From NCBI GenBank assembly GCA_018435665.1, contig JAHDND010000007.1:62001-126000 (forward strand): DNA of 64,000 nt. The letters run 5' to 3'. Position numbers and translations under genes: made by a program. The number at the start of each line of letters is the position of its first letter. Position 1 is the first letter of the stretch. Origin of the DNA: Candidatus Thiosymbion sp. (GTDB taxonomy: Bacteria; Pseudomonadota; Gammaproteobacteria; Chromatiales; Chromatiaceae). The notes below the pieces were generated by a model. The model was not told where the DNA came from and made no database searches. It worked only from the letters and a program-made list of their open reading frames with translations. Shown piece after piece: positions 1-64,000 of the stretch.

Positions 1-175
1 GAGTATATCCCAAACCTGGCCGGGCAAGCTCCAGGGCCTTGCCGGACGGGGCGAGCACGAACGGCCCGTGGCGATGCCCGTAAGGGTACCTCTCACGCAA
101 CGGCTGGTGGCCCTGGCCGGTCCGCATCCCCAGAAGCCACGTGACTGCCTGACGACGGAAGGCCATTGTCTCCGG
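1..175. other. Left-edge stretch with no supported gene
   Basis: I see no convincing coding sequence here. The long plus-strand open frame that starts in this stretch runs antisense through the PucC gene and has the Gln/Gly-rich composition typical of a shadow frame. A short inverted repeat (GGCAAG ... CTTGCC, about 27-43) could be part of a terminator downstream of the minus-strand PucC gene, but it has no T tract. Confidence 0.4.
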
Positions 176-1498
176 TCAGGCCTCCTCCAGGAGGGCCCGG
201 GCGGACTCGACCCTCAGGCGGCGGAAGGCCACCAGGGCCGCCGCCAGGAGCCCGGCCTCGATCAGGAAGGCCGTGCCGTAGGCGAAGAGGGCGCGCTCCC
301 CGGCGCTTGGTGGGGCCGTGCCCAGCAGGTCGATGGTCAGGTTCAGCCCATCCACCAGTCCGGACCCCAGCAAGCTGGCCAGGGCCCGGCCCAACTGGTG
401 GCCCAGACCCCAGACGCCCAGCAACAGCCCGGCGCTCCTGAGGCTGGTGAAGGCCAGGGTCTGGGCCAGCAGGCTGGCGGCGGCCAGGCCGCTGGCGAGT
501 CCCATGCCCAGGACGCTGGCCTGGAGCAGCCATACCTGCTGGTTGAGGCCGGCCAGGATGATCAGGGGAAAGAGCGGAATCAGCAGGATAATGCCCAGCC
601 AATACAGGCGGGCCAGACCCAGCCAGCGGATCAGCGCCAGGCCGGAGAGCAGCAGGGAGGCCAGGGCCCCCAGGCCCCAGAACATGGTCAACTGGGTGGT
701 GGCGGCGATGTCCAGACCCAGGACCAGGCCGGCGTAGGGCTCCATGAGCACATCCTGCATCTGGGTGCCGAGCAGGGTCAGGGTGATGACCGCCAGAAAG
801 CGCCGGGCCTGGGGGTCACGCCACACCAGGTGCCGGAGGCTGGTCCAGAAGGGGCTGGACCGCGCCTGATCCGCCGCCTGGCGGTGGGCCGCCCCCTGGG
901 GCTCCTGGCCTAGGGCGGCGAGGATGGACAGGACCGTGGCGCCGAGGGCGATGAGCGCCACCACCAGGGTCAGGCGCTCCGCGCTGTAGGGCCGCAGGGC
1001 CAGGCCCACCAGGCCGGCGCCGGCGATCATGCCGAGCAGCTTGACCACCTCGTAGAGGTTGGCGGCCCGGGACCGGGACACCCCCGGGGGGAAGCGGTCG
1101 ACGAGCAGGGCCTGGAAGGTGTTGCCGGTCAGGTTGCGGCCCAGGCCATAGGCGATCAGGGACATCAGGATCAACCCCGCGCCCAGGCTGAAGAGGGCGG
1201 GGGTCCGCACCACCAGGGCCACGGCCAGGGCCGCCCCGGCGCCGGCGATGAGGGCGCCCAGGATCAGGTAGGGCTCGCGGCGCCGCCCCCACAGGGGATA
1301 GGCATCGGAGACATGACCCAGCCAGATCCGCACTGGGCTCACCAGCAGCGGAATGGCAACGAAGAGTCCGGCCAGGATCACCGGCAGTCCCAATTCCACC
1401 ACCATGACGCGGTTGATGACGCTGCCCGACAGAATGGAGAGCAGGGTCAGGCTGAGGGGCAGGCCCGCCAGCCGGAACAGGTTCAGGGGGCTATTCAT
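176..1498 (-). CDS. pucC: PucC/LhaA-family bacteriochlorophyll / light-harvesting assembly MFS protein
   Basis: Predicted inner-membrane protein of 440 aa with about twelve hydrophobic segments in the major facilitator fold. The N-terminus (NLFRLAGLPLSLTLLSIL), the stretch VSPVRIWLGHVSDAYPLWGRRR near residues 53-75 and the Gly-rich helices match the PucC/LhaA/bacteriochlorophyll synthase 44.5-kDa family. These proteins help deliver pigment to, or assemble, light-harvesting complexes in anoxygenic phototrophs. The charged loop SDAYPLWGRRREPY resembles the cytoplasmic loop A motif of MFS proteins. It lies 97 nt downstream of an ABC exporter on the same strand. No puf, puh or bch gene is visible, so it is isolated from a photosynthesis cluster here. 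Family assignment is firm; which complex it serves cannot be told from sequence. Confidence 0.87.
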   Translation of the reverse strand: MNSPLNLFRLAGLPLSLTLLSILSGSVINRVMVVELGLPVILAGLFVAIPLLVSPVRIWLGHVSDAYPLWGRRREPYLILGALIAGAGAALAVALVVRTPALFSLGAGLILMSLIAYGLGRNLTGNTFQALLVDRFPPGVSRSRAANLYEVVKLLGMIAGAGLVGLALRPYSAERLTLVVALIALGATVLSILAALGQEPQGAAHRQAADQARSSPFWTSLRHLVWRDPQARRFLAVITLTLLGTQMQDVLMEPYAGLVLGLDIAATTQLTMFWGLGALASLLLSGLALIRWLGLARLYWLGIILLIPLFPLIILAGLNQQVWLLQASVLGMGLASGLAAASLLAQTLAFTSLRSAGLLLGVWGLGHQLGRALASLLGSGLVDGLNLTIDLLGTAPPSAGERALFAYGTAFLIEAGLLAAALVAFRRLRVESARALLEEA

Positions 1499-1594
1499 GG
1501 GGAGGTCTGGTGGGCGGTAGCGGGGTGAAAGGGTTCTTTCGCGTCTGTGGGTGATCGCTTCCCGGTTCTCCGCCCGGTCGCGGAACGGGCGCGT

Positions 1595-3427
1595 TCATCG
1601 GGACAGGGGTGTATCAGGGGAGAGTGGTGCGGCAGGCGCCGCCAGGTCCGTTTCCCGGAATTGCAGGGAGGCCAGGCGGGCATAGAGGCCGTTCTGGGCC
1701 ATCAGTTCCTCGTGGCTGCCGGCGGCGATCAGGTGTCCCTGGTCCAGGACCAGGATGCGGTCGACCCGCCGCACCGTCGCCAGGCGGTGGGCGATGATGA
1801 TGCTAGTGCGGCCCGCCATCAGCTCGGTGAGGGCCAGTTGCACCAGCCGCTCGCTTTCCGCGTCCAGGGCGCTGGTGGCCTCGTCCAGCAGCAGCAGGAC
1901 CGGGTCCCGCAACAGGGCGCGGGCGATGGCCAGGCGCTGACGCTGGCCACCGGAGAGCCGCACCCCGCGCTCGCCGAGGAAGGTGTTGAAACCCTCCGGC
2001 AGCCGGTCCAGGAACTCACTGGCATGGGCGGCGTCGGCGGCGCGCCGCACCGCCGCCTCAGGCACCCCGTCCAGGCCGTAGCGGATGTTCTCCCAGGCAT
2101 CGGCGCCGAAGATCACCGGGTCCTGGGGGACCAGGGCGATGTGGCGGCGAAACGCGGACGGGTCCAGGTCGCGCAGGTCGATGCCGTCGAGGCGCAGGGC
2201 CCCAACCTGGGGGTCGTAAAAGCGCAGCAGGAGTTGCAGCAGGGTGCTCTTACCGCTCCCAGAGGGGCCGACCAGGGCGACCTTTTCCCCCGGCCGGATG
2301 CTCAGACTCAGGTCCTTGATCACCGGCAGCTCGGGGTGGGCAGGATAGGCGAAACTCAGCCCCGCGATCTCGATCGCCCCCCGGGGCGGGCTGGGAAGGG
2401 CTTGGGGGTCGGCCGGGGCACGGATGGCGCTCTCGGTGGCCAGCAGTTCCATCAGGCGTTCACTGGCCCCGGCCCCGCGCAGCAGTTCCCCGGCGATCTC
2501 GCTCAGACCGCCGATGGAACTGGCCACCAGGACGGCATAGAAGAGGAAGGCGGAGAGCTCGCCGCCGCTCAGACGCCCCGCCAGGACCTCCCGGCCGCCC
2601 ACCCAGAGCACGACGCCGATGGCGCCGAAGGTCAGGGCGGTGGCGATGGCCCCCAGGCTGGCGCTGAGCCGGGCGCGGCCCATGGCGGTGGCGAAGGCCG
2701 CCTCCACCCGTTCCCGGTAGCGGGCCCGGTCGATGGCCTCGTGGCAGAAGGCCTGGACGGTGCGGATGGCGTGGAGGACCTCGTCGACGAAGGCCCCCAC
2801 GTCGGCGACCCGGTCCTGGCTGGCTCGGGACAGGCGCCGCAGCCGGTGGCCGAGCAGCCACAGGGGCAGCACCACCAGGGGGGTGCCGAGGAGCACCAGC
2901 CCGGTGAGCCAGGGGCTGGTGAGGGCGAGCATGACGAGGCCGCCGCTGACCAGCAGCAGGGCGCGCAGGGCCATGGCCAGGGTCGAGCCGACCACGGTCT
3001 GCAACAGGGTGGTGTCCGAGGTCAGGCGAGAGATGAGTTCACCGGTGCGGGTGGTCTCGAAGAAGCCCACGTCCAGCCCCAATACCCGGGAGAAGACCGC
3101 CACGCGGATGTCGGCGACCACCCGTTCGCCGATCCAGCTCAGCAGCCAGGAGCGCGCCAGGATGGCCGCCGCCATGGTCAGCACCACCGCCAGGAAGAGT
3201 AGCAGGGAGCGGTTGAGGGCGGCGGCGGAACCGGTCTTGAGTCCGGTGTCCACCACCTCGCGGATCACCTGGCCAAAGGCGAGCACGGCCCCGGCGGCGA
3301 CCAGCAGGGCCAGGACCGCGAGCACCACCTGTCCCAGGTAGGGGCGGACGAAGCCGAGCAGGCGCAGCAGGGGCTTGAGGTTGCGGCTGCCGGGGCGGCC
3401 GGCCGGGGGCGGGGTGGCGTGGCGCAT
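1595..3427 (-). CDS. ABC exporter half-transporter (fused permease and ATPase, MsbA-like)
   Basis: 610 aa when started at the ATG at 3425-3427, which has AAGGA about 8 nt upstream; a start 20 codons earlier is open but lacks such a site. An N-terminal transmembrane domain of about six helices (residues ~25-310) is followed by a complete nucleotide-binding domain: Walker A GPSGSGKST, signature LSGGQRQR, Walker B LLLLDEATSALD and H-loop IIIAHRL. This is the ABCB/MsbA type, which works as a dimer at the inner membrane to export lipids, peptides or drugs. The substrate cannot be read from sequence. It precedes pucC on the same strand and may be co-transcribed with it. Confidence 0.85.
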   Translation of the reverse strand: MRHATPPPAGRPGSRNLKPLLRLLGFVRPYLGQVVLAVLALLVAAGAVLAFGQVIREVVDTGLKTGSAAALNRSLLLFLAVVLTMAAAILARSWLLSWIGERVVADIRVAVFSRVLGLDVGFFETTRTGELISRLTSDTTLLQTVVGSTLAMALRALLLVSGGLVMLALTSPWLTGLVLLGTPLVVLPLWLLGHRLRRLSRASQDRVADVGAFVDEVLHAIRTVQAFCHEAIDRARYRERVEAAFATAMGRARLSASLGAIATALTFGAIGVVLWVGGREVLAGRLSGGELSAFLFYAVLVASSIGGLSEIAGELLRGAGASERLMELLATESAIRAPADPQALPSPPRGAIEIAGLSFAYPAHPELPVIKDLSLSIRPGEKVALVGPSGSGKSTLLQLLLRFYDPQVGALRLDGIDLRDLDPSAFRRHIALVPQDPVIFGADAWENIRYGLDGVPEAAVRRAADAAHASEFLDRLPEGFNTFLGERGVRLSGGQRQRLAIARALLRDPVLLLLDEATSALDAESERLVQLALTELMAGRTSIIIAHRLATVRRVDRILVLDQGHLIAAGSHEELMAQNGLYARLASLQFRETDLAAPAAPLSPDTPLSR

Positions 3428-3527
3428 GGGGGTTCCTTCATCCTTTGGGTGCCCGCGGCTGGCGGACCGGGCGGGTATCGGCCACAATGATCATCAGGTG
3501 GTTTCGCCTGGCGCGGAGGCCTAGCTC

Positions 3528-4043
3528 ATGTTCTCAATCAGTTGGCAGGATCACTGGACGCTGAACATCGACCCCATCGACGAGGAACACCGCGCCCTGG
3601 TCGCGGGCATGAATCGACTCGCGGAGCACTTCCTCGCCCCCCTTGGGGCGGAGACCGCTGGTGAGGCCAGGGGTGGTGGGGACCTGACTTCGGCCGATGC
3701 CGGGGAGGAGGCGGCGCGGCACCAGGCCCTCATCGCTGCCCTGGAAATCCTCGCCGACCAGGCCCGCGATCATTTCCGGCACGAGGAGGCGCTGATGCGG
3801 GCCATCGACTACCCGGAACTGGCCGCTCATCGCAGCGAACATGCCCTGCTGATGGCGGAGTACGTCGAGCTGGTCAGGGACCTGGAACGCCAGGCCACCA
3901 CCCAGCTCGACGGCGAAACCCTGGCCGCCCTGCAACACTGGCTGGTCGGCCATATGGTCGGCGCTGACCGGGATTATGCCGACCATTACGCCGCCCTCAT
4001 CCAGAGTCCGGAGGCGATGACCGTCGACAACCTGCCGGGCTAG
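3528..4043 (+). CDS. Bacteriohemerythrin
   Basis: 171-aa four-helix-bundle protein that binds O2 at a non-haem di-iron site, probably in the cytoplasm. The ligand pattern is visible: His21, the HxxxE motif (His82/Glu86), His101 and His105 (HxxxH), and HxxxxD at His142/Asp147. The opening SISWQDHWTLNIDPIDEEHR is typical of the family. A poorly conserved insert rich in Gly, Ala and Glu (residues ~41-64) lies between the first and second helices and makes the protein longer than the usual 130-150 aa. It is divergent from the ABC exporter and convergent with the ferritin-like gene. A role in O2 sensing, storage or protection of oxygen-labile enzymes is plausible given the neighbouring ferredoxin oxidoreductase. 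Confidence 0.87.
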   Translation: MFSISWQDHWTLNIDPIDEEHRALVAGMNRLAEHFLAPLGAETAGEARGGGDLTSADAGEEAARHQALIAALEILADQARDHFRHEEALMRAIDYPELAAHRSEHALLMAEYVELVRDLERQATTQLDGETLAALQHWLVGHMVGADRDYADHYAALIQSPEAMTVDNLPG

Positions 4044-4097
4044 GCATATCGCTTCGGTTTTTCCGTCCTACTCAATCCATGTCGAAAACGATAATGC

Positions 4098-4117
4098 GAT
4101 GACGGTACTCCGTCATC
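4098..4117. terminator. Perfect 8-bp hairpin between convergent genes
   Basis: GATGACGG-TACT-CCGTCATC forms a perfect 8-bp stem with a 4-nt loop between the convergent hemerythrin and ferritin-like genes. There is no strong T tract on either side, so intrinsic termination is likely but weak. It may serve both directions. Confidence 0.45.
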
Positions 4118-4146
4118 CTGGGCGGCTCAGGGTCCCCGGCGCCTAT

Positions 4147-4683
4147 TCACTCCGGCATGTTGGGTGGGTCCAGGTCCTCCACCGGTTCGGCGCGGCGTGG
4201 GTCCATTTTCGCCAGGCGTTGCTCCAGCAGGTCGGCGTGCTCGGTCTCCTCCTCGGCCATCTCGGCGGCGAGGCGGCGCACCTCCAGATCGGGGGAGCCG
4301 GCGGCGACCCGGGCGTAGAAGTCCCGGCCGCGCAGCTCGTTGTGCAGGGCCAGGCGTATGGCCTGGATGGGGGTCATGAGGTAGCTCAATTCCTCGTCCT
4401 GCTCGGCGGCATTGGCCTCGGGACTGCCGCCGGCGGCCCATTTGTAATCCCAGGGCGCGATCTGCGGGAGCTGGATGTCCCGGGCGTGCTCCTCGACCTC
4501 CTGGGCATGGAGGTCGCTCATGCGCGCCAGGTACTCGAAGAGCTCGGCGATCTCCGGGTTGTTGTGGACGCTCATGTTGCCGGCCAGCTCGCGATAGCGT
4601 TCGGCGGACTCGTATTCCAGTTCCAGGGCATGGGCCAGGAACTCGCCGACGCTGGCGATGTGTTCGGGGTGGTGGTCGCTCAT
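4147..4683 (-). CDS. Ferritin-like (rubrerythrin/bacterioferritin-type) domain protein
   Basis: 178 aa, mostly helical. Di-iron ligand motifs of the ferritin-like superfamily are visible: ELEYESAERY near residue 20, SDLHAQEVEEH near residue 57, LHNELRGRDFY near residue 113, and EEETEHADLLEQ near residue 146, giving the E...ExxH...E...ExxH pattern. Its ATG overlaps the korB stop (ATGA at 4680-4683), so it is translationally coupled to korA-korB. A likely job is iron handling or peroxide/oxygen protection near the oxygen-sensitive iron-sulfur oxidoreductase; this is inferred from context only. The exact subfamily is not certain. Confidence 0.75.
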   Translation of the reverse strand: MSDHHPEHIASVGEFLAHALELEYESAERYRELAGNMSVHNNPEIAELFEYLARMSDLHAQEVEEHARDIQLPQIAPWDYKWAAGGSPEANAAEQDEELSYLMTPIQAIRLALHNELRGRDFYARVAAGSPDLEVRRLAAEMAEEETEHADLLEQRLAKMDPRRAEPVEDLDPPNMPE

Positions 4684-5531
4684 AGGTGGAACTCCGCTTC
4701 GATCTCCGGCAGGCTGGCCTGGGACAGGTGGGGGGGCAGCCAGGTGGGCAGTGACTGGGCATAGATGACGCCAAGGGACATGCCGTCATCGGCCTGGATG
4801 AGACGTGCGGCCTCGATGGGGTCGGCGGTGACCTCCGCGGCGTGCTCATGCACCAGGTGCTTCCACTCCTTCTGCTCTGGCTGATAGGTCTGGCAGGGGC
4901 TGAGGACGTGGAGGAAGGAGAAGCCCGGGTGCTGGATGGCCTGGACGATGAGCTGGGTCAGGCCGCTGGGATCGCCGGTGAAGCCACGGGCGATGAAGGA
5001 GGCGCCGGCGGCCAGGGCCAGGGCGGCGGGCTGGAAGCGCCGCACCCCGGTGCCGCGGGGCGTCAGCTTGCTGTTGCGCCAGTCTGGCTGGGTGGTGGGT
5101 GAGGCCTGGCCCTTGGTCATGCCGTAGACCTCGTTGTCCATGACGATGTAGGTCAGGTCCATGTTGCGCCGGCAGGCATGGATGAAGTGGTTGCCGCCGA
5201 TCGAGAAGCCGTCGCCGTCACCGCCGGCGACCACCACCGTCAGGTCCGGCCGGGCGGCCTTGAGCCCGGCGGCGATGGCCAGGGAGCGGCCATGGATGCC
5301 GTGGAAGCCGTAGCTGTTGATGTAGGCCGGCAGACGCGAGGAACAGCCGATGCCGGAGACCATGGCCAGTTGCTCCTTGGCCAGGCCCAGGTAGGCGGCG
5401 GCCTTGGTCATGGCGGCGAGGACGCCGAAGTCCCCGCAGCCCGGGCACCAGATGGGGTTGATGTCGGACTTGTAGTCCTTGGCCTTGAGGACCGGGGCCT
5501 GGTAGCCGGTGGAGGTGGATGCGCCTTCCAT
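4680..5531 (-). CDS. korB: 2-oxoacid:ferredoxin oxidoreductase beta subunit (2-oxoglutarate type)
   Basis: 283 aa with the start at the ATG 5529-5531, which sits 1 nt after the korA stop and is preceded by AGGAG. The N-terminus carries the CPGCG cluster/TPP-domain motif (Cys29, Cys32). The thiamine diphosphate and Mg-binding segment is GGDGDGFSIGGNHFIHACRRN, followed by DNEVYGMTKGQASPT. These are hallmarks of the beta subunit of 2-oxoglutarate or related 2-oxoacid:ferredoxin oxidoreductases. With KorA it would interconvert a 2-oxoacid and acyl-CoA plus CO2 using reduced ferredoxin, as in a reductive or anaerobic TCA cycle. No delta (ferredoxin) subunit gene is adjacent. Substrate 2-oxoglutarate is the best guess from the two-subunit layout. 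Confidence 0.85.
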   Translation of the reverse strand: MEGASTSTGYQAPVLKAKDYKSDINPIWCPGCGDFGVLAAMTKAAAYLGLAKEQLAMVSGIGCSSRLPAYINSYGFHGIHGRSLAIAAGLKAARPDLTVVVAGGDGDGFSIGGNHFIHACRRNMDLTYIVMDNEVYGMTKGQASPTTQPDWRNSKLTPRGTGVRRFQPAALALAAGASFIARGFTGDPSGLTQLIVQAIQHPGFSFLHVLSPCQTYQPEQKEWKHLVHEHAAEVTADPIEAARLIQADDGMSLGVIYAQSLPTWLPPHLSQASLPEIEAEFHL

Positions 5532-5532
5532 T

Positions 5533-7404
5533 TCAATGCTCCTGGGCGGAAGTGGGGGCGGGGCGGTCGACGGAAGTTGTGTCTGCGGTCGGGCTGACCG
5601 ACGCATGCCCCTGGGATTCAGGGGTAGTGGTGGCCGGGCTCGTCCCAGCGGCGGGGACCGCCGCGGGCACCCTCCGGTCCAGGGTGGCCAGGGCGGCGGT
5701 GACGATGTCGCCGGGGCGCAAGGGCAGGGGGCCGGGGCGGGCGAAGGAGTGGGCACCGGCCGGCAGGGCCTGTTCGCCGTGTAAATAATGGAATAGCTGG
5801 GCGCCTTGGTTCTGTTCCACCACCAGGACCCGCTCGGCCCCGTCCAAGGCCTGGGCCAGGTCGGCGTGGCGCAGGGGGGCGATGAGGCGCAGGGCGATGG
5901 CCCGGGTCGGGTGACCGGCGGCGGTCAGGCGCTCGGCGGCCTCGACCACGGCGCCGGTGGCGGAGCCCCAGGTAACGAGTGCCAGGGGGGCCAGGGGGCC
6001 GGCGCCACGGATCTCCGCCCACCAGGGGCCATAGTCGAAGTCCAGCAGCTTGCGGCGGCGCTTCTCCAGTTGGGCGGCGTGATCCTTGGCCATGCTGGAG
6101 GGGGTGCCGCGCGGGTTGTGCTCCAGCCCGTCCGCCACATAGAGGCCCCCGGGCTGGCCGGGTAGGGCCATGGGGGAGATGCCGGTCTCGGTGAGGGCAT
6201 AGCGCCGGTAGGGTTCGGCGCCGATCTCAGCCGTCACCCGTGACAGTTTGTCGGGGAACTCCGCTGGGGGGTCGCAGATGGTGCGGGACTGGCCCAGGGC
6301 CTGGTCGGTGAGGACGATGGCCACGGTCTGGAGGTGTTCCACCAGGCGCACCGCCCACTGGGTGGTGAAGGTGCAGTCGCGGATGTCGGTGGCCGCCAGC
6401 ACCAGGTGGGGGGCGTCGCCGTGGAAGCCGTAAAGGGCGAGATTGAGATCCGACTGCTCGGACTTGGTGGGGATGCCGGTGGAGGGGCCGCCGCGCATGA
6501 CGTTGGCGACGACGATGGGGGTCTCGCTGGTCACCGCCAGGCCCAGGCCTTCCATCATCAGGCTCAGGCCGGGGCCGGAGGTGGCGGTGAGGGAGGGCAC
6601 GCCGCCGAAGGAGCCGCCGATGATCATGTTCACCGAGGCCAGTTCGTCCTCGGCCTGGAGCAGGCCGCCGCCGACCTTCTCCAGGCGGGGGGCCAGCCAC
6701 TCCAGCATCTCGGTGGCCGGGGTGATGGGGTAGGCGGCGACGAAGCGTACCCCGCCGCGCAGGGCCCCCAGGCCGCTGGCCTCGTTGCCGCTCATGTTCC
6801 AGCGCTCGGTGCCGGTGATGGCGGTCACGGGACGGGCGGGGGCGGCGGCGTAGCCGGCCTGGAGGCAGGCTACCGCCGATTCGGCGACGCTGGCGCTCTT
6901 GCGCCCCAGGGTCGCCGTGGCCGCGGCCTCCAGGGCGGCGAGGGGCAAGCCGGCCATTGCGCCGGCGGCACCCAGGGCGGCCATGTTGAGGCGACCGCCC
7001 GCGACGGCATCGGCCATGGCCTTCAGGGGCAGTTCCACCACCTGGGCGCCACTGGCGAGGATCTCCGCCGGCACCGTGCCGCCCGCCGGGTCGGTGAGCA
7101 CCAGACTCTCGGCTCCCAGGGGGATTTCGTCATAGAAGCGGCTGATGTTGAGCCAGTCCAGGGCCACCAGGATATCGAAGCGGTCATCCATGCCGTTCAC
7201 CGGGCCGGGACCGAAGCGCACCATGGCCGCGGACTCGCCGCCGCGGATCTGGGGCCCGGCGGAGCGGGTCATGAGGCCGTAATAACCGGCACGGGCCACG
7301 GCGGCAAGCAGGATCGACCCGGTCGTGACGGCGCCACTGCCGCCTGAGCCGGTGATGGCGATGGACAATCGGGACGGCTGTCCGGTGAGGGATTCCTGGG
7401 GCAT
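5533..7404 (-). CDS. korA: 2-oxoacid:ferredoxin oxidoreductase gamma-alpha fusion subunit
   Basis: 623 aa when started at the ATG 7402-7404 (MPQESLTG). An earlier in-frame ATG would add 22 unlikely residues. The gamma domain comes first (ITGSGGSGAVTTGSILLAAVARAG, then SAGPQIRGGESAAMVRFG), followed by the pyrimidine-binding alpha domain starting near residue 205 (AAYPITPATEMLEWL, QAEDELASVNMIIGGSFGG). This gamma-alpha fusion is typical of KorA-type enzymes. The C-terminal ~35 residues are Ala/Pro/Thr-rich and poorly conserved. It is followed after 1 nt by korB and then by an overlapping ferritin-like gene, forming a three-gene unit. Confidence 0.85.
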   Translation of the reverse strand: MPQESLTGQPSRLSIAITGSGGSGAVTTGSILLAAVARAGYYGLMTRSAGPQIRGGESAAMVRFGPGPVNGMDDRFDILVALDWLNISRFYDEIPLGAESLVLTDPAGGTVPAEILASGAQVVELPLKAMADAVAGGRLNMAALGAAGAMAGLPLAALEAAATATLGRKSASVAESAVACLQAGYAAAPARPVTAITGTERWNMSGNEASGLGALRGGVRFVAAYPITPATEMLEWLAPRLEKVGGGLLQAEDELASVNMIIGGSFGGVPSLTATSGPGLSLMMEGLGLAVTSETPIVVANVMRGGPSTGIPTKSEQSDLNLALYGFHGDAPHLVLAATDIRDCTFTTQWAVRLVEHLQTVAIVLTDQALGQSRTICDPPAEFPDKLSRVTAEIGAEPYRRYALTETGISPMALPGQPGGLYVADGLEHNPRGTPSSMAKDHAAQLEKRRRKLLDFDYGPWWAEIRGAGPLAPLALVTWGSATGAVVEAAERLTAAGHPTRAIALRLIAPLRHADLAQALDGAERVLVVEQNQGAQLFHYLHGEQALPAGAHSFARPGPLPLRPGDIVTAALATLDRRVPAAVPAAGTSPATTTPESQGHASVSPTADTTSVDRPAPTSAQEH

Positions 7405-7470
7405 GTCTGGCCTTGGAGGTAAGCGGGTTGATAAAGGGTGCTCATGATAGCCCAAGCCCACCCAGGGCAC

Positions 7471-7566
7471 TCAAGCGGCGGGGGTATCAACCGTAGGGAT
7501 GCGGTTGTCAAGCCTCCAGGGATGGATTTAGGTTGTCTCCCGCCAGACGCCTCCCGACCCGGAAAC
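7471..7566 (+). repeat. Structured intergenic repeat, copy A (upstream of mutL)
   Basis: This matches the copies at 12578-12698 and, inverted, at 31742-31874. The shared core reads GCGGTTGTCAAGCCTCCAGG here against GCGGTCGTCAAGCCTACAGG in the others. An inner hairpin CAACCG...CGGTTG corresponds to GACCGC...GCGGTC elsewhere, so an A-T pair replaces a G-C pair (compensatory change). The right arm, CCCGCCAGACGCC-TCCCGACCCGG, is well kept; the left arm is degraded. No protein-coding potential is seen in the 7405-7618 gap apart from this repeat. Confidence 0.75.
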
Positions 7567-7618
7567 CCCGCAAATAGCACCTTGCTTGCCGGCCTCCTTT
7601 TTGCTTCCATCCCGACCC

Positions 7619-9628
7619 ATGACCGACGAAACCCTTCGCTCACGGCCCATCCGCCCCCTGCCGGCCCAGCTCATCAATCAGATCGCCGCCGGCGAGGTGG
7701 TGGAGCGCCCGGCCTCGGTGGTCAAGGAACTGATCGAGAACAGCCTGGATGCCGGGGCGGATCGCATCGAGATCGACCTGGAGCAGGGCGGGGTCAAGCT
7801 GCTGCGGGTCCGGGACAATGGCCGCGGCATCCCCCGGGAGGAACTGGCCCTGGCCCTGAGCCGCCATGCCACCAGCAAGATCGCCAGCCTGGCGGAGCTG
7901 GAGGCGGTGCTCTCCCTGGGCTTCCGTGGCGAGGCCCTACCCAGTATCGCCTCGGTGTCGCGGCTGGAGGTGCGCTCCCGCACCCCCGAGGCCGACCAGG
8001 CCTGGGGCATGCGCGGCGACGGCGGCGAGCGTCTGGACGCCCCGGAGCCCGTCGCCCACCCGCCCGGCACGACCGTCGAGGTCCGGGACCTTTTTTACAA
8101 CACCCCGGCCCGGCGGAAATTCCTGCGGGCCGAAAAGACCGAGCTCGGGCATATCGAGGCGGTGGTGCGCCGCATCGCCCTGGCCCGGGCGGCGACCCGT
8201 TTTCGCCTCCAGCACAACGGCCGGGTCCTCCTCGATCTACCTGCGGCCGCGGGGGAGGCGGGCCTGCGCCAGCGCCTGGCGGCCCTGGCCGGGGAGGCCT
8301 TCCTCGCCCATGCCCTGAGGCTGGCGGAGGAGGCGGTCGGGTTGCGCCTGCACGGCTGGGTGGCGGCGCCGGCCTTCTCCCGCAGCCAGGCCGACCTCCA
8401 GTTCTTCTACGTGAACGGCCGCCTGGTGCGGGACAAGCTGGTGACCCATGCCGTTCGCCAGGCCTTCCAGGATGTCCTTCACCACAGCCGGCACCCGGCC
8501 TATGTCCTCTACCTGGACCTGCCGCCGGTGCTGGTGGATGTCAATGTCCATCCCGCCAAGCAGGAGGTGCGCTTCCGCGAGGGCCGCCAGGTCCACGACT
8601 TCATCTTTCGGGCCCTGCACCGGCGGCTGGCGGCGGGTGAACTGGGCCTCCCCGGCGCGTCCGGGGACGTGACGGGTCCGATCGGCGCCCTGCCCGGGGA
8701 GTCCGGAGCCGTTTCCGGCGCGTTCGGCGCCCCGCCCGCATGGAATCAGGGGGCACCGTCCCCCTGGGATCGTGAGGCCTTTCCAGGCGAGGCGGTGAGT
8801 CCTGGTTCAACCGCGCCCAGCTTGCCATCTTCCCTCCCTCCGGCGCGGCAGTTGCCCCTATCGGCGGGGTCGACCCCGAGCATCGGTGAGCGGCGCGGTG
8901 ATTGGGACCCCACACAGGCCTTTTTCCAGCCCTCCGCGTTGGCTTCGTTAACCCCGGAGCTCTCCGGGCCGGGGTTGCCGAATGGGTCTCCCTCGGCCGC
9001 CCCATCGGGGGCCGGACTCGATCAGCCGACCTGGGGAGAGATCCCACCCCTGGGCTATGCCCTGGCCCAGTTGCAAGGGATCTACATCCTCGCTCAGGCC
9101 GCGGATGGCCTGATCATCGTCGATATGCACGCCGCTCACGAGCGCATTGCCTACGAACGCCTCAAGCAGGCCTGGGAGGAGGGTTCCGGCCTGCGCCGGC
9201 AGCCCCTGCTGGTGCCCCTGGCCGTGCGGGTCAGCGAGCGCGAGGCCGATCTGGCCGCGGACCATGTCGATCACTTCCGCCGCTTCGGCCTGGCGGTCGA
9301 CCGGGTCGGCGCGGCCAGCCTGGCGGTGCGGGAGATCCCGGTCCTGCTCCAGGGGGCCGATGCCGAGGGCCTGCTGCGGGATCTGCTGGCGGACCTGGTG
9401 GTCCACGGCCGCAGCGACCTGCTCCAGTCCCGGGTGAACGAGGTCCTCGCCACCCTGGCCTGCCATCGCGCCGTGCGAGCCAACCGTCGGCTGACCCTGG
9501 AGGAGATGAACGCCCTGCTGCGGGAGATGGAGCGCACCGAGCGCGCGGATCAGTGCAACCACGGCCGCCCGACCTGGGTGCGCCTGTCACTGGCGGAACT
9601 CGACCGCCTGTTCGCCCGTGGGCGCTGA
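7619..9628 (+). CDS. mutL: DNA mismatch repair protein MutL (endonuclease-type)
   Basis: 669 aa from the ATG at 7619 (MTDETLRS). A TTG 33 nt upstream is also open but less likely. The GHKL ATPase domain (residues ~10-330) shows [30 protein letters not shown] and [14 protein letters not shown] variable Gly/Pro/Ser-rich linker (~345-455) joins the C-terminal dimerisation domain. That domain has [12 protein letters not shown], which fits the DxHAxxExxxxE metal-binding endonuclease motif, plus ACHRAV and CNHGRP. The endonuclease motif is missing from E. coli MutL but present in MutL of bacteria without MutH, such as Pseudomonas. It couples MutS mismatch recognition to strand incision and excision. 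miaA follows after 17 nt. Confidence 0.93.
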
Positions 9629-9645
9629 GCGCGGGTCACCCTCCC

Positions 9646-10770
9646 ATGTCCGCCTACCCCCTCGCCATTTTCCTGATGGGACCCACCGCCACGGGCAAGA
9701 CGGCCCTGGCCCTGGAACTCGTCAGCCGCTTTCCCTGCGATATCATCAGCGTGGACTCGACCCAGGTCTATCAGGGCCTGGATATCGGCTCCGCCAAGCC
9801 GGGGCCGGAGATCCTGGCCCGGGCACCCCACCGGCTCATCGACATCCTCGACCCCGCCGAGGCCTATTCCGCCGCCCGTTTTCGCGCCGATGCCCTGCGG
9901 GAGATGGCGGCCATCAGCGCCCGGGGTCGGGTGCCCCTGCTGGTGGGCGGCACCGGCCTCTATTTCCGCGCCCTTACCCAGGGGCTGTCCCCCCTGCCCG
10001 CGGCCGATCCGGCGATCCGGGCGCGGCTGGAGGCGGAGGCGGCGGTGACGGGGTGGGGGGAACTGCACCGGCGACTGGCCGCGGTGGACCCCGCCGCCGC
10101 CGCCCGCATCCACCCCAACGACCCCCAGCGCATCCAGCGCGCCCTGGAGGTGTTCGAGATCACCGGCCGGCCCCTGAGCGAGTTACAGCGCCAGGCCGAC
10201 GCCGGACTCAGCCATGGCCTCGGTATTGGCAATGACTCTGGAACAGGCGATTACTCTGGGATTGGCAATGACTTTGGGACTGGCGATGGCGCTGGAAATA
10301 GCACGGAAACTGGCGCTGGAAATGGCACGGGCTCGAACACCCGCACTGGCGCCGGCTTTGCCGTGGCTACCGCCGCTGGCGCCTTGCAGGGTTGTGAGCC
10401 CTTGCCCTACCGGGTGCTCAAGCTGGTCCGCCTCCCCCGGGACCGGGCGGTGCTGGGCGAGCGCATCCACCAGCGCTTCCACGCCATGCTGGCCCAGGGG
10501 TTCGAGGCCGAGGTCCGCCGCCTCTGGGCGCGGGGCGACCTGACGCCGGACCTCCCCGCCCTGCGCAGCGTTGGCTATCGGCAAATGTTGAATTACTTAT
10601 TGGGTGCCGCAAGCTATACTGAGGCCATCGAACGGGGCGTGATCGCCACCCGTCAACTGGCCAAACGGCAGATGACCTGGCTACGTGCCGAGACCGACTG
10701 TCAGTTCCTGTTCGATGACGAAGCCCCCACGGCGCGGGCCCTGGCCCTCGTCAGCCAGGCGCTGGGGTGA
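9646..10770 (+). CDS. miaA: tRNA dimethylallyltransferase MiaA with a low-complexity insertion
   Basis: 374 aa, against about 310 for the family. It transfers a dimethylallyl group to A37 of tRNAs that read U-starting codons. Visible motifs are the P-loop MGPTATGKT (residues ~11-19), [50 protein letters not shown], and near the C-terminus SVGYRQM and [12 protein letters not shown]. Residues ~188-252 are an extra Gly/Asn/Thr/Ser-rich segment inserted between the conserved PLSELQRQ and [15 protein letters not shown]. Its DNA contains a 36-nt tandem repeat. The reading frame is intact through the insertion, so the enzyme is probably functional. It sits in the conserved mutL-miaA-hfq order. Confidence 0.92.
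10225..10296 (+). repeat. 36-bp tandem repeat inside miaA
   Basis: Two adjacent 36-nt units, 10225-10260 and 10261-10296, each begin ATTGGCAATGACT and differ at a few positions. They encode [12 protein letters not shown] and [12 protein letters not shown]. Shorter related units (AATxGCACGG) follow to about 10340. The period is a multiple of three, so the frame is kept. This is a likely slippage-generated expansion. Confidence 0.85.
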
Positions 10771-10883
10771 ACCTCGGCGCCCTTTCCCTGTCTCTTCCAC
10801 CATACTGTTACGCGGGCGCGTCTTTTTTGCCCCGCCGTCAAGTCCCTATCATGCAACGACTACAAGAATCAGGAGCTTTCTCC

Positions 10884-11138
10884 ATGTCCAAAGGGCAAAA
10901 CCTGCAAGACCCCTTTCTCAACGCCCTGAGGAAGGAGCGTGTCCCCGTCTCCATCTTCCTGGTCAACGGCATCAAGTTGCAGGGGCAGATCGAGTCCTTC
11001 GATCAGTTCGTCGTCCTGCTCAAGAACAATGTCAGCCAAATGATCTACAAGCACGCCATCTCCACGGTCGTGCCCGCTCGCAACGTCCGGCTCTCCCCCC
11101 CCGACCTGGATGATCTGCCTGAGCCCGGCAATATTTGA
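10884..11138 (+). CDS. hfq: RNA chaperone Hfq
   Basis: 84 aa from the ATG at 10884 ([20 protein letters not shown]). It forms a hexameric Sm-like ring that pairs small RNAs with mRNAs. The Sm1 motif covers residues ~10-45, including the conserved Gln8, [22 protein letters not shown] (21-32 part) and Asp40. The Sm2 motif has YKHA at 55-58 with the conserved Lys56-His57. The C-terminal tail is short (residues ~70-84), as in many gammaproteobacteria. The gene stands between miaA and hflX as in the canonical superoperon. An Hfq that is intact on the same contig is relevant to the small RNA proposed at 53070-53130. Confidence 0.96.
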
Positions 11139-11248
11139 TCCCATGGTGGGACTGTCCAGGGGCCCTCAGGGTCCCGGCCGCCAAGCGCCCGGTTTGAGCG
11201 CCTTTCCCTCCGATCGTCGCCCACCCACCCCACAGCGCCCCGGCCGGC

Positions 11249-12535
11249 ATGTTTGACCGTCCGCGCGCAGGGGAGCGGGCCGTCCTGGTCCATCTGGACC
11301 TGGGGCGGGTCGCGGAGCCCGAGGAACGCGAGGAATTCCGCCTCCTCGCCCGGGCTGCCGGGGCCGAGATCGTCGGTGAATTGTCCGGGAGCCGCGCCAA
11401 GCCGGACCCCCGCCTCTTCATCGGCAGCGGCAAGGCCGACGAGCTCAAGTTGCTGGTGGACATGGGCCAGGCGGAGCTGGTGATCTTCGCCCATGCCCTG
11501 TCCCCGGCTCAGGAGCGCAACCTGGAACGGCACCTCCAGTGCCGGGTCATCGACCGCGCCGGGCTGATCCTCGACATCTTCGCCCAGCGCGCCCGGTCCT
11601 TCGAGGGCAAGCTCCAGGTCGAGCTCGCCCAGCTCACCCACCTCTCCACCCGGCTGGTCCGGGGCTGGACCCACCTGGAGCGCCAGAAGGGCGGTATCGG
11701 CCTGCGCGGCCCGGGCGAGACCCAGCTCGAGACCGACCGTCGGTTGCTCGGCAAGCGCATCGCCACCCTCAACCAGCGGCTGGCGCGCATCGTCGGCCAG
11801 CGTGCCCAGGGGCGGCGGGCCCGGGATAAGGCCGAGCTGCCGACCATCTCCCTGGTCGGTTACACCAACGCCGGCAAGTCGACCCTGTTCAATGCCCTGA
11901 CCCAGGCCGGGGTCTTCCAGGCCGATCAGTTGTTCGCCACCCTGGACCCCACCTTGCGGCGCCTGGACCTGCCGGAGGGACAGGCGGTGATCCTGGCCGA
12001 TACCGTCGGCTTCGTCAGCGACCTGCCTCACGAACTGGTGGCGGCCTTCCGCTCCACCCTGGAGGAGACGCGGATGGCGGACCTGCTGCTGCATGTCATC
12101 GACGCCGCCGGGACGCGACGGGACGGCTGCATCGCTGACGTGGAGGATGTCCTGACGGAGATCGGGGCGGGGGAGACCCCACAGCTCCAGGTCTTCAACA
12201 AGATCGACCTGTTGCCGGAGGCCGAGCCGCGGCTGGAGCGCGATGCCGACGGCCGGGTGACGCGAGTCTGGCTTAGCGCCGGGACCGGCGTGGGTCTCGA
12301 CCTGCTGCTCACGGCGATCGCCGAGCACGTGGGCGCCGGCTGGCTGCATCGTCGGGTGCGCCTGACCCCGGCCGAGGGCGGCGTGCGGGCCTGGCTGTTC
12401 AACCATGCCCAGATCCTGGCCGAGGCCCACACGGATCAGGGGGGCTGGGACCTGGAGGTCCGGCTGGCCCCCGCGGACCTGGAACGGCTGCTGAGCCGCA
12501 CGCCCGTGCTGGCCGAACGTCTGGGTGAGCTCTGA
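11249..12535 (+). CDS. hflX: Ribosome-associated GTPase HflX
   Basis: 428 aa. The N-terminal HflX domain has SGSRAKPDPRLFIGSGKADEL and HALSPAQERNLERHLQCRVIDR, followed by the helical segment ERQKGGIGLRGPGETQLETDRR. The TRAFAC GTPase domain has G1 GYTNAGKST (Lys210), G3 DTVGF (Asp251), and G4 NKIDLL. HflX binds the 50S subunit and splits stalled or heat-damaged ribosomes. It lies in the expected hfq-hflX-hflK order, but 356 nt containing a structured repeat separate it from hflK. Confidence 0.95.
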   Translation: MFDRPRAGERAVLVHLDLGRVAEPEEREEFRLLARAAGAEIVGELSGSRAKPDPRLFIGSGKADELKLLVDMGQAELVIFAHALSPAQERNLERHLQCRVIDRAGLILDIFAQRARSFEGKLQVELAQLTHLSTRLVRGWTHLERQKGGIGLRGPGETQLETDRRLLGKRIATLNQRLARIVGQRAQGRRARDKAELPTISLVGYTNAGKSTLFNALTQAGVFQADQLFATLDPTLRRLDLPEGQAVILADTVGFVSDLPHELVAAFRSTLEETRMADLLLHVIDAAGTRRDGCIADVEDVLTEIGAGETPQLQVFNKIDLLPEAEPRLERDADGRVTRVWLSAGTGVGLDLLLTAIAEHVGAGWLHRRVRLTPAEGGVRAWLFNHAQILAEAHTDQGGWDLEVRLAPADLERLLSRTPVLAERLGEL

Positions 12536-12577
12536 TTTCCTACTCATGCCCCCATATACACTTATCTCATCTCATTG

Positions 12578-12698
12578 TTCGGCATTGCCAGGGAGGGTCG
12601 GGTGGCACCTGGCGTGGTTGTCGACCGCAGGGAGGCGGTCGTCAAGCCTACAGGGACGTATTGACGGTGTCACCCGCCAGACGCCACCCGACCCGGAA
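12578..12698 (+). repeat. Structured intergenic repeat, copy B (between hflX and hflK)
   Basis: This palindromic element has an outer stem of GGGTCGGGTGGC paired with GCCACCCGACCC, and further inward CCTGGCG facing CGCCAGA. Two inner hairpins follow, the first GACCGC-AGGGAG-GCGGTC. It is near-identical in the core (GTCGTCAAGCCTACAGGGACGTATT) to the reverse complement of 31742-31874, and similar to 7471-7566. The remainder of the 12536-12891 gap shows no gene. The last 190 nt hold the hflK leader. Confidence 0.85.
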
Positions 12699-12891
12699 AA
12701 GCGCTCAACTGCCATGCCATGTCCGCAACTGCCGATTTCTCGAGGCAACTTCGGGCAGGGGCGGGCCAACCGATGGGTGGGTTTGCCCAAGCGCTTAAAC
12801 CTTACTTACAATGCCCTGACGTCTGACGAATCCACGACAACGACCCGCGGCGCCACGACCCGCGGGCCAACTGCATGGCATAGGAGTGACT

Positions 12892-14109
12892 ATGGCCTGG
12901 AATGAGCCCGGTGGTAGCGGTAATAAAGACCCCTGGAGCGGCAAGAGCGGTGGCGACCAGCAGGGTCCCCCGGACCTCGACGAGGTGGTGCGCAAGCTCC
13001 AGGAGAGCCTGGGCGGGCTCTTTGGCGGCAAGAAGCGACCCTCCGCGCCGGAACCCGACGACCAGGGCGGTGGTCCCGGCGGCGGGCGGGGCGGCGGTTT
13101 CCCCAGCCTCCCCGGTGGCGGCCTCAATGGCAAGGTCTTTGGCGTGCTGGGGGGGATCCTGCTGGTGGTCTGGCTCCTGTCCGGCATCTATATCATCCAG
13201 CCGGCGGAGCGCGGTGTGGTCCTGCGCTTCGGGGCCTATGCCTACATGACCGAGCCGGGGCCCCATTGGCGCATCCCCTATCCCATCGAGGAGGTGGTCA
13301 AGGTCAACGTCGACGAGATCTCGTCCTTCACCCACAAGGCCTCCATGCTCACCCAGGACGAGAATATCGTCGAGCTGGAGCTGACGGTGCAATCGCGTAT
13401 CCAGGACGCCGCGGACTACCTCTTCCAGGACCAGACCCCGGAAAAGACCCTGCGTGACGCCACCGAGACCGAGGTGCGCAAGACCATCGGCGCCAGCAAG
13501 CTCGACTTCATCCTCACCGAGGGCCGCGGCGCCATCGCCGTCAGCATCAAGGATCGGGTACAGAACCTGATGAACCAGTATAAGACCGGGCTGGAAGTCA
13601 CCTCGGTCAACATGCAGCCGGCCAAGCCGCCGGAACAGGTCAAGGACGCCTTCGACGACGCCATCAAGGCCCGTGAGGACAAGGAACGCCTGGAGAACAA
13701 GGCCGAGGCCTACGCCAACGAAATCGTGCCCCAGGCCCGCGGCGAGGCGGCGCGCATGGAGGCCGACGCCAAGGCCTATCGCGATCGCGTCATCGCCAGC
13801 GCCGAGGGTGAGTCCGCCCGCTTCCTCTCCGTCCTCGGCGAATACGCCAAGGCCCCGGAGGTGACCCGGGAACGGCTTTACCTGGAAACGATGGAAAAGG
13901 TCCTGGGCGAGTCCAACAAGGTACTACTGGATGTCAAGGAGGGGGCCAACAGCCTCGTCTACCTCCCCCTGGATCAACTGATCAACAAAAAACCGGCGGC
14001 CGAGGCGCCCCGGGTGGTCACGGCGCCCCCGGCATCCTCACCCAGCGACAGCAGCCCGCCCGCCAAGAAGGATTCCCGTGACACGTCCCGCGAGCGGAGG
14101 GAACGCTGA
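12892..14109 (+). CDS. hflK: FtsH protease modulator HflK
   Basis: 405 aa from the ATG at 12892, with AGGAG 5 nt upstream. The N-terminus is Gly/Pro/Asp-rich and cytoplasmic (GGGPGGGRGGGFPSLPGGG, residues ~60-80). One membrane helix (VFGVLGGILLVVWLLSGIYI, ~85-104) follows, and then a periplasmic SPFH/band-7 domain (QPAERGVVLRFGAY...). The C-terminal half has the charged helices and the AEGESARF segment of HflK. With HflC it forms the large cage around FtsH that limits access of membrane substrates. Its stop overlaps the hflC start (TGATG). Confidence 0.94.
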   Translation: MAWNEPGGSGNKDPWSGKSGGDQQGPPDLDEVVRKLQESLGGLFGGKKRPSAPEPDDQGGGPGGGRGGGFPSLPGGGLNGKVFGVLGGILLVVWLLSGIYIIQPAERGVVLRFGAYAYMTEPGPHWRIPYPIEEVVKVNVDEISSFTHKASMLTQDENIVELELTVQSRIQDAADYLFQDQTPEKTLRDATETEVRKTIGASKLDFILTEGRGAIAVSIKDRVQNLMNQYKTGLEVTSVNMQPAKPPEQVKDAFDDAIKAREDKERLENKAEAYANEIVPQARGEAARMEADAKAYRDRVIASAEGESARFLSVLGEYAKAPEVTRERLYLETMEKVLGESNKVLLDVKEGANSLVYLPLDQLINKKPAAEAPRVVTAPPASSPSDSSPPAKKDSRDTSRERRER

Positions 14110-15497
14110 TGAATGCCCCGATCAAGTTTTTCGCCCCCATCGGGCTGGCGGTCCTGGCCCTGATCTTTTATGCCTCGGCCTTCATCGTCAATCAGTGGGA
14201 GGTGGCCATCAAGCTGCGCCTGGGTGAGATCGTCGACAGCGACTACAAGCCGGGCCTGCACTTCATGATCCCCGTCATCAACAACGTCAAGAAGTTCGAC
14301 GGCCGCCTCCAGACCCTGGAGTCCCGCCCCCAGCGTTTCCTGACGGTGGAAAAGAAGGACGTGATCGTCGACTCCTACGCCAAGTGGCGGATCACCAACC
14401 CCGGCCAGTTCTTCCGCTCCACCGGCGGTGACAGCGCCCGGACCAGCCGCCTGCTCGCCGAGCGGATCAACACCGGCCTGCGTGACGAGTTTGGGCGTCG
14501 CACCATCCAGGAGGTGGTCTCGGAGGATCGCTATCAACTCATGGACGAACTGACCAAGGCCGTGGATCGCCAGGCCGCGGAACTGGGGATCGAGGTGGTC
14601 GACGTGCGGGTCAAGAAGATCGACCTGCCCCCGGAAGTCAGCGAATCGGTCTACGAACGCATGCGGGCGGAGCGCGAGCGCGTCGCTCGGGACCTGCGCG
14701 CCAAGGGTTCCGAGGCCGCCGAGCGTATCCGCGCCGATGCCGACCGGCAGCGGACCGTCATCCTGGCCGATGCCTACAAGCTGGCGGAGGAGGCCCGGGG
14801 CGAGGGCGATGCCAGGGCCGCCGAGATCTACGCCAACGCCTACAATCAGGACCAGGATTTTTATGCCTTTTACCGCAGCCTGAACGCCTACCGCGCCGCC
14901 TTCGGTCAAGGCAATGACATGCTGGTCTTGCAGCCCGATTCTGACTTCTTCCGCTTCTTCAACCAGACAACCCGATCGCCGGTCCCGACTGTAGAAGTCA
15001 CGCTGCCGATGGCCGTCGTGACTCTACCTGCCGCGGTGCCCGTCGTCACCCATGACCAGGCGGTATTGCCGAAGCCCGCGGCGCCGGCATCGGCGCTGAA
15101 CCCAGGACAGGCCACGGCACCGGCAACTGCACCTGTACCGGTACTAAACCCAGAAACGACCCCGGCACTTAAACCAGTGCTAATCCCAGAACCGGTTAGA
15201 GCACCGACTCCGGCGCCGGCGTTGAATCCTGAGCCGGCCACGGCACCGACACCGGCACTAAACCCAGAATCGGCCACAGCACCGACAGCGGCATCCTCGG
15301 GTGCGGCGACAGCGATGGCCCCGCCTGTGCCGGCAGCGGATCCCGCGCCAGCGCCAGCGGCGGCATCCGCACAAGCACCAGCGCTAGTGCCAGTGCCAGT
15401 GCCGGTTTCCGAATCAGTGCCAGCGATCCCGCCCCTGTCCCCGCCCGCGTCGCCGGCTAGCCCGAGTCCGGCGTCGCCGAGCCCGGCCCAACCCTAA
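14109..15497 (+). CDS. hflC: FtsH protease modulator HflC with a long Pro/Ala/Thr tail
   Basis: 462 aa, while HflC is usually about 290-335. One N-terminal membrane helix (LAVLALIFYASAFIVNQ, ~12-28) is followed by the SPFH domain (WEVAIKLRLGEIVDSDYKPGLHF...) and the EADRQR/AEIYANAYNQDQDFYAFYRSLNAYR region typical of HflC. After about residue 297 comes a ~165-aa low-complexity tail dominated by Pro, Ala, Thr and Val, with repeated blocks such as PALNPExATAPT. The frame stays open and the gene is coupled to hflK by a 1-nt overlap, so the core protein should be functional. The tail would project into the periplasm, where HflKC and FtsH assemble. Confidence 0.93.
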   Translation: MNAPIKFFAPIGLAVLALIFYASAFIVNQWEVAIKLRLGEIVDSDYKPGLHFMIPVINNVKKFDGRLQTLESRPQRFLTVEKKDVIVDSYAKWRITNPGQFFRSTGGDSARTSRLLAERINTGLRDEFGRRTIQEVVSEDRYQLMDELTKAVDRQAAELGIEVVDVRVKKIDLPPEVSESVYERMRAERERVARDLRAKGSEAAERIRADADRQRTVILADAYKLAEEARGEGDARAAEIYANAYNQDQDFYAFYRSLNAYRAAFGQGNDMLVLQPDSDFFRFFNQTTRSPVPTVEVTLPMAVVTLPAAVPVVTHDQAVLPKPAAPASALNPGQATAPATAPVPVLNPETTPALKPVLIPEPVRAPTPAPALNPEPATAPTPALNPESATAPTAASSGAATAMAPPVPAADPAPAPAAASAQAPALVPVPVPVSESVPAIPPLSPPASPASPSPASPSPAQP

Positions 15498-15645
15498 TTC
15501 ACTGATCCTGTGCCACTCCGAAGGCGTCGATCCCGGTCCAAACCGGGGTCCGCCCTTCCTGTCGCCTCCCCAGCCAGGGGTATTTCCTTCCATCCAGCCA
15601 AGATTAACTGCTTTCTCCGGCTAGCCGGGGTGTACCCTCATCGCC

Positions 15646-16146
15646 ATGAGCCAAGATCCCTCCCCGCTAGCAGCCAGCCCGCCGGAGTTCGTCATCCCGG
15701 AGTGGTTCCAGGAAGAGGATACCGCTGAAATCCCCGCAGGCGAACCGGTGGCCCTGCCCGACATCTTCGATGATCTATCCGCCGTGCGTGAGCCGGGGGA
15801 AGCCGTCACTGAACCCGGTATGTCGGGGGCGAACCCTGCTTCTTCACAAGCGTCCGCCACCCAGGGGGCGACGGTGGCCCCAGGGGTAACCATTAGTACC
15901 CCTAAGGCGAACGCTATCTCCGGTACGACTGCTACGCCGGGAGCGGAAGCGCTCCCGCCCGAAGAGGCGGTGTGCCGCTCCGACCCGGCTAGGGCGCAGC
16001 GGCTCTTTGAGATCGCCTCGGCCCTCGGTTTCATGGCCGGGAGCCTGCGTACCTGGGACCATGAAGGGGCTGAAGGCGCGGCCCACCTCCTCGCCAGTCT
16101 GGCCGCCGAATTGGCGGGCATCGCCGCCACCGGGGATCGCCCCTGA
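15646..16146 (+). CDS. Conserved-context hypothetical protein, Pro/Glu-rich with a C-terminal helix
   Basis: 166 aa; I do not recognise the family. The start at 15646 is the only strong ATG. The first ~105 residues are acidic, Pro/Ala/Glu/Thr-rich and probably disordered (PEFVIPEWFQEEDTAEIPAGEP, then an AGSPT-rich linker). The C-terminal ~45 residues look like two amphipathic helices (LFEIASALGFMAGSLRTWDHEG, AAHLLASLAAELAGIA). No signal peptide or membrane segment is seen. It follows hflC by 148 nt on the same strand. Codon use with G or C in third positions supports translation in this frame. Confidence 0.55.
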   Translation: MSQDPSPLAASPPEFVIPEWFQEEDTAEIPAGEPVALPDIFDDLSAVREPGEAVTEPGMSGANPASSQASATQGATVAPGVTISTPKANAISGTTATPGAEALPPEEAVCRSDPARAQRLFEIASALGFMAGSLRTWDHEGAEGAAHLLASLAAELAGIAATGDRP

Positions 16147-16291
16147 GCCCGGGCTCGGGTCGGTCCAAGGATTCTGGAGATTCAAAGGCTTCCAGATGGT
16201 ACACAGGGACCAGGGGGCTCAGATGGGCCAGAGTGGGAAGAAGGGTCAGAGCAAAGAGAAGGGTCAGAAGGGTGAGCGCGGTTAGGGAAAG

Positions 16292-17416
16292 ATGAGGCTC
16301 GGCGCCATCTATCGCCTGGGACTCAAGGAACTGGTCAGCCTGCGCTACGATCCGGTGCTGGTCCTGCTGATACTCTATTGCTTCACCCTCGCCATCATCG
16401 CCCCCGCGCGCGGGGTCAAGATCCAACTGGAGAACGCCTCCGTCGCCGTGGTGGACGAGGACCGCTCACCCCTGACGGAGCGCCTCACGGCCGCCCTGCA
16501 GCGCCCCTATTTTCAGCCGCCGGTGTCCATCCCCGCCACGGAACTGGACCGGGCCCTGGAGGCGGGTCGCTTCACCTTCGTCGTCGACTTCCCGCCACGT
16601 CTGCACGCCGACGCCCGGGAAGGGCGCCAGCCGGCGATTCAGGTCAATGTCGACGCCACCGCCATGGCCATGGCCGGGGCGGGGGCGCGCTACCTGGAGC
16701 GGGTACTGGCCGAGGAACCCCTGTACCACCTGCGCGACGAGGCCCCCGCCCCGTCCCCGGCGGTGACGGCGGTGACCCGGCTGGCCTTCAATCCCAACGG
16801 CGACTCGACCTGGTTTCTGGCGGTGATGCAGATCGTCAACATGATCACCCTGCTGGGCATCCTGCTCACCGGCGCGGCCCTGATCCGCGAGCGGGAGCAT
16901 GGCACCATCGAGCACCTGCTGGTGATGCCCCTCACCGCCGCCGAGATCATGCTGGCCAAGATCTGGGCCAATGGCCTGGTGATCCTGGTGGCGGCCAGCC
17001 TGTCCCTGCTCCTGGTCGTCAAAGGCGTGCTCGGGGCACCCGGCGTGGGTTCCCCGGGGCTGGTGGTCCTGGGCCTGGCGGTCTATCTCTTCGCCCTCAC
17101 CGCCCTGGGGATCTTCCTCGCCACCCTGGCCCGGACCATGCCCCAGTTCGGCCTGCTCTCCATCCCGGTCTTTCTGGTGATGTACATGCTCTCGGGGGCC
17201 AACACCCCCCTCGACGCCATGCCCGAGTTCCTTCAGCGACTGATGCTGATCTCGCCCACCACCCACATCGTCGCCTACATGCAGTCACTGGTCTTTCGCG
17301 GGGCCGGCCTGGAGCTGATCTGGCGCCCTCTGGCAGCCACCCTGGGCCTGGGGGTCATGGCCTTTCTGCTTGCCCTGGCCCGTTTCCGCCAGACGGTGAG
17401 CCTGACGCGGTTGTAA
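16292..17416 (+). CDS. ABC-2 type transporter permease (YhhJ/DrrB-like)
   Basis: 374 aa. A membrane helix near residues 20-40 (DPVLVLLILYCFTLAIIAPA) is followed by a large periplasmic domain with the NASVAVVDEDRSPLTERL motif, and then five C-terminal helices starting at VMQIVNMITLLGILLTGAALIREREHGTIEHLL. This is the YhhJ-type ABC-2 export permease layout (ABC2_membrane_3). The motif REREHGTIEHLLVMP is diagnostic. Such permeases pair with a separate ATPase, but no ATPase gene is adjacent, so its partner lies elsewhere or has been lost. Substrate unknown. Confidence 0.82.
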   Translation: MRLGAIYRLGLKELVSLRYDPVLVLLILYCFTLAIIAPARGVKIQLENASVAVVDEDRSPLTERLTAALQRPYFQPPVSIPATELDRALEAGRFTFVVDFPPRLHADAREGRQPAIQVNVDATAMAMAGAGARYLERVLAEEPLYHLRDEAPAPSPAVTAVTRLAFNPNGDSTWFLAVMQIVNMITLLGILLTGAALIREREHGTIEHLLVMPLTAAEIMLAKIWANGLVILVAASLSLLLVVKGVLGAPGVGSPGLVVLGLAVYLFALTALGIFLATLARTMPQFGLLSIPVFLVMYMLSGANTPLDAMPEFLQRLMLISPTTHIVAYMQSLVFRGAGLELIWRPLAATLGLGVMAFLLALARFRQTVSLTRL

Positions 17417-17543
17417 GCGCTCAGGCGTTATCATATGTGGGGTCCGGCTAGAGCCCGGTCACCTGGCGGCGAGCGGTAGCGGCCCCGGGCGCCGCGGCTG
17501 CCGCCGGTCGGTGGACCGCCGGAAACCTCGGAAAGAAACCATC

Positions 17544-18605
17544 ATGACCGCCACGCCACGCATCCTGATCGTCGACGACGATCCCCTTGCCATCGAGATC
17601 CTGGAGAACACCCTGGAAGGGATGGGGGAGCTGTGCTGCGCCACCAGCGGCGCCGAGGCCCTGGCCCTGATGGCCTCGGCGCCGGCCGATCTGATCCTGC
17701 TCGATGCGCGGATGCCGGACATGGACGGCTTTACCACTTGTCGCCTCCTCAAGCAGGAGTATCCCGATGTCCCGGTGATCTTCGTCACCGCTCTCAGCGA
17801 GGAGCAGCGCGAACTCCAGGCCCTCAAGATCGGGGCCGTCGATTTCATCCACAAACCCATCAAACCCCCCGTGGTCCGTGCCCGGGTCGCCGTCCATTTG
17901 CAGTTGCATGACCTGAACACCCAACTCCGGGACCTGAGCGCCCGCGATCCGCTGACCGGCCTCGCCAATCGCCGCGCCTTCGACGAGCGGCTGGACCAGG
18001 AATGGCGACGGGCTATCCGCCAGCAACTGCCCCTGGGTCTGCTGATGATCGATATCGACCACTTCAAGCGTTACAACGACCACTACGGTCACCAGAACGG
18101 GGATGCCTGCCTGCGCCAGATTGCCCAGATCCTGGCGACGACGGTCCTGCGCGGCGGCGACCTGGTCGCCCGCTATGGCGGTGAGGAGTTCGCGGTCCTG
18201 CTCCCGGGCTCTGACCGGGAGGCCACCCACCAGCTCGGCGAACGGTTGTGCGCCGCGGTGCGGGCCCAGGCCATTCCTCATGCCGACTCGGATGTGGCCC
18301 CCATCGTGACCCTGAGCATCGGCGCCGCCAGCGGTGTCCCCGCGTGTAGAACCTCTGAAGCGGGCGCCGGGACGGCTGGCCCGGGCCCCGCCGCCGACCC
18401 CGGGCGCCTGGCATCGGGCTTGGACCTGGTCGCGCGAGCCGACCGGGCCCTCTATGTCGCCAAGGCGAGGGGCCGGAACCAAGTCCGCCAAGCCGAGGAC
18501 AGCCCCCGCGGCATGATCCCCCCGCCAGACGCCGTCTCGGCCAGCCTGACTACCACCAGCCTGCCGACCAGGGACGAGGGCCCGCCCACCCTCTTGAGCC
18601 AGTGA
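17544..18605 (+). CDS. Response regulator with GGDEF domain (diguanylate cyclase)
   Basis: 353 aa from the ATG at 17544, with GGAAAG upstream. The receiver domain (residues ~5-120) shows VDDDP, phosphoacceptor region LLDARMPDMDG, VTA and the KPIKPP lysine. A GGDEF domain follows (RDPLTGLANRRAFDERL, MIDIDHFKRYNDHYGHQNGD) with an intact GGEEF active site, so it should make cyclic di-GMP. A PleD/WspR-like output role is expected. A Gly/Ala/Pro-rich insertion of about 30 residues sits near the C-terminus of the GGDEF domain, before DLVARADRALYVAKARGRN. Its stop overlaps the GTG start of the following hybrid kinase, so the two are coupled and are likely partners. Confidence 0.9.
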   Translation: MTATPRILIVDDDPLAIEILENTLEGMGELCCATSGAEALALMASAPADLILLDARMPDMDGFTTCRLLKQEYPDVPVIFVTALSEEQRELQALKIGAVDFIHKPIKPPVVRARVAVHLQLHDLNTQLRDLSARDPLTGLANRRAFDERLDQEWRRAIRQQLPLGLLMIDIDHFKRYNDHYGHQNGDACLRQIAQILATTVLRGGDLVARYGGEEFAVLLPGSDREATHQLGERLCAAVRAQAIPHADSDVAPIVTLSIGAASGVPACRTSEAGAGTAGPGPAADPGRLASGLDLVARADRALYVAKARGRNQVRQAEDSPRGMIPPPDAVSASLTTTSLPTRDEGPPTLLSQ

Positions 18606-21600
18606 AACCCCAGCCCACCCAGCCGTCCCCGCCGCTCAGTCCCCCGGCTGACGGCCCGCGGGCGAAGATCCGGGCGGCCTTGCCCACGCCCTCCCTGCGC
18701 GCCCTGCTGGTCGCCACCCTCACCCTGCTGGTGATCGGCGCCACCCTGACCGTCGGGTTCTTCTCCTACCAGGGCGGGCGGGAGGCCATGGCGAACATGG
18801 CCCAGCGGTTGCTGGGGGAGATCGCCGAGCGCATCGATCTGCGTCTGACCCGCGTCCTCTCGACCCTCCCCCAAATCGTCGAGGCCAACGCCGCCCTGAT
18901 CCGCCAGGGCCGCCTGGACCCGGCGGACAGTGCCGCCCTGGAGCGGCACTTCGCCAGCCAGTTGGGGCTCTTCCCCGGGGTGGACAGCATCGGTCTGGTG
19001 ACCGAGGGGGGGGAGTTCGTGATGCTGGCGTCGCGGGCCCCCGACGACTGGGTTATCCGTCGCCGCAACGCCGCCACCGGCTGGCACTTCAACCGCTATC
19101 GGACCGACCAAGAGGGCCGGGAGGGGGAACTGCTCGAATCGCGCCAGAACTTTGACCCCCACGATGACCCCCCCGGCAGGCCCTGGTACCCCGCGGCCCG
19201 CGCCGCCACGGCGGGGACCTGGCGCCTGTCCGTGAGCCTGGCCCAGGGCCAGGACCGGCCCCTGTTGAACAGCTTTTATGCCCTGCCGGTCAGGGATGGC
19301 CGGGGGGTCTTGCAGGGGGTGCTGGTCGCGGGCATGACCCTGACCGGCATCGGCGACTATCTTCAGGGCCTGCGGATCAGTGCCCAGGGGCAGGCCCTGC
19401 TGCTCGACCGCGAGGGGCTGTTGGTCGCCACCTCCACCGGCGAGACCCCCTTCGATCCCCGGCCGCGCGGCGACCACGCCCAGAACGTCGCGGTCGAGAC
19501 CCGGCGCCTGCCGGCCATCGCCAGCGCCGACCCCCTGACCCGCGAGGCCGCGAGGCAACTGCTGATGCGGCATCCGCGCCTGGCGGAGGTGACGGCGCCA
19601 CTGAATTTCAGGTTTGACCACGCCGGGGAACCTTACCTGGCCCTGGTGGCCGTGCCCGCCCGTGAGATCGGCCATCCGGACTGGCTCAGCCTGATGGTGG
19701 CCCCCCAGGCGGACTTTACCGACCCGATTGCCGCCCAACTGCGCCAGTCGCTCCTCTGGTCCGGCCTGGCGCTGCTGATCGCCGTGCTGCTGGGCCTGAT
19801 GGCGGCCAATGCCATCAGCCACCCCTTGGCGCGGTTGAGTGCCGCCAGTCGGCGCCTGGCCGCGGGCGACTTCGCTCAGTCCCTCCCCTCGGCCCCGATC
19901 CGGGAACTGCGGGAAATGGAGCGGGCCTTCGACGCCATGGCTCGGCGCCTGGGCGAGGCCTTTGCCGAGCAGCGCCAACTCAATCGCACCCTGAAGCTGG
20001 CCCAGCGGGAGTTGGCGCATCAAAACCAGGACCTGGAGCAGCGGGTCGCCGAGCGTACCGCCAAGCTCATGGCCGCACGGGATCAGCTCACGGCGGCCCT
20101 GGCGCGTGTGGAGACCAAAGAGCGCCACATGCTCCGCCTGCTGGACCGGATGCCGACGGCCATCGCGACCAGTTCCTTGTCCGACGACCGGGTGAAGTAC
20201 CTCAACGAGCAGTTCCGGCGCGTCCTCGGCTATGGCCTGGATGACATTCCGACGGTGGGCGATTGGGCGCTGCGCGCCTATCCCGATCCCGATGAGCGCG
20301 AGGCCGCCATGAGCTGGTGGGCCGCGGCCGTGGCCCGGGCCATCCCGGACAGCGGCCAGGTCGAGTCCCGGGAGTTCCGGGTCACCTGCAAGGACGGCGC
20401 CCACCGGGATATCGTCATCAGCGCCACCATCCTGGATGACCTCATGGTGGTCACCTTTCTCGACATGACGGGGCTCAAGGCGGCGGAGGCGGCCCTGGAG
20501 GAGAGCGAGGAGCGGTTCCGCAAGGCCTTCGACCATAGCAACATCGGCATGTGCCTGGTCGATCCGGGAGGCCAGTTGAGTCGCGTCAATCGCAAGATGA
20601 GCGAAATCTTCGGTTACAGCCAGGAAGAACTGGAGGGCATGTCCGTCCGGGACCTGGCCGTCCCGGACGATCAGGACCTCAGCCACGTCTTCATCCTAGA
20701 GGCCCTGGCGGGCCAACGCGACAGCGCGATCTTCGAAAAACGCTATCGCCATCGCCGCGGCCACCTCATCGACGGTCAGGTTAGCTCCTCACTGGTGCGG
20801 GATGCCCAGGGACGCCCCCTCTATTTCATCTCCCAGGTCGAGGACATCACCGCGCGCAAGCACCAGGAGCAGGCCCTCCGGCAGGCCCGCGAGGCGGCGG
20901 AGGCGGCGAACCGGGCCAAGAGCGAGTTCCTGGCCCACATGAGCCATGAAATCCGCACCCCGTTGAACGTGGTGCTGGGCCTGGCCCAGGTCCTGGAGCG
21001 CGGTGCCCTGACGGCGGATCAGCAGGAGATGTTGGGGCGGATCCGGGCTGCCGGCGAGGCCCTGCTCGGCATCATCAACGACCTGCTCGACCTGTCCAAG
21101 ATCGAGGCCGGCCAGTTGCGCCTGGAGCCGCGCCCCTTCGCGCTGGGTGACTTGCTGACCCGGGTCGAGGGCCTGATGGTTCAGTCGGCCCAGGCCAAAG
21201 GGCTCGCCTTCCAGATCGGGACGGGTGACGAGGCGCCGGGGTGGGGGGCGGCGTCGGGCGCGACGAGGGTGCATGGAGCCCGGGGGGACCAGGACCCCCT
21301 GGCGGCTGGCGCGCCGGCTTCCGCTCCCCGGCGGGGAGGGGCGGCGCTGCCTGGTCCCGGTGGGGGGCGACTGGTGGGCGATGCCCTGCGTCTGGAGCAG
21401 GTGCTGGTCAATCTGCTCGGCAACGCCATCAAATTCACCGCCGCGGGACGGGTCAGCCTGACCGTGCGCCCCGTGGGGACCGACCCCGCCACGCCGCGGC
21501 TGCGTTTCGAGGTCCGCGACACCGGCATCGGCATTGCCACGGAGGATCTGGACAAGCTCTTTATCCCTTTCTCCCAGGCCGATGCCGGCATCAGCCGCCG

Positions 21601-23218
21601 CTACGGAGGCACGGGCCTGGGCCTGGCGATCTGCCGACGATTGTTGACGCTGATGGAGGGCGAGATCGGCGTCGAGAGCCAGCCCGGCCAGGGCAGCACC
21701 TTCTGGTTCGAGGTCCCCCTGAGACGGACGAGGGAGGAGGCGCCACCGCTTCCCGAAGCCGCGTCCGTTGGCATTCCACCCGGAGACCTTCCACCCAGCG
21801 GCCCACCACCCAGCGGCCTTCCACCTGGCAGCCATCCACCCAGAGACCTTCCACCCGGCGGCGAGCCGGCGAACGGCCAGGTCGCCAGGGGCAAGTCACC
21901 CAAGGGCCGGCGGCCAAGGGGTAAGTCCCCTTGCGACCGGCTGCCGCCACCCCCCACTCCTCGGTCATCCCCGACGGTCAGGGCACCGCCGTCCGCCGCG
22001 GCTGTCCCGTCCCCCGCCACCGGCCAGCGCCTGGCCGGGGTAACCTTGCTGGTGGTGGACGACAGCGCCATGAACCGGGACCTGATGACGCGCGCCCTGG
22101 CGGTGGAAGGCGCCCGGGCGATCCTGGCCGTCGATGGCCAGGAGGCCCTGGAACTTCTCAAGACCCGCGGCCAGGACTTCGCCGCCGTGCTCATGGATAT
22201 CCGCATGCCGGTCATGGACGGCCTCACTGCCACCCGGCGGATCCGCGAGGACCTGGGGCTGACCGGACTGCCCGTCATCGCCCTCACCGCCGGTGTCCTC
22301 CCCGAGGAACAGGCCGCCGCCCGCGCCGCCGGGATGGACGACATCCTCGCCAAGCCCCTGGATCTGGAGCGGATGGTGGCCCTGCTGCTGACCTGGCTCG
22401 GACCCAGACCAACAGCCACTCCAGCAGCCAGTCCCACAGCCACAGCCGGATCCTCACCCAGTCCCACAGCTACAGCCGGACCCGCAGCCAGTCCCACAGC
22501 CACAGTCAGACCCACACCAAGTCCCATAGCCACACCCACACCCACACCCCTGGCCATGACCCCAGGGCCGGCGGCGAGGTTGGCGGCCGATCCGGCTTCC
22601 TCCCGGGTCAATCCTGAACTGGAACCCTATCTGGCGGCCAGCACCCTGAAGGCCAACCTGAACCTGTTCCGGGTGTTACTGCGCGGTTTTGTCGAGGAAT
22701 TCGCCACCGCCGTCCCCCAGACCCGCCAGGACCTAGCGCGGGACCAGCGCCCGGCCGCCGCCCGGCGTCTCCACAACCTGCGTGGCAACGCCGGCACCCT
22801 GGGAGCCCTGGATCTGATGGCGGTAGCCGCGGATCTGGAACGGGCCATCGATGGGGGCGCGGCGGATGTGGAGCCGGGTTTGGCGGACCTGGAGCGCCGG
22901 CTTCAGGCCTTCCTGGCCGCGGCCAGGCCCGCCTTGGCGGGAGCGCCGGATGGCCCGGTCACCGCCGGGGATCAGGCCCAGGCCACCCCGACGGGGGCGG
23001 ACGCGGACCTGACCCAGGCCGTCGCGGGCCTGCGGCAAGACCTGTTGCGGCGCAATCTCCAGGCGCGGCGCACCTTCAACACCGCGCGCCCTGCCCTCGT
23101 CGCCACCCTCGGCGAGAACGCCACGGCAGCCCTCGGCCAGGCTATCCAGCAACTGCGCTTCGCGGAGGCGCTGTCGCTCCTGGATGCCCCCTCAGGGGCG
23201 GAGGACGACGGCGCCTGA
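18602..23218 (+). CDS. Large hybrid sensor histidine kinase (Cache-HAMP-PAS-PAS-HisKA-HATPase-REC-Hpt)
   Basis: 1538 aa, GTG start overlapping the upstream stop (GTGA). A membrane helix at ~34-56, a periplasmic Cache-type sensor (~57-380) and a second helix ([20 protein letters not shown]) are followed by HAMP, a coiled coil and two PAS domains. The HisKA motif is [11 protein letters not shown] with phosphoacceptor His782. The ATPase domain has [14 protein letters not shown] and GGTGLGLAI. The receiver carries Asp1153/1154, phosphoacceptor Asp1199 and Lys1251. The C-terminal Hpt has [12 protein letters not shown] with His1391. A complete phosphorelay is therefore encoded in one chain. Low-complexity linkers interrupt it: ~50 residues before the N box, a Pro/Gly-rich block (~1060-1140), and a Thr/Pro/Ala/Ser block (~1265-1320). 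The coupled upstream diguanylate cyclase is the likely output. Confidence 0.88.
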
Positions 23219-23331
23219 GGCCGGCGGGGAGGGGCCAACCATGGGGGCTGGGCCGAGGGCTCAGCGCTCAGGGGGTAGAGACCAGTGATCAGGAAACGGG
23301 GCCCAGGGGGGTAGAAACCAAGGACAAGGGA

Positions 23332-25415
<2,084 letters not shown>

Positions 25416-25419
<4 letters not shown>

Positions 25420-26513
25420 TGCAGTTCTTGCCGCAGGTCCTGGATGAAGTGGTAGCGGCCGCTGACGTCGCCGTAAGCGTCGAAGCGGATCGGGCCCAGG
25501 CTGGTCTGATGGCTGGGCCTGGTCAGCAGATAGCGCTTGACCGCCGCCGGGGTGTCATCGCCCGCGGCGAAGGCCTGGTCCAGCAGTTCCAGGCCGATCT
25601 GTACCGATAGGGTCAAGACATGGGGCTCGTAACCGAAGCGGGCGTGGAAACGGCGTGCATAGTCGTCGATGGCCGAGTCCTGGCGCCGGGAGGGGTAGGG
25701 GCTGGGCAGGATGATCCGGTCGAGAGCCGCCCCGGTCGTCTCCAGGATCTCCGGCGAGCGCGCCCAGGGGGTCAGCAGGATGGGGGCATCCGGATGCTGA
25801 TAGTGGAAGAGTTGGGCGATATTGCCGATGGCGGTCTGGAAGGTTCCGGCCAGGATGTAGAGGGCGTCGTAATCCGCCGCCATCAGCTCCCGGTAGTCGT
25901 CGGGCCGGAAGTCCGCGACCAGCAATTTCCGGTGGACGATCTCCCAGGGGCCCAGGTCCGTCAGGGCGGCGGCGAAGTTCGCGTAGGCCGGGTCCGTGTA
26001 GGGGGGATTGCTGGTGTCCTGGAGGACCAGGAGCCGGCGCCCGGGCAGGCCGTTGACGAAGGCGGCCAGGGCGCGCTGCTCCTGGACGGCGTCGGGGATG
26101 ATCCGCAGGAGGAAATCGTCCCGGCCCGTCAGGGCCGGGGTGGTGGAGGCGGCGTTGATCACCAGCGCCCGGTCACCGGCGAAGAGTTCCCGGCTAGCCA
26201 GGGCGCATTTGGAGGGGTGGAAGGTGAGGAGGAAGTGGACCCCACGGGCCAGGACCTCCGCCAGCAGGCCAGGGGTTTCCTCCGGGTTGCAGTCCTCATG
26301 GACCGGCACGAGCTGGATCCGGCTGTCGGGGTGGGCTTCCAGATAGAGTTCGGCGGCGTGCATCTCGCCGGAACCCAGCAGGCCGCGCAGGTTCGTCTGG
26401 GCGACGATGGCCACCGGGATGGCGGGGGCGGGCCATAGCCACCAGGCGAGCCCGGCGGCGGCGATGAACGCGGGGACGAGCAGCCAGGGGTGTTTTTTCA
26501 TGGGTTCAGTCAT
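25416..26513 (-). CDS. Periplasmic binding protein (type I fold, ABC/branched-chain amino acid-like)
   Basis: 365 aa. An N-terminal hydrophobic segment (WLLVPAFIAAAGLAWWLW, ~9-26) with no clear cleavage site suggests a membrane anchor or signal. The body matches the type I periplasmic-binding fold (AIVAQTNLRGLLGSGEMHAAELYLE, LLTFHPSKCALASRELF, VLQDTSNPPYTDPAYANFAAALTDLG). Two starts four codons apart are possible; neither has a strong ribosome site. It lies between two histidine kinase genes and overlaps the downstream one by 4 nt. No ABC permease or ATPase accompanies it, so a sensory co-receptor role is more likely than transport. Ligand unknown. Confidence 0.78.
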
Positions 26514-26522
26514 CGGTCGGTT

Positions 26523-29105
26523 TCAGGGTTGATGCTCGGCCGTGGCCGGACCCAGCACCCCGACGAAGGCCTCGAGGTCGTAGTTATAGGCCCAACTGGC
26601 CAGGACCTTGTCCAGGGTCCGGTCCGTGCCCTCGATCCGACGCAGGAGGTCGTTGATCGCCGCGAAATCGCCCAACTCCACGGCTTCCCGGAGCTCGTTA
26701 CGCCAGCCGGAGGGGCAGTTGGCTAGACGGTTGGCAAGCTCTTGGATCGTTAGTCGCGATGGGGAAGCCGACGATGGGCCTGCCGTGCCGCGTCGGAAAC
26801 GCAGACCGGCATGCCGCTCCAGGATGGCGAGGATCTCGTTGGCGACGAAGGGCTTGCAGGCAAAGTCGTCGCAACCGCTGGCCAGAAACCGGTCGCGCTC
26901 CTCGTCGAAGGCGCTGGCGGTCAGGGCGATGATGGCCGTCCGGCCCCTGTCGGATCCGTCCGACATCGCAGCCTTGATGTGGCTGGCCGCCGCCTCGCCA
27001 GAAAGGACCGGCATGCGCATGTCCATGAAGATGACATGGGGCCGCCATTCCGCCCAGACCACCCCGGCCTCCCGGCCGTCACCCGCCTCGCGGATCTCCA
27101 GGACCGGCGGGTGGGGGTTAACCGCCTCCAGCAGGGACCGCAGCGGCGCCCGGTTATCGGGCAGGTCATCGACGATGAGGATCCGACATCCCGGTTGTCC
27201 CGGTTCTAGGCCGAGGATCGGAGCCTCTTCCGGAGACTCGATTCCAGGGCCTTCTCCGGCGTCTTCCGTGGGCAAGGGCAGGGAGAAGCGGAAGCAGCTC
27301 CCCAGGCCGGGGGTGCTGGTCAGGGTCAGTTCGCCGCCCATGAGGCGCACGTACTCATGGCTCAGGGCAAGGCCGAGGCCGGTCCCTTCCTGCAGTCGGT
27401 GACCCGAGGTCGTCTGGCTGAAGGGCTGGAAAAGCCGGGCCAGTTCGTCCCTGTCCATACCCACCCCCGTGTCGCTGACGCTGAAGCGGATGCGTGCCCC
27501 CTCCCGCTCCACCCGCAGGCAAACGCTGCCACGTTCGGTGAATTTGATCGCGTTACTCAGCAGATTGAGCAATATCTGGCGCAGGCGCTGCTTGTCGCCC
27601 ACCAGGAGCTGGGGTAGATCGTCCACCTCCAGGCTCAGGTCGAGCCCCTTGTCCCGGGCCCGCAGGGCGAAGAAGCTCTCGATCTCGGTCAGCAAGTGGC
27701 AGGGGTCGAAGGGGGCGGGTTGCAGGGTCAGGCGCCCGGCCTCGATCTTGGCCATGTCGAGGATGTCGTTGATCAGGGTCAGCAGGTGCTCGCCGCTGCG
27801 CTGGATGACGGCCAGGCTCTCGCGCTGGATCTGCCCCAGGCTGGGGTCCCGGCCCAGGACTTGGGCGAAACCGAGAATGGCGTTCATCGGCGTCCGGATC
27901 TCGTGGCTCATGTTGGCCAGAAACAGGGATTTGGCCTGGTTGGCCGCCTCCGCCTGCTCCTTGGCGTGGACCAGGGCGGCCTCGGCACGGCGGGCGCGCT
28001 TGATGTCCGCCAGGAGCAGGAAGGCGATCAGGGTGAGCAGGAGGCTGACCAGCAGGCCAGCCCCCAGTACGGCATGGGACGATCCGAGGTTCAGGGTTTG
28101 GGCGAAGGGGGGCAGGGTCTGGAAGTTGAGCACCCAGGGTTGGCCGTAGACCGCTCGGGTGACGCGGCTGTGAAACGCCGGCGTGTAATCCACCGGCAGT
28201 TCCCGCTGCTCGGCTTGGAGGCTACTGAAGAGCAGGGCGTCCGGTCCCTCCCGCTCCGCGGCATGGAGATCGAAGGCGAGGTCCTGGGGCAAGCGGCCGA
28301 GGGCGCCAAGAATGAAGTCCTTGACGCGGATCGGGCTGTAGGCGAAGCCGCGCAGGGCCTGGCGGCGGGCCTCGACGGTATCCGTCGCCAGCCCCGGGCG
28401 ATAGATGGGCAAATACATGAGAAAGCCGTTCTGGGTGTCCTGTTGGGTCTCCTGAACCAACACCACCTTGGCCGTGACGCTGGTCTCGCCGCTGTCCCGG
28501 GCCCGCGCCATGGCCGCCTGGCGCACCGGTTCCGAGAACATGTCGTAGCCGAAGGCGCGCTGGTTGCGCCAGTCGAAGGGTTCCAGGTAGACGATGGCGG
28601 TATAGGCCGGCCGCTCGCCCTCGGGGCGCAGGCGATAGTCCGGAAAGCCCTGGGCCTGGACCTCGCGGATATGCTCCTCGACCTGGCCGGGGGGGATCCA
28701 TTGGGAGAAGCCCACCCCCTGGATGCCGGGATAATTCGCGTCCAGTTCGAGGATGTCGACATAGCGCCGCCATTCGTCCCGGCTGACGTCGAGGGAGGCG
28801 TTGAAGAGGCCGACGGCGCCCCGCAGCAACTGCTCGTCATCGTGCAGGCGGCTGAAGATCCGCTCGGCGATCTCCTGGACCCGGTCCTCGTACCGGGCCA
28901 GGGCCCGCGCCTGGAGCCCGGCGTCGTAGAGCCACCAGAAGAGGCCCGTCATGGTCAGGGACAGGCCCAGCACCAGATAGGGCAGGGCGGTCACGAGGCG
29001 ACCGAAGGGGTTTGAGGCCTCCACCCCGGGGGCGCTAGCGTCGGCCCCTGCGCTGGGCTGGCGGTGTGAGCGGTGCATGGCAGTCATCGTTGTCATTAAG
29101 TCCAT
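26523..29105 (-). CDS. Hybrid histidine kinase with CHASE sensor
   Basis: 860 aa from the ATG at 29105. The frame is open 15 codons further (GTG), and several downstream ATGs are possible, so the start is uncertain. A membrane helix ([20 protein letters not shown]) is followed by a CHASE domain ([56 protein letters not shown]). A second helix ([20 protein letters not shown]) leads into HisKA with [12 protein letters not shown] (His401), then HATPase ([23 protein letters not shown]) and a receiver with MDMRMP (phosphoacceptor Asp695) and CKPFV. The C-terminal helical module ([23 protein letters not shown]) is shared with the 23332-25419 kinase. It is the first gene of a three-gene minus-strand unit and is divergent from a GGDEF regulator at 29340. 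Confidence 0.86.
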
Positions 29106-29339
29106 GGGCCTGGCGGGCCGGAAAGGGGTCCCCTCAACCGCAGGAAACACCTAAAATCTAACATGTCCGGTGGTGCTGGGGCGCCCCCACCGGCGGCGAA
29201 ATGCCCGCCCCAAGGTCAAAATTTGTCGCACGGATACAAAAGATTGCCGCGCGGGTCTATCCGCTGGTCCTTGGGTATATTAGGATTTTGTTATGCCGAG
29301 TCACTTTCTCCTCGCCGTTGGGCAAGCAGGCGGCCGACC

Positions 29340-30239
29340 ATGCGCATCCTGATCGTCGACGACGTCCCCGACAATATCCGGGTGCTGAGCCGCATGCTGG
29401 CCGACGAGGGCCATCAGATCTCGATGGCCAACAACGGCCGTCAGGCCTTGCGGGTAGCCGCCGCCAGTACCCCGGACCTCATCCTGCTCGATGTCATGAT
29501 GCCGGAACTGGACGGCTACGCCACCATTACCGCCCTAAAGGCGGATCCTCGCCTGGCCCCGATCCCGGTCATCTTCATCACCGCCCTGGCCGATGCCGAG
29601 GACGAGGCCCATGGCCTGGGCCTGGGAGCGGTGGACTATATCACCAAGCCTTTCAAGGAGGCCGTGGTCCGGGCCAGGGTCAGGACGCATCTGGAACTCA
29701 AGCGCCAGCGCGATATCCTGGCGGAGTTGTCCACGTTCGACGGTCTGACCGGCATCCCCAATCGCCGCGCCCTGGATGCCCGCCTGGCCCAGGAATGGCG
29801 CCGCCTGGCCCGGAGTGGCGATACCCTGGGCATGCTCATGATCGATGTCGATCATTTCAAGGCCTTCAACGACCGCCTGGGCCATCTGGCCGGCGATGAC
29901 TGTCTGCGCCGGGTGGCGCTCACCCTGGCGGGTGAACTCAAGCGCGCGGGGGATTTCGTCGCCCGCTATGGGGGCGAGGAGTTCGTGTGCCTGCTGCCCG
30001 GGGTGCAGCCGGAGGGCCTGGCCGCGATCGCCGAACAGCTCCGGGCGGCGGTCGAGGCCCAGCACATTCCCCACGAGGCCTCCCCCACCGCGCCCTGGGT
30101 GACCATCAGCCTGGGGGCGGCCCTGTGCCAGCCCGCGTCGGACCAGTCGCCGACCCGCCTGATCGACGCGGCGGATGCCCAGCTCTACCTGGCGAAGGCC
30201 CAGGGCCGCAATCGGGCCAGTCTGGCGGCGAGCGGCTAA
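29340..30239 (+). CDS. Response regulator with GGDEF domain (diguanylate cyclase)
   Basis: 299 aa from the ATG at 29340 (MRILIVDDVPDN). The receiver (~1-118) has VDD, LLDVMMPELDG with the phosphoacceptor Asp, ITA and TKPFKE. The GGDEF domain (~140-295) has FDGLTGIPNRRALD, MIDVDHFKAFNDRLGH and an intact GGEEF site. It resembles the 17544-18605 protein in layout and is a PleD/WspR-like cyclic-di-GMP synthase. It is divergent from the kinase/binding-protein/kinase unit across a ~230-nt region that probably holds both promoters, making those kinases its likely partners. A short tandem duplication (GGCGGCGAGCGGCTAAC, 30224-30261) covers its stop codon and repeats just after it. Confidence 0.88.
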   Translation: MRILIVDDVPDNIRVLSRMLADEGHQISMANNGRQALRVAAASTPDLILLDVMMPELDGYATITALKADPRLAPIPVIFITALADAEDEAHGLGLGAVDYITKPFKEAVVRARVRTHLELKRQRDILAELSTFDGLTGIPNRRALDARLAQEWRRLARSGDTLGMLMIDVDHFKAFNDRLGHLAGDDCLRRVALTLAGELKRAGDFVARYGGEEFVCLLPGVQPEGLAAIAEQLRAAVEAQHIPHEASPTAPWVTISLGAALCQPASDQSPTRLIDAADAQLYLAKAQGRNRASLAASG

Positions 30240-30362
30240 CCCCTGGCGGCGAGCGGCTAACCTGTACTAGGCCTGACGACCGCCCGCCAGCGACCAGGAA
30301 GGCGCGCATGCCGCCGGCCAAAGCGGATAGAATGCACCGATTTCACCGCTTGAGGCCACGCC

Positions 30363-31619
30363 ATGTTTGACCAGTCCACCCGCATCGAGGGCTATGACGA
30401 CGAGCTCTGGGCGGCGATCCAGAACGAGGAACGCCGCCAGGAAGAGCACGTCGAGCTCATCGCCTCGGAGAACTACGCCAGCCCCCGGGTGATGCAGGCC
30501 CAGGGTTCGGTGCTCACCAACAAGTACGCCGAGGGCTATCCCGGCAAGCGTTATTACGGCGGTTGCGAGTACGTCGATATCGCCGAGCAACTGGCCATCG
30601 ACCGCGCCAAGGCCCTGTTCGGCGCCGACTTCGCCAATGTCCAGCCCCACTCCGGCTCCCAGGCCAACGCCGCCGTCTACATGGCCCTCTGTGAAGCGGG
30701 CGATGTGGTGCTGGGCATGAGCCTGGCCCATGGCGGTCACCTGACCCACGGCGCCAAGCCCAACTTTTCCGGCAAGCTGTACCGGGCCTATCAATACGGT
30801 CTGGACCCGGCCACCGGGGAGATTGACTACGCGGAGGTCGAGCGTTTGGCCAAGGAGCACCGGCCCAAGCTGATCGTCGCCGGCTTTTCCGCCTACTCCC
30901 GGGTGGTGGACTGGCAGCGCTTCCGCGATATCGCCGACGCCGTGGGCGCCTACCTGCTGGTGGACATGGCCCATGTCGCCGGCCTGGTGGCGGCGGGGCT
31001 CTACCCCAGTCCGGTCCGGATCGCCGACGTCACCACCACCACCACCCACAAGACCCTGCGCGGCCCCCGCGGCGGCCTGATCCTGGCCAAGGCCAATCCG
31101 GAGATCGAGAAGAAGCTCAACTCCCTGGTCTTCCCCGGCATCCAGGGCGGGCCCCTGATGCACGTCATCGCCGCCAAGGCGGTGGCCTTCAAGGAGGCCA
31201 TGGACCCCGCCTTCAAGGACTACCAGCGCCAGGTCCTGACCAATGCCCGCGCCATGGCCCAGGTCTTCCTCAACCGCGGTTATGACGTGGTCTCCGGCGG
31301 CACCGACGATCACCTCTTCCTCGTCAGCTTCATCGCCCAGGGCCTCACCGGCAAGGAGGTGGATGCCTGGCTGGGGGCGGCCAACATCACCGTCAACAAG
31401 AATGCCGTGCCCAATGACCCCCAGTCGCCCTTCGTCACCAGCGGCATCCGCGTCGGCACCCCGGCCCTGACCACCCGCGGCTGTGGCGAGGCCGAGGCAC
31501 GGGACCTGGCGGGCTGGATGTGCGATCTCATCGACGCCCGCGGCGAGCAGGCGGTCTGCGACCAGGTCAAGGCTAAGGTCCTCGACCTGTGCGCCCGTTT
31601 TCCGGTCTATCGCCACTGA
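30363..31619 (+). CDS. glyA: Serine hydroxymethyltransferase
   Basis: 418 aa, the usual length. This PLP enzyme interconverts serine and glycine with tetrahydrofolate and supplies one-carbon units. Visible signatures are [19 protein letters not shown] near the N-terminus, [30 protein letters not shown], the PLP lysine in [14 protein letters not shown] (Lys230), and [21 protein letters not shown]. Start MFDQSTRI matches other bacterial GlyA. It is followed by a structured repeat and then nrdR, the common gammaproteobacterial glyA-nrdR-ribD order. Confidence 0.96.
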
Positions 31620-31741
31620 GTCCGGATTGGCGGATCCGTCATGACCCGGCTTCATCCCTCTTGGTGGTGCGGCCGAGTCGGAGTGGGGGCGGAGAGCACC
31701 GCGACCTCATGTGTGCCGGAAATCTAGACATCGTGCATCAA

Positions 31742-31874
31742 TTTTCGGCTACCCCGGGTCGGGTGGCGACTGGCGGGGGACGTCGTGAATACGTCCCTGT
31801 AGGCTTGACGACCGCATCCTTGCGGTCGACACCCCCGCCAGTCGCCACCCGACCCTCCTCTGCGATGCCGAAAA
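31742..31874 (-). repeat. Structured intergenic repeat, copy C (between glyA and nrdR)
   Basis: This is the most complete copy, inverted relative to the other two. The ends pair as TTTTCGGC with GCCGAAAA. A long inner stem follows (GGGTCGGGTGGCGACTGGCG with its complement, including GTCGCCACCCGACCC), enclosing two hairpins: GACCGCA-AGGA-TGCGGTC and GGGACGT...ACGTCCC. The overall fold is cloverleaf-like. It ends 24 nt before nrdR, so it lies in the nrdR leader or promoter region. The 31620-31741 stretch before it shows no gene. Confidence 0.88.
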
Positions 31875-31898
31875 CTGCAACGCGGGTTGTATAACTGA

Positions 31899-32411
31899 AT
31901 GCGCTGTCCCTATTGCGGCGCCCAGGACACCAAGGTCATCGATTCCCGGCTCTCTGGGGACGGTGACCAGGTGCGCCGGCGCCGGGAGTGCCTGCTGTGC
32001 AAGGACCGCTTCACCACCTACGAGGCGGCGGAGCTGAATCTGCCCCGGGTCATCAAACGCGATGGCAGCCGGGTGCCCTTCGACGGTCGCAAGGTCTATT
32101 CCGGCATGATGCGCGCCCTGGAAAAGCGCAAGGTGCCGACGGAACGGGTCGAGGCCGCCCTAGCGCGCATCAACCGCAAGCTCATCGCCAGCGGCGAGGG
32201 CGAGGTCTCCTCCCGACAGATCGGCGAACTGGTGATGGAGGAACTGCGCCAACTGGACGAGGTCGCCTTCGTCCGCTTCGCCTCCGTCTACCGCAAGTTC
32301 GAGGATGTGCGCGCCTTCCGCGAGGAGATCGACCGCCTGGAGCGCCAGCCAGGGTCCGAGGCCGCGCGCAAGCAGCTCGACCTGCTGTCGGAGCTGGGCC
32401 GCAAGGCATGA
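31899..32411 (+). CDS. nrdR: Transcriptional repressor NrdR
   Basis: 170 aa. The N-terminal zinc ribbon has MRCPYCG and [12 protein letters not shown], giving four cysteines. An ATP-cone domain follows ([27 protein letters not shown]...). NrdR senses ATP/dATP and represses ribonucleotide reductase genes. The last ~20 residues ([21 protein letters not shown]) are a variable tail. Its stop overlaps the ribD start (ATGA), so the two are coupled. Confidence 0.96.
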
Positions 32412-33613
32412 GCAACGCCGACCCCGCCACAGACCCCATCGCCGACCGGGTCTTCATGGCCCGCGCCATCCGCCTGGCGACCCGGGGCCTCTACACCACC
32501 GAGCCGAATCCCCGGGTCGGCTGCGTCATCGTCAAGGAAGGCGTGGTGGTGGGGGAGGGCTGGCACCAGCGCGCCGGCCAGCCCCATGCGGAACCCCTCG
32601 CCCTGGCGGCGGCGGGGGACGCGGCGCGGGGCGCCACCGCCTATGTCAGCCTGGAGCCCTGCTGCCACCATGGCCGCACCCCGCCCTGCACCGAGGCCCT
32701 GCTGGCGGCCGGGGTGGCGCGGGTGGTGGTGGCCATGACCGACCCCAACCCCCTGGTCGCCGGTTCCGGCCTGGACCGGCTGCGGGCGGCAGGCGTGGCG
32801 GTGGAACAGGGCCTGCTGGAGGCGGAGGCGCGACGCCTCAACCCCGGCTTTATCAAGCGCATGGAGCGGGGTCTGCCCTACGTGCGCGTCAAGCTCGCGG
32901 CGAGCCTGGACGGCCGCACCGCCATGGCCAGTCGCGAGAGCCAGTGGATCACTTCGGCCGCGGCCCGGCGGGATGTGCAATTCCTGCGGGCCCGCAGCTC
33001 CGCCATCCTCACCGGCGTCGGCACTCTGCTGGCGGACGATCCCTCCCTGAACGTGCGCCTGAGCCCCGCCGACCTGCCGGGTGTCGGGCCCGACGGCGTG
33101 GTGCGCCAGCCCCTGCGGGTGGTGGTCGATAGTCGCCTGCGCACCCCGCCCACGGCGCGGCTGCTGGCCCTGCCGGGGCAGACCCTCATTGTCTGCCAGG
33201 AGTGGGAGGCCGGTCCTGGCTCCCAGGAAGACGACGCCGCCTCCCCGCGGGACGATCACAACTCCCGGATGGGGGGACAGGCTTCCCGCCTGGAGGCCTC
33301 CGGCGCCGGCATCCTCATGATCCCCGCGGGTCCCGGGGGGTTGGATCTCGAGACCCTGCTGCGCTATCTCGCCCGCATGGAGATCAACGAGGTCCTGATC
33401 GAGGCCGGCGCCACCCTGGCCGGCAGCGCCCTTCAGGCCGGCCTGGTCGATGAACTGGTGCTCTACCTCGCCCCCCACCTCATGGGCGACGCCGGGCGTG
33501 GCCTTTTCCATCTCACCGGCCTGGAACGGATGGCCGACCGTCTGGCCCTGCACATCCAGGACCTGCGCCAGATCGGTCCGGACCTGCGGCTCACGGTCGT
33601 GCGGAAGGGGTGA
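32408..33613 (+). CDS. ribD: Bifunctional riboflavin biosynthesis deaminase/reductase
   Basis: 401 aa from the ATG overlapping the nrdR stop. The N-terminal cytidine-deaminase-like domain has the zinc site PHAEPLAL and [11 protein letters not shown]. The C-terminal reductase domain has [42 protein letters not shown], and [14 protein letters not shown]. It carries out the second and third steps of riboflavin synthesis. A ~40-residue variable insert ([18 protein letters not shown] region, ~275-300) sits in the reductase domain. The usual downstream ribE is absent; the region after it has been rearranged and holds signalling genes. Confidence 0.93.
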
Positions 33614-34005
33614 ACTGGAGCGACCTCCGGCCGATCTGGTTGTCGGTAGCGGTGCAGGGCTGAAGCGGAGGCTCGCCCGTCCGCTGGAACAGGGCGAGTA
33701 TCCTGAGAATTCTTTCCCCCGCGGACCCTAGGTACATAATGCGTTGGGCAGACCGGGTATTAGGTTGTCCCAGCCCGAATGCCCGCCTCTCCGAAGAAGT
33801 CCCATCAACCGAATGGCTAACACTGTCGAGCCCCCATAGCGCTTTGTCCGCGCCGCGCAGGGTTTCGAGGCGATCAGGTGGATGATCTGTTACTTGCGCG
33901 GCAACACCTGTCTGGCCGACGGAGGCCCTGATGAGCACGACCGTCGCGGATGATTTGCTCCTGCACACGATTGTCGACCTGACGTAAGGAGGGCATGCCA
34001 GGACC
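33614..34005. other. Non-coding or decayed stretch between ribD and signalling genes
   Basis: No frame here has convincing conserved coding content. One very short open frame (33931-33987, MSTTVADDLLLHTIVDLT) with a GGAG-like site upstream is visible, but it cannot be supported as a gene. The break in the usual rib operon order suggests that this is a recombination boundary. Confidence 0.4.
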
Positions 34006-34251
34006 GTGAAAGAATTTCAACCAGAAGGGGCAATGATCCAGCCTGCATCCCAGGAGGAGATACAGCGGCGGAATGCCGAACTGGAGGGGCGAGATGCCGC
34101 CCGCATCGCCGAGCTGGAGGCGGAGATCGCCGCGCGCCAGGTGGCGGAGGCGCGGTTGCGCGAACGCGAGGAACGCCTGCGGCTGATCACCGAAAACATT
34201 ACCGAGTTTTTCTGGCTCAGTGACGCCGCCATCAGCCGGATTGAAGCATGA
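34006..34251 (+). pseudogene. Remnant: coiled coil and first strand of a PAS domain
   Basis: 81 codons. A charged coiled coil (EEIQRRNAELEGRDAARIAELEAEIAARQVAEARLRERE, ~15-53) leads into RLRLITENITEFFWLSD, the usual start of a PAS domain. The PAS domain then stops after a few unrelated residues (AAISRIEA). The rest of the PAS and any GGDEF domain are missing. The stop overlaps the ATG of the EAL frame that follows (34248-34251). The simplest reading is the front half of a PAS-GGDEF-EAL gene that has lost its middle. A GTG at 34006 or an ATG at 34033 could start it. Confidence 0.65.
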
Positions 34252-35066
34252 ACGCGGCGCTGACCCGCTTCATCGAGACCCGCGAGGCCCTGCGCGACGC
34301 CCTGGAGTGCGAGGAATTCGTCCTGCACTACCAGCCGCAGATCGACCTGCGCACCGGACGCCTGGTGGGGGTCGAGGCCTTGGTGCGTTGGCAGCGGCCC
34401 GAGGTGGGGCTGGTCATGCCGGGGGCGTTCATCGACGTCGCCGAGGAGAGTGGCCTGATCGTGCCCCTGGGCCGTTGGGTCTTGGTGGAGGCCTGTCGCC
34501 AGGCCGCCGCCTGGCGGGCCAGCGGCTGGCCGGACCTGGTGGTGGCGGTGAATATCTCCGCCGCCCAGTTTCGCCATGCGCGGATCGGCGCCGAGGTGCT
34601 GGCGGTATTGGCCGCGACCGGCCTGGCCCCCGCCGGCCTGGAAGTGGAACTGACCGAATCGATCCTGTTGGAGGGGCGGGAGGCGGCCCTGGCCACGGTG
34701 GCGCAATGGCAGGCGCGGGGCATCCAGTTGGCCATCGACGACTTTGGCACCGGCTATTCCAGCCTGGCCTATCTCAAGCGCTTCGCCGCCGACAAGATCA
34801 AGATCGACCGCTCCTTCATCGTCGGCATGGCCGAGGATGACGCGGATCGCGCCATCGTCCAGGCGATCATCGACCTGGCCGGGGGGCTGAAGCTGCGGAC
34901 CATCGCCGAGGGGGTGGAGGAGGCGAGCCTGGCCCGTCAACTCCAGCTCATGGGCTGCGACGAGGCCCAGGGCTATCTGTACGCGCCGCCCCTGGCGGTG
35001 GCGGAACTGGAGGGGTGGTTGCGGGCGCGGGAGGTATCATCGGTGGTTTGCTGTAAGGCCTGCTGA
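34248..35066 (+). CDS. EAL-domain phosphodiesterase fragment, possibly re-initiated
   Basis: 272 aa, essentially an EAL domain alone, which hydrolyses cyclic di-GMP. It begins with NAALTRF, which in the intact neighbour at 35080-38391 is the junction between GGDEF and EAL, so the front is truncated. Catalytic features look complete: EALVRW, NISAAQF, ELTES, DDFGTGYSS, KIKIDRSF, EGVEE and QGY. Its ATG overlaps the stop of the preceding PAS remnant, so coupled translation could still make it. The last residues (SSVVCCKAC) look like read-through past the original end. A 60+ nt stretch around 34716-34780 is identical to 38056-38120, which points to recent duplication or conversion. Confidence 0.75.
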   Translation: MNAALTRFIETREALRDALECEEFVLHYQPQIDLRTGRLVGVEALVRWQRPEVGLVMPGAFIDVAEESGLIVPLGRWVLVEACRQAAAWRASGWPDLVVAVNISAAQFRHARIGAEVLAVLAATGLAPAGLEVELTESILLEGREAALATVAQWQARGIQLAIDDFGTGYSSLAYLKRFAADKIKIDRSFIVGMAEDDADRAIVQAIIDLAGGLKLRTIAEGVEEASLARQLQLMGCDEAQGYLYAPPLAVAELEGWLRAREVSSVVCCKAC

Positions 35067-35079
35067 GGAAGCGGTTTGG

Positions 35080-38000
35080 ATGCAATTAGGTGCGACCATG
35101 ACTTACCCCTTACTCCGCGTCGTCCGGACCCGGCGCCTCCTCCCGGTGTGGATGCTCGCCGCGGCCCTCGCGGTCGGATGGTTCATGCCCCTGGCCCTGG
35201 CGGCCGGGACCTCGACCACGCCCGTCCCCGGTGATGCCGGCAGCGCGCGCCCTGCCGCAACCCAGGGAACTGATCACCAGGGCGTGCTCATTCTCTCCGG
35301 GGTGCAGTACGGCCTCCCGGTGGCGGAGGCCTTGATCGGCGGGACCGTGGCCGCCCTGACGGACAAGGGCGTCAGCATCAACGACATTTACGTTGAAATG
35401 CTCGACCTCGTCCGCAACGATGATCCGCGCTGGCGGGCCGGGCTGGCCAGCCTGTTGCGCGACAAGTTCGACAAGAAGGCCATCGGCCTCGTGATCGCCT
35501 CGAACCAGGCGGCACTGGACTTTCTGGCGCAGGAGGGCCAGGACCTCGCGCCACCCGGTACGCCGGTGCTGTCAGCCCTCCTCGGGAACCCGGACGTGGC
35601 CTGGCGCGGGTCACCGCGCCCGGTCCATAACCTCATCAACCGCTACGACATCGCCGGGACGATTCGCTACGGTCTCGCCCTCTTTCCGCGGACGCGGCGT
35701 CTGCTCGTCGTGGCGGGTGCGGACGAGCAGTCCTCTCCCTTCTTCGCGCAGGCCGACGCCGCACTCGCCGCGCTGCCTGGCCAACGGGAGATCGAAGACA
35801 CCGCGGCGCTGTCCCACGACGAGATGCTGCAACGCGTCTCGGCGTTGCCGCCCGATACCCTCGTGCTCTTGGGTAGCTATTTCAAAGACCGGACGGGGCG
35901 CCCCTTCATTCCGGTGGAGGTCGCCGCCGAAGTCGCCAAGCGGGCGAATGCCCCGGTATTGGCGCTTTACGATGCCCACGTCCGCGAAGGTCTGACCGGC
36001 GGTTCGGTCGTGCCCACCGCGACGGTCGGCCGGCGCGCCGGCGAAATCGGCTTCGATCTTCTCACCGGCGTCCGCCGGCTCAATGCCGACGACACCGACG
36101 ACACCGTGCCGCCGCAGCCGCTGTTCGACTGGTTACAACTCCAACGCTGGGGCGCCGACCCCGCCAAGCTCCCCGCGGACACCGAGTTCCTGAACCGCCC
36201 ACGGACGCTGTGGAACGATTACCGCGACGCCGTCATCGCCGCGTCGGCGGCATTGCTGGTGTTGACGACCCTGGTCGTCGCCCTGGCCGTCGAGAACCGT
36301 CGTCGCAAGCGGGCCCAGGCCGCCCTGGGCGAGAGCGAGCTGCGCTACCGCACCATTGTCGACAGCGTTGTCGATGCCATTTTCGTCCTGGACCAGGCGG
36401 GCCACTTCCTCGCCGTCAACGATCATGCCTGCCGGCAGTATGGCTACACCCGCGATGAGTTCCTGAAGCTCCACATCACCGCCATCGACACCCCGGAGGA
36501 TGCCGTCCATGCCCCGGCCCGCCTGGCGGTGCTCGACCGCGACGGCCGCGCTACATTCGAGGCCCGGCACCAGGATGCCCAGGGCCACCCCCTGGCGGTC
36601 GAGATCCGGTCGAGCAAGATCCTCTACAACGGGCAGCCGGCCATGCTCAGCGTGGTGCGGGACGTCACCGAACGCCAACGGGCGGAGGCCGAGCTGCGCG
36701 AGAGCGAGGAACGCTTCCGCACTCTCTTCGAGGAAACCCGCCAGCCTCTGGCGCTGATGGAGGACGGCCGCTTCATCGCCGCCAACCCGGCGTCCCTGGC
36801 CGTGCTGCGCCTGGAACGGCCGGAGCAACTCATCGGGCATACTCCCGGGGATTTTTCGCCTCCCTGTCAGCCCGATGGCCAGACGTCCGCCGCGAAGGCC
36901 GCCGAGATGATCCGCATCGCCTGTGAGGAAGGCGCCCACGAGTTCGAGTGGGAACATGTGCGACCCGATGGCGAGCGCTTTCCGGCCATCATTCTCCTCA
37001 CCGCCATCAGCGAGCGCCAGCGGACCCTGCTGCATGTGGTCTGGCGCGACATCAGCGCCCAGAAGCAGGCCCAAGCGCGGGCCGAATACCTGGCCTACTT
37101 CGATGCCCTCACCGGCCTGCCCAACCGGACGCTGGGCCTGGACCGTCTGACCAAAACACTCGCACAGGCCCAGCACCACCGGCGCCCCCTGGCCCTGCTC
37201 TACCTCGACCTGGATCGCTTCAAGCACGTCAACGACCGTTATGGTCATCTCCAGGGCGACCGTCTGCTACAACAGCTCACGTTGCGTCTGTCCCGCGACC
37301 TGCGGGCGGAAGACACCCTGTGCCGCCTGGCGGCGGATGAATTCATGCTGGTCCTGCCGGAGGTGCGGTGTGACCGGCCCCTGACGGACCTGGCCCACCT
37401 CTGCGAGCGCCTGATCGCCCTGGGCAGCGAGCCCTTCGACCTCGACGGTTACCAGGTGTCTGTCGGCCTGTCGATCGGCGCCGCCCTGTACCCGCGGGAT
37501 GGCACGGACGGCGAGACCCTGATGCGTCATGCCGACATCGCCCTCCAAGCCGCCAAGCATGCCGGGCGCCAGACCTACCGCTTTTTCGAGCCGGCCATGA
37601 ACGCGGCGCTGACTCGCTTCCTCCAGACCCGTGACGATTTACGCGCGGCCCTGGAACGCGAGGAGTTCGTCCTGCACTACCAGCCGCAGCTCGAGCTGGA
37701 GACCGGGCGCCTGGTGGGGGTCGAGGCCCTGGTCCGCTGGCAGCGGCCCGGGGTGGGGCTGGTTCAGCCGGACGAGTTCATCGATGTCGCCGAGGACAGT
37801 GGGCTGATCGTCCCCCTCGGTGGCTGGGTGCTGCGGGAGGCCTGTTGCCAGGCCGCCGCCTGGCGGGCGGCGGGTTGGCCCGACCTGGTGGTGGCGGTGA
37901 ATATCTCCGCCGTCCAGTTTCGCCGCGGGTCGCTCGGCGCCGAGGTGCTGGCGATACTGGAAGAAACCGGCCTCCCCCCCGCCGGCCTGGAATTGGAACT

Positions 38001-38391
38001 GACCGAATCCCTGCTGCTGGAGGGGCAGGAGGCGGCGCTGGCCACGGTGGCCCAGTGGCAGGCGCGGGGCATCCAGTTGGCCATCGACGACTTTGGCACC
38101 GGCTATTCCAGCCTGGCCTATCTCCAGCGCTTCGCGGTCGACAAGGTCAAGATCGACCGCTCCTTCATCCTCGGGATGGCCGAGGATGACGCGGCTCGCG
38201 CCATCGTCCAGGCGATCATCGACCTGGCCAGGGGGTTGAAACGGCGGACCCTCGCCGAGGGGGTGGAGGAGGAGAGCCTGGCGAGTCAGCTCCGCGCCAT
38301 GGGCTGCGACGAGGCCCAGGGTTATCTGTATGCCCGGCCCTTGGCGGCGGCGGACCTGGAGCGGTGGCTGAGGGCGCGGGAGGTGTCCTGA
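35080..38391 (+). CDS. Periplasmic-binding / PAS-PAS / degenerate GGDEF / EAL protein
   Basis: 1103 aa. A signal segment (LPVWMLAAALAVGWFMPLALA) precedes a periplasmic ABC substrate-binding-like domain (~60-360; SGVQYGLPVAEALIGGTVAALTDKG). A membrane helix (VIAASAALLVLTTLVVALAV) is followed by two PAS domains. The GGDEF domain (DALTGLPNRTLGLDRL, YLDLDRFKHVND) has AADEF at residues 751-755 instead of GGDEF, so cyclase activity is probably lost. The EAL domain keeps EALVRW, NISAVQF, ELTES, DDFGTGYSS, KVKIDRSF and EGVEE. It is therefore likely a ligand-regulated cyclic-di-GMP phosphodiesterase. The start could be the ATG 18 nt downstream, which has AGGTG before it. Confidence 0.86.
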   Translation: MQLGATMTYPLLRVVRTRRLLPVWMLAAALAVGWFMPLALAAGTSTTPVPGDAGSARPAATQGTDHQGVLILSGVQYGLPVAEALIGGTVAALTDKGVSINDIYVEMLDLVRNDDPRWRAGLASLLRDKFDKKAIGLVIASNQAALDFLAQEGQDLAPPGTPVLSALLGNPDVAWRGSPRPVHNLINRYDIAGTIRYGLALFPRTRRLLVVAGADEQSSPFFAQADAALAALPGQREIEDTAALSHDEMLQRVSALPPDTLVLLGSYFKDRTGRPFIPVEVAAEVAKRANAPVLALYDAHVREGLTGGSVVPTATVGRRAGEIGFDLLTGVRRLNADDTDDTVPPQPLFDWLQLQRWGADPAKLPADTEFLNRPRTLWNDYRDAVIAASAALLVLTTLVVALAVENRRRKRAQAALGESELRYRTIVDSVVDAIFVLDQAGHFLAVNDHACRQYGYTRDEFLKLHITAIDTPEDAVHAPARLAVLDRDGRATFEARHQDAQGHPLAVEIRSSKILYNGQPAMLSVVRDVTERQRAEAELRESEERFRTLFEETRQPLALMEDGRFIAANPASLAVLRLERPEQLIGHTPGDFSPPCQPDGQTSAAKAAEMIRIACEEGAHEFEWEHVRPDGERFPAIILLTAISERQRTLLHVVWRDISAQKQAQARAEYLAYFDALTGLPNRTLGLDRLTKTLAQAQHHRRPLALLYLDLDRFKHVNDRYGHLQGDRLLQQLTLRLSRDLRAEDTLCRLAADEFMLVLPEVRCDRPLTDLAHLCERLIALGSEPFDLDGYQVSVGLSIGAALYPRDGTDGETLMRHADIALQAAKHAGRQTYRFFEPAMNAALTRFLQTRDDLRAALEREEFVLHYQPQLELETGRLVGVEALVRWQRPGVGLVQPDEFIDVAEDSGLIVPLGGWVLREACCQAAAWRAAGWPDLVVAVNISAVQFRRGSLGAEVLAILEETGLPPAGLELELTESLLLEGQEAALATVAQWQARGIQLAIDDFGTGYSSLAYLQRFAVDKVKIDRSFILGMAEDDAARAIVQAIIDLARGLKRRTLAEGVEEESLASQLRAMGCDEAQGYLYARPLAAADLERWLRAREVS

Positions 38392-38446
38392 GGCGCGGCG
38401 TCGGGGGCTGGCGCTGGACTGTTGGGCTCTGGCCGAAAATCAGTCG

Positions 38447-41400
38447 CTAAGCCTTGACCCCGTTTCCGCCCGTCAGTACCGCTTCCGCCAGACAAACCCG
38501 ATTCCGTCCCCCGGCCTTGGCGGCATAGAGGGCATCATCGACCCGCTTGAGCCACTGGGCGGATGTCTCCTGGGGGCGATATTCCGCCACGCCAAAGCTG
38601 GAGGTGACCTGGCCGACCTCGGGGAAGGGTTCCCCAGCGACCAGTTGCCGCAGTTTCTCCGCCAGCTTGACGGCGTCCTCGCCACGCGTGTGCGGCAACA
38701 GCACCATGAACTCCTCGCCCCCCCAGCGGGCAAGCACGTCAACGGCGCGCACCTGGTCCTGGATGCGTCGGGTCAGTGCGATCAGGACCTGGTCGCCAAC
38801 CGGATGGCCATGGGTGTCGTTGATCTCCTTGAAATGATCGAGATCGAACAGCATCAGGGACAGGGGTTGCTTGCGATAGCGCGCCACCCGGCGGATCTCG
38901 GCGGTCAGGGCCTCCTCGAAGTGATGCCGGTTCCAGACCCCGGTGAGGCTGTCGGTCGTGGCCAGGCGTTGCAGTTCGCGGTTGGCGGCCTGGAGTTCGC
39001 GGTTGGCGGCCTCGGCGGCCGCCCGCGCCTGCTGCAACGCCTCCTCGGCCGCCTTGCGTTGAGAGATATCGCGGGTCGTGGCCAGCAGGCGGGAGTGGCC
39101 GTCGATCAGGCACAGACTGAGACTGATTTCGGCCCAAAAGTGACTGCCGTCGCGCCGGCGTACCAGCCATTCGAAGGTTTGCGGTCCCTCGGTCTGTACA
39201 CGCTTGTTGTGTTCCAAGGCGTCGGCCAGGGAATAGGGGGGTACCCCGGCCAGGAGGGCGCCGAAGCCCGCGGCCAGCACCGCCTCGCGGCTGCCGCCAT
39301 ACTGCTGCAACACGCGTTCATTGACGTCGAGGACCCGTCCATCCTCCGGGTCCTGGATCAGGATGCCTTCGCTGACGCTGTTGAAGATGGTGCGGTAGCG
39401 GCTTTCGCTCTCCTGCAGGGCGGCGTTGGCGGCTTGGATCTCGGCGGTGCGGGTCTGGACCTGTGCCTCCAGGTTCGCCCGCTCGGCCTCCAGGGCGGCC
39501 TGGGCCGCCCGGACCTCGGTCTGGTCGTGCAGACTGACCACGATGCCGGCGACCGCGCCCTGCTCCCGGTAGGGCTGTAGCATGACCTCGAGCCAGCGCT
39601 CCTGGCCCGTGGGGTCGTTGCCGTGGAAGGTGAAGTGCCGCGTCGCGCCGGCGAGGCTGGCCTCCAGGTGCGGCGTGATCTCGGCGTAGATCGCTGGCAG
39701 CTCCACCTCCGCGACCCGCCGCCCCGCCAGCCGCGCCGGCGTGCTGCCATGAAAGGCCGCAAAGGCGGGATTGACCATCCGGTAACGTAGGTCGCGGTCG
39801 ATGAACATCAGCATGTCGCTGGCGGTCTCGACGGTCTGCTGGTAGCGCCGCAGGGCCAGCTCCGCGCGCTTGCGCGCGGTGATGTCGGCCACGATGCCCT
39901 CCAGGCGCTGGGCCAGGCCCTGGGCGTCGATGTAGAAACGCCCCAGGTCGCTGATCCAGCGTTCGGTCCCGTCCGACCGCCGGATGCGGTATTCCTTCGC
40001 GTAATCGTCGCCCGTCGCCCGGGCCTCGCGGTCCTCGTCCTCCACGCCCGCGCGGTCCCGCGGATGCAGGCAGGCCAGCCAGGTCGCATAGCTCGGCGGG
40101 GCCTCCGGCGGGAGGCCGAAGATCGCGCGGAAGGTGTCGGACCAGACGACCTCGTCGGTCGCCAGGTCCCAGTGGTAGGCCCCCAGGTGGGCGCCGGCGA
40201 GGGCCAGGCGCAGGCGTTCCTCGCTGCGTTGCAGGCGCTCCTCGGTTTCCTTCTGGGCGGTAATGTCGATGTGGGTGCCGAGCATGTACAGCGGTTGGCC
40301 GTGGGGGTCGCGTTCGACGACGAGGCCGCGATCGAGGACCCATTTCCAGCCCCCGTCCTTGCAGCGCAGCCGATGGACGGATTCGTAGACGGGGGTGGCG
40401 CCGGCCAGGTGGGCCTGGACCGCCGCCAGGGTCGGCGGCAGGTCGTCGGGGTGGACGCGGGTGGACCAGTCGTCGAGGTGGGTGCCAATCTCGCCTTCCG
40501 CATAGCCCAGCATCGCCTTCCAGCCGGGGGAGTAGTCCGCGGCGTTGGTATCGATATGCCAGTACCAGACCCCTTGACTGACGCCATCCAGGACGGCCTT
40601 CATGCGTTGCTCGTCCTGGTGCTGGCGCTCCTGCTCCAGCCGCTCGGCCCGGACCTGGGCCAGCGCGGACTCGCTCAGGTCCCGTTGCCGCAGGAGCTTG
40701 CGAAAGAAGAAGACGCCGACGGCCAGCAGCGCCAGGACGCTCGCCGCGACCACGAGCAGGGGCCTCGTCACGTGCCAGCTCGACTGCCAGATCTCGGTGG
40801 CGGAGATGTGAGTGACCAGCTTCCAGGTCTCGGCGACCTGGACGTGACCTTCCTGCAGGCTGGCGGGGTCAATGGTGGTCCAGCTCCAGAGGCCGCTGGC
40901 GGTGAGGATTTGACCGTCGGGCTGGGCGCTGATCCGTGCCCATTCCTGGGGGTGGCGTTGGCCGAGTTTGGCGTCGCGTCCGAACATGAAGCCCCAGGCA
41001 TCCCGGGACTCGGGCGCCATCAGCCAGTAGCCGGCCGGATTCAGTAGCATGGGGTGCGATTCGTGACCCGGCGGGGTGAGCTGCCGCAGGTGGTCGAGGA
41101 GGGACTGGGCCAGATAGTTGATGACGAGTAATCCCTGGTCGCGCCCGTCGACGACGGGCAGGCGGATCGCCATCCGGATCATCGGCTTGTAGGGGACGTC
41201 GACGACCTCGTGCTCGATGTTCAGGTCGCCGGGCGAGAGATAGATCGCGCCCGGCGCCAGGCGGATCGCCTCCTGGAAGTAGTAGCGGGCCGATTTGTCC
41301 TGCAGGTCTTGCGCCGGGACGATGACCGGACCCTGTAGCGTGGCGTTGACGCGGGCCAGCTCCAGGCCGGTGGCGCTGAGCCAGCGGGCCTTGTCGTAGA

Positions 41401-41689
41401 GGGGGTTGAGGATGGCCAGGGTCAGGAGTTGCTGTGCCATCAGAGTTCGCGCCTGCGCTGGCGGCACCTTGAAGGCCTGGTTGATTCCCGGCTCCCGGAC
41501 CAGGCCGCGGAGGTGGTTCAGCGGGGTGTCCAGGGCACTGAGGGCGGCGTCGGCGCCGTTGGCCAGGAAGCCGGATTCGGTGATCTTCAGTTTGTCCAGT
41601 TCTGCCCGGTGGTGGGTCAGTCCGAGGCCAAGCGCGACCAGGATCACTAGGGCGGCGGGGGGCAGGAAGTAGGTGGCAAAGGACTTCAT
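38447..41689 (-). CDS. Membrane sensor diguanylate cyclase (Cache, four PAS, GGDEF)
   Basis: 1080 aa. An N-terminal helix (FLPPAALVILVALGLGLTH), a large periplasmic Cache-type sensor (~30-310) and a second helix (LLVVAASVLALLAVGVFFF) are followed by a coiled coil and four PAS/PAC repeats (PAC ends at DITAQK, DITARK, DQTEVR and DISQRK). The C-terminal GGDEF domain has TDSLTGVWNRHHFEEAL, LFDLDHFKEINDTHGH and an intact GGEEF at residues 990-994. It should make cyclic di-GMP in response to periplasmic and cytoplasmic signals. Its start overlaps the stop of a small membrane protein gene (ATGA), and it is convergent with the 35080-38391 phosphodiesterase. Confidence 0.88.
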   Translation of the reverse strand: MKSFATYFLPPAALVILVALGLGLTHHRAELDKLKITESGFLANGADAALSALDTPLNHLRGLVREPGINQAFKVPPAQARTLMAQQLLTLAILNPLYDKARWLSATGLELARVNATLQGPVIVPAQDLQDKSARYYFQEAIRLAPGAIYLSPGDLNIEHEVVDVPYKPMIRMAIRLPVVDGRDQGLLVINYLAQSLLDHLRQLTPPGHESHPMLLNPAGYWLMAPESRDAWGFMFGRDAKLGQRHPQEWARISAQPDGQILTASGLWSWTTIDPASLQEGHVQVAETWKLVTHISATEIWQSSWHVTRPLLVVAASVLALLAVGVFFFRKLLRQRDLSESALAQVRAERLEQERQHQDEQRMKAVLDGVSQGVWYWHIDTNAADYSPGWKAMLGYAEGEIGTHLDDWSTRVHPDDLPPTLAAVQAHLAGATPVYESVHRLRCKDGGWKWVLDRGLVVERDPHGQPLYMLGTHIDITAQKETEERLQRSEERLRLALAGAHLGAYHWDLATDEVVWSDTFRAIFGLPPEAPPSYATWLACLHPRDRAGVEDEDREARATGDDYAKEYRIRRSDGTERWISDLGRFYIDAQGLAQRLEGIVADITARKRAELALRRYQQTVETASDMLMFIDRDLRYRMVNPAFAAFHGSTPARLAGRRVAEVELPAIYAEITPHLEASLAGATRHFTFHGNDPTGQERWLEVMLQPYREQGAVAGIVVSLHDQTEVRAAQAALEAERANLEAQVQTRTAEIQAANAALQESESRYRTIFNSVSEGILIQDPEDGRVLDVNERVLQQYGGSREAVLAAGFGALLAGVPPYSLADALEHNKRVQTEGPQTFEWLVRRRDGSHFWAEISLSLCLIDGHSRLLATTRDISQRKAAEEALQQARAAAEAANRELQAANRELQRLATTDSLTGVWNRHHFEEALTAEIRRVARYRKQPLSLMLFDLDHFKEINDTHGHPVGDQVLIALTRRIQDQVRAVDVLARWGGEEFMVLLPHTRGEDAVKLAEKLRQLVAGEPFPEVGQVTSSFGVAEYRPQETSAQWLKRVDDALYAAKAGGRNRVCLAEAVLTGGNGVKA

Positions 41690-42099
41690 GCCGGTGTGTC
41701 CGGAGAAAGAGGACGGTTTCGCGGCCGGCGGGTCGGTCCCAGCGGGGCGCTGCTCGTTGACGGCAGGGCGGTGGCCGGCGCCAAGCGTGGGGTGGGCGGC
41801 GCCAGCGTTGGGAGGTTGGCCAGAGCCGCGTCAAACTTCAGGTCGGCGATGGCCGCGCCAAGGGCCTGGGTGGCGGCCGCACCCGGGGTCACGGCCAGGG
41901 CCGGGGCCAACTCGTCGAACAGGTCGACGGCGGCCAGATTGTGTCGCGCCAGGGCGTCGCGCAGGGCCAGGCCGCGGTCCTTGATCAGTTGGTCCTGATA
42001 AACCTGGGTGACGAAGAAGGTGCTTGGCAGGCCAATGACCAGGGCCAGGAGGCCGAAGCCCAGGGCCAATTGATGACGAAAGTGGCGTGGGAAGGGCAT
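41686..42099 (-). CDS. Small single-pass membrane protein coupled to the sensor cyclase
   Basis: 137 aa; family not recognised. The N-terminus (MPFPRHFRHQLALGFGLLALVIGLPSTFFVTQVYQ) is one membrane helix after a short basic segment, like the start of a membrane sensor. A short extracytoplasmic helical stretch (DQLIKDRGLALRDALARHNLAAVDLFDELAPALA) then passes into a Pro/Thr/Ala/Ser-rich tail. It could be the N-terminal fragment of a chemoreceptor-like protein or a genuine accessory subunit. The 4-nt stop/start overlap with the downstream cyclase suggests the two work together. Confidence 0.55.
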   Translation of the reverse strand: MPFPRHFRHQLALGFGLLALVIGLPSTFFVTQVYQDQLIKDRGLALRDALARHNLAAVDLFDELAPALAVTPGAAATQALGAAIADLKFDAALANLPTLAPPTPRLAPATALPSTSSAPLGPTRRPRNRPLSPDTPA

Positions 42100-42126
42100 G
42101 ACGGGGCGTCCTCAGGCAGGATCACG

Positions 42127-42915
42127 TCAGGATCCCCGCCACCCGGGTTTATCAGGAGGGAGGTCGGCCCCTGGCGGTGATGCGGCTGAGGGCGGTTGCT
42201 CCCTGGGGCACGGGATACTGTGCCAGGCGGGGCCATCCGGGGTGACGATCAACCGATCCTGTGGCTCTCGCGAGCGAACAAACACGGGCCCGACAGGGGT
42301 GAGGGTCAACCTGAGAAAAATTCTAGCTGATAGCCCGGGAACGACAAGAGTGAACGGCAAAAGGAAAGCCTGAGGGTGGGGATTGTGGCGCGTCCTGGGG
42401 CGCGGCGGGCTAACAGGAGCCTCACGGCGCCAGCGGCGACCGCTGGGTGGATAGAGGGCGCGCACCATGGCGGTGACCACGCCGCGGATGCGCAGCTCCT
42501 GGCCCTCGCGCGGGTAGAGCGGGGGGAAGTCGGGGTGATGGGCGCACAGCCAGTAGCGGGCGCCCTGGCGGCGCAGCTCGCGGAGCAGGGTCTGGCCATC
42601 GAGCTCGGCCCAGACCAGGTCGCCCGCCTTCGGCGGCAGGCCACGGTGGACGATCAGGATGTCCCCGGCGCGGATGCCCCGGTCCTGGAGGGCATCGTCG
42701 GGGAGGGTGACGAAGGTGGTGGCCCCCGGGTCGGTGACCAGGTAGTCGTTGAGGTCGAGGACGCCCTCGGCATAGTCCTCCGCCGGGGAGGGGAAGCCGG
42801 CGGAGACCTTGTGGGCGAAGATCGGCCGGGCGAAGGGGGGCGGTAGCTCGCGCGGTGACGCTTCGGCTGGGTTAGACCCAGGCCACTGAGGGGCTAAGCT
42901 AGGGGCATGGAGCAT
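42127..42915 (-). CDS. UmuD/LexA-like S24 protein lacking catalytic Ser and Lys
   Basis: 262 aa from the ATG at 42915. Residues ~30-155 align by eye to UmuD: AGFPSPAEDYAEGVLDLNDYL corresponds to UmuD CGFPSPAADYVEQRIDLN, and RAGDILIVHRG and GDLVWAELDG match its core. The cleavage pair is preserved as Ala39-Gly40. The catalytic serine of the GDSM motif is Ala75 (PDDAL), and the catalytic lysine is Arg112 (LLREL). Self-cleavage should therefore be impossible. UmuD is about 139 aa; the ~100 extra C-terminal residues (Arg/Pro-rich) look like read-through. No umuC gene is adjacent. It is either a non-cleavable UmuD-like regulator or a decaying gene. Its start abuts the divergent WYL gene. Confidence 0.68.
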   Translation of the reverse strand: MLHAPSLAPQWPGSNPAEASPRELPPPFARPIFAHKVSAGFPSPAEDYAEGVLDLNDYLVTDPGATTFVTLPDDALQDRGIRAGDILIVHRGLPPKAGDLVWAELDGQTLLRELRRQGARYWLCAHHPDFPPLYPREGQELRIRGVVTAMVRALYPPSGRRWRREAPVSPPRPRTRHNPHPQAFLLPFTLVVPGLSARIFLRLTLTPVGPVFVRSREPQDRLIVTPDGPAWHSIPCPREQPPSAASPPGADLPPDKPGWRGS

Positions 42916-42976
42916 GGGCAGAGACCGCAGGGTGGTTGGTGAAAATGATACTGGATTCAGATTACAGGCCAGCGGC

Positions 42977-43801
42977 ATGCCGGGGTTGTGGTGCCGCCAG
43001 GTGAGCGAGGAACTGCTGGAGGCCGAGGCCGACTGGCAGTACCTCCTCAGCCACATCCGCGAGCTGGTACAGGACCTGCTACCCCAGCAGCGGCTCGACC
43101 GCTTCCTGGCCCGGCTCAACCGGGCACTGGACGGCCCCCTGCTCGACGAGCGCAAGCTCCGGCTGGTGCCGGACACCCTGCGGCTGTGTCCTCCCGCGAT
43201 CCATGCCGGGGTGCTGGAGGCGGTGCTGACCGCCCTGCTCAAGGATTGCGCCCTGGAGATCCTGTACGAGAACGCCAAGGGTGAGCGCGGCCCGGCCCTG
43301 ATCCACCCCCAGGCGATGGTCCAGCGCGGGCCGACGCCCTACCTCTTCGCCCTGAAGAACGACGAGACCGCCCCGGTGCGGACCTATGCCCTGCATCGCA
43401 TGATCCGCGCGCGGGCACGGTTGGACGAGGCGGGGCGCAAGGCCGCGGGCTTTGATCTCGACCAGGTGATCACCAGCGGCCAGGTCGACTTTGGCCGCGG
43501 CGCGGTGATCGATCTGGAGCTGCGGTTGCGGGGCTATGCGGTCGATGTACTGCGGGCCTGCCCCATCACCCCGGCGCAGTTCATCGAGGACGAACCGGCG
43601 GGATCACCCTTCGTGGCGCGGGTGCGGGTGCCGGAGACCGGCGCCCTGTTGCGCTGGCTGCTGGGCTTGGGGGATAACGTCGAGGTGGTGGCGCCTGAGG
43701 GGCTGCGGCGGGTGATGGGGGAGCAGTTGGTGAGGGCGGCGGGGCATTATGCGAGGCTGGGCGGGATCGGAGAGGATGTGGGGGAAAGGATGGGGCCATG
43801 A
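42977..43801 (+). CDS. WYL-domain regulator lacking an obvious helix-turn-helix
   Basis: 274 aa from the ATG at 42977. An earlier ATG at 42914 is open, but those 21 codons have AT-rich third positions unlike the rest, so I prefer the later start. The WYL domain (~85-150) has ALEILYENAKGERGPALIHPQAMVQRGPTPYLFA and TYALHRMIRARA. A C-terminal WCX-type module follows (VRVPETGALLRWLLGLGDNVEVVAPEGLRRVM...AGHYARLG). WYL domains bind nucleotide or DNA ligands and often control defence islands. The usual N-terminal winged helix is not recognisable in the first ~60 residues (SEELLEAEADWQYLLSHIRELVQ). It lies at the edge of the defence-like cluster and may regulate it, but this is inference. Confidence 0.75.
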   Translation: MPGLWCRQVSEELLEAEADWQYLLSHIRELVQDLLPQQRLDRFLARLNRALDGPLLDERKLRLVPDTLRLCPPAIHAGVLEAVLTALLKDCALEILYENAKGERGPALIHPQAMVQRGPTPYLFALKNDETAPVRTYALHRMIRARARLDEAGRKAAGFDLDQVITSGQVDFGRGAVIDLELRLRGYAVDVLRACPITPAQFIEDEPAGSPFVARVRVPETGALLRWLLGLGDNVEVVAPEGLRRVMGEQLVRAAGHYARLGGIGEDVGERMGP

Positions 43802-43931
43802 GCCTCGCGTCGTGCCGAAGCGGTGGTGGGTCATCAGAGGCGAGTGGCAGATAGACCTGAGCACCGCGTTCGCGGCCTGGCGCGGTAGGCGTAAACTGTG
43901 GGGCCAGGTGTCTGGCGCGGAGTAGCTGGCG

Positions 43932-44450
43932 ATGGTGAAAGCGGTGGCGGACAGCGGCGGCATCATGCCCGCGCCTCGCCTGATTCAGGGGGTTGAGCGC
44001 CTGGGGGCGACGCTTACGGAGGCGGAATTGTTCACGCGATTCATGCGTGAGTTCATCGCCGATGAGGCGAGCGCCATCTTCGTCGATGTCACGGGTGAAT
44101 CCCTGATCATAGACAGGGAGCTGTTCACCGACCTGCGCGGGAAATGGAAGATCCAGAAAGGGGAACGCGCGGAATGGTTGTTGTATACCGCGGTGAACAT
44201 CAAGCACCCAGACGAGATATGGCTGGAGTCCGGACGGGTTGGCGGGAATGACAAACGCTACTACCTGAGCCGGTTCGAAGTCGGCCGGCGCGGCTTGCTG
44301 GCGTGCGTGGCCGTTTTTGAACGCAGGCCAGGGATGACGGGAGCTTGGTCAGGCGTGACGAACTACGCCACCACGCGCGAAGACGATTACCTTGCGACCA
44401 AGCGCAGCCAGGAGGGATGGGAACTCAAGCATGGGAGGTGGGAGCGCTAG
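43932..44450 (+). CDS. PBECR2-like (phage head-associated nuclease-type) domain protein
   Basis: 172 aa. The segment GERAEWLLYTAVNIKHPDEIWLESG, followed by KRYYLSRFEVGRRGLLACVAVFE and the Trp/Thr/Asn-rich WSGVTNYATTREDDYL, resembles the PBECR2 (Barnase-EndoU-ColicinE5/D-RelE-like) domain. That domain is best known at the end of Mu gpF-like phage head proteins and in some toxins. The N-terminal ~45 residues are helical. No phage structural genes are nearby, so it is an orphan toxin-like domain or a prophage leftover. The call rests on memory of the family pattern (PDEIW...YL) and is moderate. No immunity or antitoxin gene is visible beside it. Confidence 0.5.
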   Translation: MVKAVADSGGIMPAPRLIQGVERLGATLTEAELFTRFMREFIADEASAIFVDVTGESLIIDRELFTDLRGKWKIQKGERAEWLLYTAVNIKHPDEIWLESGRVGGNDKRYYLSRFEVGRRGLLACVAVFERRPGMTGAWSGVTNYATTREDDYLATKRSQEGWELKHGRWER

Positions 44451-44659
44451 GGGGGCGTCCCTAGCGTCCAAGCGGGCGACTGGTAGCTCACGTCCCGAGG
44501 TCGCCGCACGCTGTGACACCCTCAGCCTACCCACTGTGGGTCGGAATTGCAACCTCCAGCTTTGCCTGATACTCCTGGCCAGTGCCGGGTGGCAGCCGCG
44601 CTTTTACTTGGCGGGGATTGGGGAATGCGTGCGCACGCCGGATGAAGGGTGACCAGGGC

Positions 44660-47635
44660 TCAATCCCCCTCTTCAAACTCCGCATTCTTGAACTTCAGGG
44701 TGCGGCAGTTTTCCCTGACGGCCCGTTGCAGGTCAGCATCGAAGCCCAAGCCGGATTCGGCCTGGATTTCCACGCTGATCTTGACCTTCACGCCCATGCG
44801 GGTCGTGAACTGCTGGACCACCTCGTCCACCAGGTCGGCGAATTGCTTCTTGGCCAGGATGGGGTCGAGGTCGATGCCGCCGTAGAACCGCTTCTTGGGG
44901 CTCGGCACGCCCGCCAGGCCGCCACCGCCGGGGATGGCTCCACCCGGGCCGATGGTTCCACCGCCGGCGGACGCGCCGCCGCCGGGCGTCGTCCCACCGC
45001 CGGACTGGTAGAAACCACGGGTCGGATCACCGACGCCCCGGCCATCCCCTCCTCCCGGATTGGCGCCATCACCACCCTGCCCGTCCCCGATACCTTGTGA
45101 TCCCCAGTCCATCGCGTTTGTCCCGCTCCCTGACCCAGCGGCCGCCGCTGCCCGCTCGGCCGCTAGCAGTGCCGCCACGTAAGCCGCCGCGGCCCCTGGC
45201 TCGATCAGCAGCAAGGCGGCATCCAGGGTGAAGGGGATGCGCTTGCCGAAGCTGAAGCCCAGGTAGCGCACTTCATCACCCTGCCCTTCCTGGCCCTGGG
45301 CGATGGCGAAGAAGTCCCGACTGTCCAGGCCGTCGTTGAGGGTGGCCTGGAAGACCTGGCTGTCCAGCAGGCGAGGCAGGTACAACTGCTGACAGCTCTG
45401 ATGCCAGACGGTCTGGGCACTGACCGCGACCACGCCGTCCTTCCAGAACCAGGTCTTGAGGAGCTGGTGCAGATGGAAGGGCGACCAGGCGGTGATGAGG
45501 AGTTCCTGGTCCTTGAGGACGTGCTCGATCTCCTGGGTCAGGTTCGCCGCCCCGGCGTTGAGAAGGAAGTGCTCCCACTTGACCTCGGACAGGCCCTTGC
45601 GGGGGCTGGCCTCCTGCAGGGGGGACAGGAGCCAGCGGTAGGTCTCGCGCAGCAGGCGCTTGAGGACCTCGAGGTCCTGGTCCAGGCTGGCGCTGGCCTG
45701 CTGGGCCTGGTAGGCGTCCAGATTGAGCTTGAGGTCCTTGATGTCGGCGACGATGGACTGCCAGGCGAGGACGGACCGGACCTGGTCCTTGAGCCGGTTG
45801 CGGCTCTCCTCGTCGGCGGCCAGGAATAGCAGGCGGTTCTGCTTGAAGCGCGGCTGCTCCCCGCGGTTTTTGAGGATGACGCTGGCCAGTTCGGTGGCCA
45901 GGTTGGGGCCGGAGCGACTGAAACCCGCCTCCGGGGGCAGCACCACCAGGCGCAAGGCCCAGTCGTCCGGCACGTCGCCGCTGGGGGTGAAGACATGGAT
46001 GCCGCCAAAGAGGCCGGTGGCCAGGGTCTTCTGCAGGCGCTCGCGGATGGCGGGCACCACGTCCTCCTTGTCGCTGAAGCGGCGCATGCGCTCTTCCTTC
46101 TCCCGACGCAGGTTGGGGCGGGTGTCCAGGTAGTAGCGATGATTGACGCGGTTGAGGTAATGCAAGCGGTCCCCCAAGCGGCGCAGGGCGTCCTTGTAGA
46201 GGCCGACCGCCTGGCCGGGCTGGGCGGCGCCGAGGAGGATGCGCTCGCTCTCGACGCCGCGCACCATCTGGTTGGCGGTGCTGGGGGCGCTGCCGAGGAA
46301 GATGGTGCGGGCGGTACGGCGGCAGGCCTGGAGGGCGCCCAGGCGGGTGTCGGTGCGCTCGATCTCGGTGGTCTCGGCGCGCTCGCCGTCCACGTCGCGC
46401 TCCAGGACCGGGTCCCAGCCCTGGGGCAAGGGGTAGATGGCGACGTTGCGGATGTCGCCGTCGTAGAGGGGCAGGCTGCCAGGGAGGATGAGCAGGTCAT
46501 TGTTCCCGTCCTGCCACAGGCGATGGATGACCTTGGCCATCAGCTTGAGCACCCCGCGGGTGCGCTGGAAGTTGTCCAGGCTGGACCAGTCCTCGTAGAG
46601 GCGGTCGAAGACCTCGGGGTGGATGGGATAGGCGCGCAGCAGGCGCTGGAAGTAGTGGCTGTCCTGGGTCTCGGCGGGGAAGTCGGCGCGGTTGGCGGTG
46701 TAGAAGTCGGCGAAGGCGCGGCACACCGCCTCCGCCGCCTCGGGCTGGGCGACGGCGCGGAACAGCCGGCGCCGGACGATCTCGAAGGCCTCCTCGGTGG
46801 CCACCGGCTTCCACAGGGCCTGGACCCGGCCGAAGTAGTGCTTCAGGGATTCCAGGGCCTTGACCCCGCGCTGGCTGCCGGCCTCGCGTTCCGACTCCGG
46901 CAGGGAGGCGAGCATGACGGCGGTGGGCACCGCCTTGAGGGCCTCGGTGAGGGCCTGGATGAAGGACAGATTGGAGTCGAAGGTGCCGCCGCGCAGGGGC
47001 TTGCCCTCCTCGAACTGACGCACGTAGGCCACCAGCTCATCCACCAGGATGACGCAGGGGGCGTAGGTGGCCAGCAGGGTCTCCAGGCTGGCCTTGCCCG
47101 GGGAGGTGCCGGAGGCGTCGGCGTCCGCCACCAGGGCATAGCCCGCGGCCCCGCCCAACTGCCAGGCCAGGTCGCCCCAGAGGGTGTTGAGCGCCTGTCC
47201 CTCGCGGACCAGGGGCTGGTTGGGGGAGGACTGGTTGCCGTCCAGGACCACCACCCGCGCCCGGGGCAGGGTGGTGACCCCGGCGGCGTCGAGGAGGGCG
47301 GAGACCCCGGGGAGGTCGCTGGCCGGGACCTGGGCACTGGCGAGGTGATAGACCGCCAGCTCGGTATGGGTCTTGCCGCCACCAAAGGCGGTCTGGAGCT
47401 GGATGACCGGGTCGCCCCCGCGGCCGGTGAGGCGGTGGAGCACCGAGTCGAACAGCAGGCGCATGCCCTCGGTGATGTAGGTGCGCTGGAAGAACAGCAC
47501 CGGGTCCTGGTACTCCGGCGTGGCCTTGCCGGCATGGACCCGGGACAGGTCGGCGGCGAACTCGGCCTGCTGGAAGGTGCCTTTGAGCACGTCCTCGTGG
47601 GGGACGGCGATCTCGCGCCAGGGCTTCAGAGTCAT
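44660..47635 (-). CDS. DUF499-type AAA+ ATPase of a helicase-methylase-ATPase defence-like locus
   Basis: 991 aa. An N-terminal AAA+ domain carries Walker [16 protein letters not shown] (Lys88) and Walker [13 protein letters not shown] (Asp199-Glu200). The opening [30 protein letters not shown] is typical of DUF499 proteins, which co-occur with DUF1156 methylases in anti-phage islands. The helical middle has no motif I can name. Residues ~836-910 are a Gly-rich low-complexity linker (repeated GGG, GDG, PGGG), followed by a compact C-terminal domain ([27 protein letters not shown]). It is last in the minus-strand cluster, 10 nt after the DUF4276 gene. Its role in defence is by association with its neighbours. 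Confidence 0.8.
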
Positions 47636-47644
47636 AGCGTTACC

Positions 47645-48217
47645 TCACGGGACCTTTGCCAGATGTGCAAGAGCGCGCATACCGGCGATAAATACCTGGA
47701 AACTGGGTGAGTGATTACCGTCCCAGCCCATCATCCGCCCCAGGCGCCGGGCGCCATCATTCTTCTGGAACCCCCTGATCCAATGTTCCAGATCCCGAGA
47801 GGGCTTGGCGCGGAGATCGGGATTGGGGCACTTTTTGCGCAGGGCCAGGGGATTCACGCCGGCTTCCGGATAGGCCATCGCCAATGCCTGGGGATCGCCC
47901 AAATACCAACTTTCCAACTCCTGACAAACCAGGCGGATCAGCACCTTGCGATCCGTGATGGCGGCCATCGCTTGTAGCCGGGACTTGAGGGCGGAACAGT
48001 CGGCATTGTCATTGTCACGCATAATCACAAAACAGGCTCCAGGCTCCCGCCAGCCCTTGAGCTTGATGGGAATACTCCGTTCCAGATCGGTCCTGCCGCG
48101 ATGCGCGACGCATAAAAAGTCCCGCTCATGCTGCCAGCCCGGGATCAGCCGGGGCAGAAACTCCAACAGGAACGCCTTCATGGACGGCTCTTCCAGCAAC
48201 AGGATCACCCGGCCCAT
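47645..48217 (-). CDS. DUF4276 family protein (TOPRIM-like), AAA partner
   Basis: 190 aa from the ATG at 48215-48217, which overlaps the stop of the AAA gene (TGATG). The start MGRVILLLEEPSMKAFLLEFLPRL contains the conserved acidic residue after the first strand, as in DUF4276/TOPRIM-like folds. CFVIMRDNDNADCSALKSRL supplies the DxD-type acidic motif, and RLVCQELESWYLGDPQAL is highly characteristic of DUF4276. Such proteins are regularly encoded directly after AAA_21-type ATPases, as a split version of the OLD nuclease arrangement. The likely job is nucleic-acid cleavage controlled by the ATPase; this is inferred, not shown. Confidence 0.8.
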   Translation of the reverse strand: MGRVILLLEEPSMKAFLLEFLPRLIPGWQHERDFLCVAHRGRTDLERSIPIKLKGWREPGACFVIMRDNDNADCSALKSRLQAMAAITDRKVLIRLVCQELESWYLGDPQALAMAYPEAGVNPLALRKKCPNPDLRAKPSRDLEHWIRGFQKNDGARRLGRMMGWDGNHSPSFQVFIAGMRALAHLAKVP

Positions 48218-49389
48218 CAGGGGTGGACCCCCTCGAACAGGCCCTGACGCCACAAGTACCCCGGCAGGTCGCCGGCCTCGACCAAGGCGCGCAGGTTCTC
48301 GGAATCGCTCGCGCGCTGGATCGTCGCAAAGCCGCCTTCCTTCCGCAGGTAATAAATCTCCTCCAGCTTGAGCGCGTCCAGAAAATCCGGCGAATGGGTA
48401 GAGACAAAGACCTGTCCACCGCGCTGGGCATAATCGCGGAACTCCTCCGCCAACTCGGCCAGCAATTCAGGATAGAGCTGGTTTTCCGGCTCCTCGACGG
48501 CCAGCAACGGGAAAGGCTTCGGGTCATAGAGCAGCACGAGATAAGCGAACATCTTGATGGTGCCATCGGAGACAAAGCGCGCAATGAAGGGATCCTTGAA
48601 ACTGCCATCCTGAAAACGCAGCACCAGGCGTCCGTCTTCGGTGGGTTTCGCTTCCACCTGCGTCACACCGGGTACGCGCCGCTTCATGGCGTCGAGTACC
48701 CGCTCGAAGCGGTCACCGTGGTAAGTGAAGAGATACTGGGCGACCTGGGCCAGATTGTCGCCACGGGTGGAGAGATGTTCCGCGTAGCCCTCCTCGGTGC
48801 TGGGGCGGGCCTCGGCGATGTGGAAATCGGAAATCTGCCAGTTCTCGATCAGGTTGCGAAATTCGGCCACGACCCGAAAGTCCTTGAACTGGCCGAGCCC
48901 TTTGATCGCCAGGACATCGGGTTCGTCGAGCACATACTCGGCGCGTTCCTCTTCAGCCCCTTCCTGACCATAAACCTGCTCGTTGGTGATGGCCGTGCCC
49001 CGACCCTTCGAGAAATCGACAAAGTGCCAAGGCTGACCGCGCTGGCCGCGACGAAATTTCAGCACCTCACGTTCCACCACCACCCGGCCATCCTCCTCGT
49101 CAATGGCAAGGTTATAAGTCGCCAGCCGGCCGCCGGATTCCCTGAACTTGAGTTCGATGCGCAGCGGCCCGCGTTGATGGCGACTCCGCAATTCCTTGAG
49201 CCCACCGCGCCGAGCTACGGCCTTCCCCGCGCTCAGGGTCAGCGCGTCCTTGAGGAAGGTAAAGACGTCGAACAGGGTACTTTTACCGGTGCCATTGGCG
49301 CCCACCAAGGCCACTAAACGCGGCAGATTCTCCAGTCGCGCCTTACGGAAGACCCGGTAGTTCTCGATCTCGATCGACTCGATTTGCAT
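48217..49389 (-). CDS. RecF/OLD-like AAA ATPase (AAA_21), DUF4276 partner
   Basis: 390 aa from the ATG at 49387-49389, with GAGGAGG 5 nt upstream; a GTG two codons earlier overlaps the ribosome site. The Walker A is ALVGANGTGKSTLFD near residue 30. A long insertion is followed by the signature-like FVSDGTIKMFAYLVLL, Walker B LLAVEEPENQLYPELL and the switch STHSPDFLDAL. This SMC/RecF/OLD-type ATPase head dimerises on ATP. It directly follows the methylase gene (10 nt) and overlaps the DUF4276 gene. The pair is also common on its own as a two-gene element, so it may have been inserted into this cluster. Confidence 0.87.
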   Translation of the reverse strand: MQIESIEIENYRVFRKARLENLPRLVALVGANGTGKSTLFDVFTFLKDALTLSAGKAVARRGGLKELRSRHQRGPLRIELKFRESGGRLATYNLAIDEEDGRVVVEREVLKFRRGQRGQPWHFVDFSKGRGTAITNEQVYGQEGAEEERAEYVLDEPDVLAIKGLGQFKDFRVVAEFRNLIENWQISDFHIAEARPSTEEGYAEHLSTRGDNLAQVAQYLFTYHGDRFERVLDAMKRRVPGVTQVEAKPTEDGRLVLRFQDGSFKDPFIARFVSDGTIKMFAYLVLLYDPKPFPLLAVEEPENQLYPELLAELAEEFRDYAQRGGQVFVSTHSPDFLDALKLEEIYYLRKEGGFATIQRASDSENLRALVEAGDLPGYLWRQGLFEGVHP

Positions 49390-49399
49390 GACCACCTCC

Positions 49400-52279
49400 T
49401 CAGAGATCTAGCGGCCTTTGCGAGCCCAAGAGACCGGCCTCGCTGGCGGCCTGCTCGATGCCGCTCCAGGCGGTAATGAGTTCGTTATAGGCCCGGGCGT
49501 CCTCGGCCCAGCCCTGGCGTTCGCAGAGGGTATAGAGCCGGTAGGCCAGGGCGCGGATGGCCTCGCCGCGGGTAGGCATGGGCGCCAGCAGGGCGCCGGC
49601 GGCGACCTCGCCATCCTGATTGAGGGCACGGATCAGCTGGTGCAGGGCCTCCCAGACGGGGGTACGGGTGTCCTGGACAGGGGACCAGTCCGGGGGCAGC
49701 TCCGCCCAGCGCAGCAGGCGCACCTCGCCCTGGCCGGAGGCGATGACGCCCGCCTCGGCGAGACCCGCGGGACTGGTGCCCTTGGCACGGGCCAGGGTGT
49801 CCGCGTCGCCATACTTGCCGATGGCCCAGCCGTGGGTCTCGAACCAATGCAGGCAGAATTGGGTGTCGCGGTCGAAGTCGTCCTCGGCGAGGAAGCGGTT
49901 GATGTGTTGCAGGGCGGTGCGCACGCTCATGGGGGTGCCGTCGGCCTCCAGCACGGCGGCATACTTGCTGAAGATGGCCATGCCGGGGCCGATGATGGCC
50001 TGGGACAGGTCCACTGGCGCCACCGGGCTGTTGATGCCGCCGCGGGTCATGTCTTCCAGGGCCTCGGGTAGTGCGGCGTTGAGTTCGCGCAGGAACTCGC
50101 GGCGGCTGATGGTGGGAGCGTCGGAATCGCGTTTGCGGCAGACGAGGACAATGCTGGAGGCGAGGGCGTTGGTTTCTGCACCAACCATCCGGCGATCAAG
50201 TTCCGTTCGCATCGGCCAGGTGCCGGTGAGGGCGAAGCCAGCACGGACTACCGCGTCTAGAAAGGTTTCCCAGCCCGTACTGGAGGTGCCCACGTCACCC
50301 TTAGTTTCGGCTTGCTTGAAGGCATAGTAAATGGTGACCGGGAAGGCCGGATGGGCCTGCTCGGCCAGGTTGTGGATGGCGCGGGTCATGCCGTCGAGGA
50401 AGAAGCCTTCGGCCTTTTCTTTACTGCCATGGCGGTAAGGGGTGGCGACCAGTTCCTCGGCCTTGGGTACGGCCAGCGTCGCGTAAAGCCCGGGGAAGAT
50501 CGGCTTTAGACTCTTGCGAAGCCAGACGTAAAAGAAGTCGGAGAGATCTGCATACCCGATGTTGTCGTAATAAGGAGGATCGGAGGAGATGACCTTGGCC
50601 GTACTTATGACCTGTGATTGGGCATCTGCTTGGGATGCAAATCCAGCCACATAAGGCCAGACATTCTCAAGTCCGGTATGGATAGACTTAATGCCCCCTT
50701 CAAAATTTCCGCTCGAATCAGACAGTGGATTACTTTCTACAAAATCCCAAACCATCGGAATCGCTTGTCGTCCAAAAGTATTGCGTGCGTGTTCCCTAAG
50801 GGAGGCCCAGGCGCAGACACCTGAATTCCGGTCAGCTATTTTGTCCGTCGCAAATCCCAAATACACCCCCACCGCCTGTGCATACGCCTTCGCCCCGTTG
50901 CCTCCAACATCCAGCCCTGTGCTGTCATCGACCATCCCTGCTGCCCGCGTATCCTTGTGGCATTTCTCGATGGCCACCTGCACCAGATCGGAAAAGGTAG
51001 TCAGCGCAACGAGTTGGCGGGGCGTGAAGAGGTCGCCATAGGTTTTTAGTCCATAGAGCGGCGGCGAGAACCAGCGCGGGTTCTCCGGCATCGCAACTTC
51101 CGGCTTCCAATCGGGCTGCGCTTCGTGCGCGATTGTTTCCTGCTCAGGCGTGGGGGCGAGATAAACGCGACCTCGCTTCCCCTCGGCCACGACGGCCATC
51201 AGTCGTGCGCCCATGCGCCCAGCGTTGGCTTCCGCGTAAATGTGTTTCGGTTCGATGGGCGTATGGGACAACAAGCACTGGAAATTTGCCCCGCGGGTAA
51301 GCTTGGTGCCGTTCTTCGCGCTCTCCGGCAGTTTCCCGACCTTCACCATAAAGCGATAACGATCTCCTTCGACCACTGGCGCCACATAGGCCTCCTTGCC
51401 CGCCTTGCTCGACAGCACAAAGGTTGAGGCCAGCGGTACCTCGGCATGACTGAAGACCGGGTTGGGGCTTCTCACCGTTCGCGCCCACAGCCAGGCGATC
51501 ACGGTGAGCTTATCCCCCAGGATGGGCTTCAAGTCCGGCCGTTCGGCGATCATCTCCGCGGTGATTTCGATCTTGGGGAAGAGGTGGCCAATGCGCTTTT
51601 CCGCCTCCGCCCGCATCCAGGCACCATAGCGACGCACGTCCTCGGCCAGGCCCTTGGCGCCGGACCAATCCTCGACCAGCTTGCCCTGCTTCTGGTCCTT
51701 GGGCAGGGGTCCCACCGGCGGCCGGTTGGCGAAGCGCGGCGGGATCTCGATCATCGCCTTGTTGATGGTCACGGCCACCGGGTTGAGGTCCGAGGCCCAG
51801 GCCTCCAGCCCCAGACGCTGGGCTTCCAGCGGTAGCGCCCCGCCCCCGGCGAAGGGGTCATGAAAGGCCGGTAGTTTGTCCGGGTTGAAAAGCTCCGCCG
51901 CCTGGGGGTGTCCCTTGTTCAGGGCACAGGTCTCGCGCCAGCTATTCCAGATCTCCGCCCGGGCGCGGGCCAGCACCTCCTCGTTGTTGGTGTTCTCCCA
52001 CTGCACCAGGTCCTCGATGATCTTGAACAGCCGCTCCCGTTCCTGGGTGGCCTTTTCCTTATTCACCCCCCGCCCCAGGTGGCGCTCGTAGCCGGGGTCG
52101 TTGACCATCTGGGCGAAGATCACCGCCCGCGCCGCCGCCAGGGGCCGGCGTGCCCACCAGAGGTGCAGGGTGCTGGGGTGGCCATGGCGGATCGACTTTT
52201 CCCGCGCCGCGGCGGTGTTGATCTTGTCCAGCGGCAGGGCGACTTCGATGAGCTTCTTAGGGGTCTTGATGGCGGTCAT
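49400..52279 (-). CDS. DUF1156-type adenine DNA methyltransferase
   Basis: 959 aa. The N-terminal DUF1156 region has [50 protein letters not shown]. The SAM-binding motif is DPFAGGG (Asp141), and the catalytic motif is DPPYYDN (Asp567-Pro-Pro-Tyr), as in N6-adenine or N4-cytosine methylases. The long middle and C-terminal regions are probably target recognition and regulation. In known loci of this type the methylase marks self DNA. The DNA between about 50560 and 51480 is clearly AT-richer than the flanks (24 G+C of 60 at 50701-50760), suggesting segmental exchange within the gene. It starts 7 nt after the NYN gene. Confidence 0.87.
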
Positions 52280-52285
52280 GGTGGG

Positions 52286-52903
52286 TCAACTCCATGGGGC
52301 CGGACGGCTCAAGGCGAAGCCATCGGGTTTGATGATCCGGTCGGGTAGCTGGCTGGCGCGCAGCTTGTCTTCCCCAATGGTGAGGTAGCCATGGGCGTGG
52401 CGTTTGAGTTCGTTCGAATATCGACCCGGCGGGAAGGCGACGATGACACGCTTGGTTGGAAACCGCTCGCGCACTCGGCGTATGGGGGTGGTCAGATCAC
52501 TGTCCCCGGAGACAATGAGCGCGATATCGAAACCGTCATCGAAGGCATCGCACAGCAACTGGAAGGCAATGTTGACATCGGTCATCTTCTCTTCGTAGTC
52601 CGGCCAGTTGGCGCCGCATTGCCAGCATTTGCGCTTTTTTTCCAGGTAATGGCCGAACTGGCATTGCACGCCCTGTTGCGCCAGCGCCTCGAGGTAGTCG
52701 TTCTGGCGCTTTTGATCGGCAGCGTTGCGGCCGTTGTTGCGAATACGGGTGGAAAAGTAATGGGTTGTCACGAGGTGCTGGCCCGGCTTGAGCAAATGCC
52801 GGGCGAGCAGGGCGACGTCCAGCCAATAGTAGCGTTTGAAGCCTGAGTGCTTGAGGCCGAAATAGAGGTTGAATCCGTCCACGTAGGCGATCAGTCGTGC
52901 CAT
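52286..52903 (-). CDS. NYN-domain (LabA/DUF88-like) nuclease
   Basis: 205 aa. The PIN-like NYN fold is shown by IAYVDGFNLYFGLKH at the N-terminus (first catalytic Asp), EEKMTDVNIAFQLLCDAFDDGFDIALIVSGDSDLTTPI (acidic residues), and RVIVAFPPGRYSNELKRHA. A CxxC pair (RKCWQCGANW) near residue 95 may bind zinc. NYN proteins are predicted RNases. A GGAG site precedes its ATG. It is the first gene after the helicase on the minus strand, but 312 nt separate them. Inclusion of an NYN nuclease in a helicase-methylase-ATPase locus is not something I recall as standard. Confidence 0.85.
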   Translation of the reverse strand: MARLIAYVDGFNLYFGLKHSGFKRYYWLDVALLARHLLKPGQHLVTTHYFSTRIRNNGRNAADQKRQNDYLEALAQQGVQCQFGHYLEKKRKCWQCGANWPDYEEKMTDVNIAFQLLCDAFDDGFDIALIVSGDSDLTTPIRRVRERFPTKRVIVAFPPGRYSNELKRHAHGYLTIGEDKLRASQLPDRIIKPDGFALSRPAPWS

Positions 52904-53001
52904 TCACACATCTCCAGCTTGTACCCGTCCCACCGCCTTACCCTCCCCTGCCAGGGGTGGGGATCAGGAGAATCAGGGTCTTATGCCGCCGGGGCCGCAC
53001 T

Positions 53002-53040
53002 GGCGACTGGGTTGTACGGTACTGATACGTCGGCTTGACG
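53002..53040 (+). repeat. Possible degenerate remnant of the structured repeat
   Basis: Three blocks occur in the same order as in the copy at 31765-31810: GGCGACTGG (53002-53010), ATACGTC (53025-53031) and GGCTTGACG (53032-53040). Spacing to the second block is 23 nt, against 24 in the intact copy, and six bases are missing before the third. The last block supplies the -35 hexamer of the promoter described at 53035-53063. The matches are short and could be chance. Confidence 0.4.
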
Positions 53041-53063
53041 GTGCCGGGAGCCATGTTCATAAT
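53035..53063 (+). promoter_or_regulatory. Near-consensus sigma-70 promoter for a small RNA
   Basis: TTGACG (53035-53040) and CATAAT (53058-53063) are separated by exactly 17 nt. Each hexamer differs from consensus (TTGACA, TATAAT) at one position. Transcription would start near 53070. This is the strongest promoter-like sequence I noticed in the window, and it points away from the neighbouring coding strand, towards two plus-strand terminators. Confidence 0.75.
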
Positions 53064-53069
53064 CGTGTT

Positions 53070-53130
53070 TACTAACCCCGCCGGAGATAGCATCTCCGGC
53101 CCGACGCCCCGAAAGGGGCGTCTCTTTTTG
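53070..53130 (+). ncRNA. Candidate small RNA of about 60 nt in the defence cluster
   Basis: The predicted transcript has a ~10-nt single-stranded leader, then a perfect 9-bp hairpin GCCGGAGAT-AGC-ATCTCCGGC (53080-53100). Two bases later comes a perfect 8-bp hairpin with a GNRA loop, GACGCCCC-GAAA-GGGGCGTC (53103-53122), followed by TCTTTTT, a textbook intrinsic terminator. A near-consensus promoter lies directly upstream. It is antisense to the untranslated region between the helicase and NYN genes. A plus-strand open frame through it (from 53053) looks like translated hairpins, not a protein. Function unknown; a decoy, an antitoxin-like RNA or control of the operon are all possible. Confidence 0.68.
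53103..53129 (+). terminator. Intrinsic terminator of the candidate small RNA
   Basis: An 8-bp GC-rich stem (53103-53110 with 53115-53122) with a GAAA loop is followed by TCTTTTT (53123-53129). On the minus strand the hairpin is preceded, not followed, by the T-rich tract, so it should not stop transcripts of the minus-strand gene cluster. Confidence 0.85.
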
Positions 53131-53169
53131 TGGCGCAAGGGTCCCATCAGCGGGAACAGCGCCAGCCCG

Positions 53170-53199
53170 ACGCCTCCCTCGTGGAGGCGTTTTGCTTTT
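53170..53199 (+). terminator. Second plus-strand terminator
   Basis: ACGCCTCC (53170-53177) pairs with GGAGGCGT (53183-53190) around the loop CTCGT, followed by TTTGCTTTT. It shares the lead-in GCCCGACGCC with the first terminator 67 nt upstream. It may be a backup terminator for plus-strand transcription before it enters the 3' end of the helicase gene. Confidence 0.75.
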
Positions 53200-53215
53200 C
53201 GCCCGCCCTCCAAGC

Positions 53216-56782
<3,567 letters not shown>

Positions 56783-56839
56783 GGGGTTTCAGTGCCCGGG
56801 GGTGGGGGTGAGACGGGGCCTGCGGGGGGCGGCAGGCAT

Positions 56840-57160
56840 TTAACGGCTCTGCAGGCAGTAGTTGCCGGAGCTGTAGTAGCCCGGGGGGCAGGGGCCGAGT
56901 TTTTCGATGACGGTCTTGCTGTCGGGCCGGCCCAGGCAATAGTTGCCGCTGGAGTAGTACCCCGGTGGGCAGGGGCCGTCCTTGCCGATGACGGGCTTGG
57001 CGCTTTTATTGGGGACGCAGTAGTTCCCGGAGCTGTAGTAGCCCGGGGGGCAGGCGCCAGTCTTGGGGATGGGCTTGATCTCGCCCGCCGCGGTGGCCAG
57101 CAGGGGGGAGAGGAGAGCGAGGGCGGCAAGCGGAGCGGCGCGGCGGAACACGGGCAACAC
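56840..57160 (-). CDS. Secreted small protein with three CPPGYYSSGNYC repeats
   Basis: 106 aa. A signal peptide (RRAAPLAALALLSPLLATAAG) is followed by three copies of a 27-residue unit. Each unit contains CPPGYYSSGNYC, and six cysteines in total suggest disulfides in the periplasm or outside the cell. The linkers are less conserved (VPNKSAKPVIGKD and LGRPDSKTVIEKL); the third unit is truncated by the C-terminus. I do not know a function for this motif. The gene is co-directional with and 58 nt upstream of the helicase gene, but nothing shows that they are functionally linked. Confidence 0.72.
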   Translation of the reverse strand: MLPVFRRAAPLAALALLSPLLATAAGEIKPIPKTGACPPGYYSSGNYCVPNKSAKPVIGKDGPCPPGYYSSGNYCLGRPDSKTVIEKLGPCPPGYYSSGNYCLQSR

Positions 57161-57378
57161 CTCGGGCTAAGGAACCAGGCACAATGGTACCTGATGGATT
57201 AGACAGAGTGCGTCCAGTTCCGACACGGCAGTCTCCTTAACGGCACGGTCGGCGTTCCGGCTGGCGCGGGGACGGGCGGGAGGGGACCGGCGCCCTTAGG
57301 GGGGATACAGCACGAAACCTAAGATGGCGGAGGGGTAACCTAGCACGCCCGAGGCTCGATTATGCCGTGATGGGGAGA

Positions 57379-57923
57379 AAAATGCGCGGGGTTTTGGTGA
57401 GCGGGATTTTGGCCACGGCCTTTGGCGTGGCGGCCTCCTGTTTGAAGATCCCGATCCCCTGGCGGGCAGGTCCTTCCCCCCGAACCCCTTGAGGGCGGCA
57501 TCCAACGGCCCCGGTTCGTGTACGAACCCTGACCCGCTTTTGAGGGATGAAGACGGTTCATTCGCCTATGCCCAGGTCATCAATGAATCCAATTAGGGCA
57601 CGAAGGGCAGGTCCAGCGGCGTGACCAGCTCCCAGGTGTTCGGGTCCGGATCGCTGGCCAGCTGGTTCGAGGCCGATACCGTCCAGCGGGCCCATAAGCT
57701 CAACCCGGTCGGGGGTTCCAGGCGCTCGGGATTGCGGCCTTGTCCCCCGACCAGGCCTAGGCAGTGGCGATGCGCGCCGTGGCGCCCGTGGAGTCTGCCC
57801 ACAACGAGCCCTGCCGTGGAGTGGCGGGCGGTCCAGGATGCCATCCTGGCCGCGGATGCGCTGGGTCAGGACTTTCTGGGCCAGGCGGGCGGCCATCCGC
57901 CCACTGCCGGGGGCGTCGGCTAG
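57379..57923 (+). pseudogene. Probable decayed gene with a secretion signal-like start
   Basis: The plus strand shows coding-like segments in different frames. The ATG at 57379 begins MRGVLVSGILATAFGVAASC, a signal or lipoprotein-like start. A second segment (FEDPDPLAGRSFPPNPLRAAS...YAQVINESN) is in another frame. Then follow SSQVFGSGSLASWFEADTVQ in one frame, LGIAALSPDQA with an in-frame stop, and VEWRAVQDAILAADALGQDF at the end. Third-position GC bias is strong in each segment but the frame changes. I read this as a frameshifted gene of unknown family. The overlap of its end with the GH5 gene's stop is consistent with convergent genes. Confidence 0.35.
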
Positions 57924-59059
57924 GCCAGACTGGCATGACGGTGGAATTGTTCCGGCTGGCCGAGGTTGGGAATCCATCCGCGTTCCACGCAATCTCTAAA
58001 ACACCAGGCGGGCGTGGTTTCGGTTTTGTAATTCCAGAAAAACCATCCCAGGTATTTTTCAAACGTCAGCATTTGCGCGGCGGCATAACCACGATAAGCC
58101 AGCGACATTTGATATTCATCCATGCTTTCCAGGGCATGATTGAAGGGACCTTCCGCCCACAGGGATACCACCTTCAGGTTCATTCCTAAACTCCATTCTC
58201 CGCAATAGACGGGGTATTTAAGTTCCCTGATGATTTCGTCAGCTTCATCTTTCAATTCAACCACGCTTTTGTGTATGTGTCCAAAAATGTCCAAATCAAT
58301 GTCTTCACGGACGAAACATTGGTATCGATGAATGTCCAGTATGACATTATTAAACTTGGGTGGCTCCATGAAGCCTATATAGTTTCTAAAGGAACGAAAG
58401 CCGTCATGAAAAACCACCGCCACCTGGTCTGGTGGGCAATGTTTACGAATGCGATGATAGGCGGCGATGTAATATTTTTTAAGGATTTCCGTGTCTATAT
58501 CCCAGCGCGGTTCATTAAGAACTTCAATGGCATGCAAGGCTGGCGTGTCGTGATAACGCTCAGCCAGCCATCCCGCGAAATTCACGGCATGTTCTATGTA
58601 TTCCTGTTGGGTATGCCATTCACAAACATCCATGATGCCGCCATTATCGAAACCATTCTGACATCCGGGGGCGGCGTGTAAATCCAGTATCACCGCCAGT
58701 TCGAATTCTTCAGCCCAGTGCATCACCTGATCGACAATCGCCAAACCGCCCTCAACGAATGGATAGGGGTTTTCACCATAGGAGCGATGATACGGATAAT
58801 TTTTTCCAAATAACCAATGTCCAACCGGCAAACGCACGGCGTTAATGCCGACACCGGTAAGCCATTGAAAATCGTCTTTGGTGATAAAGCTATTCCAATG
58901 CCGATGCAGGCGCTCTGTCGCGGCCTCTCTACCCAATTCCGTGCAAAACGCGGTTTCATCCCTGGCCGCCAGGCCATCAAATAAACTCGGTGTTATCCAT
59001 TTTTCGAGAACCAACCAGCCACCTAAATTGACCCCGCGCAGTTTTTTGGGATGAGGCAT
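57920..59059 (-). CDS. Glycoside hydrolase family 5 (exo-1,3-beta-glucanase-like)
   Basis: 379 aa from the ATG at 59057-59059, with GAGGAG upstream. It opens with KKLRGVNLGGWLVLEKWITPSLF, the characteristic start of fungal-type GH5 exo-1,3-beta-glucanases. Then come AVRLPVGHW, the HAAPGCQNG segment, the acid/base glutamate in EVLNEPRWD, and the nucleophile glutamate in YPVYCGEWSLG. There is no signal peptide, so it is probably cytoplasmic. Base composition is clearly lower in GC than the rest of the window (29 G+C of 60 at 58741-58800). It follows a degenerate ABC protein by 10 nt. Likely acquired horizontally; the substrate is inferred from the family. Confidence 0.87.
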   Translation of the reverse strand: MPHPKKLRGVNLGGWLVLEKWITPSLFDGLAARDETAFCTELGREAATERLHRHWNSFITKDDFQWLTGVGINAVRLPVGHWLFGKNYPYHRSYGENPYPFVEGGLAIVDQVMHWAEEFELAVILDLHAAPGCQNGFDNGGIMDVCEWHTQQEYIEHAVNFAGWLAERYHDTPALHAIEVLNEPRWDIDTEILKKYYIAAYHRIRKHCPPDQVAVVFHDGFRSFRNYIGFMEPPKFNNVILDIHRYQCFVREDIDLDIFGHIHKSVVELKDEADEIIRELKYPVYCGEWSLGMNLKVVSLWAEGPFNHALESMDEYQMSLAYRGYAAAQMLTFEKYLGWFFWNYKTETTPAWCFRDCVERGWIPNLGQPEQFHRHASLA

Positions 59060-59069
59060 CTCGCTCTCC

Positions 59070-60737
59070 TCAAAGTTCAAGGAATTTCTTGTGGAACATC
59101 GCGGCATTTTCTAATTTCGTGATGCTAAGGAAGGTTGCATTGGGCAAGTGCTGCAGGATTAAACGTAACATGTTCTCTTCACCAAGGGCATCCAGGGAGT
59201 CAAAGGCTTCCTGGATGAATATCCAATGCGGCTTGTTTAATAGCAATCGCACCATGCCTAGGCGTTGTTGCTCTTCGCGCGACAAGCTGCGCGTCCAGAT
59301 ATCCACATTATCCAATTGATCAATTAAATGTTCCAATTCGACGATTTTTAATGTTCGTTTTAAATCCTCGTCGGTGAAGCTGGTTCCCGTTTGTGGATAA
59401 CAGATCGCTTCACGCAGCGAAAGGTTCGCGGGAAGGTGTGGGCGTGGCGGCATGAAAAACAATCGATCGTCATTTGGTAATTCAATTTTTCCGGTTCCCC
59501 AAGGGCGGAGTTGCGCGATGGCGCGAAATAATTTAGCCCCCGTGAAGGTGTTGCCCGTGATGAGTACATGATCACCTTGCTCGATTTCCATGTTGATGCC
59601 GCTGGCAAGCACGGGACCATTCAGCTTGGCGATGGTCAAATCACGAAATGCCAATACGGGTTTATCAGTCTGTTCAACGACTATCCAATGATGTTCCGGT
59701 TTGGTGATCTCCTCGTCCACTGTGTCCAGGGCCTTGATTAAATTCAGGACGCGCTCCACGGAAGCGCGCCACAGGGCGATCGATGCTAAATTATTGATCG
59801 GCCATGATAATGCCGATGCCATTTCCTGAAAGGCTTGCGCGGACTGCATCAAGGCACCCAGGGTGATCGCGCCTGTAATATAGCGTGGGGATGAGACCAG
59901 TATGGGGAATGCCATGGACAACAACCCATAACCGGTGCTGAATGCTAAAATGTATTGCCATGCGGTGGTTTGTAGTGACCAAACCTCCCTGATTTGGTCA
60001 AATAATGCTTTAAAACGCTTTTTTTCAAAACTCTCCCCTTCAATCAAGGCGATTGCCTGGCTGTTTTCCCGGGCGTCAATCAAACCAGAGCGAAAATTGG
60101 CTTCCGCGGTTTGGTTGGCATTGGTGGCTCTGGTCAAAGGGATGCCGACCAACCAGCCTAGCCAGGAGGCTAAACCCGCATAGATGACGGCTATCCAGAC
60201 TAAATGACCGTGTAAATTGAACTCGAAAATAAAATCAACGGTAACGACACCGGACAATGACCAAAGAATCTGCGTAAAGCTTATCAGGGATAGACACGAA
60301 TAAAATAAGGAATGTCCCAGTGAAATCGCCGATTCGGTCGCGATCCGGCAATCTTCGGCAATCCGCTCATCTGGATTATCATGCTCTCCTGGCATGTGTG
60401 ATACCAGATAATGCCGACCATCATTCATCCAGCGGTCCGTCACCTTTTCGGTCAACCAGGTACGCCAATCAATCATCAGTTTTCGCTTCACGGTTAAATG
60501 AGCTACCGTTATCGCGATATTGGCAACCATGATCACTAAAAGTAACAAGATCTGCCTGGTCAAGCCCGACATGGAGTGTTGCTCGATCGCGTCAAACAAC
60601 GCCGCATTCCATTTATTGACCAGGACCGCCATGACAATTTGTAAAACAGTCAGTCCGATTAAAAACGCCGTTGACAGGCGTATGGTTCCTTTATTTTCCG
60701 AAAACCAGAAGCGTCCTGCAAAACGAACAAAATCCAT
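59070..60737 (-). CDS. SbmA/YddA-family ABC protein with a degenerate ATPase domain
   Basis: 555 aa from the ATG at 60735-60737 (AAGG 6 nt upstream); an ATG eight codons earlier is open. Residues ~1-330 match the SbmA/BacA-YddA membrane domain (NKWNAALFDAIEQ, DWRTWLTEKVTDRWMNDGRHY, NPDERIAEDCR, ANFRSGLIDARENSQAIALIEGE). The C-terminal ATPase domain is fused but damaged. Walker A reads ITGNTFTGAKLF, without the usual glycine and lysine positions. The signature is SLSREEQQRLGMVRLLL. Walker B is WIFIQEAFDSLD with Gln in place of Asp, and the H-loop His is missing (SITKLENAAMF). ATP hydrolysis is doubtful. SbmA itself works without an ATPase domain by using the proton gradient, so transport may persist. 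AT-richer than most of the window. Confidence 0.82.
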   Translation of the reverse strand: MDFVRFAGRFWFSENKGTIRLSTAFLIGLTVLQIVMAVLVNKWNAALFDAIEQHSMSGLTRQILLLLVIMVANIAITVAHLTVKRKLMIDWRTWLTEKVTDRWMNDGRHYLVSHMPGEHDNPDERIAEDCRIATESAISLGHSLFYSCLSLISFTQILWSLSGVVTVDFIFEFNLHGHLVWIAVIYAGLASWLGWLVGIPLTRATNANQTAEANFRSGLIDARENSQAIALIEGESFEKKRFKALFDQIREVWSLQTTAWQYILAFSTGYGLLSMAFPILVSSPRYITGAITLGALMQSAQAFQEMASALSWPINNLASIALWRASVERVLNLIKALDTVDEEITKPEHHWIVVEQTDKPVLAFRDLTIAKLNGPVLASGINMEIEQGDHVLITGNTFTGAKLFRAIAQLRPWGTGKIELPNDDRLFFMPPRPHLPANLSLREAICYPQTGTSFTDEDLKRTLKIVELEHLIDQLDNVDIWTRSLSREEQQRLGMVRLLLNKPHWIFIQEAFDSLDALGEENMLRLILQHLPNATFLSITKLENAAMFHKKFLEL

Positions 60738-60830
60738 AAAAAAACCTTGAGTGGGTTGCATGGGAGGAAGAGCGAAGTTCGGTTGTGAGTTCGAGTTTAT
60801 TGGTTTGGTGATTAAAATGCGCGGGACAGC

Positions 60831-61586
60831 TTAGAGTTTCCACTGCACGGTTGCAAGCAAGGGGTAATGATCCGATGGATAGAGATCATTTTCATGATAA
60901 TGGTCCACTTCGCTGCTTTTTATTTCGAAATGCGGGGACACCAGTATCCAGTCAATGGGGCAGTCAGTGTCAATTCTGCCATAGTCATGAAAGGTATTCT
61001 CATCATTTGGGTGCGCATCCACTAAGTATTTCGTTAAAATGCGATAGGTTTTAGATTGTTTGTCGGTATTAAAATCTCCCGTGACAATCATCGGCGTGTC
61101 GGCGTTTTTTCTAACCCAGGCAAGTAATACTTTGGCGGATTCCACCAGGGCAAGCGGTTGATAATCAAAGTGAGTATTTAAGAATATCAGCTTTTTCCGT
61201 GTCTTGCGATGCCGTAAACGAAACCATGAGCAGGTGCGGGGGAAGGAGGCGTCCCAATTGAGACTGCCAGGTTGCTCTGGCGTGTCACTCAACCAAAAAC
61301 AACCTCGCTCGGAAATTTCAAAACTGGATTTTTGAAACAATGCGGGGGCCATTTCCATCGCCGCGCCACTATGCCCACCCCGTTGGACGCCAAAAAAATC
61401 ATAATTCGCTAACTGTTGTTTCAAAAAACCAGCCTGCGCTTCGTCATCGCAACATTCCTGTATTCCCAATAAATCCGGTTTGAAGGCATTGATTCGTGAT
61501 AACGCAAGGGATTTTCGGCAATGCCAATGATTGATGCCATCATTGGCCAGGCCCATGCGAATATTAAAACTCATTATTTTAATCAT
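60831..61586 (-). CDS. Endonuclease/exonuclease/phosphatase (EEP) family hydrolase
   Basis: 251 aa. Family motifs are visible in order: IKIMSFNIRMGLANDG, PDLLGIQECC (metal-binding Glu), LIFLNTHFDYQPLA, MIVTGDFNTD (catalytic Asp/Asn), and LYPSDHYPLLATVQW (SDH motif). There is no signal peptide. EEP enzymes cleave phosphodiesters in nucleic acids or sugars and lipids. The set of conserved residues looks complete. It is the first gene of the AT-richer island and is followed after 93 nt by the SbmA/YddA-type gene and GH5. A shared substrate for the three is possible but unproven. Confidence 0.85.
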   Translation of the reverse strand: MIKIMSFNIRMGLANDGINHWHCRKSLALSRINAFKPDLLGIQECCDDEAQAGFLKQQLANYDFFGVQRGGHSGAAMEMAPALFQKSSFEISERGCFWLSDTPEQPGSLNWDASFPRTCSWFRLRHRKTRKKLIFLNTHFDYQPLALVESAKVLLAWVRKNADTPMIVTGDFNTDKQSKTYRILTKYLVDAHPNDENTFHDYGRIDTDCPIDWILVSPHFEIKSSEVDHYHENDLYPSDHYPLLATVQWKL

Positions 61587-61712
61587 GCAAGGTCACCATC
61601 GCACGCAAAGCCAGGGGCCGAGGGTGGCTAAGGTGGCTATGGTATCCGCCTCCCCCCAACCCTCCATCGGCAAGGAGTGAGGTAACCCGGCACTGGGGTC
61701 CCCAGAGGACCA

Positions 61713-61777
61713 TTTTGCGAAACGAACCCATTTTGCCGGGGCGCGAAAATGGTCGTTTTGCGAAACGAACCCATTTT
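61713..61777. repeat. Pair of 22-bp direct repeats near tRNA-Leu
   Basis: Identical 22-nt copies lie at 61713-61734 and 61756-61777, 43 nt apart. Each begins TTTTGCGAAACGAACC and ends CATTTT. A shorter related piece (TCGTTTGCAAAACG) lies at 61797-61810. They fall between an AT-richer island and a tRNA gene. They could be remnants of an integration site, operators or a small element. Nothing else is seen in 61587-61817. Confidence 0.7.
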
Positions 61778-61817
61778 CCTGACCGGGCTGACAGGGTCGT
61801 TTGCAAAACGGGCGGGC

Positions 61818-61848
61818 AAAAAAAAGGCTCCACAAGGGAGCCTTTTTT
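61818..61848 (-). terminator. Terminator downstream of tRNA-Leu (bidirectional)
   Basis: GGCTCC (61826-61831) pairs with GGAGCC (61837-61842), flanked by eight A on the left and six T on the right. It therefore works as an intrinsic terminator on both strands. It ends the minus-strand tRNA-Leu transcript. Confidence 0.88.
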
Positions 61849-61856
61849 CGCTGGTC

Positions 61857-61943
61857 TGGTGCCGAGGAGAGGACTTGAACCTCCACGGGCTTTCGCCCAC
61901 AAATACCTGAAACTTGCGCGTCTACCAATTCCGCCACCCCGGC
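61857..61943 (-). tRNA. tRNA-Leu (CAG)
   Basis: The 87-nt gene on the minus strand begins GCCGGGGTGGCGGAATTGG and ends with an encoded CCA. The acceptor stem GCCGGGG/CCTCGGC, the T arm GGTTCAAGTCC, and a long variable arm (GTGGGCGAAAGCCCGT) identify a class II tRNA. The anticodon loop TTCAGGT gives anticodon CAG (positions 61907-61909), reading CUG leucine codons. It closely resembles the E. coli tRNA-Leu(CAG). Confidence 0.95.
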
Positions 61944-62067
61944 AGGGTGTCCGGGACGGGGCGATTGCCTGCGTCCTCGGAAGAGCGGCTATCCTAGTGA
62001 GACAGCCGGGGCTTGTCAAGGGTACACTAGCGCCAATACAGCACGAGAAACTTCAAAGATATTCAGA

Positions 62068-64000
62068 GTGGCCAGACGCAGCAAACCCACCTCCCCCCGC
62101 CTCGCTGATCCTCACCGCCAGCGCGAGGCACGTAAATACGCCAATCCCATCCCCAGCCGCGAGTTCATCCTCGAGACCCTGACCCAGGCCGGGGTGCCCA
62201 TGGTCTTCGAGGAACTGACCGCGGCCCTCGACCTCGACGGGGAAGAAGACCGCATCGCCCTGGAGCGTCGCCTCGGCGCCATGGTCCGCGACGGTCAGTT
62301 GGTCCGCAACCGCAAGGACGCCTTCTGCCTGGTCAACCGGCGCGACCTCATTGCCGGTCGGGTTATCGGTCATCCCGATGGCTTCGGCTTCCTCATCCCG
62401 GACGAGGGCGGCGACGACATCTATCTCTACCCCCGGCAGATGAAGGCCCTGTTCCACAACGACCGGGCGGTGGTGCGGGTCATCGGGCGTGACGCCCGTG
62501 GCCGGTTGGAGGGCTCGGTGGTGGAGATCCTGGCGCGCAACACCCGCACCGTGGTGGGGCGCTTCTACCAGGAAGGCGGTGTCGGTTTCGTGGTGCCGGA
62601 CAACAAGCGCCTGGCCCACGACATCATCATCCCCAGCGACCGCATCGATGCGGCCAAGCAGGGCCAGATCGTGGTCGCCGAGATCACCGACCAGCCCACC
62701 AAGCGCACCCAGCCCATCGGCCGCATCGCCGAGGTGGTGGGCAACCACATGGCCCCCGGGATGGAGACGGACATCGCCATCCGCACCCATGACCTGCCCG
62801 TGGAGTTTCCGCCCGAGGTTGATGCGGAGATCGCCGACCTGGGCGCGGAGGTGCCCGAGTCCGCCAAGGCCGGCCGGGTCGATCTGCGCCAGGTGCCCCT
62901 GGTGACCATCGACGGCGCCGACGCCCGCGACTTCGATGACGCCGTCTATTGCGAGCGCAAGCCCAAGGGCTGGCGGCTGCTGGTGTGCATCGCCGACGTC
63001 TCCGCCTACGTGGCCCCGGGAACCGCCCTGGACCAGGAGGCCCACAGCCGCGGCAACTCGGTCTATTTCCCCGACCGGGTCATCCCCATGCTGCCCGAGG
63101 TCCTGTCCAACGGCCTCTGCTCCCTCAACCCCGAGGTCGACCGCCTCTGCCTGAGCTGCGAGATGCTGATCAGCCTGGACGGCAAGGTCACCCGCTCCAA
63201 GTTCTTCCCGGCGGTGATGCGCTCCCAGGCGCGCCTGACCTATGATCAGGTGGCGGCCCTGGTGGTGGACGGCGACCCGGCCCTGGGCCAGCGCTTCGCC
63301 AAGCTCCTGCCGCATTTGCAGGAACTGCATCGCCTCTTCCAGACCCTGCATCAGGCGCGGGCCGAGCGCGGCGCCATCGACTTTGACACCACCGAGACCC
63401 GCTTCGAGTTCAACGACCAGGGCCGCATCGCCGCCATCCATCCCCTGGTACGCAACGATGCCCACCGGCTCATCGAGGAGTGCATGCTGGCGGCCAACGT
63501 GGCGGCGGCGCGCTTCTTCGAGCGCCACAAGCTGCCGGCCCTCTATCGCATCCACGAGACCCCCAAGGAAGAAAAGCTAACCGACCTGCGCACCTTCCTC
63601 GGCGAACTGGGCCTGAGTCTGGGGGGCGGCAAGAAGCCCACCACCCAGGACTACGCCGTCTTGCTGGAGGGCGCCAAGCACCGCCCGGATCGTCAGCTCA
63701 TCCAGACGGTGCTGCTGCGCTCCATGCCCCAGGCCATGTACAGCTCCGACAACGTCGGCCACTTCGGCCTGGCCTATCCGGCCTACACTCATTTCACCTC
63801 CCCCATCCGCCGCTATCCGGATCTCATCGTCCACCGCGCCATCAAGCATCTGCTGGATGGCGGCAAGGGCGAGGACTTCGACTACACCAAGACGATCCTC
63901 CAGGGCATCGGCGAGCACTGTTCGGGCACCGAGCGCCGCGCCGATGAGGCCACCCGCGACGCCCAGTCCTGGCTCAAGTGCGAGTACATGCAGGACAAGC
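62068..64000 (+). CDS. rnr: Ribonuclease R (5' part, runs off the window)
   Basis: The open frame starts with GTG at 62068 and continues past the window end (644 codons visible of about 750-800). The N-terminus has a basic tail and a winged-helix region (NPIPSREFILETLTQAGVPM), then cold-shock/OB domains (GRVIGHPDGFGFLIPDEGG). The RNB catalytic domain contains VTIDGADARDFDDAVY and YPAYTHFTSPIRRYPDL. RNase R is a processive 3'-5' exoribonuclease that degrades structured RNA. The GTG start has only a weak ribosome site; no ATG is closer. It is divergent from tRNA-Leu. The S1 domain and C-terminal tail lie beyond the window. Confidence 0.93.
   Translation, partial: MARRSKPTSPRLADPHRQREARKYANPIPSREFILETLTQAGVPMVFEELTAALDLDGEEDRIALERRLGAMVRDGQLVRNRKDAFCLVNRRDLIAGRVIGHPDGFGFLIPDEGGDDIYLYPRQMKALFHNDRAVVRVIGRDARGRLEGSVVEILARNTRTVVGRFYQEGGVGFVVPDNKRLAHDIIIPSDRIDAAKQGQIVVAEITDQPTKRTQPIGRIAEVVGNHMAPGMETDIAIRTHDLPVEFPPEVDAEIADLGAEVPESAKAGRVDLRQVPLVTIDGADARDFDDAVYCERKPKGWRLLVCIADVSAYVAPGTALDQEAHSRGNSVYFPDRVIPMLPEVLSNGLCSLNPEVDRLCLSCEMLISLDGKVTRSKFFPAVMRSQARLTYDQVAALVVDGDPALGQRFAKLLPHLQELHRLFQTLHQARAERGAIDFDTTETRFEFNDQGRIAAIHPLVRNDAHRLIEECMLAANVAAARFFERHKLPALYRIHETPKEEKLTDLRTFLGELGLSLGGGKKPTTQDYAVLLEGAKHRPDRQLIQTVLLRSMPQAMYSSDNVGHFGLAYPAYTHFTSPIRRYPDLIVHRAIKHLLDGGKGEDFDYTKTILQGIGEHCSGTERRADEATRDAQSWLKCEYMQDK

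Follow-up and report, generated by a model that had tools for sequence, protein, structure and literature searches.

The window, by which we mean the whole 64,000-nucleotide stretch of DNA that was analysed, carries on its minus strand an operon that PADLOC profiles identify as a complete Hma locus. It comprises the HmaA helicase (53216–56782; PADLOC HmaA, 1983 bits), an NYN-domain nuclease of the HEC-09 type (52286–52903; PADLOC and Pfam NYN), the HmaB DUF1156 adenine methyltransferase (49400–52279; profile matches), the HEC-01B AAA ATPase with the DUF4276 protein HEC-01A, which form another embedded pair (47645–49395; PADLOC), and the HmaC DUF499 ATPase (44660–47635; profile matches). HmaA, HmaB, and HmaC are all present with PADLOC matches near full length, so that the criterion for Hma, or DUF499 BR type 1, is met. 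The gap that separates the stop of hmaA (53216) from the start of NYN (52903) holds, on the strand opposite to the operon, a small RNA gene that is head-to-head with the NYN gene, transcribed divergently from it, and convergent with the 3' end of hmaA.

The NYN protein, which is the predicted partner and target of this RNA, meets the HEC-09 profile PDLC04163 over residues 1–205 with an E-value of 1.6 × 10−96 (PADLOC), and residues D8, N11, D108, D133, and D135 are invariant across 23 diverse NYN proteins. A structure prediction based on an alignment of window and contig proteins (A3) gives a confident model (pLDDT of 92.4), whose sole significant match among solved structures is 2QIP/VPA0982, which we take to be an NYN/LabA-like structure. 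From its domain, fold, and acidic residues the protein is a putative endoribonuclease, the activity itself being inferred.

The RNA gene begins with a sigma-70-type promoter on the plus strand (53035–53063), in which TTGACG (53035–53040) and CATAAT (53058–53063) are separated by exactly 17 nt. This is the sole 10/12 promoter match in a scan of positions 46000–60000, where 7 matches of at least 9/12 were found vs. 2.5 expected. The RNA itself, of about 60 nt (53070–53129, plus strand), is placed by a start approximately 7 nt past the −10 box, by a conserved match at 53072–53131, and by its fold, its covariation, and the R1 model, which scores it at 80.2 bits (the window row being part of that model). 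It opens with a conserved single-stranded ACCCC (53075–53079, columns 4–8 of alignment A1), followed by hairpin 1 (53080–53100), GCCGGAGAT-AGC-ATCTCCGGC, a covarying stem of nine perfect pairs that presents the apex loop UAGCA, written for the family as (U/G)(A/C)G(C/U)A. Hairpin 2 is an intrinsic terminator (53103–53129), GACGCCCC-GAAA-GGGGCGUC plus UCUUUUU in the RNA; in the DNA its stem-loop GACGCCCC-GAAA-GGGGCGTC has eight perfect pairs (53103–53122) and is followed by TCTTTTT (53123–53129), and it is the richest in G-C pairs among the terminators listed in the same scan. The 60-nt RNA folds at −34 kcal/mol vs. −16 kcal/mol in shuffled sequences (z = −5.9), with none of 200 shuffles as good. 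The initial annotation had claimed the promoter, the 9-bp hairpin, and the 8-bp GAAA-loop terminator with its T-rich tail, all of which held with their positions exact, and from them a transcript of roughly 60 nt from the plus strand, which is strongly upheld by conservation, covariation, and fold, in the absence of transcript data.

Scanning a single sequence is insufficient by itself, and chance is excluded because the RNA is conserved elsewhere. A blastn search with the intergenic region gives distant matches on plasmids of Thermus oshimai and Sulfuricystis, where the RNA is oriented as in the window, with hmaA on one side and either NYN or hmaB on the other, and where a promoter of the form TTGACA-17-(TTTAAT or CATAAT) lies upstream in both cases. 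A pattern blind to genomic context, GGCCCGACGCC-N3-18-GGCGTCTCT, applied to one genome per species (84,980 species), yields 51 loci that fall in several phyla (proteobacterial, Chloroflexota of the Caldilineaceae, and other bins), and NYN and/or Hma genes adjoin the RNA in a large majority of them. Approximately one fifth of the context-blind genome matches look like chance terminators that are coding or lack stem 1; these were excluded (e.g., L026, L028, L032, L036, L042, L050, L051, and L063); weak model matches of 30 bits or less (L120–L126), which have no NYN nearby, were left uncounted.

Alignment A1 holds 46 distinct RNA sequences, and over the whole structure it contains 66 double-changed cells vs. 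14.1 ± 3.1 when shuffled and 2–8 in slid controls, with a covariation score of 0.289 vs. 0.027–0.085 in the slid controls; two nested hairpins account for this covariation. The search pattern touches only the last two pairs of stem 1, while the invariance at the base of hairpin 2 is partly built in by it. The near-invariant 5' CCCC (each C in 39–45 of the 46 rows) is not set by the pattern, and neither is the near-invariant apex loop, which is mostly UAGCA. Every member of the family has a terminator as its hairpin 2. Homologous loci lacking the promoter and hairpins had been named by the initial annotation as what would refute the gene. When this was examined, a promoter of at least 9/12 was found at the right place in 27 of the 40 non-phage loci related to the window (which is itself counted), vs. 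0.47 on average and never more than 3 in shuffles, and stem 1 was seen to covary, so the claim survived. No Rfam 15 family scores above its gathering cut-off on the RNA, the best sub-threshold family being Atu_C8 at 23 bits vs. a cut-off of 50. There is thus little doubt in our view that the small RNA gene is real and that its family is absent from Rfam 15.

A second, divergent two-hairpin unit, which the initial annotation had missed, follows on the same strand (approximately 53138–53200; R1 score of 30.9 bits, E-value of about 5 × 10−7). Tandem copies also occur at L022, L024, L030, L037, and L076, and many other loci have a single unit. A repeat or mobile element was considered and rejected, as the window's own genome holds just these two adjacent units. 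At one locus (L076/L154, G002:C143) there are three copies scoring 50–58 bits, a tandem pair and a third about 0.5 kb off, and this triplet adjoins an HmaA gene with an in-frame stop. We also observe that the apex loop in its wider form, AUAGCAU (window 53088–53094), resembles the anticodon loop of tRNA-Ala, with a U at position 33 and A37. The loop could conceivably mimic a tRNA substrate, an idea that comes from this resemblance only. A tRNA gene (window 61860–61943, minus strand, 47 bits) lies a few kb from the locus.

The initial annotation had tied the RNA to a defence-like operon, and this we refine, as the partner is very probably the NYN nuclease rather than the operon as a whole. Searches for HmaA that were blind to the RNA, covering 398 genomes of the phylum plus plasmids, gave 29 usable Hma loci, and the RNA is present in 5/5 of those with NYN and in 0/24 of those without it (p = 8 × 10−6). 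The RNA as a core Hma component was accordingly rejected, being missing at the 24 loci that lack NYN. In the same 398-genome sample, a close HEC-09 protein (E < 10−85) occurs in 6 genomes, all 6 of which have the RNA (called at 45 bits or more), vs. 2 of the 392 others (p = 5 × 10−12). Two genomes (G089 and G103) have NYN and the RNA with no HmaA found at the search threshold, and a class-wide HEC-09 search finds the RNA model adjoining NYN at L095, L096, L097, and L106, with no Hma gene in the 3.6 kb available at L097. At L022, NYN and the RNA adjoin a more distant helicase/methylase pair.

Several loci depart from this association. The RNA is kept beside an NYN remnant at L055 (L055:4905–5285), and at L064 an AAA ATPase and a second gene replace NYN (L064:4691–6916); together they suggest that the hmaA-hmaB junction is a site at which the module is inserted and removed. 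In Sulfuricystis (L004) the RNA lies within decayed hma genes, and with L114 this makes four loci where the RNA lacks an intact NYN. Such RNAs may be relics, or they may point to another partner, and we can offer either only as a possibility. Copies at L015, L025, L048, and L058 have no NYN within the 8 kb examined.

More distant NYN relatives (30–45% identity) mostly have no match to the RNA model, and yet a terminator-like hairpin on the gene's own strand lies within 120 nt upstream of the start in 21 of 26 of these genes vs. 0 of 112 control genes (other genes in plasmid loci). By eye, many of these leaders combine a promoter and an ACCCC-type 5' end with a first hairpin and then the terminator; examples are Leptospira L149 (TTGACA-17-TATAAA), a human-gut phage contig (L151, with a Bacteroidales-like promoter), L161, and L101–L105. 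Plasmids of 3.5–4.2 kb from E. coli and Klebsiella (L110, L146, and L147) have a structured leader and terminator before NYN. Homology of these leader RNAs to the window RNA remains a possibility resting on architecture only, since covariation has not been shown. Among ColE1-type plasmids of 3.5–4.3 kb from E. coli, Serratia, and Klebsiella (L110, L145, L146, and L147), the NYN gene takes up approximately one fifth of the tiny replicon and is directly preceded by a structured leader, with a terminator in most. At L098 and L108 the NYN frames are about 497 codons long and appear to be fusions with another domain; upstream of them lie a divergent promoter and a terminator-like RNA.

The RNA is also found at approximately 18 distinct viral loci. 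Some of these copies score like host ones, namely L013 at 84 bits (on a contig of 38% GC), L140 at 79, and L136 at 79 (on a 244-kb contig); L013, L005, L006, L008, L011, and L012 are rows inside the RNA model, and L136, L140, L144, and others are outside it. Most matches to a second pattern are complementary at all three free stem pairs, and for this reason most are not chance. A search of 19 viral records, among them the complete genome of Dolichospermum phage Dfl-JY45, found HEC-09 in none; many of the other records are fragments. Phage copies from the first scan lack a strong promoter and several are at intergenic or 3'-UTR positions; the L013 copy comes after a baseplate-like gene and the L011 copy after a capsid-like gene. 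Phage RNAs without NYN lie at L013:1122–1183, L140:529–591, L136:7248–7310, and L005:8001–8064, on contigs of 37–67% GC. Phage TE mutants evade ToxIN via a pseudo-ToxI RNA (PMC5086642), and Racrs are RNA decoys against CRISPR (PMC10651486). By analogy the phage copies may be decoys as well, a reading we hold only tentatively and would not put at even odds, the decoy action being inferred.

With this in mind, our preferred reading is that the RNA is an antitoxin or inhibitor of the NYN nuclease, to which we assign a probability of roughly 0.6 in the absence of transcript, binding, or toxicity data. Supported directly are the architecture, conservation, and covariation of the RNA, its promoter, its link to NYN, the intact nuclease residues, and the phage copies without NYN; binding, inhibition, toxicity, the trigger, and decoy action are all inferred. 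The dedicated RNA gene and the adjacent endoribonuclease would form a two-part module, the RNA consisting of a 5' ACCCC tail, hairpin 1 with an apex loop that would be recognised, and terminator hairpin 2. The NYN protein would be bound by the RNA and kept inactive, in the manner of type III toxin-antitoxin RNA antitoxins, and the module would probably serve as a back-up (abortive) arm inside the restriction-like Hma locus. Should the RNA supply fail, for instance through a phage-imposed stop to host transcription, the stable NYN protein would be freed and RNA would be cut, while phage-borne copies of the RNA would neutralise NYN. The initial annotation had offered an antitoxin, a guide, or a template as roles, and of these the best fit is the antitoxin, as the RNA tracks the NYN nuclease. 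Against it stand the facts that the RNA of this subfamily is divergent from NYN and not, as at classical type III loci, upstream in one operon, that no pseudoknot is predicted, and that an intact NYN is missing beside a few of the RNAs.

One alternative is a role as guide or activating cofactor, with NYN being RNA-directed or RNA-stimulated and the hairpin as its scaffold. The strict link to NYN agrees with this, and the conserved apex loop and single-stranded ACCCC could serve as scaffold and recognition parts. There is, however, no variable spacer-like segment, as conservation is highest in the unpaired parts and variation falls in the paired arms, and the occurrence of the RNA alone in phages is a better fit to an inhibitor than to an activator, so we consider this unlikely. 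Also improbable is a regulator of expression only, i.e., an sRNA that acts on the NYN/Hma mRNA in trans or as a cis-antisense, perhaps in an Hfq-dependent manner, with the distant leader terminators acting as attenuators. In its favour, the RNA is antisense to the hmaA-NYN intergenic region, its C-rich 5' end might pair with ribosome-binding sites, the terminator in the NYN leaders is an attenuator-like layout, and the genome has an hfq gene (PF17209 match at C38:72902–73087, window 10902–11087), as the initial annotation had correctly stated for this contig. On the other side, the architecture is common to divergent and sense layouts, and antisense pairing is therefore not the shared theme; a fixed loop on a covarying stem suggests a protein ligand; and the phage copies are distant from any NYN mRNA. 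The claim that the RNA is antisense to the intergenic part of the operon holds as to position, but antisense itself is unlikely to be the point, because distant NYN genes have sense-strand RNAs and the RNA occurs in phages that have none of these genes.

The least plausible alternative, which we regard as very unlikely, is a mere strong terminator that insulates hmaA from the NYN promoter region without any functional RNA. Hairpin 2 does terminate in every member, and some phage elements do follow late genes (L013 and L011). The T-run, however, points away from the direction of the operon, the RNA has its own promoter, the element is absent from Hma loci without NYN, and conservation extends to hairpin 1 with its loop and to the 5' ACCCC, none of which is needed for termination.

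A bolder extension of the antitoxin reading is a new class of RNA-controlled nucleases, in which NYN endoribonucleases of several phyla, in settings that range from Hma islands to E. coli plasmids of 3.5 kb, would each have a cognate two-hairpin RNA and would be countered by solitary decoys in many unrelated phages; we lean slightly against it at present. If the antitoxin reading is right, NYN nucleases without an assigned role would be the toxins of a new family with RNA antitoxins, an embedded RNA component would be added to the Hma locus, and ready-made RNA inhibitors would exist in phage genomes. The open-access literature that we searched mentions neither the RNA nor an NYN type III pair (subscription papers and preprints were outside its scope).

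Among known systems, type III toxin-antitoxins (ToxIN, CptIN, and TenpIN) share the combination of an endoribonuclease (only predicted here) with a small structured RNA that has an intrinsic terminator, the tandem RNA units seen at some loci (the second being weak in the window, and many other loci having a single unit), and, for ToxIN, known phage RNA mimics (PMC5086642); the distant NYN relatives add the upstream same-strand terminator (21/26). They differ in that the toxin here would be an NYN (PIN-like) protein and not of the ToxN fold, that the RNA of the window subfamily is divergent with its own promoter and so does not meet the upstream-in-operon criterion, and that the RNA here is usually one or two imperfect units, with no predicted pseudoknot, embedded in Hma. 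AbiF/Abi_2 with its ncRNA (RCd22, PMC12373285) is similar in that an abortive-infection protein is held by a trans-acting structured ncRNA, whereas the protein family (Abi_2) and the RNA are different and the RNA lies upstream on the strand of the gene. The host locus, with HmaA helicase, HmaB methyltransferase, and HmaC DUF499 ATPase, is that of the Hma system (PADLOC 2021, PMC8565338) and of the type-1 DUF499 BR system (PMC12839542), and neither paper mentions any RNA where it deals with the system; the RNA is not a core part of it, as 24 of the 29 RNA-blind Hma loci are without it. The closest likeness for the viral copies lies with Racrs (PMC10651486) and phage pseudo-ToxI, which are likewise solitary phage copies of a defence RNA, with the difference that the target of the decoy action, which is inferred here, would be the NYN nuclease.
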